Assembly: GCA_900696465.1 (NCBI GenBank)
Contig: CAADGE010000033.1
Location: forward strand, 1 to 64,000
Direction of reading: 5' to 3'
Length of the DNA stretch: 64,000 bases
From: an uncultured Planctomycetota bacterium
Lineage (GTDB): Bacteria > Planctomycetota > Phycisphaerae > UBA1845 > UTPLA1
Part shown: positions 1 to 64,000 of the stretch, piece by piece
Position numbering within the stretch: position 1 is the stretch's first letter
Layout of the letters: each line of letters opens with the position of its first letter
Notes under the pieces: generated by a model
Told to the model about the DNA's origin: nothing
The model's input: the letters and a program-made list of their open reading frames with translations, nothing else
The model's database searches: none
Program-made: the position numbers and the translations under genes

Positions 1-1712
1 GCCTCGAAGAGGATGCCGGAGAGTCCGAGGTTGAGATTGGTGAAGACGCCGGGTGCGAGGATCTGGACGGAAGTGGCGGAGAGCGTGATGGCGCCAAGCT
101 GGCCGGGCGTCTGGATGTGGGTGGCTGCATACGCAGTTTCCGAAAAGGCGGTTTGATTGGGCACGCTCTCGTTGTCACGGGCCTGGACGCGGTAGCCGTA
201 TTCGGTGTTCGGCGTCAGACCGGAGTCGACGTAAGAGGACACGGTCTGCCAGCCGCTGTGGTTGGCCCCCGGGTTTCCGGTTGTCTCCTGGAAATAGTAA
301 CGAATGGGCAGACTTTCGTCGGTCGCGGCGGTGGCCGACATGCTGATCGACGTGGAATTGATCGGCGCCGGAGGGACGGAGAAGGTCATCGGGTTCGGCT
401 CGGGTGGGTCAAAGTCCTCCGGCAGGGCTGCACGAAACTGCGAGACGGTCAGGGCCGTGTTGTTGATGGTCTGAGCGTTGTGCGCCTGGAGGGGCTCGCC
501 GATCGGGACGCCGGTGGGCACGCCGCTGAAGAGCACGTCGGGGTTGGAGAAGTGGGTCACACGCGCGCCAGGATCGTAAGCCATGATGGTGCGCCGCAAC
601 TGTGAAGCGGCGGTGAAGCGGTGACCGTAGGAATATGGATAAATGGCGCTACCGGCGTTGTCGCGATCGTGGTGGCAGCCCTGGATGTGACCGACCTCGT
701 GAGCGAAGGTGAGATTTGCGGCGGCGCAACCGCGCGCGGTGACGCTGAATGCCAGACTCTGAAAGCCGGGGGAGAGCGAGGTCATCAGATAGGCGATGCC
801 GCAGGCGTCGAAGCTGTTGACGATGAGTGCGCAGAGATCGGCGCCGTATTCATTTCTCATTGCGTGGACTTCATCAACGAAGCCGTCGCCGGGCGATGCG
901 AAGCGACCCAGGTCGGTTCCGGCGCTGCCGGACTCGGGATAATCAGTCTCCGCCATGTGGACAAGGCGAAGGCGCGGATTAACGAGACTGTTGACGTAGG
1001 CGTTGTTGGTGAGGTTGACGGACATGATGATGACCGACTCGATCGAGTTTGTGCCGCCGGCGGCGATGCGCGCGGTGGTCGTGTAGAGCACGAGGACGTC
1101 GATCTTGGAGCCGTCGTCGGCGCGCGGCGTGGCTCCACCGCCCTCTTGTGGGGCGTCCTGAACCGCCGGATGCGGCGCGGCGATCGCGTGCTCCGGCCCG
1201 GTCGCACAGGGGAGGAACTGGGATGGGTCAAGCTGGACGACCTCGTGATGGCCTGCGGCGGTGTAGCGTACCTGGAAGAGACCCTGGTCGGGCAGATCGA
1301 GCTGGGCGAAGACCACGTCGCGATGTTTCACGAGGACGACGTAGCTCTCCGGCGAGTTTTCTATGCGGCCGTACCAGGTGTAACTGTCGTCATCCCGGTC
1401 TTCGCGGCGATCAAAGATGCCGACCGGTCGAAGGTCGCTGAAGAGGTCGAAGCGAAGCTGTTTCGCCTCGGCGATGGCGAGAGAATCAATGACATCAAGA
1501 CGGAGATCGACAAAACGTTGCTTGACGACGGTGGGCTCGTCGGCGACGCGCGGGAGGGCCATCGCATCGGCGGTTACGTCGACTATGAAACCGGGCTGAG
1601 CCGGTGACACAGCGGCCGTCACAAGAAGCAGTACCACGGCCGCAGCCAGGAAACGGCAGAGTTGACCTGGCGAGGAGATACGATGATCCCGATGAACCGC
1701 CACCTGTATCAT
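1..1712 (-). CDS. Secreted zinc metalloprotease (reprolysin-like) with fibronectin type III tail, truncated by window edge
   Basis: This reading frame stays open from an ATG at 1712 to the left edge (570 codons seen), so the C-terminus is missing. An SD-like GGAG lies 6-7 nt upstream of the ATG. Residues 1 to about 39 form a signal peptide ending in VTAAVSPAQ. The catalytic zinc motif HEVGHIQGCHHD lies at residues 338-349 and fits HExxHxxGxxH(D) of the metzincin/M12-M72 type, with H338, H342 and H348 as ligands and E339 as catalytic base. Residues before it look like a propeptide plus the start of the catalytic domain. After it comes a fibronectin type III-like segment. It is probably an extracellular endopeptidase; the substrate is unknown. 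It is transcribed divergently from the ABC importer genes. Confidence 0.85.
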   Translation of the reverse strand, partial: MIQVAVHRDHRISSPGQLCRFLAAAVVLLLVTAAVSPAQPGFIVDVTADAMALPRVADEPTVVKQRFVDLRLDVIDSLAIAEAKQLRFDLFSDLRPVGIFDRREDRDDDSYTWYGRIENSPESYVVLVKHRDVVFAQLDLPDQGLFQVRYTAAGHHEVVQLDPSQFLPCATGPEHAIAAPHPAVQDAPQEGGGATPRADDGSKIDVLVLYTTTARIAAGGTNSIESVIIMSVNLTNNAYVNSLVNPRLRLVHMAETDYPESGSAGTDLGRFASPGDGFVDEVHAMRNEYGADLCALIVNSFDACGIAYLMTSLSPGFQSLAFSVTARGCAAANLTFAHEVGHIQGCHHDRDNAGSAIYPYSYGHRFTAASQLRRTIMAYDPGARVTHFSNPDVLFSGVPTGVPIGEPLQAHNAQTINNTALTVSQFRAALPEDFDPPEPNPMTFSVPPAPINSTSISMSATAATDESLPIRYYFQETTGNPGANHSGWQTVSSYVDSGLTPNTEYGYRVQARDNESVPNQTAFSETAYAATHIQTPGQLGAITLSATSVQILAPGVFTNLNLGLSGILFE

Positions 1713-1830
1713 AATTCTCTCCGAAAAGGGAGCTTCCATCCAAGCGTACCGTGCCGCTGGGTTGTCCGGCTCGGGGAGTAATGGACAATTTTACGCATTT
1801 CGAATGCAGGTTGCAACTGTTTATGTGCGA

Positions 1831-1850
1831 GTTCGAGGATATTATCGAAC
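1831..1850. promoter_or_regulatory. Inverted repeat GTTCGA-N8-TCGAAC upstream of the importer operon
   Basis: A perfect 6-bp inverted repeat with an 8-bp AT-rich spacer containing TATTAT lies 71-90 bp before the binding-protein start, in the divergent interval with the metalloprotease gene. It could be an operator overlapping a -10 element. It does not resemble the classical Fur box. The role is inferred from position only. Confidence 0.3.
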
Positions 1851-1920
1851 GCTCGGGGTCGATCCCTTTGACGTCGTTCGTGAGCTGAGCGTGTATCTGC
1901 GTCGAAAACGAGGGCAGATG

Positions 1921-2961
1921 ATGTTGAAGTGTACCAGGTCGTCCGTCTGCATTGCGTTGATCGTGTTTGTGTCGTCGTGCAAATCGGAGGATACGAAGCG
2001 GCCGGAGCAAGGGGAGGTCGTCGTGTACTGCTCGGTGGATGTGGCTTTTGCGGAGCCCATCCTCGCGGCGTTTCAGGATCGCACGGGTATCCGCGTGCAT
2101 CAGGTCTTCGATACGGAAGCCGGCAAGACAACCGGGTTGGTCAACAAGCTGCTTGCGGAAAAAGTTCGCCCTCGCGCGGATGTCTGGTGGTCGAGCGAGA
2201 TCTTCGGCACCATGCAACTGGACTCGCAGGGTGTTCTCGCGCCGTACGTCAGCCCGGTCTCTGCGCAACTTCCGGAGATGTATCGCAGCGCGGACGGGCA
2301 CTGGTCGGCGATCGGGCTGCGTGGCCGGGTGATTGCGTATGATCCACGGCGATCGAAGCCCGAAGACCTTCCGCAGCGATGGTGCGACCTGGCCGATCCG
2401 AAGTTCAAGGGACGCTTTCGGATTGCCGACCCGCGCTTCGGAACGACGCGAGGTCACATGGCTGTCCTGCTGTCGCTCTGGGGACGCGAGGCGATGGAAG
2501 CGTTCTACACGGGGCTGCTGGCCAACGAGTGCAAGCTCGCAGATGGCAACGCACAGGCAGTGCTGCTCCTGTCGCGCGGTGTGACGGAATTCGTCGCGAC
2601 GGATACGGATGACGTGATCGTGGCACAGGAGCGCGGCGATTCGGTGGAGATGATCTACCCGGACCTCGATGCGCCGGGCGACGGTCCGCGCGTGCCGGGG
2701 ACGCTCTGGATTCCCTGTTCGGTCGGGTTGGTTCGGGGGGGGCCGCATCCGGAGACGGGTAAGCGATTGATCGATTACCTGATTTCCGAGGAAGTCGAAG
2801 CGCGGTTGCATCGCAGCGCATCGCGCAATGTGCCGGTGCGGCCGGCGCTGCGTGAGAAGTTGGGTGCGGCAGCGCCGAAAGAGGCGGCAGTAGACTACGC
2901 CGCGGCAGCAGCACAACTTGACTTGTCAGACCAACTGGTCCGCGACATGCTGCTCAAGTGA
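1921..2961 (+). CDS. Ferric-type ABC transporter substrate-binding lipoprotein
   Basis: 346 residues from the ATG at 1921; AGGG 6 nt upstream favours this over the ATG directly before it. The N-terminus is a lipoprotein signal with lipobox VSSC and Cys20. The mature part begins with VVVYCSVDVAFAEPILAAF and continues with a TGIRV segment and a RADVWWSSE segment, the pattern of the periplasmic binding proteins of the Fe3+/thiamine/spermidine importer class (FbpA/AfuA-like). It would be anchored in the membrane and pass ligand to the permease encoded next. Its stop overlaps the permease GTG start by 4 bp (GTGA), so the two are translationally coupled. The ligand could be iron(III), but anion or organic ligands are not excluded. 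Confidence 0.8.
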   Translation: MLKCTRSSVCIALIVFVSSCKSEDTKRPEQGEVVVYCSVDVAFAEPILAAFQDRTGIRVHQVFDTEAGKTTGLVNKLLAEKVRPRADVWWSSEIFGTMQLDSQGVLAPYVSPVSAQLPEMYRSADGHWSAIGLRGRVIAYDPRRSKPEDLPQRWCDLADPKFKGRFRIADPRFGTTRGHMAVLLSLWGREAMEAFYTGLLANECKLADGNAQAVLLLSRGVTEFVATDTDDVIVAQERGDSVEMIYPDLDAPGDGPRVPGTLWIPCSVGLVRGGPHPETGKRLIDYLISEEVEARLHRSASRNVPVRPALREKLGAAAPKEAAVDYAAAAAQLDLSDQLVRDMLLK

Positions 2962-4631
2962 ATTTCGTTCATTTCGTACGGGTGGTGCGATGGTTGGGCT
3001 GGGTCGCAGCGGCGGCCTCGGTCGGCATCGTGCTTGTCGCACTGGTTTACGAAGCGATCAGCGGTCCGCATGCCGGGCAGGACTGGTGGCCCGCGGCGAG
3101 AATCTGGCGGCAACTTCGGACGACCGTCTGGATGGCCGGTGCGTCGACGCTGCTGGCGTTTCTGCTAGCGCTTCCCGCTGTCCTGGCACTGACGCAGACG
3201 GCTCACGGATGGCCGCGTCGCCTGCTCTCATCGATGATCGTCGTGCCGCTGGTAACCATGCCGGGCGTTTTCGCCTATGCCTGGATGCTCCTGTCGACAC
3301 AGCGGCATGGCATCATTGCGAAACTGCTGGGCATCGTCGGCTGGAACACACCGGGACTTGAAGCGCTACAGTCCGCCTGGGTGATGGCGACCTGGCTGTG
3401 GCCGATTCCTGCGCTGGTCATGGCGGCATCATTCGAGCATGGCGGGCGTGTCGGGTATCAACTGGCGCGACTGGATGCATCGGTGACAGCGGCGTTTCTT
3501 CGTGGAGCCCTGCCAATGATGCGTGCGCCGATCCTGGCCGCACTCGGCATTACGTTAATCCTGTCGGCGACGGACAGCACGGTGCCACCGCTCATGGCGG
3601 CAAGCGATGTCTGGGCCGTGGAGATGATGGCGCAGGCGTCAACATCCGCGAGATTCGATCGACCGGTGGGGTACCTGTTCTGGCAGGCCTGGCCGATGCT
3701 CGCATTGATCGCTTTGGTTGTGCTTGCAGCACTGCCGGGACTTCGGGCCATGGCGCAATGGGGAGAAAGCCACGATTCGTCCGATCTGGGCGGCGCGACG
3801 GCATCGCCTGGCGGCAACGTCGATCGAAGCAAGGCGCGCAGGCCCGGCATCACATGGGTCGTTTCGTGTCTGCTGGCAGCGGGCATTACGATCTTTCCGA
3901 TTGTGGTCTTTGCGATTGAACTCGGTAGCGGTCGCAGTTCCCTCACGGATACGTTGTCGACAGCGGCGCGAACCTTCCGCAACGATGGACTGGCCACGCT
4001 GATCGCGGGATTTCTGACGGGACTGTTCGCATGCTGCATTTCCACGGCGGCGATAATTGATCCGGATGATGGATGGGCCGCGCGCCTGGCGGCACGCGTG
4101 CTGACGGCCGGTGCGATCGTGACGGCCGTGCTGCCACCTGAGTTGACCGGGACGGCACTGGCATCATTTTATTCGCGCATCAGCGATCCGCTCTCACGCT
4201 GGAGCGTCTATGATTGTACGCCGTGGCCGTGGACGGCAGCGATGCTGGCGCGGTACGCATTCCTGCCGGTGTGCGTCGCCAACCTGTTGAATCGACGCAT
4301 ACCGGAAGGGCTGCTGGGTCAGGCGAGGGTGGACGGGACCACGGGGCTGGGTCGGATTGCCCATGTGCGATGGCCGTTACTGGCGCTGCCGCTCGCGGCA
4401 GCGGCGATGCTCAGCGGCTGTCTGGCGATTTCGGAAGTGGCATCGAGCGTGCTCGTGCAGCCGCCGAGGTTCTTCGGCGGGAGTCTTGCGGTCAAGGTGG
4501 ATATGCAGATGCACTATGGCCGTCAGGACGAGACGATCGCGATGAGTATGATGTTGATCGTGCCGGCGATGCTCGGCGCCAGCGCGGTGTTGATGCTGTT
4601 GCGAGGCCGGTCCAGACTGATGGGAAGGTAA
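2958..4631 (+). CDS. ABC transporter permease, two fused domains (FbpB-like)
   Basis: 557 residues with about 12 hydrophobic segments in two homologous halves, the usual size of iron(III)/thiamine-type permeases such as FbpB. Degenerate EAA-loop regions that should contact the ATPase occur around residues 170-200 (ARLDASVTAAFLRGALP) and 455-475 (GQARVDGTTGLGRIAHVRWP). The GTG start overlaps the binding-protein stop by 4 bp. No ATP-binding subunit follows; the next gene, 4 bp away, is an NHL lipoprotein. The ATPase must therefore be encoded elsewhere or be shared. Membrane location and family are clear from the sequence; the substrate is inferred from the partner gene. Confidence 0.8.
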   Translation: MNFVHFVRVVRWLGWVAAAASVGIVLVALVYEAISGPHAGQDWWPAARIWRQLRTTVWMAGASTLLAFLLALPAVLALTQTAHGWPRRLLSSMIVVPLVTMPGVFAYAWMLLSTQRHGIIAKLLGIVGWNTPGLEALQSAWVMATWLWPIPALVMAASFEHGGRVGYQLARLDASVTAAFLRGALPMMRAPILAALGITLILSATDSTVPPLMAASDVWAVEMMAQASTSARFDRPVGYLFWQAWPMLALIALVVLAALPGLRAMAQWGESHDSSDLGGATASPGGNVDRSKARRPGITWVVSCLLAAGITIFPIVVFAIELGSGRSSLTDTLSTAARTFRNDGLATLIAGFLTGLFACCISTAAIIDPDDGWAARLAARVLTAGAIVTAVLPPELTGTALASFYSRISDPLSRWSVYDCTPWPWTAAMLARYAFLPVCVANLLNRRIPEGLLGQARVDGTTGLGRIAHVRWPLLALPLAAAAMLSGCLAISEVASSVLVQPPRFFGGSLAVKVDMQMHYGRQDETIAMSMMLIVPAMLGASAVLMLLRGRSRLMGR

Positions 4632-4635
4632 ACAC

Positions 4636-5649
4636 GTGAACGCCCGTGAAGTAATTTCGTGCCGATGCGAACAGCGCATGTCTTGCGCTTTGCACGGACC
4701 GGGTCGGGCGGTACGCACGGATCAGCGGCGTCTTCCTGCTTATTTCATAGAGCTTGCAGTCTTTACGACCCTTCTATTGGTTGGATGCAGCGGGGAAAGC
4801 GCCGACGAGTCGGCAGTGCGGAATGTCTTTGGCGGACCGGGATTGTCGCCGGGGCAGTTCAGCTATCCGCGGGCGCTGACGGTTTCACCGGTCGACGGCT
4901 GCGTCTATATCGTCGACAAGACGGCACGGATTCAGCGCTTCAGCGCCGACGGCAACTATGAGCATCAGTGGCGGATGCCGGAATACAAGAACGGCAAGCC
5001 GACCAGTCTGGCCGTGGACGGGCAGAATCGCATCTGGGTGGCCGACACACACTACGCGCGGGTGATGGCGTTTGATCGCGACGGGCAGGAACTTTTTCGA
5101 TTCGGCCGCGCCGGAGAAGGGCCGGGCGAGTTCATCTTTCCCTGCGCCGTGGCGATCGACGCAAAGGGTTATGTCTACGTGGGGGAGTACGGCGGGAATG
5201 ATCGGATCAGCATCTTCACGCCGGATGGGAAATATGTACGCAGTTTTGCGGATCGTGAGAGTGGAGATGCGTGGGTGGAGCGGCCGGTCGGCATGGCCTT
5301 TGACGCGGACGGTCAACTCTGGGTGACAGATTCGTGTCACCACCGGATCTGCTGCTTTCGCGATGACGGCACGCTGAAGGACAGCTTCGGCAGGGCAGGC
5401 AGCGGCAACGGCGAGTTCAACTATCCGTACGGGCTGGCGATTGAGAAAACGGGGACGATACTGATTGCGGATCGGGGAAACAATCGCATCGTACGAATGG
5501 ATCGCAGTGGACGATTTGTGTCCAGTTGGGGTACGGCGGGCCGCGCGGTAGGACAGATGGCGCAGCCGTGGGGGGTGGCCTGCGCGCTGCGGGGCAACAT
5601 CTACTGCCTGGACTCATGGAACAATCGCGTGCAGGTGATACACTGGTAG
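4636..5649 (+). CDS. NHL-repeat beta-propeller lipoprotein
   Basis: 337 residues from a GTG start with GGAAGG 8 nt upstream. The hydrophobic stretch ends in lipobox LVGC (Cys51), so the mature protein is likely a lipoprotein; the region before the hydrophobic core is long and basic. Six NHL-type blades follow, each with a pattern such as PTSLAVDGQNRIWVADTHYARV or PYGLAIEKTGTILIADRGNNR, which closes a six-bladed propeller. Such propellers act as binding scaffolds in the cell envelope and have no predicted catalysis here. The gene lies 4 bp after the permease, so it is probably in the same operon and may assist the importer, but nothing in the sequence proves this. Confidence 0.8.
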   Translation: MNAREVISCRCEQRMSCALHGPGRAVRTDQRRLPAYFIELAVFTTLLLVGCSGESADESAVRNVFGGPGLSPGQFSYPRALTVSPVDGCVYIVDKTARIQRFSADGNYEHQWRMPEYKNGKPTSLAVDGQNRIWVADTHYARVMAFDRDGQELFRFGRAGEGPGEFIFPCAVAIDAKGYVYVGEYGGNDRISIFTPDGKYVRSFADRESGDAWVERPVGMAFDADGQLWVTDSCHHRICCFRDDGTLKDSFGRAGSGNGEFNYPYGLAIEKTGTILIADRGNNRIVRMDRSGRFVSSWGTAGRAVGQMAQPWGVACALRGNIYCLDSWNNRVQVIHW

Positions 5650-5789
5650 TTGCGTCTTTGATTTTTTATTCGAATTCCGGATTGCTGAACGTTGCTGCGA
5701 GTAGAGTTGAAGCCGACAGATTACAATCCGCCGTCTTCGTCGTAGATTGAAACCTCAGTGGGGGCAATTGCGGGGCCGGATCAGCAACG

Positions 5790-8700
5790 ATGGGCGGTAT
5801 CTTCTCACTCGAACGATTCGACCGCCCGGCCTATCTCTGGCTGGTCCTTCTCATTGTCGTCTTCTGGTGGATGTCGCGCCGCAGTCTTTCGGGGCTCGGA
5901 CCGATCCGTGGGAAGCTGGCCCTCGCAGCGCGATCGGCTGTGCTCATCCTGCTCGTGCTGGCCATGGCCGGCATGCACCGCATCCTCAAGAACGACGATC
6001 TGACAGTCCTCTTCCTGGTGGATCAGTCGCGCTCCGTGTCGGCGGAGACCCGCAAACAGGCAGAGGAGTTCATCCGCAAGGTCGCGACCGGCATGCCGAC
6101 GAATGATCGCCTGGCCATTCTCACCTTCGACGGCGCGACAAACATCGAACAACTTCCAAGTCGGCCGGGTCCGGACGGGGGAATTCACGTTCCGATGCCG
6201 TTTGCGGACGGCCAGCGACCGGACCGGACGAATCTCGCCCAGGGGCTTCGTGTGGCGGCGGCCTGCGCGTTGGATTCCACGAACAATCGTGTGGTAATCC
6301 TGTCGGACGGGATACAGAACGTCGGTGACGCCCTCGATGCTGCCAAGGCGGCAAAGGCCAACCGATTGACGATCGATGTGCTGCCGCTCCGTTCTGAGTT
6401 CGGCGCCGAGGTCGTCTTCGAGCAACTGGTCGCCCCGCCATACGCGAATCTGCACGAACAGGTACCGCTGCGGCTGATTCTCAAGAGCGATCGTGCTACG
6501 ACGGGGCAGATTCTCATTTACCAGCGCATCGGTCAGGAGGAGGAACTCATCGACCTCTCGCCGGACAGCCCCGGCTCCGGTCAGCGTGTGACGCTGGTGC
6601 CCGGCCGAAATGCCTTCAACGTGCGCATACCGATCCAGTCGGCCCGGGCACATGAGTTTCGTGCGGAGTTCATTCCGGACGACAAGACGGCGGACACGAT
6701 GCCACAGAATAACGTGGCCCGCGCATTCACAAATGTCGAAGGGCCGCGGACGGTTCTATATCTTGGAACCCGCGCCGATGAGGCGGACAACGAGGTCCTT
6801 GTGGAGGCGCTGAGGCGAGAGGGGATCCGCGTGCAATGGGAGCAGGCGGAATCGTACATGCTGGACACGGCATCGTTCCAGGATTTCTCTGCCATCATCC
6901 TGGCGAATGTTCCGGCGGAGCTGTTCAGCGCTCAGCAGCAACAAGCCCTCGCGAGTTATGTGCGCGATCTGGGCGGCGGGCTGCTCAAGCTCGGCGGTGA
7001 CGAGAGCTTCGCCGCGGGCGGCTGGCAGGGGTCGATCGTCGAAGAGATCATGCCGGTACGATTCGATGTTGACTCGCTGAAACAGATTCCGCGCGGGGCG
7101 CTGGCCATCGTGATGCATTCGTGCGAGATGCCGCAGGGAAACAAATGGGGCATCGAGACGGCGGTGGCGGCGTTGAAAACACTCAGCCGTCTGGATTATT
7201 TCGGCATCGTCGGCTGGGGCATCGGCGGCTACGTCTGGGAAGTACCGATGCGCGTGGTGAGCAACAAGGACGCGGTGGTCAGCCAGATTCGACGGATGCA
7301 GAACAGCGACATGCCGGACTTCGATACGCCGATGCGCATGGCCTACAAGGCCCTGGTCAATTGCAAGGATGCGGCCCAGCGGCACATGATCATCATATCC
7401 GACGGTGATCCGGCCCCGCCATCGACCGGTCTGCTGAATCAGATGGTCGGCAGCAAGATCACTTGCACGACGGTCTCCATCTTTCCGCATGGCGGTCAGG
7501 AAATCGCCGTGATGAAGCGCATCTCCGATGTGACCGGTGGGCGGTATTATTCTCTCAGCCAGGCCGGTGATGAGAAACAATTGCCGCGTATCTTCACGAA
7601 GGAGGCGCGGATTGTCCGCCGGCCGGTCGTTCGCGACGAAATCTTCAAACCGCAGGTGCGGCCGCATCTTTCCGAAATCATGGCGGGCATCGGCGATGAT
7701 CTTCCCGTGCTCAATGGCTACGTCGTGACCACGCCGCGCAAAGTCGTGGATGTGGAGATGCCGCTGGTGACGGAGCGTGGCGATCCACTGTTGGCACACT
7801 GGCTGGTCGGATTCGGCCGCACGATGGCGTTCACCAGCGGGCGATGGAAGCACTGGGGAACAGAGTGGGCGGGCTGGCCGGCGTTCAGCAAGCTCTGGGC
7901 GCAGGCCGTCCGCTGGTGCATGCAGCAGGGCAGCGCGGCCAATTACGACGTATTGACGACGATCGAAGGTGACGAGGGGCGCATCGTCATCGAAAGTAAG
8001 GGCGAGCAGGACGGTTTCGAGAACTTCCAGCAGTTCGTCGGGCGGGCCATCGCGCCGGATGGTACATCGACCAACGTCAACATCGTGCAGACCGGCCCGG
8101 GACGCTATGAAGGGCGTTTCACGCTCGATGAACAGGGGACCTACCTTCTCAATCTGATCAGCTCCGGCGGACGTGAGGTCGAACCGACCATGATCCGCAC
8201 CGGCGTGACGATTGCCTATTCGCCGGAGTTTCGTGATCTGGAACCCAATGAGGCGCTGCTGCGGGAGCTTGCCGAGGTCACAGATGGACGGGTACTGACG
8301 CTCGCGGCGGATGCCAAAACGGTGTTTGCCCATAACCTGCCGCCGACGGTGGCGCGGCGGCCGATCTGGGAGTTCCTGCTGAAGCTGGCCCTGTTCATTT
8401 TCCTTCTGGATGTAGCAATCCGGAGGATCGCGGTCGATCCGATCAAGACGCTGGCCTATGTTCGAGGTTATATTGCGAGTATCGCAGGGCGATTCTCGCC
8501 GGGTAAGCAGGCCGAGCAGACGCTGACCGGCCTGAAGGATGTGCGTGAAAAGGTTCGTTCCGAGCGGACAAAGAGCGGTGCGGCTGGTACGGAAGCTTCC
8601 GGAGTGCCGCGACCACCGCGAGTTGAGGATGCCGCCGCTGGAGCGAAGTTCGAGGCCGGGCCGGGCGCTGCGAGGCCGGCCGGAGATCTGACGGCAGCGC

Positions 8701-8840
8701 TGGGAGGTGCGGACGCACAGACGCCTCCGCAGCCGTCGAAACCGGCATCACAGGCAGACGAGTCGCCGCCGGAGTCTACCACGGCGCGTTTGCTCAAAGC
8801 AAAGAAGCGAGCCAAGGATCAGCAGGACGAACAGAAGTAG
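5790..8840 (+). CDS. Large membrane protein with VWA and GATase1-like domains
   Basis: 1016 residues. Two N-terminal membrane segments (about residues 13-29 and 42-61) precede a von Willebrand A domain whose MIDAS motif D78-x-S80-x-S82 is intact. A Rossmann-like GATase1-like domain follows (around residues 310-420, with GGGLLKLGGDESF). Next is a second VWA-like region with a degenerate metal site (HSCEM in place of DxSxS), then a beta-rich part, a C-terminal membrane helix near residue 870 and a charged Ala/Pro-rich tail. Planctomycete genomes often carry such proteins next to MoxR, and the moxR gene begins 67 bp downstream here. A metal-dependent envelope scaffold assembled by the MoxR ATPase is the likely role; this is inference from family context. 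Confidence 0.75.
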   Translation: MGGIFSLERFDRPAYLWLVLLIVVFWWMSRRSLSGLGPIRGKLALAARSAVLILLVLAMAGMHRILKNDDLTVLFLVDQSRSVSAETRKQAEEFIRKVATGMPTNDRLAILTFDGATNIEQLPSRPGPDGGIHVPMPFADGQRPDRTNLAQGLRVAAACALDSTNNRVVILSDGIQNVGDALDAAKAAKANRLTIDVLPLRSEFGAEVVFEQLVAPPYANLHEQVPLRLILKSDRATTGQILIYQRIGQEEELIDLSPDSPGSGQRVTLVPGRNAFNVRIPIQSARAHEFRAEFIPDDKTADTMPQNNVARAFTNVEGPRTVLYLGTRADEADNEVLVEALRREGIRVQWEQAESYMLDTASFQDFSAIILANVPAELFSAQQQQALASYVRDLGGGLLKLGGDESFAAGGWQGSIVEEIMPVRFDVDSLKQIPRGALAIVMHSCEMPQGNKWGIETAVAALKTLSRLDYFGIVGWGIGGYVWEVPMRVVSNKDAVVSQIRRMQNSDMPDFDTPMRMAYKALVNCKDAAQRHMIIISDGDPAPPSTGLLNQMVGSKITCTTVSIFPHGGQEIAVMKRISDVTGGRYYSLSQAGDEKQLPRIFTKEARIVRRPVVRDEIFKPQVRPHLSEIMAGIGDDLPVLNGYVVTTPRKVVDVEMPLVTERGDPLLAHWLVGFGRTMAFTSGRWKHWGTEWAGWPAFSKLWAQAVRWCMQQGSAANYDVLTTIEGDEGRIVIESKGEQDGFENFQQFVGRAIAPDGTSTNVNIVQTGPGRYEGRFTLDEQGTYLLNLISSGGREVEPTMIRTGVTIAYSPEFRDLEPNEALLRELAEVTDGRVLTLAADAKTVFAHNLPPTVARRPIWEFLLKLALFIFLLDVAIRRIAVDPIKTLAYVRGYIASIAGRFSPGKQAEQTLTGLKDVREKVRSERTKSGAAGTEASGVPRPPRVEDAAAGAKFEAGPGAARPAGDLTAALGGADAQTPPQPSKPASQADESPPESTTARLLKAKKRAKDQQDEQK

Positions 8841-8907
8841 TACGCTGAGTTCATCACGGAGCCGACGGATTACAATTCGCCGGCTCGATCGCTTGGGAGT
8901 AAAAGTC

Positions 8908-9927
8908 ATGGCAGCACAAGTGGATCCGGCAATCGCGAAGGCGACGGAAGAGTTTCGAGTCAAGTTCAAGGCGGTTCGCGATGAGATCGGCAAGGCGATC
9001 GTCGGGCATAACGAAATCGTTGAGGGCGTGCTCATCTGTCTGTTCACCGGTGGCCACGCACTGCTCGAAGGCGTGCCGGGGCTCGGCAAGACGTACCTGA
9101 TTCGCTCGATGTCGGAAGCCCTGCGGCTGGAGTTCTCCCGCATTCAGTTCACACCGGACCTGATGCCGGCGGACATTCTGGGCACGAACATCATCAACGA
9201 AGACCCGGAGACGGGACGGCGGCAGTTTCAGTTTCAGCGCGGACCGATCTTCGCACAGATGGTTCTGGCAGACGAGATCAACCGGGCGACGCCGAAGACG
9301 CAATCGGCACTGCTGGAGGCCATGCAGGAGAAGACAGTGACGGTTGCGGGAACGCGCTATCCGCTGACGCCGCCCTTCTTTGTGATGGCCACGCAGAACC
9401 CGATCGAGCAGGAAGGAACCTACCCGCTGCCCGAGGCGCAGCTCGATCGCTTTTTCTTCAAGCTGATCGTGCAGTATTCGAGTCGCGACGAGCTGGCGAC
9501 CATCCTTCAACGGACGACCACGGGTCACAAGCCGGACATCAAGCCGGTGATGACGGGCGATCAGATCATCGGGGCGCAGAAGCTGGTGCAGCGCGTGGTG
9601 GTCGCGCCGCACGTGCAGGACTATGCCATCCGGCTGACACTGGCGACGCACCCGCGCGGGCCGTTCGCGACAGAACTGACAAATCGCTACGTGCGATGGG
9701 GCAGCAGTCCTCGCGGGGCGCAGGCGATCTCATTGGCGGCCAAGGTGCGGGCGTTGCTTGAGGGCCGGTACAACGTGGGCTTTGAAGACATCCGCAATAT
9801 TTATCTGCCGGCGATGCGGCATCGCGTGCTGCTGAACTTCGAAGCACAGGCGGAGGGTTTGGAACCGGACACGGTGCTGAAAGACATTCTCGACAAAACG
9901 CCGACCGCGGCGGAAAAGGCTGCGTAA
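8908..9927 (+). CDS. MoxR-family AAA+ ATPase
   Basis: 339 residues from the ATG at 8908, with GGGAG 7-12 nt upstream. Walker A GVPGLGKT is at residues 55-62, Walker B MVLADE at 118-123, and a sensor-1 stretch TQNPIEQEGTYPLPEAQ follows. MoxR proteins are cytoplasmic AAA+ chaperones that work with VWA proteins to mature or insert metals and cofactors; the VWA gene directly upstream is the probable partner. A DUF58 gene, which is common in such operons, is not present. The last 70 codons are duplicated about 0.53 kb downstream (10458-10670). Upstream, the sequence around 8860-8883 resembles that at 5711-5734 before the VWA gene (both contain GATTACAATYCGCCG). Confidence 0.9.
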   Translation: MAAQVDPAIAKATEEFRVKFKAVRDEIGKAIVGHNEIVEGVLICLFTGGHALLEGVPGLGKTYLIRSMSEALRLEFSRIQFTPDLMPADILGTNIINEDPETGRRQFQFQRGPIFAQMVLADEINRATPKTQSALLEAMQEKTVTVAGTRYPLTPPFFVMATQNPIEQEGTYPLPEAQLDRFFFKLIVQYSSRDELATILQRTTTGHKPDIKPVMTGDQIIGAQKLVQRVVVAPHVQDYAIRLTLATHPRGPFATELTNRYVRWGSSPRGAQAISLAAKVRALLEGRYNVGFEDIRNIYLPAMRHRVLLNFEAQAEGLEPDTVLKDILDKTPTAAEKAA

Positions 9928-10118
9928 ACGCAGTACAGGGTCAGCGTTGTGGCGACTTTGATTTTCTCCCTCCTTTCATCGTGAATTGTCCCCATGTCAC
10001 CGCGCCGATTTTCGTTCGTTTTTCATTGAAACCGCCGAACGGCCTGCCTACGATTCCGCCAATTACAGGTTCAATCACTAGCGCCACGGCTTCACGCCCT
10101 TTCATGGGAGGTGTGATT

Positions 10119-10232
10119 ATGTTGGGCAACTTTGTAACGTTTATCACGTATCCTTGGCGGCTCATCGGATTTCTCGCCACCTTTCCGATCCGTGTGATCT
10201 TCGGCGTCGACTTCGACTGGGGCATTCGCTAA
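10119..10232 (+). CDS. Small hydrophobic peptide (37 residues)
   Basis: ATG at 10119 with a strong SD (GGGAGGTG, 5-6 nt spacing) and a TAA at 10230-10232. The peptide begins MLGNFVTFITYPWRLIGFLA and ends in VDFDWGIR; it is rich in F, I, L and W with two Arg, so it should sit at or in the membrane. It lies in the interval between moxR and the duplicated moxR 3' end. No family is recognised. The case rests on the SD and on the hydrophobic composition; chance occurrence is possible. Confidence 0.45.
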   Translation: MLGNFVTFITYPWRLIGFLATFPIRVIFGVDFDWGIR

Positions 10233-10427
10233 GAAGCCCACTGACGCGAAGACATCGCGGCTGGGATGCGATTTTGTCCTTGACGGCGGCTTTGCGCGCC
10301 CGTTCGGCCGCACGATCGGCCACTTCGTGGGTTCATCGCGGCGACTTGTGGTGAACCTCGGCCGGTCGACACAACGACGCGACCAGGCGGGCGTGGAGGT
10401 CGGTCGTTACTTTTGCGCACGGAGCTT

Positions 10428-10463
10428 TTAATTCGATTCCACGCGAATCGCCCGCACGGGGCG
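10428..10463 (-). pseudogene. Fragment of a ferredoxin-type gene 3' end
   Basis: Read on the minus strand this encodes RPVRAIRVESN followed by TAA. The intact Fe-S protein gene at 14308-14925 ends RPVRAIRVHAN followed by TGA. A 25-bp block (10441-10465) matches the 3' end of that gene with one mismatch. The fragment abuts and slightly overlaps the duplicated moxR end at 10458; the shared octamer CGGGGCGC occurs in both parent sequences, which suggests a microhomology-mediated junction. Confidence 0.5.
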
Positions 10464-10670
10464 CAGGCGATCTCATTGGCGGCCAAGGTGCGGGCGTTGC
10501 TTGAGGGCCGGTACAACGTGGGCTTTGAGGACATCCGCAGTATTTATCTGCCGGCGATGCGGCATCGCGTGCTGCTGAACTTCGAAGCACAGGTGGAGGG
10601 TTTGGAGCCGGACACGGTGCTGAAAGACATTCTCGACAAGACGCCGACCGCGTCGGAGAAGGCGGCGTGA
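10458..10670 (+). pseudogene. Duplicated 3' end of moxR (70 codons plus stop)
   Basis: Bases 10458-10667 match 9715-9924 of moxR at about 96 percent (8 differences in 210 bp, five of them synonymous). The copy keeps the reading frame to its own stop (TGA instead of TAA). It has no Walker motifs and no SD, so it is not a functional ATPase. An ATG at 10413 gives an 85-codon frame, but its first 16 codons are unrelated to MoxR. The low nonsynonymous load implies a recent duplication or an origin from a functional gene. Confidence 0.85.
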
Positions 10671-10855
10671 GAATCCATTTTGGACTGCAGATCACCAAGA
10701 TGCGGCTGCGTTCTCAAGCATCGCGGTATAAAATCCTGAACTGGTCACCCTCGCACAGCACACGATCCTCATCTTTCATGAGAGGCATTTGCATGCAGCT
10801 TCACATCACTGGATGCGGTAACTTCCGCTCTGTGGGCGAAACAGGAGAACCAAGG

Positions 10856-11890
10856 TTACTCTGACTTGACGGCACTGAGCAAATCAGAGAGGGCCTGTCG
10901 AGCGTAAGGAGACGGGTCTAAAACGGAGCGACGACGGAGGGACTCAAGCACGTCGGCCGGCAGCAGATCGCGGAGTTCCGGGTGACTACCAAGTTGTTGT
11001 GCGGCAGTGTAGCGGATCTCCGCGGCAGGACTGGTCAACCCCTCGGAAAACAGTTTGGCCGCGCGGCGGCGAGCAATTGCGTCGCCCGCCCAGGCATCAG
11101 GAAGCGCAAGCCATTGCTGTACGAACCGCAAGACGAAATCGTCCTCCGGCCACCAGACGCGTACGATTTCCGGCGGCCGGTTTGCCAGCGTTAGACCGGA
11201 CGATTCGACAGTGGCAAAGAGCAGGTAAACCGCCCCTAATTCCAAATCCTGGCGGCGGCTTGTGAAGTCAAACTTGATTAACTCGCCGTCGGCAAGGCGC
11301 GGGCTCTCCTTCAAGGATTGCAGCGGTTCGAAGAACAACGTGAAAATGTCCGATTCGCTCAAATGGGCCTCACGGCGGACCAACCGGGCGGTCAGCACGG
11401 CGTCGGCCCCTTCAAGTACGGCAACAAGGTCGACGCCGTCTTTGGAACGTCGAATGTGCGGCGCCTCGTATTCGCCGGCGGCTGGGCGGGCCTTGGCCAG
11501 CATGGCCCGTGCGTCGATTGGCCGCGACAGGTTCGTCCCATCGGTATCGGAGCGGGCTCGGCCCAATTCGTAAAGGAATAGAGTGGACGCTTGCTCGGGG
11601 AGTTGGTCGAGGTATCCAAAAATCACCGTTTCGTCTCGCGGGAACCCGGGGTAGCGTAAAACTTGGCCGCCCAAAAAGGCGGAGACGCCGCCGTAACTGC
11701 TGGTCGGGGGAGGAAGCGGCGCGCTGACGGTGAACACGACACGATAGCGGCCGTAGGTGGAATCGGCCGGCTCCACCGTGTGGACGTCGAGCAGCGTCAC
11801 ATTCGACTCGCCTGCGGCCGCGGGGTGTAGCCCCCAGGTCGCTACGGCGCCCAGAGCGACAAGCGTCAGAGCCTTTAGTTGACCGGTCAT
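10856..11890 (-). CDS. Secreted protein of unknown function, partner of the esterase gene
   Basis: 344 residues from the ATG at 11890, chosen because GGGAGG lies 8 nt upstream; a GTG at 11920 that overlaps the upstream stop is an alternative. A signal peptide ends at AAAGES. No known domain is recognised. The mature protein has a beta-rich first half, a middle with conserved-looking FTLFFEPLQSL, and an Arg/Leu-rich helical C-terminus in which LTSPAAEIRYTAAQQLGSHP resembles a HEAT-like repeat. It is the second gene of an operon with the dockerin-like esterase (26 bp downstream of it), so the two are probably secreted together. Confidence 0.6.
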   Translation of the reverse strand: MTGQLKALTLVALGAVATWGLHPAAAGESNVTLLDVHTVEPADSTYGRYRVVFTVSAPLPPPTSSYGGVSAFLGGQVLRYPGFPRDETVIFGYLDQLPEQASTLFLYELGRARSDTDGTNLSRPIDARAMLAKARPAAGEYEAPHIRRSKDGVDLVAVLEGADAVLTARLVRREAHLSESDIFTLFFEPLQSLKESPRLADGELIKFDFTSRRQDLELGAVYLLFATVESSGLTLANRPPEIVRVWWPEDDFVLRFVQQWLALPDAWAGDAIARRRAAKLFSEGLTSPAAEIRYTAAQQLGSHPELRDLLPADVLESLRRRSVLDPSPYARQALSDLLSAVKSE

Positions 11891-11916
11891 ATCCATCGCC
11901 TCCCGCTGCACGGGGA

Positions 11917-14106
11917 TCACTTCGAAAATTCGATGTCGTCGATACCAAACTTGCCGGCGGCGCGGTCGAAGTTCGTGAACCTCACTCGCACGATGTTAGT
12001 CAGGTCGAGGTTGGGCTGCACTTCTTTGAACCGGCAAAGCGGAATGCGTATCGTCTTTAACATGGACTTTGACAGCAACACGTCGTCGTCGCGCTTCTGA
12101 GGAATGGGAATTGTTGTAATCGTGCCCGTCAGTATACTGGTAGTAACCGGTGTGGCGGATCCGTCACGTAATTGCACTTCCAGCGCCAGGGTCGCCAACT
12201 GAGAGTCCGCATCGCGGTAATCCTGGGCAATGCGGAAGCTGAGCACTTCAAAGCCGGACACGTTTCGCTGGCCAGCCAGCGTAATCGTGTCATAGACGTT
12301 CCCCGCCGCGGTCCATTCCGTCAAAAAGCCGCGCGTGTTGTGATACCACGATTGGGAGTTCATCGCTGCGGCGCAGCCAAGGGGTGATGTCGGCGGGTGG
12401 TCGTACGCTCCGATCAATTCTCCTTCTTCCGGATTCGTGAGCGTCCCGGTTGCCACGACGCCCTGCCCGGTCGACGTGGTACCCAAGGCGCAGTTGGCCT
12501 CGAAGCTATCGACGATGCGGCGGTTGCTATCGAGCTCCTGATATTGCAGGTGCGCCCGTGCGGCGGCCACGCCGCCGGGAGAAAGCTGGTTGGGCTGGAA
12601 ACGGAAGTAGTTCCGATAGGCCGCCTGATTGTTCGCCGGAGACTGGGCCCGAACGTATCCGCGCAGAAACGCCACAGCATAAGCCGAGAGGATGGCCTGC
12701 TGTTGGGCATCCGTGATTCGTGTCGTAACCACCCCGTTGCCGTCGTCACCAAACTGGTTGGGCATCCCAATATTGCCGTACCAACTTGTGTTCCAATAGT
12801 TGTGGTTCGCGCCTTCGATCCAGACGAATTGCTTGGGACGGGGAGCGCTACCATCGTAAGTACCGACAACGTGCGATGCGACCCCTCTAAATTCTGGTCG
12901 CATCTCGAAAAAACCGCTGCCCAGAATAGCATTTCCACTTGAGTCTGAACCATCCACGTCGCCGTCGGCGTCACCCCACATCCCAAGAAACTGTGGAGCT
13001 GAGCCGCCCGCCAGTACGCTGGCCGGCACCGTTGCCTGGTAGGCGTCCGCAGCGGCCAGGCGCAGGTCGTAGTTTACGTTGCCATCGAAGAATCGGGTGC
13101 TGGCCACGCCGATGACCGCGAGTATCGGAAAAGGGCCGGTCGTCGTTCCGGGGCCAATCCCCGGCACAGCGCCCGTCGCATTCAGGCGGACGGCCTGCAC
13201 CACCGCTTCGCCTCCGCGGGAGTGGCCGATCAGGGCGACGCGGTTGTTGATATCGATCGCGTTCTGGAGAGTGCCCGTGGCGGAGTTGAGCCGGTCCATG
13301 TATTCCACAGCGCACATCACCAGCCAGGCCCGAGCAAGAATGCCAGGAAACAGGGCACTGAAATCGTCGAGATCAATACTGACGGATACGAAGCCGTGCG
13401 TGGCGAGCCGGTTCTGCAGATAGGTATAGCCACGATAATTCTCACTGCTCGGGTCGGTGCCTCCTCCAAATGCAAACGGGGTGTGGTTGCCGTGGGCGAT
13501 GACCACGAGCGGGAACGGCCCGCTGGCCGCGACGGGCGCATTCAGGCCACCACCTCCGCCTGCCGGGTAACGGATGCGTCCGCTCATGTCGTAGCCGTTG
13601 ATCGCATCCTGCCCTCCGATCGGCCAACCAAAGGAAGTTTGCTGACCGTCCTGTTCGAGCAGCGTCGCTGGTATCTCCGGGAAGTCACCGCCGGCGCGGA
13701 TGACGTTGCGGTCGTTGAAGTCAGCGAGGACACCGACGGCGAAGGCGGGATCGTTTGCGTCCGGCGCGGGCATCGCGCCGCTTGGGACAAGCGGCAGCGG
13801 ACAAAAGCACGGCGTATGCGCCAAGCACGCGACCGTATTGAGCAGACAAGCGATAAACAGCGCCTGGTCGGCGTCTGTCAATTGGCCGTCGCCATTGAAG
13901 TCGGCGGCGCAGCGCGAGCAGTTCGGGTACTTCGCGGCGTACGCGGCAGGGTCCATCCGCGCATCGACCCATGCTTGAACGTCTTTGCCGTTGATGACAC
14001 CGTCACAATTGATGTCGCCGCGAAGAATGGCCAGCGCGGGCTGGCAAGGCACCACGGCCACTGCGCCGGCCACAGAGAGCAGAAGGCGTCGGAGGGAATT
14101 GCTCAC
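11917..14106 (-). CDS. Secreted alpha/beta hydrolase with N-terminal dockerin-like repeats
   Basis: 729 residues from a GTG at 14106 with GGAGAGGT 6 nt upstream; a longer frame exists but has no SD. The signal peptide ends near PALA. Two dockerin-like calcium repeats follow (DINCDGVINGKDV, residues 31-43, and DFNGDGQLTDAD, 69-80), then an alpha/beta-hydrolase domain with a VVIAHGNHTPF oxyanion region (201-211) and nucleophile elbow G294-H-S296-R-G298. The last 200 residues form a beta-rich domain. The placement is unusual, because dockerin repeats are mostly C-terminal. An extracellular esterase or lipase is the likely activity; the substrate is unknown. First gene of a two-gene operon. Confidence 0.75.
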   Translation of the reverse strand: MSNSLRRLLLSVAGAVAVVPCQPALAILRGDINCDGVINGKDVQAWVDARMDPAAYAAKYPNCSRCAADFNGDGQLTDADQALFIACLLNTVACLAHTPCFCPLPLVPSGAMPAPDANDPAFAVGVLADFNDRNVIRAGGDFPEIPATLLEQDGQQTSFGWPIGGQDAINGYDMSGRIRYPAGGGGGLNAPVAASGPFPLVVIAHGNHTPFAFGGGTDPSSENYRGYTYLQNRLATHGFVSVSIDLDDFSALFPGILARAWLVMCAVEYMDRLNSATGTLQNAIDINNRVALIGHSRGGEAVVQAVRLNATGAVPGIGPGTTTGPFPILAVIGVASTRFFDGNVNYDLRLAAADAYQATVPASVLAGGSAPQFLGMWGDADGDVDGSDSSGNAILGSGFFEMRPEFRGVASHVVGTYDGSAPRPKQFVWIEGANHNYWNTSWYGNIGMPNQFGDDGNGVVTTRITDAQQQAILSAYAVAFLRGYVRAQSPANNQAAYRNYFRFQPNQLSPGGVAAARAHLQYQELDSNRRIVDSFEANCALGTTSTGQGVVATGTLTNPEEGELIGAYDHPPTSPLGCAAAMNSQSWYHNTRGFLTEWTAAGNVYDTITLAGQRNVSGFEVLSFRIAQDYRDADSQLATLALEVQLRDGSATPVTTSILTGTITTIPIPQKRDDDVLLSKSMLKTIRIPLCRFKEVQPNLDLTNIVRVRFTNFDRAAGKFGIDDIEFSK

Positions 14107-14307
14107 GGCATGACCTCTCCACCGCAACTTGAAAAAATACTGCCAATAACGACCCGAATATCCGTAATTTACCACAATTCGGAGATTATGTCAATTGATC
14201 TCGATTATGAAGTACGGCATGGCAAATACTGATCGTACAAGCCAAGAACTTATCAAGGATTCTGTAAATCAATGGATCGTGAACAGTTCGGAGCGCGGGC
14301 GGATGGT

Positions 14308-14925
14308 TCAGTTTGCATGAACGCGAATCGCTCGCACGGGGCGCGTTGGGCAATACTGCTGACAGACGCCGCAGCCGGTGCAGCCGTGGCCGGCGGCGGA
14401 TGGATCGATCACCTGAACGCGGCCGGTCTCATCGAGACGTATGGCGATCTCACCGATCGGACAGCGTTCGATGCAGATGCGGCAGTCTTCGTCTTTCGAT
14501 CGCACACACAGATCGTGATCCAGAATGGCCAGGCCCATGCGGATTTCCAGCCGGTCAACCAGTCGCAGTGCACCGCTCGGGCAGGATTTCATGCACGCCA
14601 GTTCGTCGCAGATGACGCACGCCTGACGATCGGGATCGACGTACGGCGTGCCGCGAAGGCGTTCATCGAGCGACTGAAGTAATAAGATCGCGTCGGCCGG
14701 GCAGGCGTCGGCGCATGATCCACATCGAAAGCACGTATCGAGAAATGACTCCTCGGGCTGCGCACCCGGCGGGCGAAGATGCGATCGCATGACCGGCAGC
14801 GTGATCGGGAGTTTCTTTTCGACGAACTCGGCGACCGGGCGAAGGATGCTCGCGAGGCCCGCGCGGAAAAAGCCGCGTCGATCATGAGGATCGAGATCCT
14901 CCAGTCGTTTGTCGGAATCGGTCAT
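14308..14925 (-). CDS. 4Fe-4S ferredoxin-type protein (NapF/NapG-like)
   Basis: 205 residues from the ATG at 14925 with AGGAAG 8 nt upstream. Four cysteine clusters are visible: CFRCGSCADACP, CVICDELACMKSCP, CRICIERCP and CTGCGVCQQYCP, enough for up to four 4Fe-4S centres. The N-terminus has DRRGFFRAG, which resembles a twin-arginine motif, but the following segment is not clearly hydrophobic, so export is uncertain. This is an electron-transfer protein of the NapF/NapG kind; no nitrate reductase genes are nearby. It is divergent from a Fur-family gene, so metal-responsive control is plausible. Its 3' end reappears as a fragment at 10428-10463. Confidence 0.8.
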   Translation of the reverse strand: MTDSDKRLEDLDPHDRRGFFRAGLASILRPVAEFVEKKLPITLPVMRSHLRPPGAQPEESFLDTCFRCGSCADACPADAILLLQSLDERLRGTPYVDPDRQACVICDELACMKSCPSGALRLVDRLEIRMGLAILDHDLCVRSKDEDCRICIERCPIGEIAIRLDETGRVQVIDPSAAGHGCTGCGVCQQYCPTRPVRAIRVHAN

Positions 14926-15009
14926 CGCGGTTTCTTCCTGTCGCGGCACTCCGAACACGCATTTCCCGGATTGTAGTGTGCCGGCCGATCCCCTACCAAT
15001 CGCGGATGC

Positions 15010-15039
15010 TTGGACATCCCCGCGCGGTGCGGCTAGAGT
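15010..15039 (+). promoter_or_regulatory. Promoter of the Fur-family gene
   Basis: TTGGAC (15010-15015), 18-bp spacer, TAGAGT (15034-15039). The predicted transcript starts near 15046, about 53 nt before the ATG. The layout matches other promoters in this window, notably those before rpsL and the orphan RNA. Confidence 0.5.
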
Positions 15040-15098
15040 TTCGGCGTCCGATCGCGCGGCGGGAAGCGGCGGACAGATTCTCATCGGTGGAGCATTCC

Positions 15099-15617
15099 AT
15101 GGCCCGGGCCGTCAGCGACAACGTGATCGAAACGGCGGAGAACGTTTTCCGAGAGTACCTGCGAGATCGCGGACTCAAGTATACGGAAGAGCGGCAAGCG
15201 ATCCTGCGGGCGGTGATGAAGAACGATGAGCACTTCGAGGCCGAGCAGCTTCTGCTGGATATGCGACAGAGCGGGCATCGCGTCGGCAAGGCAACGATCT
15301 ATCGCTCGCTGAAGATTCTTGTCGCATGCGGCATCGTCAAGGAAGTGCATTTCTCGAACAAACAGGTGCATTACGAACACACCTACGGGCAGGACCCCCA
15401 CGATCACATGGTCTGCCGGCGCTGCGGACGGATCATCGAGTTTGATGCCGCCGAGGTGACGCGCCTGCGAACACTGATCGCCGCCGATCATCGCTTTCAT
15501 GCCCTGTCGCACCGCTTCTCGATCATGGGGCTGTGCGAGGCCTGCGTGCGGGCATGCCCCGTGGGCCTGCGAGCGAATCTGTTGCTCGCACGGCGCGGGA
15601 AAAAGAAGAAGGGATAA
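15099..15617 (+). CDS. Fur-family metal-responsive transcriptional regulator
   Basis: 172 residues from the ATG at 15099 with GGTGGAG 7 nt upstream. The N-terminal winged helix has LKYTEERQAILRAV and the recognition-helix region GKATIYRSLKIL. The dimer domain has the metal-binding HYEHTYGQDPHDHMVCRRCG stretch and two structural-zinc CxxC pairs, C106/C109 and C146/C149. This is the full layout of Fur/Zur/PerR proteins; which metal or peroxide it senses cannot be told. It is divergent from the Fe-S protein gene with 173 bp between starts, so it may control that gene. The basic tail ends in KKKKG. Confidence 0.9.
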   Translation: MARAVSDNVIETAENVFREYLRDRGLKYTEERQAILRAVMKNDEHFEAEQLLLDMRQSGHRVGKATIYRSLKILVACGIVKEVHFSNKQVHYEHTYGQDPHDHMVCRRCGRIIEFDAAEVTRLRTLIAADHRFHALSHRFSIMGLCEACVRACPVGLRANLLLARRGKKKKG

Positions 15618-16139
15618 TCGGGCACACGGGGTCAACGCGATACGACGGTCAGATCAGCAGAATTGGGATGCTGAATTGGGCAGACTTCTCAACAGAGCGC
15701 GGCATAGGTGAAGAAGGTCAGAATGAGAATCTTCGCCCGCTTCTTGAATTCGATCGTCAAATAATCGGCGAATGCGACGACCATGATCTCCCTCGCTCTC
15801 GCGTGCCGACGGCGCGGGTCGCGTCGGCCTCACTCCCGATGGGGAGCTAGGAGGCAATGGCGATGCCCAGAAGCGATCAGACCGCGATGAGAGATGACGG
15901 ACCCGAACTGATTACGAAGCAGTCACTTGCAGCAAAAATTATTGGACGGGCCGCAATGCGAAAGGTTGGGTTGCGCGGGCATGTTGCCTGTGGACCACAT
16001 GATGTTTCCGTACGCGCGACGGGAATAGGTCAGCATCTCCGTGTATGGAGTGCAACGTCGGCTTGTAATTTGTCTCGCGATTTTTCTAGCTTGAGTACGT
16101 CGACCTGTTTGAGTATTGACCGCTGCGTGTGCTGACTCG
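15618..16139. other. Convergent intergenic region
   Basis: This 522-bp region lies between the Fur gene and the TPR gene, which point towards each other. One weak small-ORF candidate is listed separately. I see no clear rho-independent terminator, tRNA or conserved protein. Confidence 0.5.
15689..15784 (-). CDS. Candidate small peptide (31 residues)
   Basis: Minus-strand ATG at 15784 with GAGGGAG close upstream (3-nt spacing from the last G) and TGA at 15689. The peptide has a basic centre (EFKKRAK) followed by a hydrophobic helix ILILTFFTYAAL, like small membrane peptides. There is no homology that I recognise; the call rests on the SD and composition only. Confidence 0.25.
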   Translation of the reverse strand: MVVAFADYLTIEFKKRAKILILTFFTYAALC

Positions 16140-17795
16140 TTATGGTACACACAGGCAGCTTGACTCAATCCTGACATCCGCCCGCCGCCAAGCTTTCGCG
16201 AAACGCTCCTCGACGCGCGATGCTTCCTCCGCCGCGCCGCGGGCTCGCAGGCACCTGGCCAGCCCGTGCAGGGACCAGCCGTTGTTCGGCCAGTTCTCGA
16301 GGTCCATTCGGTAGACTTGCTCCGCCTCCTTGTAGCGCTTCGCATCGACGAGGACGGCGCCGAGGGTATGGCGGACCGGCTGTATCCACTCCGGGGGTTC
16401 CATGTAGAGCAGATCGTCTTCTATCTCGATTGCCTTGTTCAGCTCGCGCACGGCCTCGTCGATCTCGCCGCGGCGGTAGGCGATCTCGCCGGAGAGCATG
16501 TGGTCGGCGATGGACAGGACCTTGTGCGCGGGATTGATGGCCATCAGTGCATCTTCGGGCACCTTCCGGACGGCGGCGCGGAACTTCTCCTGTTCGCGCT
16601 CGGCTTTTTCGACTTCGCCCTTCGCTGCGTATGCGACTCCGCGCGTGAAGCGCCACATGGCCGTGGTGATCGGCAGGTAACTCGGCGGGGCGGGTTCGCG
16701 GAGGATGTCATCCCAGTGTCCGAAGCGCTTGAGGGCATCGTACTTCGCACCCATGTACGGGTCGGCGAGGGCAGCTTCGCGGCGGAGGTAGTCTGCGGGA
16801 AGCATCTCGACGACCTCGCGCGCAGCGGTGACGGCCGATTCGCTTCGGCCCTCCATCATGGAGGCGAAGGCGAGCATGTGGTGGTTGTGGATCATGTAAA
16901 GGTTGTAAAAGCCCTGTCGCGGCGAGCGCTTGCGGTAGGCCTTATCGGCTGCGATGGCGGCGACATTCTGATCGGCCGCGAGAGACCAGCGACCGACCTT
17001 GGCATCGATGTGCGACGGCATGTGGACGAGATGGCCCGAAGCGGGCACGGAGTTTCGCAGACGGTCGGCCGCGGCGTTGGCTCGTTCGGGTTTCGGTGAA
17101 CCCTCGACAGTGTGGATGTAAAGATGATTTGCACCGGGGTGGCGAGGGTCGAGCCCTAGCACGGTTTCAAGCACGGCGACGATTTCAGGCGTGCGGCCCT
17201 TGGGCGAACCGTCTTTCTCCCAGAGGTCCCAGGGTTGCAGGTCCATGAGCGATTCGGCATAGATTGTTCCGACAACGGCGTCGTCTCCGTGTGTTGACCA
17301 GACCGTGCCCATTGCGGCGGCGTAGGCCTCGTCGAGCGGGCGGCGCTCGGCGTTGGGGTCTTTGCTGAAACGCTGCATCATCGCCTCGATCAATGCCTGT
17401 TCGACGGGCGATGATCTCTCGCGCAGCGATGACGCCATCTGTAGGGCATCCCAGGCGTCACGGGCACGATCCGGCGGGACTTCGGGGTTGTTGATATGCG
17501 GACCGCTGGCAAGGGCGATGCCCCACCAGCACATGGCGCTATCGGGGTCGAGTCGCGCGCCCTCGCGGAAGGAGCGGATGGCTTCGTCATGATTGAAGGC
17601 GAACGTCCAGACGAGGGCCTGATCGAAATAGGCCTGTGCCTGCGGCGAGGAGGTCGTGATGACTCGGCTGTGGTTGCCCATCCCGTCGAAGAGCTGTGGT
17701 TTGGGTTCGTGTGGAGTCGCGAAACCATGCGGGCTGGCGCAACCGGTCGAGAGAAAAATCAAACAAAGCGATGCTCCGAGAAGCGAGCGAATCAT
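16140..17795 (-). CDS. TPR-repeat lipoprotein
   Basis: 551 residues from the ATG at about 17795 with GGAG 8 nt upstream. A lipoprotein signal ends in LSTGC. Tetratricopeptide-like helical pairs run through the protein, for example AQAYFDQALVWTFAFNHDEA near the N-terminus and HGLARCLRARGAAEEASRVE near the C-terminus. His-rich segments such as GHLVHMPSHID and MIHNHHMLAFASMM resemble a family of environmental TPR proteins sometimes annotated as metal-related, but no activity is established. It is probably exported and membrane-anchored, acting as a protein-interaction scaffold. It has its own promoter and no co-directional neighbour. Confidence 0.7.
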   Translation of the reverse strand: MIRSLLGASLCLIFLSTGCASPHGFATPHEPKPQLFDGMGNHSRVITTSSPQAQAYFDQALVWTFAFNHDEAIRSFREGARLDPDSAMCWWGIALASGPHINNPEVPPDRARDAWDALQMASSLRERSSPVEQALIEAMMQRFSKDPNAERRPLDEAYAAAMGTVWSTHGDDAVVGTIYAESLMDLQPWDLWEKDGSPKGRTPEIVAVLETVLGLDPRHPGANHLYIHTVEGSPKPERANAAADRLRNSVPASGHLVHMPSHIDAKVGRWSLAADQNVAAIAADKAYRKRSPRQGFYNLYMIHNHHMLAFASMMEGRSESAVTAAREVVEMLPADYLRREAALADPYMGAKYDALKRFGHWDDILREPAPPSYLPITTAMWRFTRGVAYAAKGEVEKAEREQEKFRAAVRKVPEDALMAINPAHKVLSIADHMLSGEIAYRRGEIDEAVRELNKAIEIEDDLLYMEPPEWIQPVRHTLGAVLVDAKRYKEAEQVYRMDLENWPNNGWSLHGLARCLRARGAAEEASRVEERFAKAWRRADVRIESSCLCVP

Positions 17796-17836
17796 GGCGG
17801 ATACTCCGATGCTCAAGATGTTGTAGAGGATGGACG

Positions 17837-17865
17837 ATTCTAGATCGGGCAGGATTCGTGTGCAA
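17837..17865 (-). promoter_or_regulatory. Promoter of the TPR lipoprotein gene
   Basis: On the minus strand TTGCAC (17865-17860), 17-bp spacer, TAGAAT (17842-17837). Transcription would start near 17830, about 35 nt before the ATG. Confidence 0.45.
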
Positions 17866-17936
17866 AGCGATGGCATCGAGTCGGCTTCGCGCCACTGGAT
17901 CGAGGACTTATCATACACCGGCGTGTGCTGTCGTCT

Positions 17937-17966
17937 AAATCCCGTGGCTGGCCTGCCACGGGATTT
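17937..17966. terminator. Perfect 12-bp hairpin in the divergent interval before glyS
   Basis: AAATCCCGTGGC and GCCACGGGATTT form a perfect 12-bp stem with a 6-nt loop (TGGCCT), with T residues at both outer ends. It looks like a bidirectional intrinsic terminator, yet it lies upstream of two divergent genes where no transcript obviously ends. It shares the core CCCGTGGC/GC(C/T)ACGGG with the hairpin at 35403-35438. Confidence 0.55.
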
Positions 17967-18092
17967 TGTGATGCGAGGCGGCGCGGTTGAGTTTGACGGC
18001 GGCGGTCAAGAATGAATCATCGTCGAGCCGACGGCTTGAAGAGCGAGTAGACAGGGTTATCGACCCGACAATACACCCACGGGATACCTCGA

Positions 18093-19457
18093 ATGCCCAA
18101 AGATGCGGAGAAGATGGAGAAGATCGTCGCCCTGTGCAAGCGGCGGGGGTTTATCTTTCAGTCGTCGGAAATCTACGGCGGCATCAACGGCTTCTGGGAT
18201 TACGGGCCGCTGGGCGTCGAACTGAAGCGCAACATCAAGGAAGCGTGGTGGCAGGACATGGTGCGCAACCCGCCGACAGGACCGGACGGCCGTGAGGTGC
18301 AGATGGTCGGCGTGGACTGTTCGATCATCATGAACCCGAAAGTGTGGGTGGCCAGCGGGCACGCGACGGGGTTCGCCGATCCGATGGTGGATTGCAAGAC
18401 GGAGGGCTGCAAGGGCCGATTTCGTGCGGACCAGATCGCGGAATCGCAGTGCCCGCTCAAACCGAGCAAGTGCCCGGGCGAACACGATAAGTGCCAACTG
18501 ACTGAAGCGCGTCAATTCAACTTGATGTTTGAATCACATGCCGGTGCGATTAAAGACGACGCAAACAAAGTGTGGCTCCGCCCTGAAACTGCCCAGGGTA
18601 TCTTCGCCAATTTCAAGAACGTCTGCGACTCCACGCGCGTCAAGATTCCCTTCGGCATTGCGCAGGTAGGCAAGGCCTTTCGCAACGAGATCAACCCGCG
18701 GAACTACACCTTCCGCTCGCGCGAGTTCGAGCAGATGGAGATCGAGTTCTTCTGCCATGACCGCGACGCGATGAAATGGTGGGAGTGGTGGCGCGACGTG
18801 CGGATCAACTGGTACAAGTCCCTTGGTTTGGCGGGGGAGAATCTCAAGCCGCGCAACCAGGATGACAAGGAGCTGGCACACTACAGCAAGGCGTGTACGG
18901 ACATTGAGTATTATTTTCCGTTTGCCGATGAGCCGCAGGAGTTGGAGGGCGTCGCCCATCGCGGCTGCTTCGACCTGACGCAGCACCAGCAGCACAGCGG
19001 CAAGGACATGACCTACTTCGACGACGAGACGAAGGAGCGTTTCCTGCCCACGGTCATCGAGCCCTCCGCCGGGGCGGACCGCAGCACGCTGGCCTTCATC
19101 TGCGAGGCGTACACCGTCGATCCCTCAAGGCCATCGCCGGAGCTGATGAAGTTTCACCCGCGGCTCGCTCCCATCAAAGCGGCGGTCTTTCCGTTGGTGA
19201 ATAAAGACGGGCTCCCGGAGATCGCCGAGCCGCTCTTCCGTGAGATCCGCAAACGCTGGCCCGCGCAGTACGATGCCAAGCAATCCATCGGCAAGCGCTA
19301 CGCGCGGATGGACGAAGCGGGTACGCCCTACTGCTTTACCGTGGACGGGCAGACGAAGCAAGACGGGACGGTGACCGTGCGTGATCGGGATACCGGTGCG
19401 CAGGAGAGGATGGATAAATCGCGGGTGGTCGATTTCTTGAATGACAAGCTAAGTTGA
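18093..19457 (+). CDS. glyQS: Glycyl-tRNA synthetase, alpha2 (eukaryotic/archaeal-like) type
   Basis: 454 residues. A single-chain class II synthetase that charges tRNA-Gly. Motif 2 is visible as FRNEINPRNYTFRSREFEQM and motif 3 as AGADRSTLAF. The insertion CKTEGCKGRFRADQ with CPLKPSKC looks zinc-binding. The C-terminal anticodon-binding domain ends in AGTPYCFTVDGQTKQDG followed by the TVTVRDRDT strand. It is of normal length for the alpha2 form, and the heterotetrameric glyQ/glyS pair is not seen. The gene is monocistronic, 36 nt downstream of the sequence around 18057. Its last ~50 codons recur as degraded copies at 21050-21196 and 23244-23303, with cargo genes between. Confidence 0.95.
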   Translation: MPKDAEKMEKIVALCKRRGFIFQSSEIYGGINGFWDYGPLGVELKRNIKEAWWQDMVRNPPTGPDGREVQMVGVDCSIIMNPKVWVASGHATGFADPMVDCKTEGCKGRFRADQIAESQCPLKPSKCPGEHDKCQLTEARQFNLMFESHAGAIKDDANKVWLRPETAQGIFANFKNVCDSTRVKIPFGIAQVGKAFRNEINPRNYTFRSREFEQMEIEFFCHDRDAMKWWEWWRDVRINWYKSLGLAGENLKPRNQDDKELAHYSKACTDIEYYFPFADEPQELEGVAHRGCFDLTQHQQHSGKDMTYFDDETKERFLPTVIEPSAGADRSTLAFICEAYTVDPSRPSPELMKFHPRLAPIKAAVFPLVNKDGLPEIAEPLFREIRKRWPAQYDAKQSIGKRYARMDEAGTPYCFTVDGQTKQDGTVTVRDRDTGAQERMDKSRVVDFLNDKLS

Positions 19458-19467
19458 TGATGAAACA

Positions 19468-19500
19468 GTGAGACGGCGATACCATCGTGAGACGTCGATA
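19468..19500. repeat. Two 14-bp direct repeats between glyS and the DUF4143 ATPase
   Basis: GTGAGACGGCGATA (19468-19481) and GTGAGACGTCGATA (19487-19500) differ at one base and are 19 bp apart start to start. They lie 11 bp after the glyS stop, at the left boundary of DNA that is bracketed by glyS 3'-end copies. They could be protein-binding repeats tied to the insertion; the function is unknown. Confidence 0.45.
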
Positions 19501-19518
19501 TTCCCGGGCGGAGGATGA

Positions 19519-21039
19519 ATGGCCCCGTCAAAGAGCCCATTGGAAAACAATCCGCTTTTTGGACAGCTACCTCTCGAATTGTCCGAGAGTCTTCGGCGCG
19601 ATAACCCGTGGTGGTCGGGCAACGTTGCTCCTACATTGCCGCCTTTTCGGCGCTGGCCTTTTCAGCGTCTCAGGCGCATGCTGGATAGGGGCCTTGCCCC
19701 GGCCACAGTGCTTCGCGGTCCGCGGCGCGTTGGCAAGACCATCCTGCTTCGTCAAGTGATGGACTCGATGCTGTCAGAGGGTGTCGCTGGCAACCGCCTG
19801 CTTTATGTATCCTTTGACGAACTTCCGACGCTCGAAGACATTGCGGAACCAATCCTCGCCATTGGTCGATGGTTCGAAGACCATATCCTCAAGACTACGT
19901 TTAACGCAATTGACCAGCAGGGCAAACCGGCATTTCTCTTCCTCGACGAGGTTCAGAATCTTGCGGCGTGGGCACCTCAGATCAAGCATCTCGTTGATAA
20001 CCACCGCGTACGCGTTCTATTGACGGGCAGTTCGTCGCTTCGGATTGAAGCGGGGCGAGATAGTCTCGCGGGCCGCATCTCCACTATGGACTTGGGGCCG
20101 CTCCTGCTCCGTGAGATCTCCGGAATGCGCCTGGGCTCGGAATCGACGGCGTACTGGTCCGACAACGGCCTGGATGGGCTGACTCGTCCGGAGTTCTGGC
20201 AGGAGGCGATCCGACGCTGTAACAAAGAGAAAGAGCTTCGACATCAGGCGTTTGCCCTGTTTTCCGAGCGAGGCGCCTATCCGTTGGCCCACGAGCGCGC
20301 CGATGTTTCCTGGTCGGAAATCGCCAATCATCTAAACGAAACAGTGATTCAACGAGCCATACAACACGACTTGAGAATGGGCGAGCGCGGCCGAAAGCGA
20401 GATGAAAAATTACTGGAAGAGGTCTTTCGTCTTTGTTGCCGGTATGCAGGTCAGACTCCGGGACAGAGTGTATTTGTGCCAGAGATCAATCAGGCATTGG
20501 GCGGAAGCATCGGATGGAATCGAATCCTGAGCTATCTTAGATTCCTGGACGGAACGCTGTTGATTCGATTAGTGTCGCCTATGGAGGCGCGCCTGACCAA
20601 GAAAGGAGCACGAACGGCAAAAGTTTGTCTCTGCGATCATGCCCTTCGAGCAAGCTGGTTACAGGAAATCATCCCGATTGACCCCAATGGGCTGGACAAA
20701 GAACCACATCTTGCGGCAATGGCGGGACGACTCGCAGAAAGCATTCTGGGATATTACTTCGCGTCGATACCGAATCTGGACATTGCTCACGTTCCCCAAC
20801 GTGGTCAGGAGCCGGAAGTAGACTTTGTCCTTACCATCGGCACTCGGCGAATTCCCGTGGAGATCAAGTATCGAAAACGGATTGATCCTCACGAGGACAC
20901 TCATGGATTGCGGGCGTTCTTAGAAAAAACCGTTTACAATGCACCGCTTGGCCTCCTGGTAACGTTGCAAGACGATGTGACCGTTCACGATCCACGGATC
21001 ATTCCGATCTCCCTGTCCTCACTGCTTTGGCTCAGATAG
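19519..21039 (+). CDS. AAA ATPase with DUF4143 domain and PD-(D/E)xK-like core
   Basis: 506 residues. Walker A GPRRVGKT is at 67-74 and Walker B FLFLDEVQN at 139-147, followed by VRVLLTGSSSLRIEAG, which is typical of the AAA_14 ATPases. The C-terminal DUF4143 region has E407, then EVDFVL with D435, then VEIK with E448 and K450, the spacing of a PD-(D/E)xK nuclease fold. Such proteins are found sporadically across bacteria and archaea and their role is not settled. It is bracketed by the intact glyS end and a second glyS 3' copy, and its base composition looks less GC-rich than its neighbours by eye. Both points suggest acquisition by transfer. Confidence 0.85.
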   Translation: MAPSKSPLENNPLFGQLPLELSESLRRDNPWWSGNVAPTLPPFRRWPFQRLRRMLDRGLAPATVLRGPRRVGKTILLRQVMDSMLSEGVAGNRLLYVSFDELPTLEDIAEPILAIGRWFEDHILKTTFNAIDQQGKPAFLFLDEVQNLAAWAPQIKHLVDNHRVRVLLTGSSSLRIEAGRDSLAGRISTMDLGPLLLREISGMRLGSESTAYWSDNGLDGLTRPEFWQEAIRRCNKEKELRHQAFALFSERGAYPLAHERADVSWSEIANHLNETVIQRAIQHDLRMGERGRKRDEKLLEEVFRLCCRYAGQTPGQSVFVPEINQALGGSIGWNRILSYLRFLDGTLLIRLVSPMEARLTKKGARTAKVCLCDHALRASWLQEIIPIDPNGLDKEPHLAAMAGRLAESILGYYFASIPNLDIAHVPQRGQEPEVDFVLTIGTRRIPVEIKYRKRIDPHEDTHGLRAFLEKTVYNAPLGLLVTLQDDVTVHDPRIIPISLSSLLWLR

Positions 21040-21049
21040 AAGCGGCCTC

Positions 21050-21196
21050 GTGGACGAGGCCGGAACGCCGTACAGCTTCACCGTGGACGGTCAGTCGAAG
21101 GAAGACGGGACGGTGACGGTGCGTGATCGGGATACCGGTGCGCAGGAGAGGATCGACAAAGGCCGCGTTGCCGAATACCTCCAAGAAAGACTTTGA
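21050..21196 (+). pseudogene. Second copy of the glyS 3' end (48 codons plus stop)
   Basis: The translation begins VDEAGTPYSFTVDGQSKEDG and runs in frame to TGA; 36 of 48 residues match the C-terminus of the intact synthetase and most replacements are conservative (M/I, D/E, F/Y, K/R). A 35-bp block is identical (19377-19411 and 21119-21153). It starts 11 bp after the stop of the DUF4143 gene. The conservative pattern implies that it evolved as a working glyS end before becoming a fragment. Confidence 0.85.
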
Positions 21197-21244
21197 CGCG
21201 GTCCACGCGCGACGATGTGCCCGGCAACTTTCTATCCCGAAGGA

Positions 21245-21274
21245 TTGAACCGAACCTAGCGTTGCGAGTATCAT
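21245..21274 (+). promoter_or_regulatory. Promoter of the glycine-rich protein gene
   Basis: TTGAAC (21245-21250), 18-bp spacer, TATCAT (21269-21274); predicted start near 21281, then GGAGGGAG at about 21300 and the ATG at 21314. Confidence 0.5.
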
Positions 21275-21313
21275 CGATTTGTTCGGCTGGCTTCAATTCG
21301 GAGGGAGATAATT

Positions 21314-23170
21314 ATGAATGCGCGCTGGTCATGGAAGCTCTCGGCATTGCTTGCCGTCGCGGGTCTCATCGGCATCGGCTCGACAAATACGTTTGCCGAT
21401 TGTCCGCATCTCAATCCGCCGCCGGTCACGGATAGCCCCGACGACGCCTTTATCGACGCGAACACCGACGGCATCGACGGCATGGCCTGCGGGCCGATCT
21501 TCGTCGCGCCGACCGGAGACGACCGCAACCTGGGCACGATCGATGAACCCATGCTGACTGTTGGTGCTGCCATTCTCGCTGCCCGCTGGTTTAATCCCCC
21601 GCGCAGTGTCTATGTTTCCAGCAACGGGACGTACAACGAGACGATCGTCTTCTTTGACCGCGTCAACGTGTACGGCGGGTACGATCATGCCTCGGCATGG
21701 ACACGCAGCAACACGCCGGCAACCATCAACGGCGGGACCGTGGCCGCATGGGCAGTAGGACTGACGACTACGCTGACGTTGGATCGTCTGAAGATCATCG
21801 CATCCAGCAATGCCATCCCAGGCGGACTGTCCATCGGGCTTCTCGCCAACTCAAACTCGCAGGCGATTACTCTGAGCACATGCGAGATCCGCGGCGGACT
21901 CCCCGGTCCCGGCCAAAACGGAGCAAACGGAAGCAACGGCACCCCAGGAGGTAGCGGTGCGCCCGGCGGACTGGGGGACTGCGATGGACCAGCATTCGGC
22001 CAAGGCGGATTGGGCGGTACTTCTGCCGTTGGGAATACCGGCGGTGTGGGCGGACGCGGGGGGCTTCAAGGTGCGAACCCCGGAGTAAACGGGAGTCCTG
22101 GGCTCGGCCCGTCGGGCGGCGGCGGCGGCAGCTCGGGAATCGGCGGAAACCCCGGACAACCTGGACAGAACGGAACGCCCGGCGGTAGCGGATTAGCTGG
22201 CTCAAACGGTGCCGGTGGCGCGAGCTTCTACGCAGCAGGACAAAACGGCACGCCCGGAGCGAATGGCTCAGGCGGCGGCGGTGGCGGCGGTGGTGGTGGC
22301 CAAGGGGGGACATTCGTCGTCAGTGGATCTGGCAACGGCGGTGGAGGCGGTGGCGGTGGTGGACAGGGCGGCGGCGCGGGCGTGGGCGGCGGCGCGGGCG
22401 GCAGTTCCTACGGTATTCTGGCAAGTGCTACCAACATCACTGCAAACAATTGCATGATCCTTACGCAATCAGGTAGAAATGGCGGCACGGGCGGAGCTGG
22501 CGGCATCGGTGGGACTCCGGGCTTAGGTGGTCCCGGAGGAACCTTCTGCTTAAGCGAAGTCGGTCGCGGCGGCAACGGTGGAAACGGAGGTAGTGGAGGC
22601 AGTGGCGGACACGGCGGCGGCGGCGTGGGAGGAAACTCCATTGCTGTCCTGCGCGAAGCCGGCGCGATATTTGGCGGCGCTGGAACCCTCCTCGCGCCGT
22701 CGTCGGCCGGCACGGGAGGATCAAGCTCGGGCAACGCAGGAAGTAACGGCGTTTCAGCGCAGAACTTTTCATGGGCCGGGTCAACGCCGATGCCGGCACT
22801 TCCCGAGCCGACGGCAACTTACGCACTGATCATCACCACAGAGGACATCCCGGCATCGCCGGTAACGCCGCTGGTGGCGGATGTCGGCGGATTCGTTCAC
22901 TCCTTCAGCGTGGTCGCGCCCGCTGCGCACGGAACGGCAGGGGTTTCCGGCAATCAACTGACCTACACGCCCGATCCCGGCTACTACGGCATGGATTCGT
23001 TCCGATTCCGAGCCACGCGGGTGGGCCCCGGCACGTTCGTCGAGGGATACGCAGTCGTGATCGTCGACGAGGCCAAGTGCCTGGGCCCCACGGACCTTGA
23101 TTTCAACTGCGACGGCTACGTCGACGGGCTCGACATACAGATCTTTGTCGAACGACTACTGAACGAGTGA
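21314..23170 (+). CDS. Secreted glycine-rich repeat protein with C-terminal dockerin-like repeat
   Basis: 618 residues from the ATG at 21314 with GGAGGGAG about 6 nt upstream. A signal peptide ends near NTFADC. Residues about 55-190 look like a right-handed beta-helix region. Residues about 195-480 are a low-complexity Gly/Ser/Asn run built on GGxGG and NGxxG units, similar in look to PGRS or collagen-like tracts. A cadherin/Ig-like module follows (QLTYTPDPGYYGMDSFRFRA), and the end carries a single dockerin-like repeat, LDFNCDGYVDGLDIQIFVE. It is likely a surface or matrix protein. It has its own promoter and sits between the second and third glyS 3'-end copies. Confidence 0.8.
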   Translation: MNARWSWKLSALLAVAGLIGIGSTNTFADCPHLNPPPVTDSPDDAFIDANTDGIDGMACGPIFVAPTGDDRNLGTIDEPMLTVGAAILAARWFNPPRSVYVSSNGTYNETIVFFDRVNVYGGYDHASAWTRSNTPATINGGTVAAWAVGLTTTLTLDRLKIIASSNAIPGGLSIGLLANSNSQAITLSTCEIRGGLPGPGQNGANGSNGTPGGSGAPGGLGDCDGPAFGQGGLGGTSAVGNTGGVGGRGGLQGANPGVNGSPGLGPSGGGGGSSGIGGNPGQPGQNGTPGGSGLAGSNGAGGASFYAAGQNGTPGANGSGGGGGGGGGGQGGTFVVSGSGNGGGGGGGGGQGGGAGVGGGAGGSSYGILASATNITANNCMILTQSGRNGGTGGAGGIGGTPGLGGPGGTFCLSEVGRGGNGGNGGSGGSGGHGGGGVGGNSIAVLREAGAIFGGAGTLLAPSSAGTGGSSSGNAGSNGVSAQNFSWAGSTPMPALPEPTATYALIITTEDIPASPVTPLVADVGGFVHSFSVVAPAAHGTAGVSGNQLTYTPDPGYYGMDSFRFRATRVGPGTFVEGYAVVIVDEAKCLGPTDLDFNCDGYVDGLDIQIFVERLLNE

Positions 23171-23243
23171 CGCAGCAATGTCATTCCTGTTCTACGCTAA
23201 TTCATAGTCAATCGGCCTGCGCTCAGCGCGCAAAAACGGTACC

Positions 23244-23303
23244 GGCACGCCGTACTACTTTATCATCGGCAGACAGACGAAGGAGGCCGGGAAGGTGACA
23301 GTG
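23244..23303 (+). pseudogene. Third, decayed copy of the glyS 3' end
   Basis: This 60-bp stretch matches glyS (the segment encoding GTPYCFTVDGQTKQDGTVTV) at 46 of 60 positions and translates as GTPYYFIIGRQTKEAGKVTV. The similarity stops at GTGACAGTG, where the sequence continues into a calcium-binding repeat fragment in another frame. Confidence 0.7.
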
Positions 23304-23488
23304 ATGGCGATGTTTGTGATTCGGACGTCGATGGTGACGGAGTACCCAGTCCCGATGACGTCGGCCCGATGAATGCACCGGGTGTTCCTGTCGCGCGTGA
23401 CAGGCGACTCCTGCGCGGCTGCAATGATGATTGCCTGGTGGATGCACTGGACATCCAATGCATCGCGGACGAGATGCTCGGGCTGTAA
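23294..23488 (+). pseudogene. Remnant of a dockerin / calcium-repeat protein C-terminus
   Basis: A 65-codon frame encodes acidic calcium-type repeats (DGDVCDSDVDGDGVPSPDD) and then a dockerin-like end (CNDDCLVDALDIQCIADEM) closing in a stop. There is no start, SD or signal sequence; the frame is fused directly to the third glyS fragment. It is the 3' end of a lost gene of the same protein class as the glycine-rich gene upstream. Confidence 0.65.
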
Positions 23489-23611
23489 AAAATCGTTCGT
23501 CGGCGATCGTGCCGGACGAGCTTCTCTGACATACTACTTTTTTGGAATGGGCCGAGCGTGCGACGGGGTCAGCCCCTCGCAGCTCTCTGATGACGAATAA
23601 CAGGTGAGTTG

Positions 23612-24277
23612 ATGAGCGCAGTCGGGCCGGCGCAATGTCCTATTTGCGATCGCGAGCTGTCCGGGCGATCGCATCGCAAGCTTTTTGATGTTCCAATCTG
23701 TCGCAAGTGCAGCAATGCCTTCGCGAACCGGCGGCAGCTTGCGTGGATCCTCGATGCATTGCTCTGGTGGCTGGTGGTCACACTTGTTCAGTCGGTCTTT
23801 TTTTACATGTTTATTGACATCATCGACGCCTACGATGATGCAGGCCTGATCGGTACGATCCTGTGGCTTGTGTACGTATGGATCTTTCTACCGATGGTTT
23901 TCTACTGCAAGGATGGTTTCCGCGGATATTCTCCGGGTAAGTGGCTCTGTGGGGTCCGCGTGATCGATTGGAACACACGGGAACCGATCGGCTTTCTTCA
24001 GAGCTTCAAGCGGAATCTCTGCCTGCTGATTCCTTTCGTCATCATCTTTGTTGCGTTCCAGCTCATTCGCGGCAGGCGCCGCGGTGACTACTGGGCCAAC
24101 ACGGGTGTTATCTGGGTCAAGAAGGCGCATCGCATGCCGTTCGAGCCGCGGGGGATTCTGTGCACCCATTGCGGTTACGACCTGACCGGTAACGTCTCCG
24201 GCCGGTGTCCGGAGTGCGGGAACGATATCCCGGCTCGCCAGGCGGTGCTTGCACTTCCAACGATCGGAACTGCATGA
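23612..24277 (+). CDS. RDD-family membrane protein with N- and C-terminal zinc ribbons
   Basis: 221 residues from the ATG at 23612 with AGGTGAG upstream; a TTG just before it is less likely. An N-terminal zinc finger (C9-x2-C12 and C30-x2-C33) leads into a membrane domain with three hydrophobic segments and YSPGKWLCGVRVID, typical of RDD proteins. A second ribbon, CTHCGYDLTGNVSGRCPECG, is close to the cytosolic zinc-ribbon tail common in Planctomycetota. RDD proteins are small integral membrane proteins, mostly of unknown role. The gene precedes the FHA/PP2C-like gene by 180 bp, which has its own promoter. Confidence 0.8.
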   Translation: MSAVGPAQCPICDRELSGRSHRKLFDVPICRKCSNAFANRRQLAWILDALLWWLVVTLVQSVFFYMFIDIIDAYDDAGLIGTILWLVYVWIFLPMVFYCKDGFRGYSPGKWLCGVRVIDWNTREPIGFLQSFKRNLCLLIPFVIIFVAFQLIRGRRRGDYWANTGVIWVKKAHRMPFEPRGILCTHCGYDLTGNVSGRCPECGNDIPARQAVLALPTIGTA

Positions 24278-24365
24278 GCCGATGAATCGCCGCGTCGCGC
24301 AGTCGCCTTGTCGTGGTTTTTCCGGGCCGTTTTGCACCCATCGCGGCATGGCAGGCGATTGGCGT

Positions 24366-24395
24366 TTGCCGTATGGGTCGCTCCACCTCTAAAAT
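24366..24395 (+). promoter_or_regulatory. Promoter of the FHA/PP2C-like gene
   Basis: TTGCCG (24366-24371), 18-bp spacer, TAAAAT (24390-24395). The predicted start near 24402 leaves a 56-nt leader. Confidence 0.5.
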
Positions 24396-24457
24396 GGAAT
24401 AGTCCTGTCGCAATCCGTGGCCCCGGTCGTCATGTCCTGCCGGGCAGGAGAGCGGTC

Positions 24458-26059
24458 ATGCGGTTGATGATCCTGGAAAATAAGAAGCTGCGCACGGTGC
24501 TGCCGGTCGAGGGAGCAATGCTCTCCATCGGTTCCAGTCCGCAGTGCGGCGTTCATCTGCCGGACCCACGCATCAGCGCCGAGCAGGCGAAGCTCGTTCG
24601 CGATGAGGAGGGGGCCTGGTGGCTTGAGGTGATGGACACCAGTGTGCCGACGTGCCTGAACCGCGCCGTGCAAAAAGGCAGGGCCAAGCTCCGCCATGCG
24701 GACGAGGTCGAAGTGGGGGCCTTCTCGATCCGACTGTTCATGGAGCACAAGACGCCGGAAGAACTTCGCCGCGAACGAATGGTCGCGCTCACGAAGGCCC
24801 ACGGTGAGTCGCTTCCGCTGGGGACCATCGCTAAGAAGTTCGACCACCTTGTGAACCTGCAAAAGGACCAGCTCGTTGAGCTGACGATCCTTTCCATGCG
24901 CGTGTCGCAGTTTGAATCCATCCGCGACGCGCTGCTGCCGATCCTGCGTGCCATGCTCCGAGTGCTGGGCGCCCGTCGGGCCTGGGTCGGCGTGCGTCCG
25001 CTGGATCGCGATGAGTTCGCGTGGACCCTCGGCCTCAATGATCAGGGGCATATGTGTGATCGGCCCACCTTCTGTGTGACGATGGAATCTCGCTGCCTCG
25101 TGCAGGGACAGTATCTCTGCTGCCCGGACGCGCCGCCGCCGGAGGTGCGGTCGGCCATGTCGGCGCCGATGCCTTGTGCCGCGGGCAATCTGGGTATGCT
25201 GTACGTGGAGAACAACGCAGGCGATCCGGCCTTCGGGGAAGAGGCGCTGGACACGTTCAGTGCCATGGCTGCGTGCGTCGCCGTGCCGTTGGAGACGATC
25301 ATTCGCAAGTCCGCCGCGAAGCGACTGGCCGTCTCCTCGAGCGAGCAGACCGTGGCCCGCGCAACGCAGGACGCCGTGACGCCCAAGGCCCTGCCGCAGT
25401 GGAACGAGCTTCAGGTTGCGGGCTATCGGCACATGGGTTCGGCTCGCTGCTGCGATTACTACGATGTCGTGCAACTGCCCGACAAAACCTGCGCGCTGAT
25501 CGTCGCCCGGCTGAGCGTCGATGGCATGGCGGTCGCGCGATATCTGGCGGAAGTCCGGGCGGCCTTTCGCAGCGCGGCTCTTCACTGCGATGCGCCGCAC
25601 CTGTTCGCGCGGAGTTTGAACTGGCTGCTGGCTGCGGGTGACAGCCGCCACTCCGTGGACCTGGCGACGGCGTGGATCTCTCCGTCGACCGGAAAGGTGA
25701 ACTACTGCGTGGCCGGCGAAGGCGTCTATATCGGTGTGATCCTTCCGAACGGAACGTGTGAGAAACTCGAGCCGAAACGCGGTGAATCAATCGGCAAGGC
25801 CAAGAACCTGACCCTTGAGTTGCAGTCGCTGGAACTGGGCCACGGCTACACGCTGGCTCTGGCGACGGCAGGCATCCACGGCGCCGTCAGCGCCGAGGGA
25901 GAGACATTCGGCCTCTCGGGTCTTGAGGAGGCCCTTTGCGATGCACTGGGTAATTCGCCGGGGCAGGTACTCAACGACCTGGCCGCTGATTTCTCAGAGT
26001 TTCTCCAGGGGGGGAACTGCCCGGACGACGTTTCTGTTGTATTGGCCCGCCGTACCTGA
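24458..26059 (+). CDS. FHA-GAF-PP2C/SpoIIE-like signalling protein, possibly a pseudophosphatase
   Basis: 533 residues from the ATG at 24458 with GGAG 7 nt upstream. The FHA-like domain (residues 1-95) has the fold signature LSIGSSPQC but lacks the usual His in the second loop (RISAEQAKL). A GAF-like region follows (about 125-290) with MSAPMPCAAGNLGMLYVEN. The C-terminal part (about 330-533) is SpoIIE/RsbU-like: CCDYYDVVQL replaces the usual GGDYYD, and the GDVSGHG motif reads VARLSVDGMA, so one metal-binding Asp is gone, while the terminal DDVSVVLAR is kept. Such proteins dephosphorylate anti-sigma antagonist partners; activity of this one is doubtful. Confidence 0.75.
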   Translation: MRLMILENKKLRTVLPVEGAMLSIGSSPQCGVHLPDPRISAEQAKLVRDEEGAWWLEVMDTSVPTCLNRAVQKGRAKLRHADEVEVGAFSIRLFMEHKTPEELRRERMVALTKAHGESLPLGTIAKKFDHLVNLQKDQLVELTILSMRVSQFESIRDALLPILRAMLRVLGARRAWVGVRPLDRDEFAWTLGLNDQGHMCDRPTFCVTMESRCLVQGQYLCCPDAPPPEVRSAMSAPMPCAAGNLGMLYVENNAGDPAFGEEALDTFSAMAACVAVPLETIIRKSAAKRLAVSSSEQTVARATQDAVTPKALPQWNELQVAGYRHMGSARCCDYYDVVQLPDKTCALIVARLSVDGMAVARYLAEVRAAFRSAALHCDAPHLFARSLNWLLAAGDSRHSVDLATAWISPSTGKVNYCVAGEGVYIGVILPNGTCEKLEPKRGESIGKAKNLTLELQSLELGHGYTLALATAGIHGAVSAEGETFGLSGLEEALCDALGNSPGQVLNDLAADFSEFLQGGNCPDDVSVVLARRT

Positions 26060-26067
26060 AGCGACGC

Positions 26068-28299
26068 TCAGGCACCGGAAACGACGGGGGCAACGCCGGG
26101 TTTCATATCATCGAGAATCTGCGAACCGTAGAGCGTCTGATAGAGCCGACAGCGTTCGATCAGCTCCTCGTGACGACCGCTGTCGACGATGCGTCCACGG
26201 TCCATGACCACGATTCGATCCGCCTGAAGGATGGTGGAGAAACGGTGGGCGATGATCAGGGCCGTGCGGCCTTCGAGGAACTTCTGCACGGCGTCGTGAA
26301 TCTTCTGTTCGCTTTCGCTGTCGATCTGGCTCGTGGCTTCGTCAAAGATGAAGATCGGAGCATTTCGCAGAATCGCACGGGCGATGGCAATTCGCTGCTT
26401 CTGTCCGCCGGAGAGCTGCGCACCATGTTCGCCGACGTAGGTGTCGTAGCCGTTGGGTTTTTCGCGGATGAACTCATCGGCGAAGGCCGCCTTCGCGGCG
26501 CCGACGATGCGGTCGAAATCAGGGTCGGGCCCGTCGGGGAAACGCTCCGGGTGCCGCCGCTTCAGCACGAGACGGCGAAGGAGCTTCTCATCGCCATAGG
26601 CGATGTTATTGGCCAGCGTGTCAGCAAACACGACCGTGTCCTGCGTGATCAGACTGATTTGACGGCGCAGAGAGTGAATGGAGCATTCGCGAACGTCGCG
26701 TCCGTCGAAGCAGATGCGGCCCTCGTCGGGTTCAAAGAATCGCATGAGCATGGCGAGCAGCGTCGTCTTGCCAGAACCGTTGGGCCCGACAAATGCGATT
26801 CGCTCGCCTCGGCGGACAATCAGGTCAATGCCGTCTAGTGCCGGTCGTTCACTGCCGGGGTAGCTGTATCGTACGCCTTGAAACTCAATCGCCTGGGCAA
26901 GCGGCGCCAAGGCAGCGCCGCGGCGCAGTCCTGCTTCTTCCACCGGGGCCTCAAGAACTTCAAAGACGCGATCCACTGCCGCATTGGCCTGCTGCACGCG
27001 ATTGTAGAACGAGGACATTTTTCGCACGGGATCGAACATGCCCGCCATGCAGGCCGCGAGCGTGGCGAAACGGGCGAAGTCCATTCGGTTGTCGAACATG
27101 AGACCGGCGAAGTAGATGATGCCCAGCGTGGCGACGGCAACACCCATGAGCTCAAAGGCGGGACCGGACAAGGCGTCGATCCGCTCGATTTTCATCTGCT
27201 GCTTGAGCATCTGGTTGTCGACGGCGTGCAGGTGGCGGCGCTCATAGCGCTCCATGGTGTAGCCCTTGACCACCCGGATGCCGATCAGCGCGCTTTCGAG
27301 GGCACTGAGCATGCGGCCGTAGCCCTCCAGCAGCCGCTTCTGGGCCTTGCGAATGAGTTTGCCGAAGCGACGGATAACCAGGCCGGCAACCGGGGCCACG
27401 ACCACAGTTACCAGTGTGATGCGCCAGTCGAGGAAGAGCGCCACGGCAAAGGCAAACATGGCCTTGAGCGGTTCGCGAAGACTCTTTGCAAAGACGAAGT
27501 TCAGACCGCGGAAGATGTCCTGGCTGTCCTGCACGAAACGGCTGACCGTATCGCTGATGCTGCCGGATGCGAAATAGGAAACAGGAAACCGGAGCACACG
27601 ATCGTACATCTTTCGTCGGATGGCGACGATCGTTCGGCCCGCGACCAGCGCGATCAGGTATTCACCAAAGAACCGACAGACGCCTCCGACGAGGGTGATC
27701 ACAAGCACGGCGGCCAGAAGAACGTACAGAGTTTTCATTCGGTCGTCGCGCGTGGTGCCCTGCGGCAGCTTCTCGGCGATACGACTCAGCCAGTACTCCG
27801 TGAAGGAGACCTCAGACGCTTCCACTGTTGCTGTGTAGCTGCGCCCCGTCGGAGGATGGAACAACTCAAGTCGGACGGAAGCGCTGTCCGGCAGCTGGGC
27901 GATCTCCCGCCAGGCATCCCTCGCGGAGAGGGTCCGCCCGTTGATGCTGCGGACGATGTCCTGTGCCGCGACGCCCTCGGGCAGCTTTTTCTTTCCGGTG
28001 GTGGCATAGACGCGCACGGCCCCATCACCCGGCGCGAGCAGAAAGCCCAGCCGCCGCTCGGCGACGTACTGATTGACCCACGCAGGCAGGCCTTGGTCGT
28101 CGGCAATAAGCTTGACTGTCGGGAGCATGGCAGCGATGTTCAGCGAGTAAGTCATCGCGAAGATGACGATGCAGATGAGGCCGGGGATCAGGTAGCGGTA
28201 GTACGCGCGGGCATACTTCATCACTCGAAGCAAATGGAGCGGAGAGCCGCCCTTGCGAGTAGTGATGACCATGTTGGCTTTCGGACCGAGATTCGCCAT
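26068..28299 (-). CDS. ABC exporter (fused permease-ATPase) with a periplasmic PDZ-like insert
   Basis: 743 residues from the ATG at 28299 with GAGG 6 nt upstream. TM1 (residues 38-58) is followed by an insert (about 70-165) that reads as a PDZ-like domain: LPEGVAAQDIVRSINGRTLS, then SVRLELFHPP. TM2 to TM6 follow. The nucleotide-binding domain has Walker A GPNGSGKT (505-512), signature LSGGQ (629-633) and Walker B IFIFDE (649-654). Overall it is MsbA/type IV exporter-like and should form a homodimer in the inner membrane, exporting a lipid or peptide. MsbA proteins lack this insert. It converges with the FHA/PP2C-like gene, 8 bp away. Confidence 0.85.
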   Translation of the reverse strand: MANLGPKANMVITTRKGGSPLHLLRVMKYARAYYRYLIPGLICIVIFAMTYSLNIAAMLPTVKLIADDQGLPAWVNQYVAERRLGFLLAPGDGAVRVYATTGKKKLPEGVAAQDIVRSINGRTLSARDAWREIAQLPDSASVRLELFHPPTGRSYTATVEASEVSFTEYWLSRIAEKLPQGTTRDDRMKTLYVLLAAVLVITLVGGVCRFFGEYLIALVAGRTIVAIRRKMYDRVLRFPVSYFASGSISDTVSRFVQDSQDIFRGLNFVFAKSLREPLKAMFAFAVALFLDWRITLVTVVVAPVAGLVIRRFGKLIRKAQKRLLEGYGRMLSALESALIGIRVVKGYTMERYERRHLHAVDNQMLKQQMKIERIDALSGPAFELMGVAVATLGIIYFAGLMFDNRMDFARFATLAACMAGMFDPVRKMSSFYNRVQQANAAVDRVFEVLEAPVEEAGLRRGAALAPLAQAIEFQGVRYSYPGSERPALDGIDLIVRRGERIAFVGPNGSGKTTLLAMLMRFFEPDEGRICFDGRDVRECSIHSLRRQISLITQDTVVFADTLANNIAYGDEKLLRRLVLKRRHPERFPDGPDPDFDRIVGAAKAAFADEFIREKPNGYDTYVGEHGAQLSGGQKQRIAIARAILRNAPIFIFDEATSQIDSESEQKIHDAVQKFLEGRTALIIAHRFSTILQADRIVVMDRGRIVDSGRHEELIERCRLYQTLYGSQILDDMKPGVAPVVSGA

Positions 28300-28432
28300 G
28301 CATGCCTCAGGCGCCGCGGGAACGGCAGGTGCGGCATTCTAGGGGAAAGTGCGGCGACTGGGAATCGTGCTCTCCGGCGGCGAGTGGTTTCGTGGGTGAA
28401 GCGGTTGCAGCGGCGAACCCGTTTCGTGAAGG

Positions 28433-28750
28433 TCAGGGTGTCAGAAACAGACCGGTACGACGTTCGTAGGTGACTTCTTCCGCGTTGAAGCGGGAGGAGC
28501 CCTCGGCACGGAGTCGAGGTGCGTGGTCGCGCAGATATTGCTCGAAGGCCGTGCGTGAGGCGAACTCATATTGCACGAGGTAACGATGGGGCTTGCCGTC
28601 AAGCTGCACCAGCCGGCCGCGAATTGCCCCGGCCTGAACGACGTCAGCAATGTGTTCTTCGCAGATCCATCGGGCCCATGCCGCAGCAGTCGCCTCATCC
28701 GCGATGGTGGCGGTCACTTCGTAGTAAGATGGGTGGGATGGCTGCGACAT
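28433..28750 (-). CDS. DUF4286 family protein
   Basis: 105 residues from the ATG at 28750, which overlaps the upstream stop as TGATG; a GTG at 28753 is the alternative. The core YEVTATIADEATAAAWARWI with YLVQYEFASRTAFEQYLRDH matches DUF4286, a small ferredoxin-like (dimeric alpha-beta barrel) fold family. Function unknown; no catalytic residues are evident. It is translationally coupled to the secreted nuclease-like gene but is itself cytoplasmic. Confidence 0.8.
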   Translation of the reverse strand: MSQPSHPSYYEVTATIADEATAAAWARWICEEHIADVVQAGAIRGRLVQLDGKPHRYLVQYEFASRTAFEQYLRDHAPRLRAEGSSRFNAEEVTYERRTGLFLTP

Positions 28751-30612
28751 CACGGTTGGAGAAAGGCCTGTACAAAAAGCGCGATGTCCTGTCCGTCGGT
28801 CGTGCCGGACTGATCAAAGTCGGCGCGCTCCAGCGGACACTCAGATGTCTCCAGCCCCAGCAGAACTTCAACCAGGGCGATCACGTCATCCAAGTTGATA
28901 AATCCGTCGCAATTCACATCGGCGCTGGCACTCGGTACTACGACCTGAATGGTGAGGAACAGCGTGCTTGAGGTTTCTCCAGGCAGGTCTTCATCGCTCG
29001 TGTGGAGGGTCAGCTCGTGTGTATAGGTACCTGCTTCGAGGCCGGTCGTATCAAAGCTGAAGCTGAGTGTTGCCGGAGTAGCGCCGATCTGATTCGGCAG
29101 TGATCCGGGCAGCGCCAACGGTGCTGCGAGACCATCCACTGTGTCCACATCCAGCAAGGCCTGGTTCTCGTCGAATCCGCGATTGTAGATTTCCACGTCG
29201 ATCGTATGGGCGCCCGTGTTCGCGGACAGTGTCATCGACAGCTGCTTGTTGGTGATGGAGGCATCGGCGTCGAACGTGGGCTGAGAGGTGCGAACAATTC
29301 GGCCTGTGATGTTCATCGTGACCGGCGAGCCCTGCACCGCCTGGCTGCTGCTGGTGACCTGAACGCCAGCAACGGCCGCGCCGACCACCGCGGTATCGAC
29401 GGGGAGCGAAACGAGCGTGGGAGGCGCCAACGAGGGAATGAAGCCGCTGTCAGTCCCTGAGAGGAAGCCGGAGCTGGTCACCTGGTATTGCAACAGGTCT
29501 GCGCCCGCCGATACGACGACGTTCGCAGCGTTTGCAAGGGTCAATTCAACGGCAAATTCAGCACCCTGAATGACGCGTCCGAAATCCTCGGGCAGGTTTG
29601 CTTCAAGAACTGCGGGAATCTGATACTCCGCAACGACAGGAACATGATCCGAGGCCACTTTCAGGTGGTTGGCCAGTGCGTTGGAACGCGGGATATCCGA
29701 CGGGTAGTAGCTGTTGTTGCCTGCGTTGATGTCGGTGTCGTAGTGATTGCCATCGTTGCCGAACGAGCGATACGTGCCCGGCATGATCGACAGGCCGGCG
29801 CCGTCGTGAAACGCGGCGGTGGAGAGCTGAAAGTCGAAGCGGTCGTCCATTCCGCCTGCGACGAGTGTGCAGCCATTTCGGCAGGGGGATTGCGTGTGCT
29901 TGATTGCGTTGGAGGCGCTCGCCCAGGAACCCGTGCCAAGCGGATCGAGCGCCTGTGCGACGCCGGGCATAATGAATCGCTGGTAGGCCGGCTCGTTGTT
30001 GTGGTACACGTTGAAGTCACCGCCGAAAATGATGTGCGAGCCAGGGGGGAGGGCATCGGCGTTGTTGCGTATGGCGATTGCACCCGTCAGGCGGGTCTGC
30101 TCATTGGTCGACCCGGTCGAGGCCTTCAGGTGCGTGCTGTAAATGTAGAACATCGCATCAGGCGCATCATAACCGACCAGCCGCAACTGCCAGCGGTCGC
30201 TGTAGCGACCGGCCTGTGTAAAGATGTCGACGTGTCCGGCAGGATTCTCGACCAGCACATCGGGGCGATAGTACATCGCCTGGGCACCGGCCGTGCCGTT
30301 TTCGTTGAAGTTCGTATAGGTGCCCTGCACGTAGCTGACGCCCGGCGGTGCAGCGGCGTTGAGCATGTTCAGCAGCGGGCCCGTGTTGGTCGTTCGCACT
30401 TCCTGAAAGATGTAGAGATGCGGTGCCATTGCGAAGCCGGGCTTGTCATCGTTGTTCAGCGCGGCGAAGACCGCCTGCATGGAGGTCATGTTTCCGCCGA
30501 GCTGGGCGACGTTGAAATTGACGATTCGAAGCTGACCGGCGGCGGGCGAAGCGGCCGCTGCGAAACAGGTGATAGAAAGCAGGATACGTTGTCGGAGAAG
30601 AAACGGCTTCAT
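28750..30612 (-). CDS. Secreted endonuclease/exonuclease/phosphatase-family protein with C-terminal dockerin-like repeats
   Basis: 620 residues. The signal peptide ends in SPAAGQ. Residues about 27-330 follow the EEP fold: RIVNFNVAQLG at the start, IFQEVRTTN with the metal-binding Glu, YSTHLKAS with the His, IFGGDFNVYHNN with the D-x-N pair, and KVASDHVPVV with the terminal D-H. These are the catalytic residues of Mg-dependent phosphoesterases and nucleases. Two beta-sandwich segments follow, then two dockerin-like repeats (DVNCDGFINLDD and DFDQSGTTDGQD) and the end FVQAFLQP. It is probably an extracellular nuclease or phosphodiesterase. Confidence 0.85.
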   Translation of the reverse strand: MKPFLLRQRILLSITCFAAAASPAAGQLRIVNFNVAQLGGNMTSMQAVFAALNNDDKPGFAMAPHLYIFQEVRTTNTGPLLNMLNAAAPPGVSYVQGTYTNFNENGTAGAQAMYYRPDVLVENPAGHVDIFTQAGRYSDRWQLRLVGYDAPDAMFYIYSTHLKASTGSTNEQTRLTGAIAIRNNADALPPGSHIIFGGDFNVYHNNEPAYQRFIMPGVAQALDPLGTGSWASASNAIKHTQSPCRNGCTLVAGGMDDRFDFQLSTAAFHDGAGLSIMPGTYRSFGNDGNHYDTDINAGNNSYYPSDIPRSNALANHLKVASDHVPVVAEYQIPAVLEANLPEDFGRVIQGAEFAVELTLANAANVVVSAGADLLQYQVTSSGFLSGTDSGFIPSLAPPTLVSLPVDTAVVGAAVAGVQVTSSSQAVQGSPVTMNITGRIVRTSQPTFDADASITNKQLSMTLSANTGAHTIDVEIYNRGFDENQALLDVDTVDGLAAPLALPGSLPNQIGATPATLSFSFDTTGLEAGTYTHELTLHTSDEDLPGETSSTLFLTIQVVVPSASADVNCDGFINLDDVIALVEVLLGLETSECPLERADFDQSGTTDGQDIALFVQAFLQP

Positions 30613-30820
30613 GTGACTTTTTGGAATCCAGTCAGGGCTCGGTAGACGGCGGAATCATTTCGCGCCCTTCGCGACCGCTGGGGTCGAATCGGCAGGGCGG
30701 AGCAGGGGGTCGGATGCTATCTACGAGTATATCGACTCGCGGCCTGTATGGGGCGCAAAAATTGCCCGGCACGATCGGAAAAGTCGCCGCAGTTCAACCG
30801 AAAATTCGGCAATAATTTAT

Positions 30821-30850
30821 TTGACGCTCCGGCTTCCAGATCGGTAGACT
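30821..30850 (+). promoter_or_regulatory. Strong promoter of the orphan RNA
   Basis: TTGACG (30821-30826), 18-bp spacer, TAGACT (30845-30850), preceded by an AT-rich block (AATAATTTAT, 30811-30820) like an UP element. The -10 and spacer length are the same as at the rpsL promoter. Confidence 0.65.
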
Positions 30851-31058
30851 CCGGTAGTGGACCGAAGCCGCCGCTCGGCGAGTTCTCCTGAAATGGGTGG
30901 AGATCGCTGCGGATGGCGACGGTTCATGGCGGGCGGCATCCTTCGGGGTTCGCCCGTACCGGGTCCGCCGACGACGGCCGGCGGACAGGTCCAGGCCCGA
31001 CGTCGCCGAATACCTCGGCGCATGTTCGGGGAGTTGGCCCTGTGAGAGGAGGTGATCC

Positions 31059-31091
31059 GTGGATATAGGTAAACGTAGGAAGCTGCTGTAA
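31059..31091 (+). CDS. Ten-codon mini-ORF inside the orphan RNA
   Basis: GTG start preceded by AGGAGGTGATCC (31047-31058), 12 nt complementary to the conserved 3' end of 16S rRNA. The peptide would read MDIGKRRKLL, then TAA. The stop directly follows the 5' arm of the 31079-31124 hairpin, so a terminating ribosome would block that stem. Whether it is a true peptide gene or only a ribosome-docking site cannot be told. Confidence 0.4.
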   Translation: MDIGKRRKLL

Positions 31092-31135
31092 GGCAGTGAA
31101 CGTGGCTGCCGAGAAAGCAGCTTCAACATGAATGG

Positions 31136-31173
31136 CCCGCCGGTGCATCCTTGTGATCCCGGCGGGTTTTTTT
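31136..31173 (+). terminator. Intrinsic terminator of the orphan RNA
   Basis: CCCGCCGG (31136-31143) pairs with CCGGCGGG (31159-31166) and is followed by seven T residues. This is the clearest rho-independent terminator in the window. Confidence 0.85.
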
Positions 31174-31202
31174 GTGACCCGGCCAGACGGTTGCTCGGGC
31201 GG

Positions 31203-32105
31203 TCACCACGACTGATCCTCGAACTCCATGTCCGGCGTCAGCACGAAATGAAACCGTTTCGGGTCAATCTCCACATTCACTTCGATGTCGCGGATTTCAG
31301 TGACCTGCATCACATTATCGAACCGGTCGAAGTTTACGGTTTTCACCATCACGGGGATGTCCTGCCGGAAGTAGGTATCGGTTTTGATCCGAAGCAGTTC
31401 GTCTTCGCTCTTCTTCACGGCACGCAGCACCCAGACGGCGTTGCCCTGAAACTGATCATCCGGCATGACGATGACTTCATAGTCGCGGTCGAGGAAAAAG
31501 AAGAATTCCTCGCTGGGGACCGATGTCTGTAACTTGTCGATGTTGGCCTTGATCGCCGCTTTTTTGCCGTCAAACTCGCCGATCTGATACATGTACTCCC
31601 CGTCGCACAGCATCACCTGCTTCTCGGTGGTTCTTGTTTCCTCACCGTCGCCGAAGCGGTGGGTGTCGACTGTCATGTCGAAGCGATAAAAGACCTTCTC
31701 TCCTCTGAACACATACTCCACCGTGCCGTGCGTGTGGCTCTTGACCCACGCGCCGGCATACGACGAATCGAAGCGTACGTCGATTTTTCCCCGAAAAGAT
31801 TGGATCGTCCCGCGGAGGGCGAGAATCTTGTCACGCAGAGAATCGAACGTTTCTGTAACAGGCGTAGTCGCCCCGGCTGCGGGCTCTGCCGGTGGTTCAG
31901 ACGGAGGCGCTGGTCGAGGCGATTCGTGCTGAGCGCGATCCGGAACTGCTGCGGCCGGCGATTCATGTACCGGCGAACCGTCCTGTACTGAGGATTCGGT
32001 GGTGACCGCCGGCTGCTTCGGCTCTGCCTCCGGCTTGCAGCCGGTGGACGTGAATACGAGAAGGGCGGGTAACATATTCAGAACAATCCGCTTGGGTACG
32101 TGCAT
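31203..32105 (-). CDS. LolA-like lipoprotein
   Basis: 300 residues from the ATG at 32105 with GGAG 8 nt upstream; a longer frame starting at 32123 lacks an SD. The lipobox is TSTGC, followed by a Pro/Ala/Glu-rich linker of about 65 residues. The rest is a beta-rich domain of the LolA/LppX-type fold: IQSFRGKIDVRF, HGTVEYVFRGEKVFYRFDM, QVMLCDGEYMYQI, WVLRAV. It could carry or sense lipids or lipoproteins in the envelope. The neighbours give no further hint. Confidence 0.6.
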   Translation of the reverse strand: MHVPKRIVLNMLPALLVFTSTGCKPEAEPKQPAVTTESSVQDGSPVHESPAAAVPDRAQHESPRPAPPSEPPAEPAAGATTPVTETFDSLRDKILALRGTIQSFRGKIDVRFDSSYAGAWVKSHTHGTVEYVFRGEKVFYRFDMTVDTHRFGDGEETRTTEKQVMLCDGEYMYQIGEFDGKKAAIKANIDKLQTSVPSEEFFFFLDRDYEVIVMPDDQFQGNAVWVLRAVKKSEDELLRIKTDTYFRQDIPVMVKTVNFDRFDNVMQVTEIRDIEVNVEIDPKRFHFVLTPDMEFEDQSW

Positions 32106-32422
32106 CTCACAATCTCCAGACACGTATCTTCCTGCTCAGGCCTTGGTTGGCAACTGGAGAGTTCGAACTCTGATCGCCATCATAGGCACCAACGGGCTTT
32201 CGTCCATGCGACGGATTGTAATCGATGACGGCGAAACCAGCTGATCGGGCGAGGTTCCGGGCCTTGCGTTTGAGTTATCGGCGCTTGCATTCCTGCCCCT
32301 GCCACATCACGAATCGCTTGGTGCGGCGGCACCTTACGCGGTACAATGAAACGGTACGCTCGAAGTGAGCGGGGGACACGGCGAAGTGGATGACGTAACG
32401 ACGCCATCGCACGGGGGAAGCC
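32106..32422. other. Divergent intergenic region
   Basis: It lies between the LolA-like gene (minus) and the small lipoprotein gene (plus). It holds the plus-strand promoter at 32318-32347 and a 14-bp palindrome AGAGTTCGAACTCT around 32158-32171, which may be an operator. No further gene is seen. Confidence 0.45.
32318..32347 (+). promoter_or_regulatory. Promoter of the small lipoprotein gene
   Basis: TTGGTG (32318-32323), 18-bp spacer, TACAAT (32342-32347). Predicted start near 32354, giving a leader of about 69 nt. Confidence 0.45.
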
Positions 32423-32923
32423 GTGAAACGACATCTTCTGATTCTGGGTTTTCTGTCTGCCTTTTGCGGCTGCGGCGCAGGTGGTGCAGGCGGCGGGATC
32501 GGTGGAGGCGGTGGCATAGTCCCATTGCCGCTTCCGATTCCCATCGTTCTGCCGATTCCGGCGAGCGCGCTCCTGAATAACGAGGAACTTCTGGAAGGAA
32601 ACTGGACCCTGAGTGATTCCGCTGCGGCGCGATCGTGCCTTGTCATCCAGGAACTGCGAGTATCCATCATCGACGTCAGTTGCAGCCCGAACGGATCCGG
32701 GATGTCTTCGCGTATCTTTGACGCCCCCCTCATCACGCGAGCCGGCGACACGATTATCCTACGTGTGACCTACAACCTGCGAGCCAATCCTGAACGCAAA
32801 CTGCGGCTGGTTTTCACCGGAGAATTGCAGGCCGACGGGAGCTTCATCGGTTTTCGTCGGGACGAGGACCTCACAGCCGGCACGGTCATTCCGGAACGTT
32901 TCGCCATCCTGACCCGCTCGTGA
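32423..32923 (+). CDS. Small secreted lipoprotein of unknown function
   Basis: 166 residues from a GTG with GGGGGAAG upstream. The signal ends in an AFCGC-type lipobox (Cys16 or Cys18), followed by a Gly-rich run and a Pro/Ile-rich stretch (VPLPLPIPIVLPIP) that would span the envelope as an extended linker. The rest (about 115 residues) is a beta-rich domain with two Cys (ARSC, DVSC) that could form a disulphide, and a lipocalin-like LRLVFTGELQADGSF strand. No family is recognised. It is monocistronic. Confidence 0.6.
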   Translation: MKRHLLILGFLSAFCGCGAGGAGGGIGGGGGIVPLPLPIPIVLPIPASALLNNEELLEGNWTLSDSAAARSCLVIQELRVSIIDVSCSPNGSGMSSRIFDAPLITRAGDTIILRVTYNLRANPERKLRLVFTGELQADGSFIGFRRDEDLTAGTVIPERFAILTRS

Positions 32924-33261
32924 CTCGTCAACCGTGCGATCGGGGCCTTTCTCGCCACAATTTCGACATCGATTTGACCGAAAATCCACGAGAAGTGACC
33001 CCGCAAGGGGCTTGGACTCGCGAGCTACGTCTGTTATCATGATACTAAGGACAACCTGCGAACGGGTGGCTATTGCCCCCACGGACCGCATTCGCGATGT
33101 CTGTACCCCTCGAACTTGGGGTCGTTCAGAGGCCCGACCGCCTCGCTAGAGCCACGTCCGATTGACACATTCCGTAAGGTGCAGAACGTAGCGGTGTTAC
33201 GTCCGACATGTTTTTCACGGTTGGAAAGCATGTCCGGGCGATCGTTTGTGGGAGTACTAGA
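32924..33261. other. Long leader region of the subtilase gene
   Basis: The promoter at 33012-33040 leaves a leader of about 215 nt before the GTG start. Within it CCCC-N8-GGGG (around 33107-33122) and GACATG/CATGTC (around 33207-33235) can pair, so a regulatory fold is possible. No gene is seen here. Confidence 0.35.
33012..33040 (+). promoter_or_regulatory. Promoter of the subtilase gene
   Basis: TTGGAC (33012-33017), 17-bp spacer, TATCAT (33035-33040). Predicted start near 33047. Confidence 0.5.
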
Positions 33262-35319
33262 GTGATTCCATCATCCAGAACCTTCAAGGCAAGTCTGATC
33301 GCATTCTGTCTGGCCGCGCTGGTCGTAGTCGCGCCGGTCGCGGCGCAGGGCAAAGGCGCCCCGGTAGCCGCTGAATTCAGTGCACCGGAGCCCGCGGCAC
33401 TACACCTCAAGACCGGTAAGGTGGATCTATCTCGCGAACTTTCACTGCACGCGGTGCAGGCCGGCCCGCTCGCGAAGGCAGGGCACTACGTGCTCCAGCT
33501 CGATGGCCCATTGAATCCTGACCGGCTAGCGGCGCTGAATGCCGCGGGGATCGAGTTGGGCCAGTATCTCCCGATGCATTCCTACATCGTTCGTCTGGAA
33601 GCCGGTGACCATCCCGCGCAGATGCTGGGTGGTCTGGACTTTGTTCGCTGGGTCGGCCCCTTCGACAAAAGCTGGAAACTGTCTCCCGAGATCGGTCAGC
33701 CGATCTACCAGACCGCCGAGCGAATCGAACTGGCGCATCAGGGTATTCTCAAGCTGACTGTCGCGTTGTTCGAGGGTGAAGATATCAATGCCGCCGAAGG
33801 CGCGCTCGCAGCGATGCCGGGCGTGACCGTTCTGGACAAGTCCATGAGCGGCGATGTCGGCCTGATCGAGATTACCATTCCGCAGGGTAACTACACCGCG
33901 CTGGCCGATCTTGAGTCAGTGCAGTGGGTCGAGGAGGCGGGCGAAGCGACCTACCGCAACGACACGAACGGCTGGATTCTGCAGAGCAACATCTCCAATG
34001 TGCGTTCGATCTGGGACAAGGGCATTCGTGGAGAAGGGCAGGTCGGCGGCCACATCGACGGCGCCGTACGGCAAACGCATTGCTCGTTCACGGATACCAA
34101 CAAGATCGTCGCCTACTTCGGCTCGACGGGGTCTGACTCGCACGGCACGCACACGGCCGGTACCTTCGTTGGCGATGAGCGACCTGGCAACGGGATCGGC
34201 TTCCGCGGAATGGCTTATCGAGCCAAACTGGCCTTTACCAATCTGAGCTCCGTCACATCGACGAATCTGCTATCCAAATTTGTGCAGGACCACAATGCCG
34301 GGGCGAGCGTCCACAGCAACAGCTGGGGCAACGACGGCACGACGGCTTATACCGCATGGTCCCGCGATATCGATATCTTCAGCTTCAACAATGAGAACGA
34401 CCTGGTGCTGTTCGCCGTGACCAACATCAACGGTGCCGTCCGCACGCCGGAAAATGCAAAGAACTGTCTGGCCGTGGCCGCCTGTACCGACACGCCCGCC
34501 AACAGTCACTGCTCCGGCGGTTTCGGCCCCACGCAGGACGGTCGGCAGAAGCCGGAACTCATGGCGCCGGGCTGTTCCACCATTTCATCGCAGTCAACCA
34601 CGACCTGCGGCTTTGTGGGCTCCGGTTTCACCGGTACGTCCATGGCCTGTCCCGCCGTGGCTGGTGCGGGTTTGCTGGTTCGGCAATATTTCGTCGATGG
34701 GTTCTATCCGACGGGGGTTGCCAATGCGGTGAACAGCATTACTCCCAGCGGCGCGCTGATACGCGCGACGCTGATCAATTCCGGCGTGGATGTGACCAAC
34801 ATCGCCGGCTTCCCCAGCACACGCGAGGGAAACGGCCGTGTGTTGTTGGATAATGCCCTCTACTTTGCCGGCGAGAATCGAAACCTCATCGTGCTGGCGG
34901 ACATCCGCAATGCCCAGGGTCTGACGACTGGTCAGGAACTCGTCTTCCGGTTCAGTTGCCTCAATAACATTCACCCGGTGAAGGTCACGCTGGTTTGGAC
35001 GGAGAAGGAAGCGGCGCTGAATGCCAATCCTGCGTACATCAACAATCTGGATCTGCAAGTTCGCGCACCGAATCAGCAGACCTATCTGGGCAATGTCATT
35101 ACCAACGGGCAGTCCACAACCGGTGGCACGGCCGATATTCGTAACAACGTCGAACAGGCCATGTTTAACACACCAATGGTCGGACGCTACACGGTGACCG
35201 TGAAGGCGACCGCTGTGAACACCGCAACACCCCAGGGCTTCGCGCTGATCGCCACCGGGCCGATCACGGACCAGGTGACACCGACAGAGACGATCATCGA
35301 GCCGGTCTCTCCTCAATAG
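33262..35319 (+). CDS. Secreted subtilisin-like serine protease (S8)
   Basis: 685 residues from the GTG at 33262, chosen because GGAG lies 7 nt upstream and it yields a normal signal peptide ending in VAPVAAQ; an ATG at 33208 has no SD. A propeptide-like region of about 230 residues precedes the catalytic domain. The catalytic Asp is probably in GGHIDGAVRQTHCSF (the usual DTG reads DGA), the His is in HGTHTAGTFVG, the oxyanion Asn in HSNSWGNDG, and the Ser in GTSMACPAVAG. A C-terminal beta-sandwich (P/proprotein-like, NNLDLQVRAPNQQTYLGN) follows. It is an extracellular endopeptidase of the KP-43 kind. A strong terminator follows. Confidence 0.85.
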   Translation: MIPSSRTFKASLIAFCLAALVVVAPVAAQGKGAPVAAEFSAPEPAALHLKTGKVDLSRELSLHAVQAGPLAKAGHYVLQLDGPLNPDRLAALNAAGIELGQYLPMHSYIVRLEAGDHPAQMLGGLDFVRWVGPFDKSWKLSPEIGQPIYQTAERIELAHQGILKLTVALFEGEDINAAEGALAAMPGVTVLDKSMSGDVGLIEITIPQGNYTALADLESVQWVEEAGEATYRNDTNGWILQSNISNVRSIWDKGIRGEGQVGGHIDGAVRQTHCSFTDTNKIVAYFGSTGSDSHGTHTAGTFVGDERPGNGIGFRGMAYRAKLAFTNLSSVTSTNLLSKFVQDHNAGASVHSNSWGNDGTTAYTAWSRDIDIFSFNNENDLVLFAVTNINGAVRTPENAKNCLAVAACTDTPANSHCSGGFGPTQDGRQKPELMAPGCSTISSQSTTTCGFVGSGFTGTSMACPAVAGAGLLVRQYFVDGFYPTGVANAVNSITPSGALIRATLINSGVDVTNIAGFPSTREGNGRVLLDNALYFAGENRNLIVLADIRNAQGLTTGQELVFRFSCLNNIHPVKVTLVWTEKEAALNANPAYINNLDLQVRAPNQQTYLGNVITNGQSTTGGTADIRNNVEQAMFNTPMVGRYTVTVKATAVNTATPQGFALIATGPITDQVTPTETIIEPVSPQ

Positions 35320-35402
35320 GAGGTGCTGTCGGATCAACAGGCGATTGACTCCTTGCGAGTGCAGCCCTTCGGACTGATCTGACATGCTCAAGTAACGAAA
35401 CT

Positions 35403-35438
35403 ACAAAGCCCGTGGCATTAAACCGCTACGGGCTTTGT
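35403..35438. terminator. Bidirectional terminator between convergent genes
   Basis: ACAAAGCCCGTGGC pairs with GCTACGGGCTTTGT (14 bp, one G-U) around an 8-nt loop; T-rich sequence follows on the plus strand and A/T-rich on the other. It separates the subtilase gene from the minus-strand operon that starts at 37773. Confidence 0.8.
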
Positions 35439-35471
35439 CTTTGTTCGGTGGATCAGAGGGAGAGTCGCCGG

Positions 35472-36458
35472 TTACCTCCAGCGGCGCAGGTCCGACGGCT
35501 TCAGGGCGCGTCCGTCGGGCAGCACGATGTCGCACTGCGACGTCACGCTGAACCACGCGCTGCCGTCACCCGCTCGTAGGACATGAAAGGTCTGTGCAGG
35601 TGTACCGGCGTCTCCGAGCAGGATACGGATGGAACCATCTTCAGCGTGGCAGGCATCGAGGACCATCAGGGAGTATCCCTTCTTGCCCGCACGCAGGAAG
35701 ATGTCGCCCGCAGCAATGGAACCGTCGGCGACGCGAATGGTGTCCTCCATGACGCTGTAGACGGAGCCATACTGAAAGACGGTTTCGAGGTAGCTGCAAA
35801 AGCTCTCGCGACTTTCGTCGGCGTCGAAGGCCTGTTTAAAGGTCACTTCGCGGCCGCGAACCGTCGGCCGTTGTCCCGCCGCCCAGCTTTCCCAGGTCGA
35901 CCGATGCCCGCTGGTGAAGTGAAAGCCCAGCCCTTCCAGATTCTTCGATGACCACAGGTATTCGGCGCGGAGGCGCACGAGCAGGTTCGGACCTGCCAGC
36001 AGGCGATCGTTACTCGGCTGCAAGGCGATGACAGCCGCCAGCTTGGGATCGTCGGCCCCCATGACCATTTTCTTCTTCCCTGTCCTGACCGGCGAGTCCG
36101 GAGCGGCAAGCGGCAGATGACGCAGCCAGTCGGCGAAGCCCCTCGGGGCTACCTTCACCCTGGTGTAGCCGTCGGGAGCGGGAATGCGTTCGATGAGTGG
36201 GACGTATTCTTTTGCCTGACGCCGGTTAAGCCACGCATATTGTTCGGGACCGCGTATGTGGGGTGCTTCCTTCGTACTGCTGACAGGGCGCTCGCTTTGC
36301 AGCGGTGTCGGTGGCGAAACGCGGGTTGCGGTTGCGAGGACGATCAGAACGAACAAGGTAAGCGCGATGCCGCGTACCCATGGATCTTTCAATCGGTCCA
36401 TGCCGATCATGCTAAGCAGGTTCGAGGCAGGAGGAAATGGCCCGGCCGACTGGCTCAT
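35472..36458 (-). CDS. DUF4846 domain protein with N-terminal membrane anchor
   Basis: 328 residues from the ATG at 36458, which overlaps the stop of the upstream gene by 4 bp (ATGA). One hydrophobic segment (WVRGIALTLFVLIVLATAT, about residues 27-45) should anchor or export the protein. The globular part matches DUF4846: YTRVKVAPRGFADWLRHLPL, IALQPSNDRLL, GHRSTWESWAAGQRP, MVLDACH. Function unknown. It is the last of a three-gene operon with two lipoproteins, so it probably works in the envelope. Confidence 0.75.
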   Translation of the reverse strand: MSQSAGPFPPASNLLSMIGMDRLKDPWVRGIALTLFVLIVLATATRVSPPTPLQSERPVSSTKEAPHIRGPEQYAWLNRRQAKEYVPLIERIPAPDGYTRVKVAPRGFADWLRHLPLAAPDSPVRTGKKKMVMGADDPKLAAVIALQPSNDRLLAGPNLLVRLRAEYLWSSKNLEGLGFHFTSGHRSTWESWAAGQRPTVRGREVTFKQAFDADESRESFCSYLETVFQYGSVYSVMEDTIRVADGSIAAGDIFLRAGKKGYSLMVLDACHAEDGSIRILLGDAGTPAQTFHVLRAGDGSAWFSVTSQCDIVLPDGRALKPSDLRRWR

Positions 36459-37249
36459 GGTGCGATGTCCGCCTCCTGAGAGGGCTGGCCTGCCAGTGTG
36501 TTCCGGGGTGATGCAGCTGGTGGATTCGATGTGACTTCCGACGCGGCGAGGGCATCGATTTTTCGAAGCTGTTCCGCCGCGCCCGGGCAATCCGGATTCT
36601 TCGCCAGTGCCTGGCTCAGCGCGCGGCGTGCCGCATCAAGATTGCCGCGATGCAACTCCAGCATGGCAATGTTGTAATGTGCGATGTCAGGAGAGACGAC
36701 CCGCGAAAATTCGACGGCGCTTTCATCCATTCGTCCGAGATAGCCAAGTGCGATCGCGTAGTTCATTCTTGCTCGATCAAAGTCCGGCTCAATGGTGAGG
36801 GCGTGTCGGAATTGTTCAGCGGCTTCCTCAAAACGCTGTCGCAGCAGGAAGCTGTACCCGAGGTTGTTGTAGATCGCTGCCGATCCCGGGTCAGCGCGGA
36901 GCCCGGCGCGAAACATGTTGTCCGAATCTTCGAAGCGGCCGAGTTTTTGATAGACGATACCCAGCCGGTTGTAGGCGGCCACCTGGCGCGGTTCTGCTGC
37001 GATCGCTCTTTCATACTGAGCGACCGCCGCGTTCAGGTCACCCTGCTTTTCGAGCATCCGGCCGGCCGCCATGTGCGTATCCGGGGAGATGCGCGGCGGC
37101 GGAGCGGGGCGCGCCTTTTCAATGGCATCTGCCTTGCTCTCTTCGACGCCGGAGGTCGCAGCCACCTTCTCCTGGCGATTCAACGTACAGCCGGATAATG
37201 CCGCGACACCGATCAAGGCGATCATGATGGCGAGACGAAGCGTAGCCAC
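36455..37249 (-). CDS. TPR-repeat lipoprotein (PilF/NlpI-like layout)
   Basis: 264 residues with lipobox LSGC. Four to five tetratricopeptide repeats run from about residue 57 to 220: MLEKQGDLNAAVAQYERAIA, AYNRLGIVYQKLGRFEDSDN, IYNNLGYSFLLRQRFEEAAE, and HYNIAMLELHRGNLDAARRA. The arrangement is like pilus-assembly PilF or NlpI lipoproteins, but no pilus genes are nearby. The start overlaps the upstream stop by 1 bp and the stop overlaps the next start by 4 bp, so the three genes are translationally coupled. Confidence 0.75.
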   Translation of the reverse strand: MATLRLAIMIALIGVAALSGCTLNRQEKVAATSGVEESKADAIEKARPAPPPRISPDTHMAAGRMLEKQGDLNAAVAQYERAIAAEPRQVAAYNRLGIVYQKLGRFEDSDNMFRAGLRADPGSAAIYNNLGYSFLLRQRFEEAAEQFRHALTIEPDFDRARMNYAIALGYLGRMDESAVEFSRVVSPDIAHYNIAMLELHRGNLDAARRALSQALAKNPDCPGAAEQLRKIDALAASEVTSNPPAASPRNTLAGQPSQEADIAP

Positions 37250-37773
37250 TATTGGTCCCCTTCCGTCGAGTACTTCCTCAGGCGATATGCGTTCTGTCGC
37301 GGCTCTGCCTGCTTGGCCACGGCCTGGCCAGAGAGTTGTTCGCGAGCGTCCATGCCACGTCCTCCGGGCGGCCCGACGACCAGTTCGACGCGCTGTTGTC
37401 CGGGAATGGCCTGCGCCAGGAATTGTCGTGCGGTATCGATGCGGCTGGCGAGGAGCGTCTCATCCTCGATGGCCGTGTCGTAATAGAGCGTGCCGCCTCG
37501 TCCGGCGAGCAGTTCCGCGTAACGCTCAAGCCGCGCCTGCCCGACGCCGGATAGCTGCGTCGAATGCGGCACGAAGTGCAGATCGGCAATGGACATGTCG
37601 GCGAGCATCGCCTGATCGTTGTGGTAGGTGTAATAGTCCGCCCAGACGGGTCGTGAATCTCCTTCGCCCTGCGGCGGCGCGTTCAGCCGTGTGTAGGGTT
37701 CCGGTGCGCAGGCCGCTGCCGACAGAGCTGCGGCAAAGCACATTCTGGTAAGACCTCGAACCGGTCGCGTCAT
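37249..37773 (-). CDS. Envelope lipoprotein with weak OmpA-like fold
   Basis: 174 residues with a signal ending in SAAAC. The middle, ADLHFVPHSTQLSGVGQARL followed by ERYAELLAGRGGTLYYDT, has the beta-alpha pattern of OmpA-like peptidoglycan-binding domains, but the key conserved Asp/Arg pair is not clear, so this is tentative. First gene of the three-gene operon with the TPR lipoprotein and the DUF4846 protein; a structural role at the outer membrane or peptidoglycan is a guess. Confidence 0.5.
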   Translation of the reverse strand: MTRPVRGLTRMCFAAALSAAACAPEPYTRLNAPPQGEGDSRPVWADYYTYHNDQAMLADMSIADLHFVPHSTQLSGVGQARLERYAELLAGRGGTLYYDTAIEDETLLASRIDTARQFLAQAIPGQQRVELVVGPPGGRGMDAREQLSGQAVAKQAEPRQNAYRLRKYSTEGDQ

Positions 37774-37910
37774 CGGCCGTCTCCTTGCAGCGATCGATCA
37801 TCCGCCGCGGCGGACAGGGTTTCCTTCCTAACTATCGGCAAGGGCTGATCGGATGGGGCAGTCGATACGCCGCTGGCGGAGCGCGCTACCCATGAATGGC
37901 TCCCGCATGG

Positions 37911-37938
37911 TTGAAATTCATCCGCTGTCCGCTACAGT
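37911..37938 (+). promoter_or_regulatory. Promoter of aceE, possibly leaderless
   Basis: TTGAAA (37911-37916), 16-bp spacer, TACAGT (37933-37938). The expected start, 6-8 nt downstream, coincides with the ATG at 37946, and there is no SD before it. Confidence 0.45.
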
Positions 37939-37945
37939 CTGCCGA

Positions 37946-40621
37946 ATGTCTCATCCCTATATGCCGGACAAGGATCCCGTCGAAACCCGGGAATGGCTGG
38001 AGTCACTGGAAGCCGTCGTGGCCAACGCCGGCCCCGAACGGGCGCAGTTCCTGCTGACCGCCCTGCGAGACTGGGCACATACCAGGGGCGTCGCTGTCCC
38101 GTTCAACGCGAATACCCCCTATGTCAACACCATCCCGCTCTCCCAGCAGCCGCCCTATCCTGGCGACCGGGCAATCGAGCGGCGGATCAAGAGTTTCATG
38201 CGGTGGAATGCCATGGCACTTGTGGTTCGTGCCAACCGGCGCTCACCGGGCATCGGCGGCCACATTTCCACCTATGCCAGCGGGGCTACGTTGCTTGAGG
38301 TGGGTTTCAACCACTTCTTCCGAGGCAATCTGCCTGAACGAACCGGCGATCAGATTTATTTCCAGGGACATTCCGCCCCGGGCATCTACGCGCGGGCATA
38401 CCTGATCGGGCGGCTCTCAACCGTGCAAATGCATAATTTCCGCCGGGAACTGGCCGAAGGAGGAGGGCTTTCGAGCTATCCGCATCCATGGCTGATGCCT
38501 GATTTCTGGGAGTTTCCGACGGTTTCCATGGGGCTGGGGCCGATCTCGGCGATCTATCAGGCGCGCTTCAATCGATATCTTCAGGACCGCGGCCTGGCGC
38601 AGACAGAGCATTGCCATGTCTGGGCGTTTCTCGGCGACGGCGAGATGGACGAGCCGGAAAGCATGGGCGCCATCACGCTCGCATCGCGCGAGGGGCTGGA
38701 CAATCTCATCTTCGTGGTGAACTGCAATCTGCAACGGCTGGACGGTCCCGTTCGCGGCAATGGCAGCATTGTGCAGGAGCTGGAGGCCGCTTTCCGCGGT
38801 GCCGGCTGGAACGTGATCAAAGTGCTCTGGGGATCGGATTGGGACCCGCTCTTTGAGAACGATGACGACGGTGTGTTGCCGGCAAGGATGGCGGGCGTCG
38901 TGGACGGCCAGTGGCAGCGATACAGCGTGTCACCGGGCTCGTATATCCGGGAGCATTTCTTCGGCACCGATCCGCGGCTCCTTAAGCTGGTGGAGAACCA
39001 CTCCGACAAGCAACTCGAAAAGCTTCGGCTGGGTGGCCACGATCCGGCGAAGGTCTATGCCGCTTACAAGGCCGCTGTTGAGCATCGCGGCCAGCCCACG
39101 GTGGTTCTCGCGCGGACCATCAAGGGCTACGGTCTGGGCGAAGCAGGCGAAGGCAAGAACATCACCCACCAGCAGAAGAAACTGAACGAGGATGAGCTGA
39201 AGGAGTTTCGCGATCGTTTCGAGATTCCAATTTCTGATCGTGAGCTGCGCGATGCGCCGTTTTACCGCCCGCCGGCCGGCAGCATCGAAGAAAAGTATCT
39301 GCTCGAACGCCGCGCGGCTTTGGGCGGTTTCGTGCCCCGGCGAATGGTGCGTGCCCAGCCGCTCACCCCTCCGTCCGAAAGGATTTTCGAGGAGTTTTAC
39401 AAGGGAAGCGGGGGTCGTGCGGCGTCAACGACCATGGTCTTCGTGCGGATGCTGGCACGCATGTTGGATGACAAGACCTTTGGCAAGCTGATCGTTCCGA
39501 TCGTGCCCGATGAGAGCCGCACCTTTGGCATGGACGCGCTCTTCCAGAAGCACGGCATCTATGCCCATACGGGACAGAAGTACGAGCCGGTCGATCGGCA
39601 GTCGCTCATGTATTACCGCGAGGAGACGGACGGCCAGCTTCTCCAGGAGGGCATCACCGAGGCCGGTTCGATGGCCTCGTTTACCGCGGCAGGCACGGCC
39701 TACGTGACCCACGGGATCAACACGATCCCGTTCTTCACGTTCTATTCCATGTTTGGTTTCCAGCGCATCGGCGACAGCATCTGGGCCCACGGCGATATCC
39801 GAGGCAAGGGCTTTCTCATGGGCGCCACCAGCGGGCGCACGACCCTCGCCGGTGAGGGGCTGCAGCATCAGGACGGCCACAGCCAGTTGCTGGCGACGAC
39901 TGTGCCGAACTGTTTGTCGTACGATCCGGCGTTCGCGTTTGAGCTGGCGGTGATCATCCGCGAGGGCATCCGCCGCATGTACGTGGCGCAGGAGGACATC
40001 TTCTACTACGTCACGATTCACAACGAGCCCTACGAGATGCCGCCGATGCCGGATGACGACGACATCACCGAAGGCATTCTCAAGGGCTTCTATCTGTACA
40101 AGCCCGGTGAGCGCAAGCGCAACTGGCCGCGGGTCCACCTCTTCGGCAGCGGGGCAATCCTCAATGAGGCACTTCGGGCACAGACCATGCTGGCCGAACG
40201 GTACAAAGTGAGCGCCGACGTGTGGAGCGTCACCAGCTATCAGCAGCTTCGGCGCGAGGCGCTGATGATCGACCGCTGGAATCGGCTGCATCCAACGGCG
40301 CGGCCGAGAAAGAGCTACTTCGCGAAGAAGATGGAGGCCGACGCGCATCCAATCATCGCGTCGAGTGATTACATGAAGATCGTCGCTGAGCAGGTGGCCC
40401 CGTGGGCCCCGGCGGAGTTTGTCCCGCTGGGCACGGATGGTTTCGGCCGCAGCGAGGCACGCGAAGAGCTACGTCGCTTTTTTGAGGTGGATGCGGAATC
40501 AATCTGCGTGGCGACGCTGCATACCCTCGCGCTGCGTGATGAAGTGGATGCACGCGTCGTCGATGAAGCAATCAAAGAATTCGGCATCGATCCGGAGCGA
40601 CCGGACCCTTCGCGTGCGTAA
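37946..40621 (+). CDS. aceE: Pyruvate dehydrogenase E1, homodimeric type
   Basis: 891 residues from the ATG at 37946; the N-terminus MSHPYMPDKDPVETREWLES aligns with the start of E. coli AceE, and upstream in-frame ATGs give no homology. It decarboxylates pyruvate with thiamine diphosphate and acetylates the lipoyl E2. The ThDP motif GDGEMDEPESMGAITLASRE is intact, followed by NCNLQRLDGPVRGN. The length matches the alpha2 E1 of Gammaproteobacteria and actinobacteria. No aceF or lpd lies beside it, so the complex is encoded at separate sites. The start lacks an SD and the predicted transcription start coincides with the ATG. Confidence 0.95.
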   Translation: MSHPYMPDKDPVETREWLESLEAVVANAGPERAQFLLTALRDWAHTRGVAVPFNANTPYVNTIPLSQQPPYPGDRAIERRIKSFMRWNAMALVVRANRRSPGIGGHISTYASGATLLEVGFNHFFRGNLPERTGDQIYFQGHSAPGIYARAYLIGRLSTVQMHNFRRELAEGGGLSSYPHPWLMPDFWEFPTVSMGLGPISAIYQARFNRYLQDRGLAQTEHCHVWAFLGDGEMDEPESMGAITLASREGLDNLIFVVNCNLQRLDGPVRGNGSIVQELEAAFRGAGWNVIKVLWGSDWDPLFENDDDGVLPARMAGVVDGQWQRYSVSPGSYIREHFFGTDPRLLKLVENHSDKQLEKLRLGGHDPAKVYAAYKAAVEHRGQPTVVLARTIKGYGLGEAGEGKNITHQQKKLNEDELKEFRDRFEIPISDRELRDAPFYRPPAGSIEEKYLLERRAALGGFVPRRMVRAQPLTPPSERIFEEFYKGSGGRAASTTMVFVRMLARMLDDKTFGKLIVPIVPDESRTFGMDALFQKHGIYAHTGQKYEPVDRQSLMYYREETDGQLLQEGITEAGSMASFTAAGTAYVTHGINTIPFFTFYSMFGFQRIGDSIWAHGDIRGKGFLMGATSGRTTLAGEGLQHQDGHSQLLATTVPNCLSYDPAFAFELAVIIREGIRRMYVAQEDIFYYVTIHNEPYEMPPMPDDDDITEGILKGFYLYKPGERKRNWPRVHLFGSGAILNEALRAQTMLAERYKVSADVWSVTSYQQLRREALMIDRWNRLHPTARPRKSYFAKKMEADAHPIIASSDYMKIVAEQVAPWAPAEFVPLGTDGFGRSEAREELRRFFEVDAESICVATLHTLALRDEVDARVVDEAIKEFGIDPERPDPSRA

Positions 40622-40776
40622 TCCATTTTGAACCGTGCATGGTTCGCAAGAACCGAACTCGGAGCGCGAGCGACGGGTATGGGACGTCAGTGAGTAATCA
40701 TTCTCGAATAGCGAGCAACCGGGCGCTGGCGCTTTTCATCACTGCGATTCTTCGATCGTCAAGGAATGGTCGGGTC

Positions 40777-41178
40777 TTACTGGCGAGCGATGCTGAGTTG
40801 GGCCTTCGCGCGCTCGATGGCCTTATTGCGCGCGGTCACGGATGCTTCGTCGTGAGCGGGCATGGCTTCAGCATTGGAAAGCGCCTTCTGGGCATCGGCG
40901 CGAGAGATATTCTCCGCAAGCGCGGCTCGCTCGGTGAGAATTGTTACCTGGTTGTCGTGCACCTGGGCAAAGCCGGCGTCGATGAACACGTTCTTCGTCT
41001 GGCCGCCGGATTCTACTCGCAAAACGCCGGTCCCGAGTTCGCACAGCAGGGGCGCGCGATCTTTGAGAATACCGACCATGCCGTCATGGGCAGGGAAGAC
41101 GACGGCCTCAGCCGATTCGGAGAGGACCTCGCGCTCCGGGGTGATGACAGAACACTTGATGGGGGTTGCTTTCGCCAT
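40777..41178 (-). CDS. atpC: F1Fo ATP synthase epsilon subunit
   Basis: 133 residues. The N-terminal beta-sandwich has IKCSVITPEREVLSESAEAV, FPAHDGMVGILKDRAPLL and GVLRVESG; the C-terminal helical hairpin has RADAQKALSNAEAMP and ERAKAQLSIA. This is the standard epsilon subunit, the rotor component and ATPase inhibitor. It stands alone: the neighbours are aceE and rpoB, and atpD is not present, which is unusual since atpC mostly follows atpD. A start near -35/-10 TTGACA-16-TAAAAG leaves almost no leader; AGGGTGA also lies directly before the ATG. Confidence 0.9.
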   Translation of the reverse strand: MAKATPIKCSVITPEREVLSESAEAVVFPAHDGMVGILKDRAPLLCELGTGVLRVESGGQTKNVFIDAGFAQVHDNQVTILTERAALAENISRADAQKALSNAEAMPAHDEASVTARNKAIERAKAQLSIARQ

Positions 41179-41184
41179 GTCACC

Positions 41185-41212
41185 CTTTTATGGTCGGTGG
41201 GACTTTTGTCAA
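41185..41212 (-). promoter_or_regulatory. Promoter of atpC
   Basis: On the minus strand TTGACA (41212-41207), 16-bp spacer, TAAAAG (41190-41185). Transcription would start at or within a few bases of the ATG at 41178. Confidence 0.45.
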
Positions 41213-41701
41213 GCAGATGGACCTGGCTTCATGTACCAAGATCAGCGAAACGTCCTGAATGCCGCAAGTCAATTTTATTGTAACATCATGTTTTATAGTT
41301 TTTTATATGCGGTACAGTCCTTTGGGATTGCGCTGCCGCTGTCATGATTCGGAGCCGGAATTTTTTCTCTGGCATAATCACGGCCCTGAGCTATACTGAC
41401 GGGTCTCGCCGCTGTGGAGGCGGAACCTGGCTGATCGGGTGTGGGACTGGTCGGCTTCACGTTAGATGGCCTCCGCGGCAGCAAAGTCCCCTGGGCAATA
41501 TACTGGGTGCACTCCCGCGCCACCGACTCGATGACGCCTCCGCTAAAGACGCATCGACATTCCGACTGCACTTGCCTCATCGCTCATAACGACGCGCATG
41601 TTCCGCGCGCAAGGGTCATCTGGTACGTCGTCTGCGCGGCTCCCCGAACTGTATTTCTCCAACCTGTCCGGTTGAACGACAACTGAGTTGAAAGGTTCAC
41701 G
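41213..41701. other. Upstream region of rpoB
   Basis: No protein gene is seen. The part 41271-41310 is strikingly AT-rich for this genome. TATACT at 41392-41397 and TATAGT at 41294-41299 are -10-like, but neither has a good -35 at the right distance, so the rpoB promoter is not fixed. If the TATACT is used, the rpoB mRNA has a leader of about 300 nt. The rpoB SD is AAAGG, about 6 nt before the ATG. Confidence 0.4.
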
Positions 41702-44700
41702 ATGATCGTCACGAAAGAGATTCGCAACTTCGGAAAGCTCGGCGACGCCATGCCGATTCCCAACCTGATCGCCATTCAGGTCGAATCGTACAAGCGTTTT
41801 CTCCAGGCCGACACGCCGCCCGAGCATCGCACGCCGACGGGACTCGAAGGTCTGTTGCGCGAGGTGTTCCCGATCACCAGTTACGACGAGAACATCCACC
41901 TTGAATACATTGATTATTCCCTCGGCAAGCCGCGTTACACGCCGGACGAGTGCCGGCAGCTGCGTCTGACGTATGGCATGCCCCTGCGAGTTCACGTCAA
42001 GCTGACGCGCCGCGACAAGGATGAGATCTTCGAGGACCGCATCTACCTCGGCGACATTCCGATCATGATCGGCGGCGGTGAGTTCATCATCAACGGCGCC
42101 GAGCGTGTCATCGTCTCGCAGCTTCACCGATCGCCCGGTGTGGACTTCATCAAGGAAACGCTCGAAGCCGACCGGCCGCTGCACGCCTGCCGGATCATTC
42201 CCGAACGGGGCAGCTGGATCGAGATCAACATTACGCGCAAAGACGTGCTCGCGGTTCGCATCGACCAGTCCAGCAAGATTCCGGCGACCACCTTCCTTCG
42301 GGCGATGGACCCGGCCTACGGCCGCGACGAGGACATCATCCGCACGTTCTATGTGACCAAGACGGTGCGGACAGCGAGTTTGAAGGCCGACATGTTCGTC
42401 GTCTCCGACGTCTGGCCGGAGGACATGGCCGACGTGACCGAGCCGCTGGTTCGGGCCGGTGCGCAGATCGGCGATGCCCTGGCGAAGATACAGGCCGGCA
42501 GCATCAAACAGCTCGAGGTGATCGAAAAAGTCAGCGACCCGCTGATCCTCAACACCCTGCACGAAGACGGCTCCCACTCGCATGAAGACGCCCTCATGCG
42601 AATCTACAAGAGTCTTCGCCCGGGCAACCCGGCGCAGCTTGACAAAGCCGTCAAACTCTTTCACGAGAAATTCTACGACGCCAATCGTTACCGGCTGGGT
42701 CGTGTCGGCCGTTTTCGCATCAACCGCAAGTTCGGCCTGGCCCTGCCGACGTCGCTCAACACGCTGACCGGTGCCGACTTTATTGCATGTCTGCGCTACC
42801 TCATGGATCTGCGCAGTCAGGATCGAATCGGCTTCTCGGTGCCGCAGCGGCTGCCCTTCGAGCTGTGCATGCTCCGCTGGACACGCGAACTCGCACAGCA
42901 GATCAACTTCTATCAGGCCCGCGGCCAGCAGGTGAAGGATCCGAAGGAGGGTGTCATCCTCGGCCAGCTCGATGCCATCCGCGACGGCCGCAAGAAGCTC
43001 CAGCCCGGCGATGTGCTCGCCGAGCTTCGTCGCCAGCTTTCGAGTCTGCACGATGTGCCGACCGAATGGGTTCCGATGAACTCCCTCGACATGGAGAAGA
43101 TGCGTACGCTGCTGGGCCGGACCAAGCAGGATCGCGACGTGGAAGTCAACAAGCTCTCGCGCGATTTCATGGTCGCGGCCATTCGCACCCGCGCCCTGCG
43201 GATCGTCGAAGGCATTGACGCCTATCTCCAGCAGGAGCGATTGACGCACGGCGATCTGGCCCAGATCGACTTCATGAATTACTACCCCCATCCCGGGGTG
43301 ATCTACACCTTCAACGAAGCCGAGTCAAAGCGACTGGCCACGCAGCAGGAGACGGAGATCGAAGCCGAGTGGCGCGAACTCTTCGGCACCGGTACCAAGC
43401 ACGTCGCCTTCGACAGCTTCGAAAACGTTGAGCAGATTCTGCATCGTCACGGCCAGGCGGATCTGCTCTCCGTGGGCAATGTGCACGAGTACGGCTGGCG
43501 GCCCACGCGAGTCATCGTCCAGGAGGACGACATTGACCATCTGGGCAATCGCCGACTGCGAACCATCGACGAGCTGGCCTGCGACGAAATCCGCAAGGGC
43601 TTCCTCAAGCTGCGGCGCACGGTTCAGGAGCGCATGAGCATGCGTGAGCCCGACCAGCTCGGGAAGCTGCCTGAACTGATCAACTCCAAGGCCATCTCCG
43701 GAGCAATCGAGTTCTTCTTTGGGCGCGGCGAGCTCTCGCAGGTCGTCGACCAGACGAACCCGCTCAGCCAGCTCACCCACGAGCGGCGTCTTTCGGCCCT
43801 GGGCCCCGGCGGTCTGAATCGAAAGCGCGCCGGCTTCGAAGTGCGCGACGTGCACATCAGTCACTATGGACGCATCTGCCCGATCGAGACGCCTGAAGGC
43901 ACGAACATCGGCCTGATTGCCTCGTTGAGCATTTACTCCACGGTGGATGAGTACGGCTTCCTGATTACGCCCTACCGCAAGGTGGAGCGCGGCGGTCAGG
44001 TCAACGGCGGCTACGAATTCCTGCGAGCTGACGAAGAGATGAAGACGGTCCTTGCACCGCCCGACGCGGTGGATCCGAAGACCAGCCGCGTGACCGGTGA
44101 CAACATCATGGCCCGCATCCGCGGTGATCTGGCAATGGTTGGCCGCGACGAGGTGGAGTACATCGACATCTCGCCGAAGCAGACGGTCGGCGTGTCGGCC
44201 TCCCTGATTCCCTTCCTTGAGCATGACGACGCCAACCGCGCGCTGATGGGTTCCAACATGCAGCGGCAGGCCGTTCCGCTGCTGATCACCGAGCCGCCGG
44301 TCGTGGCAACAGGCATGGAGAAGGTGGTGGCCGCCAACAGCGGCATGGTGGTACTGTCGGAACGCGATGGTACGGTGACGTATGTCGACGCGACACGCAT
44401 CGTGATCGACAACACCGACGAGTATCTCCTGCGCAAATTCCAGGGACTCAACGAGCGAACCTGCCTCAATCAGACGCCGCTCGTCAAGCTCGGCGACAAA
44501 GTCCGGAAGGGACAGATCATCGCCGACGGACCCGGCTGCCGGAACGGCGAACTGGCCCTCGGCCGCAATGTCCTCGTCGGCTTCATGACCTACGACGGCT
44601 ACAACTTCGAGGACGCCATCCTCATCTCCGAGCGGCTGGTGCAGAACGACACCTTTACCAGCATTCATATCGAGGAGCACGACATCGAAATCCGCGAGAC

Positions 44701-46168
44701 CAAGCTGGGTCGCGAGGAGTTCACGCGGGACATCCCGAACGTTTCCGAACGGGCCCTTCGCAGTCTCGATGAAGACGGCATCATCTGCGTCGGCACCGAG
44801 GTCAAGCCGGGTGACATCCTCGTCGGCAAGGTATCGCCCAAGAGCAAGAGCGAACTGTCGCCGGAAGAGAAGCTGCTCCACGCGATCTTCGGCCGCGCCG
44901 GCGAGGACGTGAAGAACGACTCGCTGGAGGTGCCGGCAGGCATCTACGGCATCGTGATCGACACGAAGCGCTTCAGCCGCCGTACCCAGATGACGGAGGA
45001 CCAGAAGAAGCAGCTCCAGAAGCGCATCAAGGACTACAAGGCCGCCAGCAACGGCCGCACGATCGCCATCTTCCGAAAAATGATCGAGGAGATGGAGGCC
45101 ATCACCGAGCAGCCGATCGTCGACCCGAACACCAAGCAGCTCGTGGGTCGCAGCGAGATCCAGGACGTCGTCATGGAGCAGATCGGAGAGCCCGGCAACT
45201 GGGCCTTCGACGTCAAGTGGGTTAAGCCGGCCGCTCACCGTGAGCAATGCCAGCCGATCTACGATCGCTACTGGCCGGTCATCGCCGAACAGATCGAGGA
45301 GCGCGAGCGCAAGGTCGCACAGATCAAGCGCGGCGATGAACTACCCTCGGGCGTGCTCGAGATGGTGAAGGTTTACATTGCCACCAAGCGCCGCCTGTCG
45401 GTTGGTGACAAAATGGCCGGCCGCCATGGCAACAAGGGCGTGATCGCGAAGATTCTTCCGGTCGAGGACATGCCGTTCCTCGAGGACGGGACGCCGATTG
45501 ACATCATGCTCAATCCGCTCGGCGTGCCTTCGCGTATGAACGTCGGACAGATTCTCGAAACCCACCTGGGCTGGGCGGCGAAGATACTCGGCTTCCAGGC
45601 CATCACGCCGGTCTTTGACGGCTGCAAGGAGGAGGAACTCCACAAGGCCGTCCGCGAAGCCAATGAGTTTGTGGACAAGCTGGCTTCCGATCAGGTCGCC
45701 GTGCAGAACGCCGCGCGGGAAAACCTGCTGCTCGCCAAGATGCCCTACGGCGGCAAGATCCGTCTCTACGACGGCCGCACCGGCGAGAAGTTCGATCAGC
45801 CCGTGACGGTCGGCTACCTTTACATGATGAAGCTGCACCACTTGGTGGATGACAAGATTCATGCCCGGGCGACGGGACCGTACTCGCTCATCACGCAGCA
45901 GCCGCTTGGCGGCAAGGCGCGGACCGGCGGTCAGCGCTTCGGCGAGATGGAAGTCTGGGGCCTGGAGGCCTACGGGGCTGCGTACATCCTGCAGGAGTTG
46001 CTCACCGTCAAGAGCGACGACGTGGAAGGTCGCACGAAGATTTATGAATCGATGGTCAAGGGTGAAAACACCCTCGAGGCCGGTACGCCGGTCTCGTTCG
46101 ACGTGCTCTGCAACGAGATCCGCGGGCTGGGCATGAACATCCAGCTCGAGAAAGGAAAGCTGATCTGA
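41702..46168 (+). CDS. rpoB: RNA polymerase beta subunit
   Basis: 1488 residues, full length with a planctomycete-size lineage insertion. The start [20 protein letters not shown] and the end [10 protein letters not shown] match bacterial beta. The rifampicin pocket at about residues 676-702 reads [20 protein letters not shown]; residues equivalent to E. coli Q513, D516 (D683), H526 (H693), R529 and S531 (S698) are kept, while Q510 is Glu, F514 and M515 are Val, and N518 is Thr. The catalytic-loop region [11 protein letters not shown] and the C-terminal switch region follow. It is not preceded by rplL; a GNAT-like gene sits between it and rpoC. Confidence 0.97.
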
Positions 46169-46207
46169 GGCAACTGCCTGGATCGGCGCAGATGACCGAG
46201 GTGACCT

Positions 46208-46717
46208 ATGGACGGCGTCCGGTGCGAAGTGGTCAACAAGATTGATGTCGCGGAACTCAAAGCGTTCTACGACGCGCAGGGCTGCGTCATGCCGCAGTCG
46301 GTCGACAAGCTTTCGAAGATGGTCGACAACTCCGTCTGTTTTGTGACCGCGCGGGATCCGGACGGTCGCCTGATCGGCATAGCCCGCGGCGTGGCCGATG
46401 GCGTGCGCGGTTACCTGACCGAGTGCAAACTGGATCCGGCGCGACAAGGGCCCGGCGCCGTGACGCACATCGACGGTCGAATCGAGCACGATCAGTACGG
46501 AATCGCCCGCCACATGGCGGAGTTGATCCTCTCGGCCCTGGCAGAACAGGGTTGCGAACGGGTCGACGCCGCCGCCTACGGCACGGAGGTTGATTTCTGC
46601 GAGGAGCTGGGCTTCAAGCGGGCCGCCGGTGTCGTCCCGATGTCACTGGATGTCAAGGCCTTCATGGCCGGCCGCCGTGCCGGAATGGTCAGTGCCCAGG
46701 CCACCGCGACGGCGTGA
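46208..46717 (+). CDS. GNAT-like acetyltransferase domain protein between rpoB and rpoC
   Basis: 169 residues from the ATG at 46208 with GAGG 6 nt upstream, 39 bp after the rpoB stop and 100 bp before rpoC. The layout fits a GNAT fold: an N-terminal helix pair (VAELKAFYDAQGCVMP), the SVCFVTARDPDGRLIGIARG strand pair, a GYLTECKLDPARQGPG turn in the acetyl-CoA loop position, and a C-terminal AELILSALAEQGCERVDAAA helix-strand. The usual Q/RxxGxG/A loop is degenerate (RQGPGA). Co-transcription with rpoB and rpoC suggests a role connected to transcription or translation machinery, but this is only inferred from position. Confidence 0.65.
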   Translation: MDGVRCEVVNKIDVAELKAFYDAQGCVMPQSVDKLSKMVDNSVCFVTARDPDGRLIGIARGVADGVRGYLTECKLDPARQGPGAVTHIDGRIEHDQYGIARHMAELILSALAEQGCERVDAAAYGTEVDFCEELGFKRAAGVVPMSLDVKAFMAGRRAGMVSAQATATA

Positions 46718-46817
46718 GCGCCGCGCAAGTCCGCTTCGGCGGATGCATTGAATGATGATGAGTTAAAACGGCTCGCCTGATGCGGGCCCTGGATGATCGA
46801 CAAGGAAAGAGACGCTC

Positions 46818-49800
46818 ATGGCTGAAAGCATGTACGATCGCGTGAATGACTACGGCTCCGTGCGGATTTCGCTCGCCTCGCCGAACGACATTCGTTCATG
46901 GTCCTACGGAGAGGTCCGCAAGCCGGAAACGATCAACTACCGGACGTATCGCGCCGAAAAAGACGGCCTGTTCTGCGAGCGCATCTTCGGCCCGGAGCGC
47001 GACTGGGAGTGCTTCTGCGGTAAGTACAAGGGCACGAAACACAAGGGCATGATCTGTGACCGCTGCGGCGTAAAGGTGACGCACAGCCGCGTCCGCCGCA
47101 AGCGTATGGGCCATATCAACCTGGCGGCGCCGATCGTCCACATCTGGTTCTTCAAGGCCATGCCCAGCCGGCTTGGCGCCCTGCTGGACATGAAGACGTC
47201 GGACCTGGAGAAAGTCGTCTATTTCCAGGATTATGTGGTAACAGATCCGAAGGATACGCCCCTGAAGCTGTGTCAGATTCTCAGCGAGGAGGAGTACCGC
47301 AGCACGGTTGAGAAGTACGGCGACACCTTCGAGGCACAGATCGGCGCCGAGGCGGTCAAGACGCTGCTGTCAAAAATCGACCTCAAGCGCCTCAGCGATG
47401 AACTTCGTGAGGCAATTCTTAACACGAACAGCAAGCAGAAGATCAAGGACCTGTCGAAGCGGCTCAAGATCGTCGAGAGTCTTCGCCACAGCACGAACGA
47501 TCCCACCTGGATGGTGATGGATGTCATCCCGGTCATCCCGCCGGACCTTCGCCCGCTCGTCCTGCTCGACAGCGGAAACTTCGCCACCAGCGATTTGAAC
47601 GATCTCTACCGGCGCATCATCAACCGAAACAACCGCCTCAAGAAGCTGATCGACCTGAACGCCCCCGAGGTCATCATCCGCAACGAGAAGCGCATGCTTC
47701 AGCAGGCGGTGGACGCCCTCTTCGACAACGGCCGTTGCCGTCGGCCGGTGCTCGGCTCGTCCAATCGCCCGCTCAAGTCGTTGACCGACATGATCAAGGG
47801 CAAGCAGGGCCGCTTCCGCGAGAATCTGCTCGGCAAGCGCGTGGACTACTCCGCTCGCAGCGTTATCGTCGTCGGCCCCGAGCTGAAGCTGCACCAGTGC
47901 GGCCTTCCCAAGAAGATCGCTCTCGAACTCTACCAGCCCTTCATCATTCGCAAGCTCAAGGAACGCGGTTTTGCCGACACGATAAAGAGTGCCAAGAAGA
48001 TGCTCGAGCGGCGTGACCAGGAGATCTGGGACATTCTTGAAGAAGTCATCTTCCAGCATCCGGTCCTGCTGAATCGCGCCCCGACCTTGCACCGCATGGG
48101 CATTCAGGCCTTCGAGCCGGTCCTTGTTGAAGGCAATGCGATCAAGATTCACCCGCTCGTCTGCAAGGGCTTCAATGCCGACTTCGACGGCGACCAGATG
48201 GCCGTACACCTGCCGCTTTCGGTCGAAGCGCAGGTCGAGGCACACGTGCTGATGATGTCCACGAACAACATTTTCAGCCCGGCCAGCGGCTCGCCCATCA
48301 TGTCCCCGAGCCAGGACATCGTCATGGGCATCTTCTATCTGACGACTGAGCACAGCCCGACCGGCAAGAGCGAGGTCAAGCGAACGTTCAAAGATGCCTT
48401 CGAGGCGATGCTCGCTTACGATCTGGGTCACATCACGATTCACGACACCATTCGCGTGCGGGTCGAGCGCGATCGCATCGTAGAAAGTCAGAAGAAGCGG
48501 CCGGTAGCCGCTCCGGAAAACGGCCTGCTGACGACGACCGTCGGTCGGTTGATCTTCAACGACATCCTTCACCCGAAGATGCCGTTTTACAACTACCCGC
48601 TCAGCCAGAAGGGCTCGGCGCGCGTCATTGCTGATTGCCACGCCCTGCTCGGCCGCGCAGAGACCATCGACCTTCTCGATCGCATCAAGGAAATCGGTTT
48701 CAAGTGGAGCACGCTCGCGGGGCTGTCCTTCGGCCTGACCGACATGCGCATCCCCGAGAAGAAAAAGGGCATCATCGAGGATGCCCAGAAGAAAGTGGAC
48801 CGAATCACCAGGGCCTATCAGCAGGGCGCCATCACTGACCTCGAGCGCTACAACGCACTCATCGACATCTGGGTCCACGTGCGCGAAGCGGTCACCGAGG
48901 CGATGATGGTCGATCTGAAGGCCGACTATCGCAACGAGGGCGGCCTCTACGCCAGCCCGGAGGATGCAGGGGCCGTCAAGTACCTCAACCCGATCTACCT
49001 GATGACCGATTCCGGCGCCCGCGGCAGCGTCGATCAGATTCGCCAGCTCGCCGGCATGCGTGCGCTGATGGCCAAGCCGTCGGGCGAAATCATCGAGACG
49101 CCGATCAAGGCCAACTTCCGCGAAGGTCTGAGCGTGCTCGAATACTTCAGTTCTACGCACGGCGCGCGAAAGGGCCTGGCGGATACGGCCCTCAAGACAG
49201 CGGACTCCGGCTACCTGACCCGCAAGCTCGCCGACGTCGCTCAAAACGTCATCATCAGCGATTTCGACTGCGGTACGATCAACGGCATCACCAAGGAAGC
49301 CCGTTACAAGGGCGAAGAGGTGGATGTGACCCTCGCCGAGGTGGTCCGAGGGCGCATTGCTCGCGACACGATTCGTCACCCCGTGACAGACGAGACGATT
49401 GTCCGCGAGAACGAGATCATCACCGAAGAAATCGCCCGCCGGATCGAAAGCCCGCCGATCGAGGGCGGTCTGGGCCTGGAGAAGATTCGCGTCCGCAGCC
49501 CGTTGACCTGCGAAAGCCCCATGGGCATCTGTTCGCGATGCTACGGCGTGGACATGTCGTCCGGCCGTCTGGTCGAAGCCGGTATGGCCGTCGGTATCAT
49601 CGCGGCACAATCCATCGGTGAGCCCGGCACGCAGCTCACGATGCGAACCTTCCACACGGGCGGTGTCGCCAGCCGCGCGGTGATCGAGAGTGACATCAAG
49701 TGCGTCAACGGCGGAACGATCAAGTTCCACGATCTCAACGCCGTACCTTTCGAGGATCCGGAGACCAAACAGTCTTCGATGATCGTCCTCAAGCGCAACG

Positions 49801-51278
49801 GCGAGCTTTCCGTCAACGATGAGAAGGGACGCGAGCTGGAACGTTACAAGATTCCTTACGGCGCGCGTGTCCTCGTCGGAGACGGTGAAACCGTCAAATC
49901 GCGGACCGTGGTCTGCATGTGGGACCCGCACCTGACGCCGATTCTGGCGGAGGCATCGGGCTTCATCCGCTTCCAGGATGTCGTCGAGGGCGAGACCGTT
50001 CGCCAGGAAGTCGAAGGCAAGGCCTCGAAGTTCGTGATCGTCGAACACCGCGGCGACAAGAACCCGCAGGTCATCATCGAGGACAAGGACGGCAAGATCA
50101 TTGAATACCACTATCTGCCTGCCAAGGCGCGTATCGAGGTGACCGAAGGCCAGGAAGTGAAAGCCGGCTACCTGCTGGCCCGCCGGCCGCGCGAGCTGAC
50201 CGGTACGCAGGACATCACCGGTGGTCTTCCGCGCGTCACGGAAATCTTCGAGGCCCGCAAGCCCAAGGAGCCGGCGGTCATGGCGGAGATTTCCGGCACA
50301 GTCGAGATTCGCAGCGATCGTCGCCGAGGCAAGATGACCATCGTCATTCACCCCGACAGCAAGGACCTTGAGCCGCGCGAGCACCACGTACCGCAGGACA
50401 AGCACCTGCTGGTGCATGCCGGCGACCGAATCGAGGCCGGCGACCCGCTTTGCGACGGACCGCTCGTGCCGCACGACATCCTCGCCATCAAGGGCGAGGA
50501 GTCGCTCTACAGCTATCTGCTCCACGAGGTGCAGTCGGTCTATCGTTCACAGAATGTGGGCATCAGCGACAAGCACATCGAGATCATCATCAATCAGATG
50601 CTCCGCAAGGTGAAGGTTGAGCAGGCCGGTGACTCGGCCCTGCTGCCCGGTGAAATGGTCGACAAGTTCCGCTTCCGCTCCGAGAACGAGCGGCTGGCCA
50701 AGTCTGTCAAGATTTCCGATCCGGGTGACTCGAAGTACACCGAGGGTCAGATCGTCAGCAAGGAGGAACTCTCCGCTACCAACGAAGAACTGGAGAATGC
50801 CGGCAAGGCGCCCGCCAAGGGCAAAAAGCCGCGGCCTGCGACCGGTGGATCCGTCCTGCTGGGTATTACCAAGGCGGCCCTGCAGTGCGAGTCGTTCCTG
50901 TCTGCCGCCAGCTTCCAGGAGACGACCAAGGTCCTTACCGAGTCCGCCCTTGGCAGCGCTGTGGATCGGCTTACCGGCCTCAAGGAAAACGTCATCCTCG
51001 GCCATCTGATCCCGGCAGGTACCGGCTTCCGCTTGCATCAGGACGTCGAGGTGCGTCATCTGGGGACTCCCATCGAGGAGCCGCCGACGGAGATTCGTAT
51101 GCCGGAGATCCCCGGCCAGGTGGATCGCGAAGCCCTGGCTGAGCTCGAGCGGGCGACCGGCAGCGAAGACAGCCCGACCGGTGAATCGGGCATGAAATCG
51201 CTCGTCGAGGGCATTGCCACCATGATCATGACCGAGAACGATGAGGGCGAAGGCGACGAGCCCGTGGAGAAGGACTGA
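46818..51278 (+). CDS. rpoC: RNA polymerase beta' subunit
   Basis: 1486 residues. Near the N-terminus [20 protein letters not shown] forms the four-Cys zinc site. The catalytic Mg-binding loop NADFDGDQM is at about residues 453-461 with D455, D457 and D459. The C-terminal part has the second zinc site (DCGTINGI... with [13 protein letters not shown]), the trigger loop region [18 protein letters not shown] and a normal C-terminal helix (LAELERATG region). The gene follows the GNAT-like gene and precedes rpsL, which has its own promoter; an AAGGAAAGAG SD precedes the ATG. Confidence 0.97.
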
Positions 51279-51291
51279 GGATTGATGAGGG

Positions 51292-51321
51292 TTGACAGGT
51301 TTTCCCCGTCGTCTTTAGACT
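51292..51321 (+). promoter_or_regulatory. Promoter of rpsL-rpsG
   Basis: TTGACA (51292-51297), 18-bp spacer, TAGACT (51316-51321), 58 bp before the rpsL ATG. It is a consensus housekeeping promoter, the same form as at the orphan RNA. Confidence 0.7.
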
Positions 51322-51379
51322 ATGGGGCTCGCCGTCCGCTTAATCCAAGGGCGCCAGCGGCAGAAGATTCGAGGTACGA

Positions 51380-51775
51380 ATGCCAACGATTAACCAGCTA
51401 TGTGCGAAGCCGCGGCGAAGCGAGGTCGCGAAGTCCAAGTCCAAGGACCTTGAGAACAGTCCGCAGAAACGCGGGGTCTGTCTCATCGTGAAGACGATGA
51501 CGCCCAAGAAGCCCAACTCCGCATTGCGGAAGGTGGCACGCGTTCGCCTCTCGAACGGCCGAGAAGTCACGGCTTACATTCCCGGCATCGGCCACAACCT
51601 GCAGGAGCACTCGATCGTGCTCGTGCGCGGCGGCCGCGTGCGCGACCTGCCCGGTATTCGCTATCACATTGTGCGCGGCGTTCTGGATTGTGCCAGCGTC
51701 GAAGATCAGGACAAGTTCGGGGTTCGCCGCGGCAAGTCCCGCAGTAAATACGGCACCAAGCGCAAGAAGGGCTAG
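51380..51775 (+). CDS. rpsL: 30S ribosomal protein S12
   Basis: 131 residues, usual length. [12 protein letters not shown] (residues 41-52) and [19 protein letters not shown] (82-100) are the conserved decoding-centre loops. Lys43 is present, but the residue equivalent to the streptomycin-contact Lys88 is Arg (CGC codon at 51641-51643), the change selected in streptomycin-resistant strains of other bacteria. It has its own promoter after rpoC and is followed by rpsG; fusA and tuf, which complete the classical str operon, are absent. Confidence 0.97.
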
Positions 51776-51832
51776 GCGGCTTGGTCTGAAACGATCTCAA
51801 ACGGCCGCGAGAGATGCGGTCGAGTATGGGGC

Positions 51833-51853
51833 TCGATGCGTTTGATGCATCGA
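51833..51853. promoter_or_regulatory. Hairpin in the rpsL-rpsG intergenic leader
   Basis: TCGATGC (51833-51839) and GCATCGA (51847-51853) pair perfectly around a 7-nt loop, 62 nt before the rpsG ATG. In other bacteria S7 represses its operon by binding the rpsL-rpsG spacer; this hairpin sits in the same place but the sequence does not prove binding. Confidence 0.35.
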
Positions 51854-51914
51854 CATCTTGTTCGGGTCGTCGCGTGACGGCCGTGCAACCCAGAATGGAT
51901 GAGGTAGATTCACC

Positions 51915-52391
51915 ATGGCTTATAAGAAATGGACCAAGTCGGGCGATCAGCTTCGACCCGATGCCAAGTACGGCAGCCGTCTGGCCGCCAAGTTTATTAA
52001 CTGCATGATGTGGAGCGGCAAGAAGACCGTCTCCCAGAAGATCTTCTATCAGGCGATGGACGTGATCTCCAAGAAGATTTCGGACAAACCGCCGATCGAG
52101 GTCTTCGAGCAGGCGATCGACAACGTCAAGCCGCATATCCAGATCCGCAGCAAGCGCGTCGGCGGAAGCAACTATCAGGTGCCTATGCCGGTCAATTCTC
52201 GCCGCAGCCAGTCTCTGGCCATCCGCTGGATTCTCGAGGCCACTCGCGGCAAGGGTGGTCGGCCGATGTACCAGCGTCTGGCGGCCGAACTGATCGACGC
52301 CTACAACCGCCAGGGTGCCGCTATGACCACCCGCGACAACGTTCATCGCATGGCCGACGCAAACAAGGCGTTTGCACATTTTGCGTGGTAA
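51915..52391 (+). CDS. rpsG: 30S ribosomal protein S7
   Basis: 158 residues, near the normal 156. The core contains KFINCMMWSGKKTVSQKIFY, SKRVGGSNYQVPMPVNSRRS and LAIRWILEATRGKGGRPMYQ; the end AHFAW is the conserved C-terminus. S7 nucleates assembly of the 30S head. The start is preceded by GAGG about 10 nt upstream. It is the second gene of the rpsL operon. Confidence 0.97.
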   Translation: MAYKKWTKSGDQLRPDAKYGSRLAAKFINCMMWSGKKTVSQKIFYQAMDVISKKISDKPPIEVFEQAIDNVKPHIQIRSKRVGGSNYQVPMPVNSRRSQSLAIRWILEATRGKGGRPMYQRLAAELIDAYNRQGAAMTTRDNVHRMADANKAFAHFAW

Positions 52392-53029
52392 CGCTTCTGA
52401 TTCCTGCGTGACCAGCGGATCGCCCGTTTGATCTCATCGCGTACGATGTCGCCCACTGTTCGCACGATATTCGTCGTGTTCCTCTTGGCCGTCGCACTGT
52501 ATTGCGCTTACGGCGTACTGAGTACTTTTGAACCTGGCATCTCTCTCGGGTGGCGCATCAGCTATATCAGCGTCGGTGCCGCCGCCGTCATTGGTGCGGT
52601 CCGGCTCTGTCTTTCTTCAGCCCACGAAGCGGAGTGAGCGGGGCCGAACGCATTCGCAACAACCTCCATCGCTTGTGCGATCTGTTCTGCGCTCCCGCCA
52701 GTTCGAGATCTCCATTCCCGGGCAGATCGAGGAGGTACTCCCGCCAAGGAATTAAGAGCCGTGATGCTTCTACATGTCGCAGCCCCGCCACATCGGCAGG
52801 GGTGGATGAGAGGGTCTGCCGGAGTGGCAGTCGAACCGCAAGCAGGGCAACAAGCCGGAATCGTGTAACTGTCTATTATTGCTGCATTTAGAAGTTGTCT
52901 GAGCTGCCGACTTGTACGGCACACACATTGCTCAAGATCATGCGGAAATCGTCTGCCCCGATGACGGGGCGAGTGTAAAGGAATTCGGGTTCTCCAACGC
53001 ATCAGCACTTCTACCGGAGGCATACATCA
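52392..53029. other. Interval between rpsG and groL1
   Basis: 638 bp. It holds one candidate small membrane-protein gene (52446-52637). In 52638-53029 I see no convincing protein or RNA gene. A weak promoter-like pair (TTGTAC at 52912, 18-bp spacer, GATCAT at 52936) and a GCCCCG/CGGGGC hairpin near 52956-52971 lie before groL1; no CIRCE element is found. Confidence 0.5.
52446..52637 (+). CDS. Small membrane protein, two predicted helices
   Basis: 63 residues from an ATG at 52446; a TTG at 52428 would add six residues. Two hydrophobic segments (TIFVVFLLAVALYCAYGVLS and ISYISVGAAAVIGAVRLCLS) are joined by a short turn, so it should be a membrane protein with both ends on one side. There is no SD. 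It lies 54 nt after rpsG and may be read from the same transcript. No family is recognised; weak support. Confidence 0.4.
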   Translation: MSPTVRTIFVVFLLAVALYCAYGVLSTFEPGISLGWRISYISVGAAAVIGAVRLCLSSAHEAE

Positions 53030-54700
<1,671 letters not shown>

Positions 54701-54738
54701 GAACGCGTCAACAGCACTTTAGAGAATCAACAGCGGAA

Positions 54739-54762
54739 GCCGACGGCCTGCAATCCGTCGGC
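54739..54762. promoter_or_regulatory. Hairpin between groL1 and groES
   Basis: GCCGACGG (54739-54746) and CCGTCGGC (54755-54762) form a perfect 8-bp stem with an 8-nt loop, 47 nt before the groES ATG. It may act as an mRNA processing or stability element that lowers groES/groL2 expression relative to groL1, or as a weak terminator; no T-run follows. Confidence 0.4.
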
Positions 54763-54809
54763 ATCATGAAATGCGAGATTAGCTTTTGAAGCATAGGAGC
54801 GAATGAGTC

Positions 54810-55109
54810 ATGGCACGCTTGAACATCAAACCTCTGGATGATCGGCTCGTAGTGGAGCAGCATGAGGCGGAAGATCGCACCGCAGGTGGAATCGTCCTGC
54901 CGGACAATGCGAAGGAGCGCCCGACGCGCGGCACGGTGCTGGCGGTCGGTCCCGGCAAGATGCTGGACACCGGCAACCGGGCACCGCTTTGTGTCAAGGT
55001 CGGCGACGAGGTGATCTACGGCAAGTATTCCGGCACCGAAGTCGAGCTTTCCGGAAAGAAGTACACGGTCCTCCGCGAGAACGACGTGTTGGCAGTGGTC
55101 GAGAAGTAA
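54810..55109 (+). CDS. groS: 10-kDa co-chaperonin GroES
   Basis: 99 residues, standard length. It opens with NIKPLDDRLVVEQHEAEDRT; the mobile loop is TAGGIVLPDNAKERP and the roof loop GKMLDTGNRAPLCV; the end is YTVLRENDVLAVVEK. GroES caps GroEL. Here it lies between two groL genes instead of before groL, 109 bp after copy 1 and 27 bp before copy 2. Confidence 0.95.
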   Translation: MARLNIKPLDDRLVVEQHEAEDRTAGGIVLPDNAKERPTRGTVLAVGPGKMLDTGNRAPLCVKVGDEVIYGKYSGTEVELSGKKYTVLRENDVLAVVEK

Positions 55110-55136
55110 ACCAACGAAGAATCGAGGGAATGATCC

Positions 55137-56756
55137 ATGGCAGTCAAACAAATGCTTTTCGATCAGCGTGCCGCCGAAAGCGCGGTCTCTGGGCTTTCCA
55201 AGCTCGCCGCAGCGGTGAAGGTCACGCTCGGCCCGACGGGCCGCAACGTGCTCCTGCAAAAATCGTGGGGCGCGCCGCGCGTCACGAAGGACGGCGTCAG
55301 CGTCTCCAAGGAGATCGAGCTTCCGCAGCCCTTCGAGAACATGGGCGCGAAGATGGTCAACGAGGTCGCCAGCAAGACGAGCGACACCGCCGGCGACGGT
55401 ACCACGACCGCCGTGGTGCTGGCTGAGGCCATCTACAAAGAAGGCCTGAAGAACGTCACCGCCGGAGCGAATCCGTTGCTGCTCAAGCGCGGCATCGATA
55501 AAGCGGTGGAAATCGCGGTCGAGCAGATCAAGAAGCAGGCGATTAAGGTCAAGGGTTCTGACGACATCACCAAAGTCGGAACGGTCAGTGCCAACGGTGA
55601 CGAAGCCATCGGCCGGATGCTCTCCGAGGCGATGGAACAGGTCGGCAAGGAAGGCGTCATCACCATCGAGGAAGGCAAAAGTCTCGAGACCGAGAAGCGC
55701 GTCGTCGAGGGGATGCAGTTCGACAAGGGCTACATCTCACCGTATTTCATCACCGACGCCACGGAGATGCAGTGCGTCCTCGAAGATGCCTACATCCTGA
55801 TCTACGAGAAGAAGGTCAGCTCGCTGCGAGACTTCATCCCACTGCTCGAGAAGATCGCGACCTCCGGCAAGCCGCTGCTGGTTATTGCCGAGGACGTCGA
55901 GGGCGAGGCCCTTGCGGCCCTGGTGGTCAATCGGCTCCGCGGCATCCTCAAGTGCTGCGCCGTCAAGGCCCCGGGCTTCGGTGATCGCCGCAAGGCGATG
56001 CTGGGCGATCTGGCTATCGTCACGGGCGGCGAGTTCATCAGCGAGGATCGCGGGCTTAAGCTCGAGAACCTCGAACTGAATCAACTGGGCCGCGCCGCCA
56101 AGGTCGTTATTGAAAAGGATACCACCACGATCATTGAGGGAGCTGGTAAGAAGAGTGATGTCAACGCCCGGGCCGATCAGATTCGTGCCCAGATCGAGAA
56201 GACAACCAGCGATTACGATCGTGAGAAATTGCAGGAGCGTCTCGCAAAGCTGACCGGCGGCGTGGCCATCATCCGCGTCGGCGGGGCGACGGAAATCGAA
56301 GTCAAGGAGCGCAAGGACCTCGTCGATGACGCCTTCCACGCGACGAAGGCCGCGGTGGAAGAAGGCATTGTTCCCGGCGGCGGCGTGGCCCTGCTGCGGT
56401 GCATCGATCCGATCAAGTCGGCAGCGAAGAACGCCGAGGGCGACGAGCGCACCGGCATGATGATCGTGGCCCGGTCGCTGGAGTTCCCGGCCCGGCAGAT
56501 CGCCGACAACAGCGGCCAGGACGGCGCCGTGATCGTCTCGCAGATTCTTGAGAACAAGGGCAGCTACGGGTATGACGCCCGGCGCGGCCAGTTCTGCGAC
56601 ATGATCAAAGAAGGGATCATCGATCCGGCCAAGGTGGTCCGCTGTGCCCTGCAGAATGCCGCCAGCGTTGCCGGGATGCTCCTGATGACCAATGTGATGG
56701 TCACCGAGCTGAAAGACAAAGATAAGGACGCTGAAATACCTGGCGCTGTCCGATAG
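55137..56756 (+). CDS. groL: 60-kDa chaperonin GroEL (copy 2, no GGM tail)
   Basis: 539 residues with GAGGGA upstream of the ATG. It has the same core motifs as copy 1 ([35 protein letters not shown]), but the C-terminus ends in [13 protein letters not shown] with no Gly-Gly-Met repeats. In bacteria with several GroELs, tail-less copies tend to be specialised in substrate range. It follows groES closely and a perfect hairpin follows it, so the groES-groL2 part probably forms the end of the operon before dnaJ. Confidence 0.95.
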
Positions 56757-56781
56757 AGATTGCATCGGGCGAAGAAATTCT

Positions 56782-56816
56782 CGATCGGGACGGGGTCTTC
56801 GGCTCCGTCCCGATCG
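56782..56816. terminator. Hairpin after groL2
   Basis: CGATCGGGACGG pairs with CCGTCCCGATCG (12 bp, perfect) around an 11-nt loop; only GCGTTTAG follows, so it lacks a long T-run. Probably a terminator or a processing site between groL2 and dnaJ. Confidence 0.55.
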
Positions 56817-56894
56817 GCGTTTAGGAGCCGCGGTCCGCGACGACGGTGGGCCGCGCTGCGAATTCGATTCAGGTCGCATTGCCGACAGTTGTGA

Positions 56895-58034
<1,140 letters not shown>

Positions 58035-58088
58035 CCAGCCCGACCGCTGCCGCCCACAGTGGCGGACAGATACATCACGGCGAAAAAT

Positions 58089-58715
58089 ATGGTTCAAGAC
58101 GAAGACAAAATTGCAACCCCGACGAACGAAGAAGTCGAGAAGTACGCGGCAGCATCAACCGACGACTCGCGCACGCCACCCGCAGATGCGGATTCGATTG
58201 AATCGCTGCAGCGCGAGCTGGCCGACTGCCGAGACAAACTGCTGCGTGCCCAGGCGGAGTGCGCCAACATCTCCAAGCGTCTCCACCAACAGCACGCCGA
58301 GTCGATGAAGCTGGCCTCGATGGGGCTGGCAAGGGATGTTCTCAACGTGGTGGACAGCTTCGGTCGTTCGCTGGAAGGTCTCAAGGCGGCTGGCGCGGAC
58401 GCGTCCGTGCTCGAAGGCGTTCGCCTGATTGCAGAGCAGCTCGAAAAGGTGCTCCGGGATCATGGCGTTGAGCCGATTCATGCAACCGGTAAGCCCTTCG
58501 ACCCCACGCAGCACGAAGCCCTGATGTCGGATTTCGAGTCCCATGAACCACCGGGCACGGTGACCGCGGAGCTGGTTCGCGGCTATACGATGCACGGCCG
58601 CGTGCTTCGGCCTGCTCGGGTGACCGTGGCCGCGAAGAAGCCCGAATCGCCGGAGTCGTCCGCTCAAAGCGGCGACGACGGACAGGAAGCAAACGCAGAC
58701 GGCAGGAGACGGTAA
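58089..58715 (+). CDS. grpE: Nucleotide-exchange factor GrpE
   Basis: 208 residues from the ATG at 58089; a GTG at 58059 would add 10 residues and neither start has an SD. A long N-terminal coiled coil (LQRELADCRDKLLRAQAECA) leads to the beta-domain with PFDPTQHEALMSDF, the conserved GrpE signature. The tail after RPARVTVAAKKPE is acidic and Ser/Asp-rich. GrpE opens DnaK for ADP release. It follows dnaJ by 54 bp and precedes the FmdB-type gene by one base. Confidence 0.9.
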   Translation: MVQDEDKIATPTNEEVEKYAAASTDDSRTPPADADSIESLQRELADCRDKLLRAQAECANISKRLHQQHAESMKLASMGLARDVLNVVDSFGRSLEGLKAAGADASVLEGVRLIAEQLEKVLRDHGVEPIHATGKPFDPTQHEALMSDFESHEPPGTVTAELVRGYTMHGRVLRPARVTVAAKKPESPESSAQSGDDGQEANADGRRR

Positions 58716-58716
58716 C

Positions 58717-59067
58717 ATGCCCACGTACGAATACCAATGCAAAACCTGCGGGAAGACGACGGATGTCTACCAGTCGATTAAGGCCCGGCCGCTGACGAAG
58801 GCCGAATGCAGCACCTGCGGCGGAGTACGACCCGTGAGAAGGTTGATTGGGACCGGCGGCGCTGTTCTGTTCAAGGGCTCCGGGTTTTACCAGACGGATT
58901 ACCGCAGCGAGAATTACAAGTCGAAGGCCAAGTCTGAAACCCAGCCCAAGGCCGCCGCCTCGGATACGAAGTCCGCCAACCCCACCCCTTCGGAAACTGC
59001 CGCCAAGTCCGCCACGACGTCCGCCAGCGATTCCGGAGACAAAAAGACCAGCACGAAGAAAGACTGA
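58717..59067 (+). CDS. FmdB-family zinc-ribbon protein with charged tail
   Basis: 116 residues with AGGAG 8 nt before the ATG. The N-terminal half is an FmdB/CxxC_CxxC_SSSS zinc ribbon: MPTYEYQCKTCGKTTDVY and later CSTCGG, with GSGFYQTDYRS. The second half is a Lys/Ser/Ala/Thr-rich disordered tail. Function unknown; members are small regulators or stress proteins by context. It directly follows grpE, suggesting the same transcript. Confidence 0.85.
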   Translation: MPTYEYQCKTCGKTTDVYQSIKARPLTKAECSTCGGVRPVRRLIGTGGAVLFKGSGFYQTDYRSENYKSKAKSETQPKAAASDTKSANPTPSETAAKSATTSASDSGDKKTSTKKD

Positions 59068-59110
59068 CGACGAAGTTGCCGTCGCTCTGGGACATCGTGG
59101 AAGATTACCG

Positions 59111-60637
59111 TTGAAATCATCGCATCGACGAATCGTCCTGGGGTGGTTGCTGCTTATTGCAGTACTGCCGCAAGCGGCGAACGGCGACGCGCTCGACGAT
59201 CTTCGTACCGGTGGTGAGTTGATCTGGGGCGCCGATCAGGAAGGCGGCGGTCCGTACGTTTATCCGGATCCTGCCGACCCTTCAAAGCTGCTGGGTTTTG
59301 AAGTCGAACTGGCCGATCTGCTTGCGGCCGAATTGGGTGTTCGTGCGCGTTTCTTTCAGGCCGACTGGGTCACGCTGCCGGAGTTTCTCGAGAACAAGTC
59401 CATCCACGTCGTGCTCAATGGCTACGAGTGGACACCCGGTCGCGCCGAGCGAATGACCGCCACCCGGCCGTATTACATTTACGAACTGCAACTGCTGGCC
59501 CGCCAGGACGAGACGCGTTTTTCGTCGATGGAGGACCTTTGCCATCCGCCGCAGGGCGTACGCTACAAAGTCAGTGTGCTGGGCGGCTCAGCGCCGGATA
59601 GTTATCTTCGCGAGCACTGCCAATCGTCCATCGAGCTATACGAGTACGATGGCAACGTCAATGCAATGCAGCAAGTTGTCAGCGGCCTGCACGATGCCAC
59701 TTTGCAGGACCTGCCGATTGCCGTCTTCTATCGAAATCTGCCCCAGGGTCGCGGGCTTAAGTTTGTTGGTGAACCGGTCGGCCGCGGTTACTACGTCATG
59801 TACGTCCGCAAGGGCGAACTTCGGCTTGCCGAGGCGCTGGATGACGCCATCGAGCGTCTTCTCGCGGATGGCCGACTCAAAGAGCTGTACGAACGGTACG
59901 GTCTCTGGAACGCCACCCAGGAAGGTCTGGCTGAAGCAGCCGTGGAAGCAGCAACTTCGAGCTCTGCACGCGGATGGGAAGCGGTCGAGCGTTACGGACC
60001 GACACTGGTCAAGGCCGCCGCGCTGACCGTACTGATTTCCGTCGCGGCGATGCCGCTGGCGATGGTGCTGGGCTTGTTCGTGGCGCTGGGCCGTGAGTAC
60101 GGTCCATCCTTGGTCCGGCCATTCCTGACTGTATACGTCGAGGTGCTGCGCGGCACGCCGGTCATGTTGCAGCTCTACGTACTGTACTTTCTCCTTCCCA
60201 AGATGCTGGGCGTGGGCCTGAGCCCGATCTTCGCGGCGATTGCCGGCCTGGCCATTAACTATTCTGCGTACGAAGCAGAGATCTATCGCGCGGGTCTCCA
60301 AGCCATCCCGCGGGGACAGATGGAAGCAGCGCTGGCCCTGGGCATGTCGCGCAATACAGCCCTGCGACGGGTGATCATTCCACAGGCCGTACGGATCGTC
60401 ATCCCCCCGGTGACCAACGACTTCATCGCCCTGTTCAAGGATACGTCGATCTGCTCCGTGATTGCAGTTGTGGAGCTGACAAAGCAGTACAATATGCTGG
60501 CGAACAACACGACCGCAGTGCTGGAAGTGGCCTGCATGACGGCGCTGCTGTATCTGGCGATGAGCTATCCCCTTTCGGTGTTCTCGCGTCGAATGGAGCG
60601 GCGGTTGGCCGGCGAGGGGATGCCGGTCGCGGCCTAG
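59111..60637 (+). CDS. Polar amino-acid ABC importer, fused binding protein and permease
   Basis: 508 residues from a TTG start with GGAAG 7 nt upstream; the frame is open further upstream but runs out of phase into the FmdB gene. A signal peptide ends at QAANGD. Residues about 27-290 form a type II periplasmic binding domain (SKLLGFEVELADLLAAELGV). From about 305 a HisM/GlnP-type permease follows, with the EAA-loop AALALGMSRNTALRRVIIPQ. Such fusions keep one or two binding domains tethered to the pore. The ATPase gene lies 9 bp downstream. The ligand may be glutamine or another polar amino acid. Confidence 0.9.
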   Translation: MKSSHRRIVLGWLLLIAVLPQAANGDALDDLRTGGELIWGADQEGGGPYVYPDPADPSKLLGFEVELADLLAAELGVRARFFQADWVTLPEFLENKSIHVVLNGYEWTPGRAERMTATRPYYIYELQLLARQDETRFSSMEDLCHPPQGVRYKVSVLGGSAPDSYLREHCQSSIELYEYDGNVNAMQQVVSGLHDATLQDLPIAVFYRNLPQGRGLKFVGEPVGRGYYVMYVRKGELRLAEALDDAIERLLADGRLKELYERYGLWNATQEGLAEAAVEAATSSSARGWEAVERYGPTLVKAAALTVLISVAAMPLAMVLGLFVALGREYGPSLVRPFLTVYVEVLRGTPVMLQLYVLYFLLPKMLGVGLSPIFAAIAGLAINYSAYEAEIYRAGLQAIPRGQMEAALALGMSRNTALRRVIIPQAVRIVIPPVTNDFIALFKDTSICSVIAVVELTKQYNMLANNTTAVLEVACMTALLYLAMSYPLSVFSRRMERRLAGEGMPVAA

Positions 60638-60646
60638 AGCGAAAGA

Positions 60647-61387
60647 ATGATAATAGTCGAGAATGTACACAAGAGCTTTGGCTCGTTATCAGTCCTGCGC
60701 GGGGCTTCACTGGAAGTAGAGCGCGGCGAGACGGCCGTGATCATCGGTGCATCCGGCGGCGGCAAGAGCACGCTGCTTCGCTGCATTAATGCACTGGAGA
60801 CGTTCGACGCCGGCAGCGTGCGTGTCAGCGATCTTGCCATTTCGCCCGGTCACAATGGTGCATCGCACGAGCTCCACCAGCGACTTCGGCAGCGCGTCGG
60901 AATGGTCTTCCAGCAGTTCAATCTGTTCCCACATCTGTCTGTGCTTGAGAACGTTATGTGCGGGCCGCAATACGCGCTCGGTCGAGCGAAGGAGCAGGCC
61001 GCCGTCGAAGCACGGATGCTGCTGGATCGGGTTGGGCTTGCCGACAAGATCGATAAACGACCGGCGACGCTCTCCGGCGGACAGCAACAGCGCGTGGCAA
61101 TCGCACGAGCGCTGGCCAATGAGCCCGAAGTCATTCTCTTTGATGAACCGACCAGCGCGCTGGATCCGCGCATGACGACGGAGGTGTTGGCAGTGATGGC
61201 TGACCTGTCTACATCCGGGCAGACCATGCTGGTTGTCAGTCATGCGATGAGTTTCGTCCGCCGCTCGGCGCATCGCGTGCATGTCATGGCCGACGGTCAG
61301 GTCATTGAGTCCGGCTCGCCGGATCAGATCTTCAAGTCACCGCGTGACCCGCGTACCCGAGAACTGCTTGCCGAGGCCCGGACGTGA
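60647..61387 (+). CDS. glnQ: Polar amino-acid ABC importer ATPase
   Basis: 246 residues. Walker A is GASGGGKST (residues 34-42), the Q-loop QQFNLFPHLSVLENV follows, the signature is LSGGQQQRVAIARAL, Walker B is VILFDEPTSALDP, and the H-loop His is in VVSHAMSF. It matches the GlnQ/HisP/ArtP group, and the symbol is given for the closest class rather than a proven ligand. It works with the fused importer gene 9 bp upstream. Its stop overlaps the next start by 4 bp (GTGA). Confidence 0.9.
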   Translation: MIIVENVHKSFGSLSVLRGASLEVERGETAVIIGASGGGKSTLLRCINALETFDAGSVRVSDLAISPGHNGASHELHQRLRQRVGMVFQQFNLFPHLSVLENVMCGPQYALGRAKEQAAVEARMLLDRVGLADKIDKRPATLSGGQQQRVAIARALANEPEVILFDEPTSALDPRMTTEVLAVMADLSTSGQTMLVVSHAMSFVRRSAHRVHVMADGQVIESGSPDQIFKSPRDPRTRELLAEART

Positions 61388-63420
61388 GGAAGCAGCGCCC
61401 CAGTCGCAGCGAACTCGGGCCGGCGTTCGCCGCTGCGCCCGCCACCGGCTGGTGGATCGGCTTGCTTGTCGTTGCGATCGTGTCATTTCTTGTTTTTCTT
61501 CCGGCGCTGGAATGCGGCTTCAACTACGACGACGAAGAGATCATTCTCGCCAACGAGCACTTCCGCGGACTGGGCTGGTCGAACATCCGATGGATGTTTA
61601 CCACGTTCCTCATGGGCCACTATCAACCGCTGACCTGGCTCAGTCTTGCCTTCGATCATGCCGTCTGGGGGATGAATCCCCGTGGATATCACCTGACGAA
61701 CGTTCTGCTGCATTCCGCGAACGCGGCGCTGGTGTTCGCCATCCTTTCCCGATTGCTCGTGCTCATCGGAGCGAGACTTTCGCCTCACACAATGACGGTT
61801 GCAGGGCCGCCTGCGTGGGCGATCAATTGGGCGGCACTGGTAGCAGCACTGCTCTTTGCAGTGCACCCCTTGCGAGTCGAGTCGGTGGCCTGGGTGACGG
61901 AGCGGCGAGATGTCCTGAGCAGCTTCTGGATGCTGGTCTCAGTGCTCTTGTACCTGCGGGCAAATGAAGCTGCCCTTTCCGATCTGCGCAGGCGATTTCT
62001 CGCGGCGGCATTCGTAGCGTTTATCCTCTCGTTGCTGAGTCGTGCGATGGCCGTGACCTTACCGGTCATCCTGCTGTTTCTCGATTGGTACCCGCTCGGC
62101 CGGCTCGGTGCGGCGGCCGGTGGCTGGTTTCGCGGGCCGGCGCGGCGTGTCTGGCTGGAGAAGCTGCCGTTTCTCGCGGCCTCCGTCTGTTTCGCATTGA
62201 TCGCCCCCAGAGCGCAGGCGGCGACCGGCGCGTTAATCGCATGGGATTTGCACGGACCAGCCGCACGCGTCTTTCAGGCATGTTATGGCCTGGTTTTCTA
62301 TCTGCACAAGACGGTGTTGCCGGTCTGCCTCGCGCCGTTCTATGAACTTCCGCTACCCACGAGCTGGCAACAGCCGAAGTATTACATCGCCGCCACGATC
62401 GTCGCCACGATAGCGATCATCGTACTCATGCTTCGCCGACGCATGCCGGGACTCTTTGTTGCCACTGGCTGCTATGTAATCCTGCTCGCACCGGTCCTCG
62501 GTTTTGTTCAGAGCGGGCAGCAGGAAGTAGCGGATAGATACAGCTATCTTCCTGCGATCTGCATCTCTCTGCTGGTGGCGGCCGTGATTGCGAACTGGCT
62601 TTCGCGGCCCGATCACCGCGCCGCGGGGATCGGCCTGGTCGGAGTTGGCTTGCTGTCCTGTACCATCTTCGCGGCCCTTACCTGGCGACAGTGCGGCTAC
62701 TGGGTCGATGAACTAACGCTCTGGACACATGGCACGGCCTGCCAGCCGAATTCATATGCAGCGCAGTACAATCTCGGCTGCGCCTTGGCAAAAGTCGACC
62801 AGCCGAAGGCGGCGGTCGAGGCGTTTCAGCGATCGCTTGCCATCAACTCGAACCACACCAAGACGCGCTTCAACCTCGGCAATGCATATCAGGAACTGGG
62901 TCGCATCGATGAGGCCTTCGATGCCTACGCATGGACGATCAAGGACGATCCGACGAACGCGCTGGCCTGGTATGAACTCGGTCGCATCCACGTGCAACGC
63001 GGTCAGGACGAGAAGGCTTACGAGGCCTTTCGCGAAGCGACGAAACATCGCAAGGACTATCCCAAGGCGAATGTCAATCTCGGCGTGATGCTGGCTCGGC
63101 GCAAGGAGCACGAAGCTGCGATGGAACAATTCCGTTATGCGCTGGGGCTGGATCCCGAATTGCGGGATGCGTACTACAACATGGCGATTTCCCAGGAAGC
63201 GCTCGGGCTGAAGGATGACGCCATCGCCTCATATCGTAAGGCGATCGAAATTGACCCCAGGTTTCCCGATGCCCGTGTCAACCTGGCGAATATCCTGGCG
63301 CTGCGACGAAAATTCGACGAGGCCATACGCGAATATGAAAAGGCGCTGGAGGTCGATCCAAGCCACGAACCGGCCCGGCTAAATCTGGATTCGCTGCGCC
63401 GCGAGCTGCAGCGTCGATAG
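61384..63420 (+). CDS. TMTC-like polytopic membrane protein with TPR tail
   Basis: 678 residues from a GTG that overlaps the glnQ stop by 4 bp. The N-terminal two-thirds has about ten hydrophobic segments and motifs such as GCYVILLAPVLGF and YDDEEIILANEHFRG with an acidic pair, in the style of the O-mannosyltransferase (TMTC/PMT-like) family. From about residue 455 a stretch of six or more TPR repeats follows (YNLGCALAKVDQPKAAVEAF and others). These proteins transfer sugars from lipid carriers in eukaryotes; the activity here is unproven. Translational coupling to an amino-acid importer is odd and may not reflect function. Confidence 0.7.
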   Translation: MRKQRPSRSELGPAFAAAPATGWWIGLLVVAIVSFLVFLPALECGFNYDDEEIILANEHFRGLGWSNIRWMFTTFLMGHYQPLTWLSLAFDHAVWGMNPRGYHLTNVLLHSANAALVFAILSRLLVLIGARLSPHTMTVAGPPAWAINWAALVAALLFAVHPLRVESVAWVTERRDVLSSFWMLVSVLLYLRANEAALSDLRRRFLAAAFVAFILSLLSRAMAVTLPVILLFLDWYPLGRLGAAAGGWFRGPARRVWLEKLPFLAASVCFALIAPRAQAATGALIAWDLHGPAARVFQACYGLVFYLHKTVLPVCLAPFYELPLPTSWQQPKYYIAATIVATIAIIVLMLRRRMPGLFVATGCYVILLAPVLGFVQSGQQEVADRYSYLPAICISLLVAAVIANWLSRPDHRAAGIGLVGVGLLSCTIFAALTWRQCGYWVDELTLWTHGTACQPNSYAAQYNLGCALAKVDQPKAAVEAFQRSLAINSNHTKTRFNLGNAYQELGRIDEAFDAYAWTIKDDPTNALAWYELGRIHVQRGQDEKAYEAFREATKHRKDYPKANVNLGVMLARRKEHEAAMEQFRYALGLDPELRDAYYNMAISQEALGLKDDAIASYRKAIEIDPRFPDARVNLANILALRRKFDEAIREYEKALEVDPSHEPARLNLDSLRRELQRR

Positions 63421-63433
63421 CTGAAGCACCGCG

Positions 63434-64000
63434 TCAGGTCGTCGGATGGGACTGCGTCCATCGCAGCAGGCCCAGCAGGTCTTCGAACTCGTGGTCCGGC
63501 TGGTGAGTGCCGATGTCGTGGATACGATGGGCACGGTTAAGCCACCCGTTGCGGATGCCCGCGAGGATCGCTCCGCCGATATCGCTGTGCAGCGAATCGC
63601 CGACATGGATAATCCGGTCGCGCCGCCATCCGGTCTGACGCAGTGCCATCTCGAAGATCTGGCGGTCGGGCTTGTAGGAGCGCGCCTCCTCTGATGTCAC
63701 AATGTGATCGACGCGAATGCAAGCCCGCTCCAGCGCCCGATCGATGTCGGCGCGATCGGCGTTCGACACGATGCAGATCGGGTAACGGATTTTCTTGAGG
63801 AACTCCGCAACTTCGGGCTGCATCGGAGGATGCTCCCAATAGTCCTTGAGCTGCCGGGCATACTTCTCTGCATCTACGCGCACTCCGAGTTCGCCCATGG
63901 TGTCGCGCAGGGTCTGCACCTCGACTTCGAAGAGCGTCTTGAAGCTTTCGCCGCTCGCGAAGTCCAGCGCATGGAAGAATCGCTCTCCCCAGGTAACGCT
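63434..64000 (-). CDS. HAD-superfamily hydrolase, N-terminus cut by the window edge
   Basis: The frame runs from the right edge (64000) to the stop at 63434, 188 codons; the true start lies beyond the window. Motif II is IVSNAD with the Ser-Asn after a hydrophobic strand, motif III has the Lys in ARSYKPDRQIFEMAL, and motif IV is IIHVGDSLHSDIGGA with the metal-binding Asp. The N-terminal DxDGT motif is missing because of the edge. Probably a small-phosphate phosphatase. It converges with the TMTC-like gene with 13 bp between stops. Confidence 0.85.
   Translation of the reverse strand, partial: SVTWGERFFHALDFASGESFKTLFEVEVQTLRDTMGELGVRVDAEKYARQLKDYWEHPPMQPEVAEFLKKIRYPICIVSNADRADIDRALERACIRVDHIVTSEEARSYKPDRQIFEMALRQTGWRRDRIIHVGDSLHSDIGGAILAGIRNGWLNRAHRIHDIGTHQPDHEFEDLLGLLRWTQSHPTT

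Follow-up and report, generated by a model that had tools for sequence, protein, structure and literature searches.

The plus-strand stretch at 30821–31173 of the window, i.e. of the whole 64,000-nt stretch of DNA that was analysed, forms a complete transcription unit between two minus-strand genes, one divergent (28750–30612) and one convergent (31203–32123). The nearest plausible plus-strand gene downstream of the RNA begins at 32423. Judged from their translations only, 28750–30612 encodes an endonuclease/exonuclease/phosphatase-like secreted protein with a dockerin-like tail, 26068–28299 an ABC transporter with a PDZ-like insert, and 33208–35319 a subtilisin-like protease. The unit is composed as follows.

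About 30806–30820, plus strand: AT-rich stretch immediately 5' of the promoter
30821–30850, plus strand: sigma70-type promoter TTGACG-18-TAGACT (pattern scan and aligned relatives)
30821–30826, plus strand: −35 box TTGACG
30845–30850, plus strand: −10 box TAGACT, after a spacer of 18 nt
30857–31173, plus strand: predicted transcript of about 317 nt, from promoter and terminator, with its start inferred 7 nt past the −10 box
30884–30903, plus strand: 5'-domain hairpin TCTCC/GGAGA with loop TGAAATGGGT (sequence and alignment reading, by eye)
30963–30986, plus strand: hairpin GTCCGCCGAC-GACG-GCCGGCGGAC with loop GACG (pair covariation)
31047–31058, plus strand: extended Shine-Dalgarno sequence (SD) AGGAGGTGATCC, perfectly complementary over its 12 nt to the 16S 3' end
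31059–31091, plus strand: mini-ORF GTG...TAA with 10 sense codons, MDIGKRRKLL (sequence; in-phase stop kept in relatives)
31077–31082, plus strand: AGGAAG, the form that a second SD-like element takes in the window, 12 nt 5' of the stop (enrichment at group level)
31079–31124, plus strand: stop hairpin (fold; nested-form covariation)
31138–31173, plus strand: intrinsic terminator, a GC-rich hairpin (31138–31166) and T7 (31167–31173), read directly from the sequence

The promoter at 30821–30850 matches the consensus at 9 of 12 positions, and one such site was found where 0.4 were expected; taken alone, this score appears only mildly unusual. It becomes convincing because the relatives keep the same box: a pattern match places it upstream in 18 of 24 aligned loci, window included, and the other six (L006, L007, L009, L012, L014 and L019) show TTGA[CT], about 16 nt and [ACG]ATAAT when the alignment is inspected by eye. 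At the opposite end, the terminator at 31138–31173 was missed by the pattern scanner, which has a loop limit of 8. Terminator-like elements 3' of the stop are present in 111/117 members of the class set, 27/44 of the phylum set and 27/39 of the held-out set (all defined below), compared with 4, 3 and 1 of the respective shuffled counterparts. The fold of 30828–31173 has a minimum free energy z of −5.0, and none of 100 shuffles folded as low. A conserved RNA gene at 30821–31173 is near certain to be real, and the promoter, RNA, mini-ORF and terminator put forward in the original prediction were all recovered in the sequence.

A first DNA search returned clear relatives within the order, from which 24 loci, window included, were aligned. 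Three models were employed: R1, built from 23 relatives; R2, with the nested structure; and R3, with sequence only. R1 matched 89 of the 114 genomes of the order, once each (55 of 65 among good-quality genomes), and gave no match in 25, including G003 and G014, which belong to the same family and each consist of a single contig. At E 0.01, R1 matched 141 of 397 genomes of the class, a few with a second, weak match, and R2 matched 71 of 392 genomes sampled across the phylum, some of these matches being spurious. R3 at E 1e-4, with one match per genome listed, found 97 of the 392 phylum genomes, with no match in the remaining 295, and 128 of the 397 class genomes. A pattern scan of GTDB contigs yielded 22 loci, all with titles naming planctomycetes (Planctomycetota, Phycisphaerae, Phycisphaerales, Planctomycetaceae, Planctomycetia or planctomycete). 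The mini-ORF RNA thus appears in many branches of the phylum, though it is not detected in every genome; the covariance searches proposed in the original prediction have in this way revealed relatives across Planctomycetota.

Three sets of members underlie the counts. The class set began with 123 entries, namely 80 regions that were fetched, 38 loci from searches and 5 from the first search; removal of L084, which had no orientation, left 122, with 119 distinct cores and 117 distinct ORF windows. The weaker R1 matches of the class, from about E 7e-7 on, lie mostly outside it. For L074, L089, L092, L113, L131 and L132 the automatic start was an overlapping TTG or ATG 2 nt earlier, with frames of 60, 1, 3, 5, 1 and 5 codons, respectively, and the start was set by hand to the GTG at +11. 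The phylum set of 44 comprises 31 of 40 fetched R2 matches and 13 of 20 search loci, four of its members being from the window's class (L206, L209, L241 and L247). It is biased, because loci were dropped by eye for missing anatomy, partly on the ORF itself (L230, L231, L232, L234, L244, L246, L248, L256 and L257); one of them, L244, has an 11-codon frame and no other part of the anatomy. The other seven search loci were six duplicates of loci already included and L204, left out, whose 10-codon frame is nearly identical to that of L205. The held-out set consists of 40 members from R3's 97 genomes that were not used in any model; none was dropped, and starts were taken as the NTG nearest to +11.6. 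Some of these are near-identical (e.g. L308 and L326), and R3 itself contains the SD and start. In three genomes (G572, G688 and G717) the R2 and R3 matches lie at different places: R3 places L311 (G572) and L325 (G717) show the anatomy, R2 places L234 (G572) and L248 (G688) do not.

The extended SD AGGAGGTGATCC is complementary to GGATCACCTCCT of the same genome's own 16S, and the match is perfect over the 12 nt originally claimed. In the 4,143,326-base genome this 12-mer is present twice, once in the mini-ORF RNA and once in the 16S gene, on its opposite strand. Since the second copy is the 16S 3' end itself, the mini-ORF RNA is its only non-rRNA occurrence. The predicted duplex between the SD and the 16S tail amounts to −21.1 kcal/mol for the window RNA and −16.4 for the best among 257 long ORFs, each compared at its most favourable early start. 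The medians of these ORFs (−4.3 when the first start is used, −6.6 with the best one) belong to a genome that still uses ordinary SDs to some extent. Sequestration of the SD by an internal anti-SD was considered as well and looks lineage-specific. Upstream complements of at least 8 nt occur in 4/119 class members (0.8 expected from shuffles) and of at least 7 nt in 11/119 (4.8 from shuffles); downstream, there is no excess in the class at 7 nt (2/119 vs. 6.4), and complements of at least 8 nt occur in 4/44 of the phylum set (0.8). Four loci, L250, L255, L238 and L328, carry a 16S-3'-end-like GGATCACC or ATCACCTC 3' of the stop that could mask the SD in cis; all belong to family f52, outside the window's class, and the feature is not general among members of the RNA family.

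Two of the hairpins are conserved among relatives by compensatory changes, which bears out the well-paired stems of the original prediction. In the GACG-loop hairpin (30963–30986), 8 of 9 tested pairs show two-sided changes, with 25 compensatory cells, and 0/500 shuffles reach its compensatory cell number or covariation score. The stop hairpin consists of an outer 9-bp stem (31079–31087/31116–31124) and an inner stem (31092–31097/31105–31110) with loop GAACGTG; as had been noticed before, the mini-ORF stop follows directly on the 5' arm of the 9-bp stem, beginning 1 nt past it in the fold. Across 56 sequences this hairpin, in its nested form, is 91.2% paired and has 35 compensatory cells, a number that 0/500 shuffles reach; 28 of the 35 cells fall in one pair just inside the arm. 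Two of five covariation measures do not exceed shuffles, namely the number of pairs with two-sided change (reached by 132/500) and of further pair types (75/500), and the inner stem shows no two-sided change in the nested-form pair counts. RNAalifold had chosen a tandem arrangement, pairing arm 1 with arm 2 and arm 3 with arm 4, which was replaced by the nested form. The tandem form pairs 95.5% of cells (99% for arm 1 with arm 2), yet its covariation score is reached by 57/500 shuffles and its two helices have no covariation clearly beyond shuffles; the nested form is preferred because it alone covaries clearly. A switch between nested and tandem pairings is possible. As for the 5'-domain hairpin, many relatives have a similar stem and an A-rich loop ending in GG in the alignment.

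Predicted pairs enclose the stop in 99–100% of members, which says little by itself because shuffled members reach 90–93%. The number of pairs spanning the stop is 15.9 in the class set, 16.8 in the phylum set and 19.7 in the held-out set, as compared with 11.1, 12.0 and 13.0 after shuffling, so that in the class the predicted excess is only moderate. In L156, L158, L160, L172, L173, L174 and L176 an extra hairpin with a tRNA-T-loop-like sequence (e.g. GGGTGAGATTCCC) is located in the inner part of the stop hairpin.

A GACG, AACG or GGCGGG-type box is found 3' of the stop in 134/163 members, a count of a short pattern without chance control. A possible pairing of the CGACGGG loop with the 16S decoding region was dropped, as it concerns about 6 nt in part of the family and is absent elsewhere. 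Together with the terminator, the recurrence of loops on both sides of the ORF (GACG upstream, NACG or CGACGGG after the stop) is consistent with a base-pairing regulatory RNA, its conserved loops serving as seeds for mRNAs or a protein and its mini-ORF tuning stability or processing. Still, the most constant feature of the family is the SD and frame rather than the loops, and the box count carries the limit just given; we regard such a function as unlikely.

The mini-ORF of the window starts at the GTG at 31059 and stops at the TAA at 31089–31091. With the start taken as the NTG after the SD, an in-phase stop at codon 6–18 is present in 160/160 distinct members of the class and phylum sets, as compared with 14/160 in the +1 and 8/160 in the +2 frame. 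The held-out set gives 40/40, the other two frames 2/40 and 5/40. The ten-codon mini-ORF initially described therefore has a frame that is kept in members of many branches of the phylum. The amino-acid sequence behaves differently. Counted over 408 overlapping pairs of related ORFs, start and last two codons excluded, differences are distributed as 691/798/750 over the codon positions, i.e. with no third-position bias, and the changed codons of these pairs comprise 199 synonymous and 1290 nonsynonymous cases. Purifying selection on the amino-acid sequence was not found in either count, and a conserved peptide was rejected on these numbers: as the codon positions differ evenly, the peptide is not what is conserved. 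Reading frame and stop are under selection, the peptide apparently not, which points to a ribosome reading a short frame to its stop as the conserved property.

Certain residues do recur in the mini-ORF peptides (Cys, Arg-Trp and Gly-Leu), and in view of these a role of the peptide is possible. A dual-function RNA or small mRNA, with a peptide of 6–18 residues as product, would account for them as well as for the invariably kept frame and stop. Conversely, the codon statistics and the spread in length from 6 to 18 codons argue against it, and where Arg and Leu recur, their codons fall on the SD-like element and the hairpin arm. A peptide product is consequently judged quite unlikely.

The SD-like element in question lies upstream of the stop. 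Over the 14 nt from −18 to −5 relative to the stop, members pair more strongly with the 16S tail than do shuffles of the same letters, in which dinucleotides are not preserved: the mean duplex is −10.85 vs. −6.15 shuffled for the 40 held-out members, −9.97 vs. −6.23 for 44 members of the phylum set, and −6.88 vs. −5.08 for 106 class members. The best 7-mer begins 12–16 nt before the stop in 87/106, 38/44 and 33/40 members of the class, phylum and held-out sets, and a named motif (AGGNGG, GGAGG or AGGTG type) is found in 53/119, 31/44 and 29/40, respectively. The element is thus least enriched in the window's own class. A spacing of 12–16 nt would put the 16S tail on this second SD while the stop is read.

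Two further readings start from the strength of the first SD. The RNA could pair with the 16S 3' end as a maturation or quality-control factor that tests or guides 3'-end processing, translation being the read-out of a finished end. In favour of this role, the 16S 3' tail is covered by the complement, and some members have GAAAGGAGGTGATCCAG, which reaches into the flanking bases on either side. However, guiding needs neither an in-phase ORF with a stop nor a second SD, and a long SD could evolve in any ribosome-recruiting RNA, which leaves little probability for this role. Smaller still is that of a minigene-like sink, in which repeated initiation and early termination or drop-off would tie up initiator tRNA, particular tRNAs or recycling factors. 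A very strong SD and a very short ORF suit this function, as do the codons ATA and AGG of the window copy, which are rare in many bacteria. On the other hand, the codons are unconserved across families, the hairpins would be unnecessary, and ORFs of 6–18 codons are long for drop-off. The bar minigenes of phage lambda likewise combine a very short ORF with strong ribosome recruitment, but they are two-codon ORFs without such structure.

The genomic neighbourhood was compared for 23 loci with flanks, some shortened by contig ends. No neighbour is common to more than two loci, except for an ABC-transporter-like cluster in four. Among the shared neighbour pairs, L001 and L052 are close relatives, and those of L037 and L054 and of L039 and L041 lie at different distances from the RNA. 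A cis-regulated downstream gene was rejected, the next gene being convergent in the window and none being kept beyond locus pairs among the 23 loci, in agreement with the earlier statement that there is no target gene in cis. With one copy per matched genome of the order and no generally kept neighbour, the RNA probably acts in trans. In L040 and L047, mutually related small genes (8 and 2, respectively) are found beside the RNA on the opposite strand. Leader-peptide attenuators of the trp and tna type consist of a short ORF, competing helices and a terminator; the ORF and terminator have counterparts here, the competing helices a possible one. The mini-ORF RNA differs in having no close same-strand gene or generally kept neighbour, and no conserved regulatory codon was noticed in the mini-ORF. 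That the unit is such an attenuator, seen in its terminated off state, is highly improbable despite its SD, short ORF, alternative pairings and terminator, given the convergent next gene, the absence of a downstream gene kept beyond locus pairs among the 23 loci, and alternative helices without covariation clearly beyond shuffles.

Comparison with known RNA classes was based on Rfam 15. No family exceeded its cut-off across the whole window or in 20 further members tested, and a search of 901 bases around the RNA up to E 10 gave a single match, outside the RNA and on the other strand. The four housekeeping RNAs that the original prediction had set aside do not match at the RNA, and each is found elsewhere in the genome: tmRNA (RF00023) with a full-length match at G000:C42:109194-109545, 6S RNA (RF00013) with 49.6 bits at G000:C48:287694-287883, small SRP RNA (RF00169) with 41.1 bits at G000:C40:98047-98146, and RNase P RNA type A (RF00010) with 259.2 bits at G000:C35:133148-133680. 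The nearest known RNA, with a seemingly similar plan, is CC2171 (RF01867). The window region is not matched by it at E 10, nor is the window's own genome at E 1. Among 20 Planctomycetota loci, 10 are matched at E 1 or better, with 21.8–37.2 bits against a gathering score of 75, and the best four matches align on the extended SD and start. These weak matches are not specific, since unrelated control genomes match too (6/14 at E 1 or better, one above cut-off); the genera and species concerned are Bacillus subtilis, Caulobacter, Synechococcus, Thermus, Deinobacterium and Thermotoga. The designation "orphan" therefore stands in the sense that no Rfam family is reached above cut-off, and is weakened by the below-threshold matches that tie distant members to CC2171.

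Five alphaproteobacterial plasmid loci, two of them above the RF01867 cut-off, were examined for a closer comparison. Extended SD and GUG start, GAAAGGAGGUGAUCCAGUG, are shared base for base with L202 and L212 and with one difference with L164 and L205. In both kinds of RNA the short ORF ends within a predicted hairpin domain, which a terminator hairpin follows directly. Moreover, the peptides of L164 and L170 (family f20) start with MSDC and MSNC, those of the five alphaproteobacterial loci with MSHC. There are differences as well. The alphaproteobacterial ORFs have 24–26 codons as compared with 6–18 in Planctomycetota, and in 5/5 alphaproteobacterial folds CATTGTC, located beside the start, forms a helix with a GACAATG-like segment that precedes the terminator (in L262 one of the seven pairs is diverted), whereas the fold of the window RNA contains no helix between the first codons and the segment before the terminator. 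By eye, no GACGGG box or clear second SD was noticed in the alphaproteobacterial loci. The resemblance of MSHC to MSDC and MSNC makes descent from a common ancestor plausible; alternatively, the two groups could have converged on the 16S tail in their SDs. In L260, on a plasmid of Methylobacterium radiotolerans, the CC2171 RNA (2501–2674) and a full-length 16S rRNA match (3557–5037) lie about 0.9 kb apart. In the available portions of the literature, CC2171 is listed as a family or match in PMC11701678 and PMC5596092, and PMC4117421 reports, from ribosome profiling in Caulobacter, translation of two predicted ncRNAs, whose names are not given there; those portions of the three papers give no function for CC2171.

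The suggestion that the RNA "docks ribosomes or responds to translation" has become the best-supported reading, given an SD found nowhere else in the genome outside rRNA, a stop codon placed within a hairpin, and another SD-like element ahead of that stop. Accepting slightly less than even confidence, we favour a stand-alone, trans-acting RNA of housekeeping type with ribosome capture as its purpose. Transcription would start at the RNA's own promoter and end, with release of the RNA, at its own terminator, as suggested by the conserved signals. The extended SD would form a tighter duplex with the 16S 3' end than the starts of the 257 genes examined, a pairing evident from the sequence, and a ribosome would bind and initiate at the GTG. 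From the conservation of frame, stop and hairpin, the ribosome would read 6–18 codons into the 5' arm of the long hairpin and meet the stop there. With the stop in the A site, the second SD-like element, detected statistically about 12–16 nt before it, may pair with the 16S tail and hold the terminating or post-termination ribosome. The presence of the ribosome, not the peptide, would open the stop hairpin and could change how accessible the loop farther downstream (NACG within the class, frequently CGACGGG in other members of the phylum) is to a partner. The outcome would be a parking place for ribosomes, or a sensor of free, termination-competent ones, and the effect in trans might be exerted via the exposed loop or by the captured ribosome itself.

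Ribosome capture of this kind has partial parallels. Like tmRNA, the mini-ORF RNA is a structured RNA with a short frame that would engage ribosomes; tmRNA does so via its resume codon, whereas the mini-ORF RNA would initiate by its SD. In Bacteroidota, bS21 (rpsU) is controlled via an extended SD, and here as there a single transcript with an exceptionally strong SD may sense the state of the 16S 3' tail. It differs in that a ribosomal protein is the product in that case and none is made from the mini-ORF RNA, and in that the planctomycete genome still relies on ordinary SDs to a degree.

No description of the mini-ORF RNA was found by word searches of the open-licence literature, and to our knowledge few free-standing structured RNAs are kept so widely. 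As far as found, it appears to be a variant of a CC2171-like plan for which the literature examined, in the portions available, gives no functional characterisation. In its most far-reaching and rather doubtful form, our proposal is a new class of housekeeping RNA, of ancient origin in Planctomycetota and possibly common to Alphaproteobacteria as well: a mini-mRNA with two SDs, one loading the ribosome and one holding it at a stop in a hairpin, whose product would be the parked ribosome, as a gauge of or shelter for free ribosomes. The link between structure and translation is unusual in that frame and stop are selected and the peptide seemingly is not, and it illustrates that frame statistics can reveal an RNA whose ORF is conserved for a reason other than its peptide. 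Ribosome capture, if true, would amount to a device, made of RNA, by which ribosomes are sensed or stored, and would suggest a function for the alphaproteobacterial CC2171 RNA as well.
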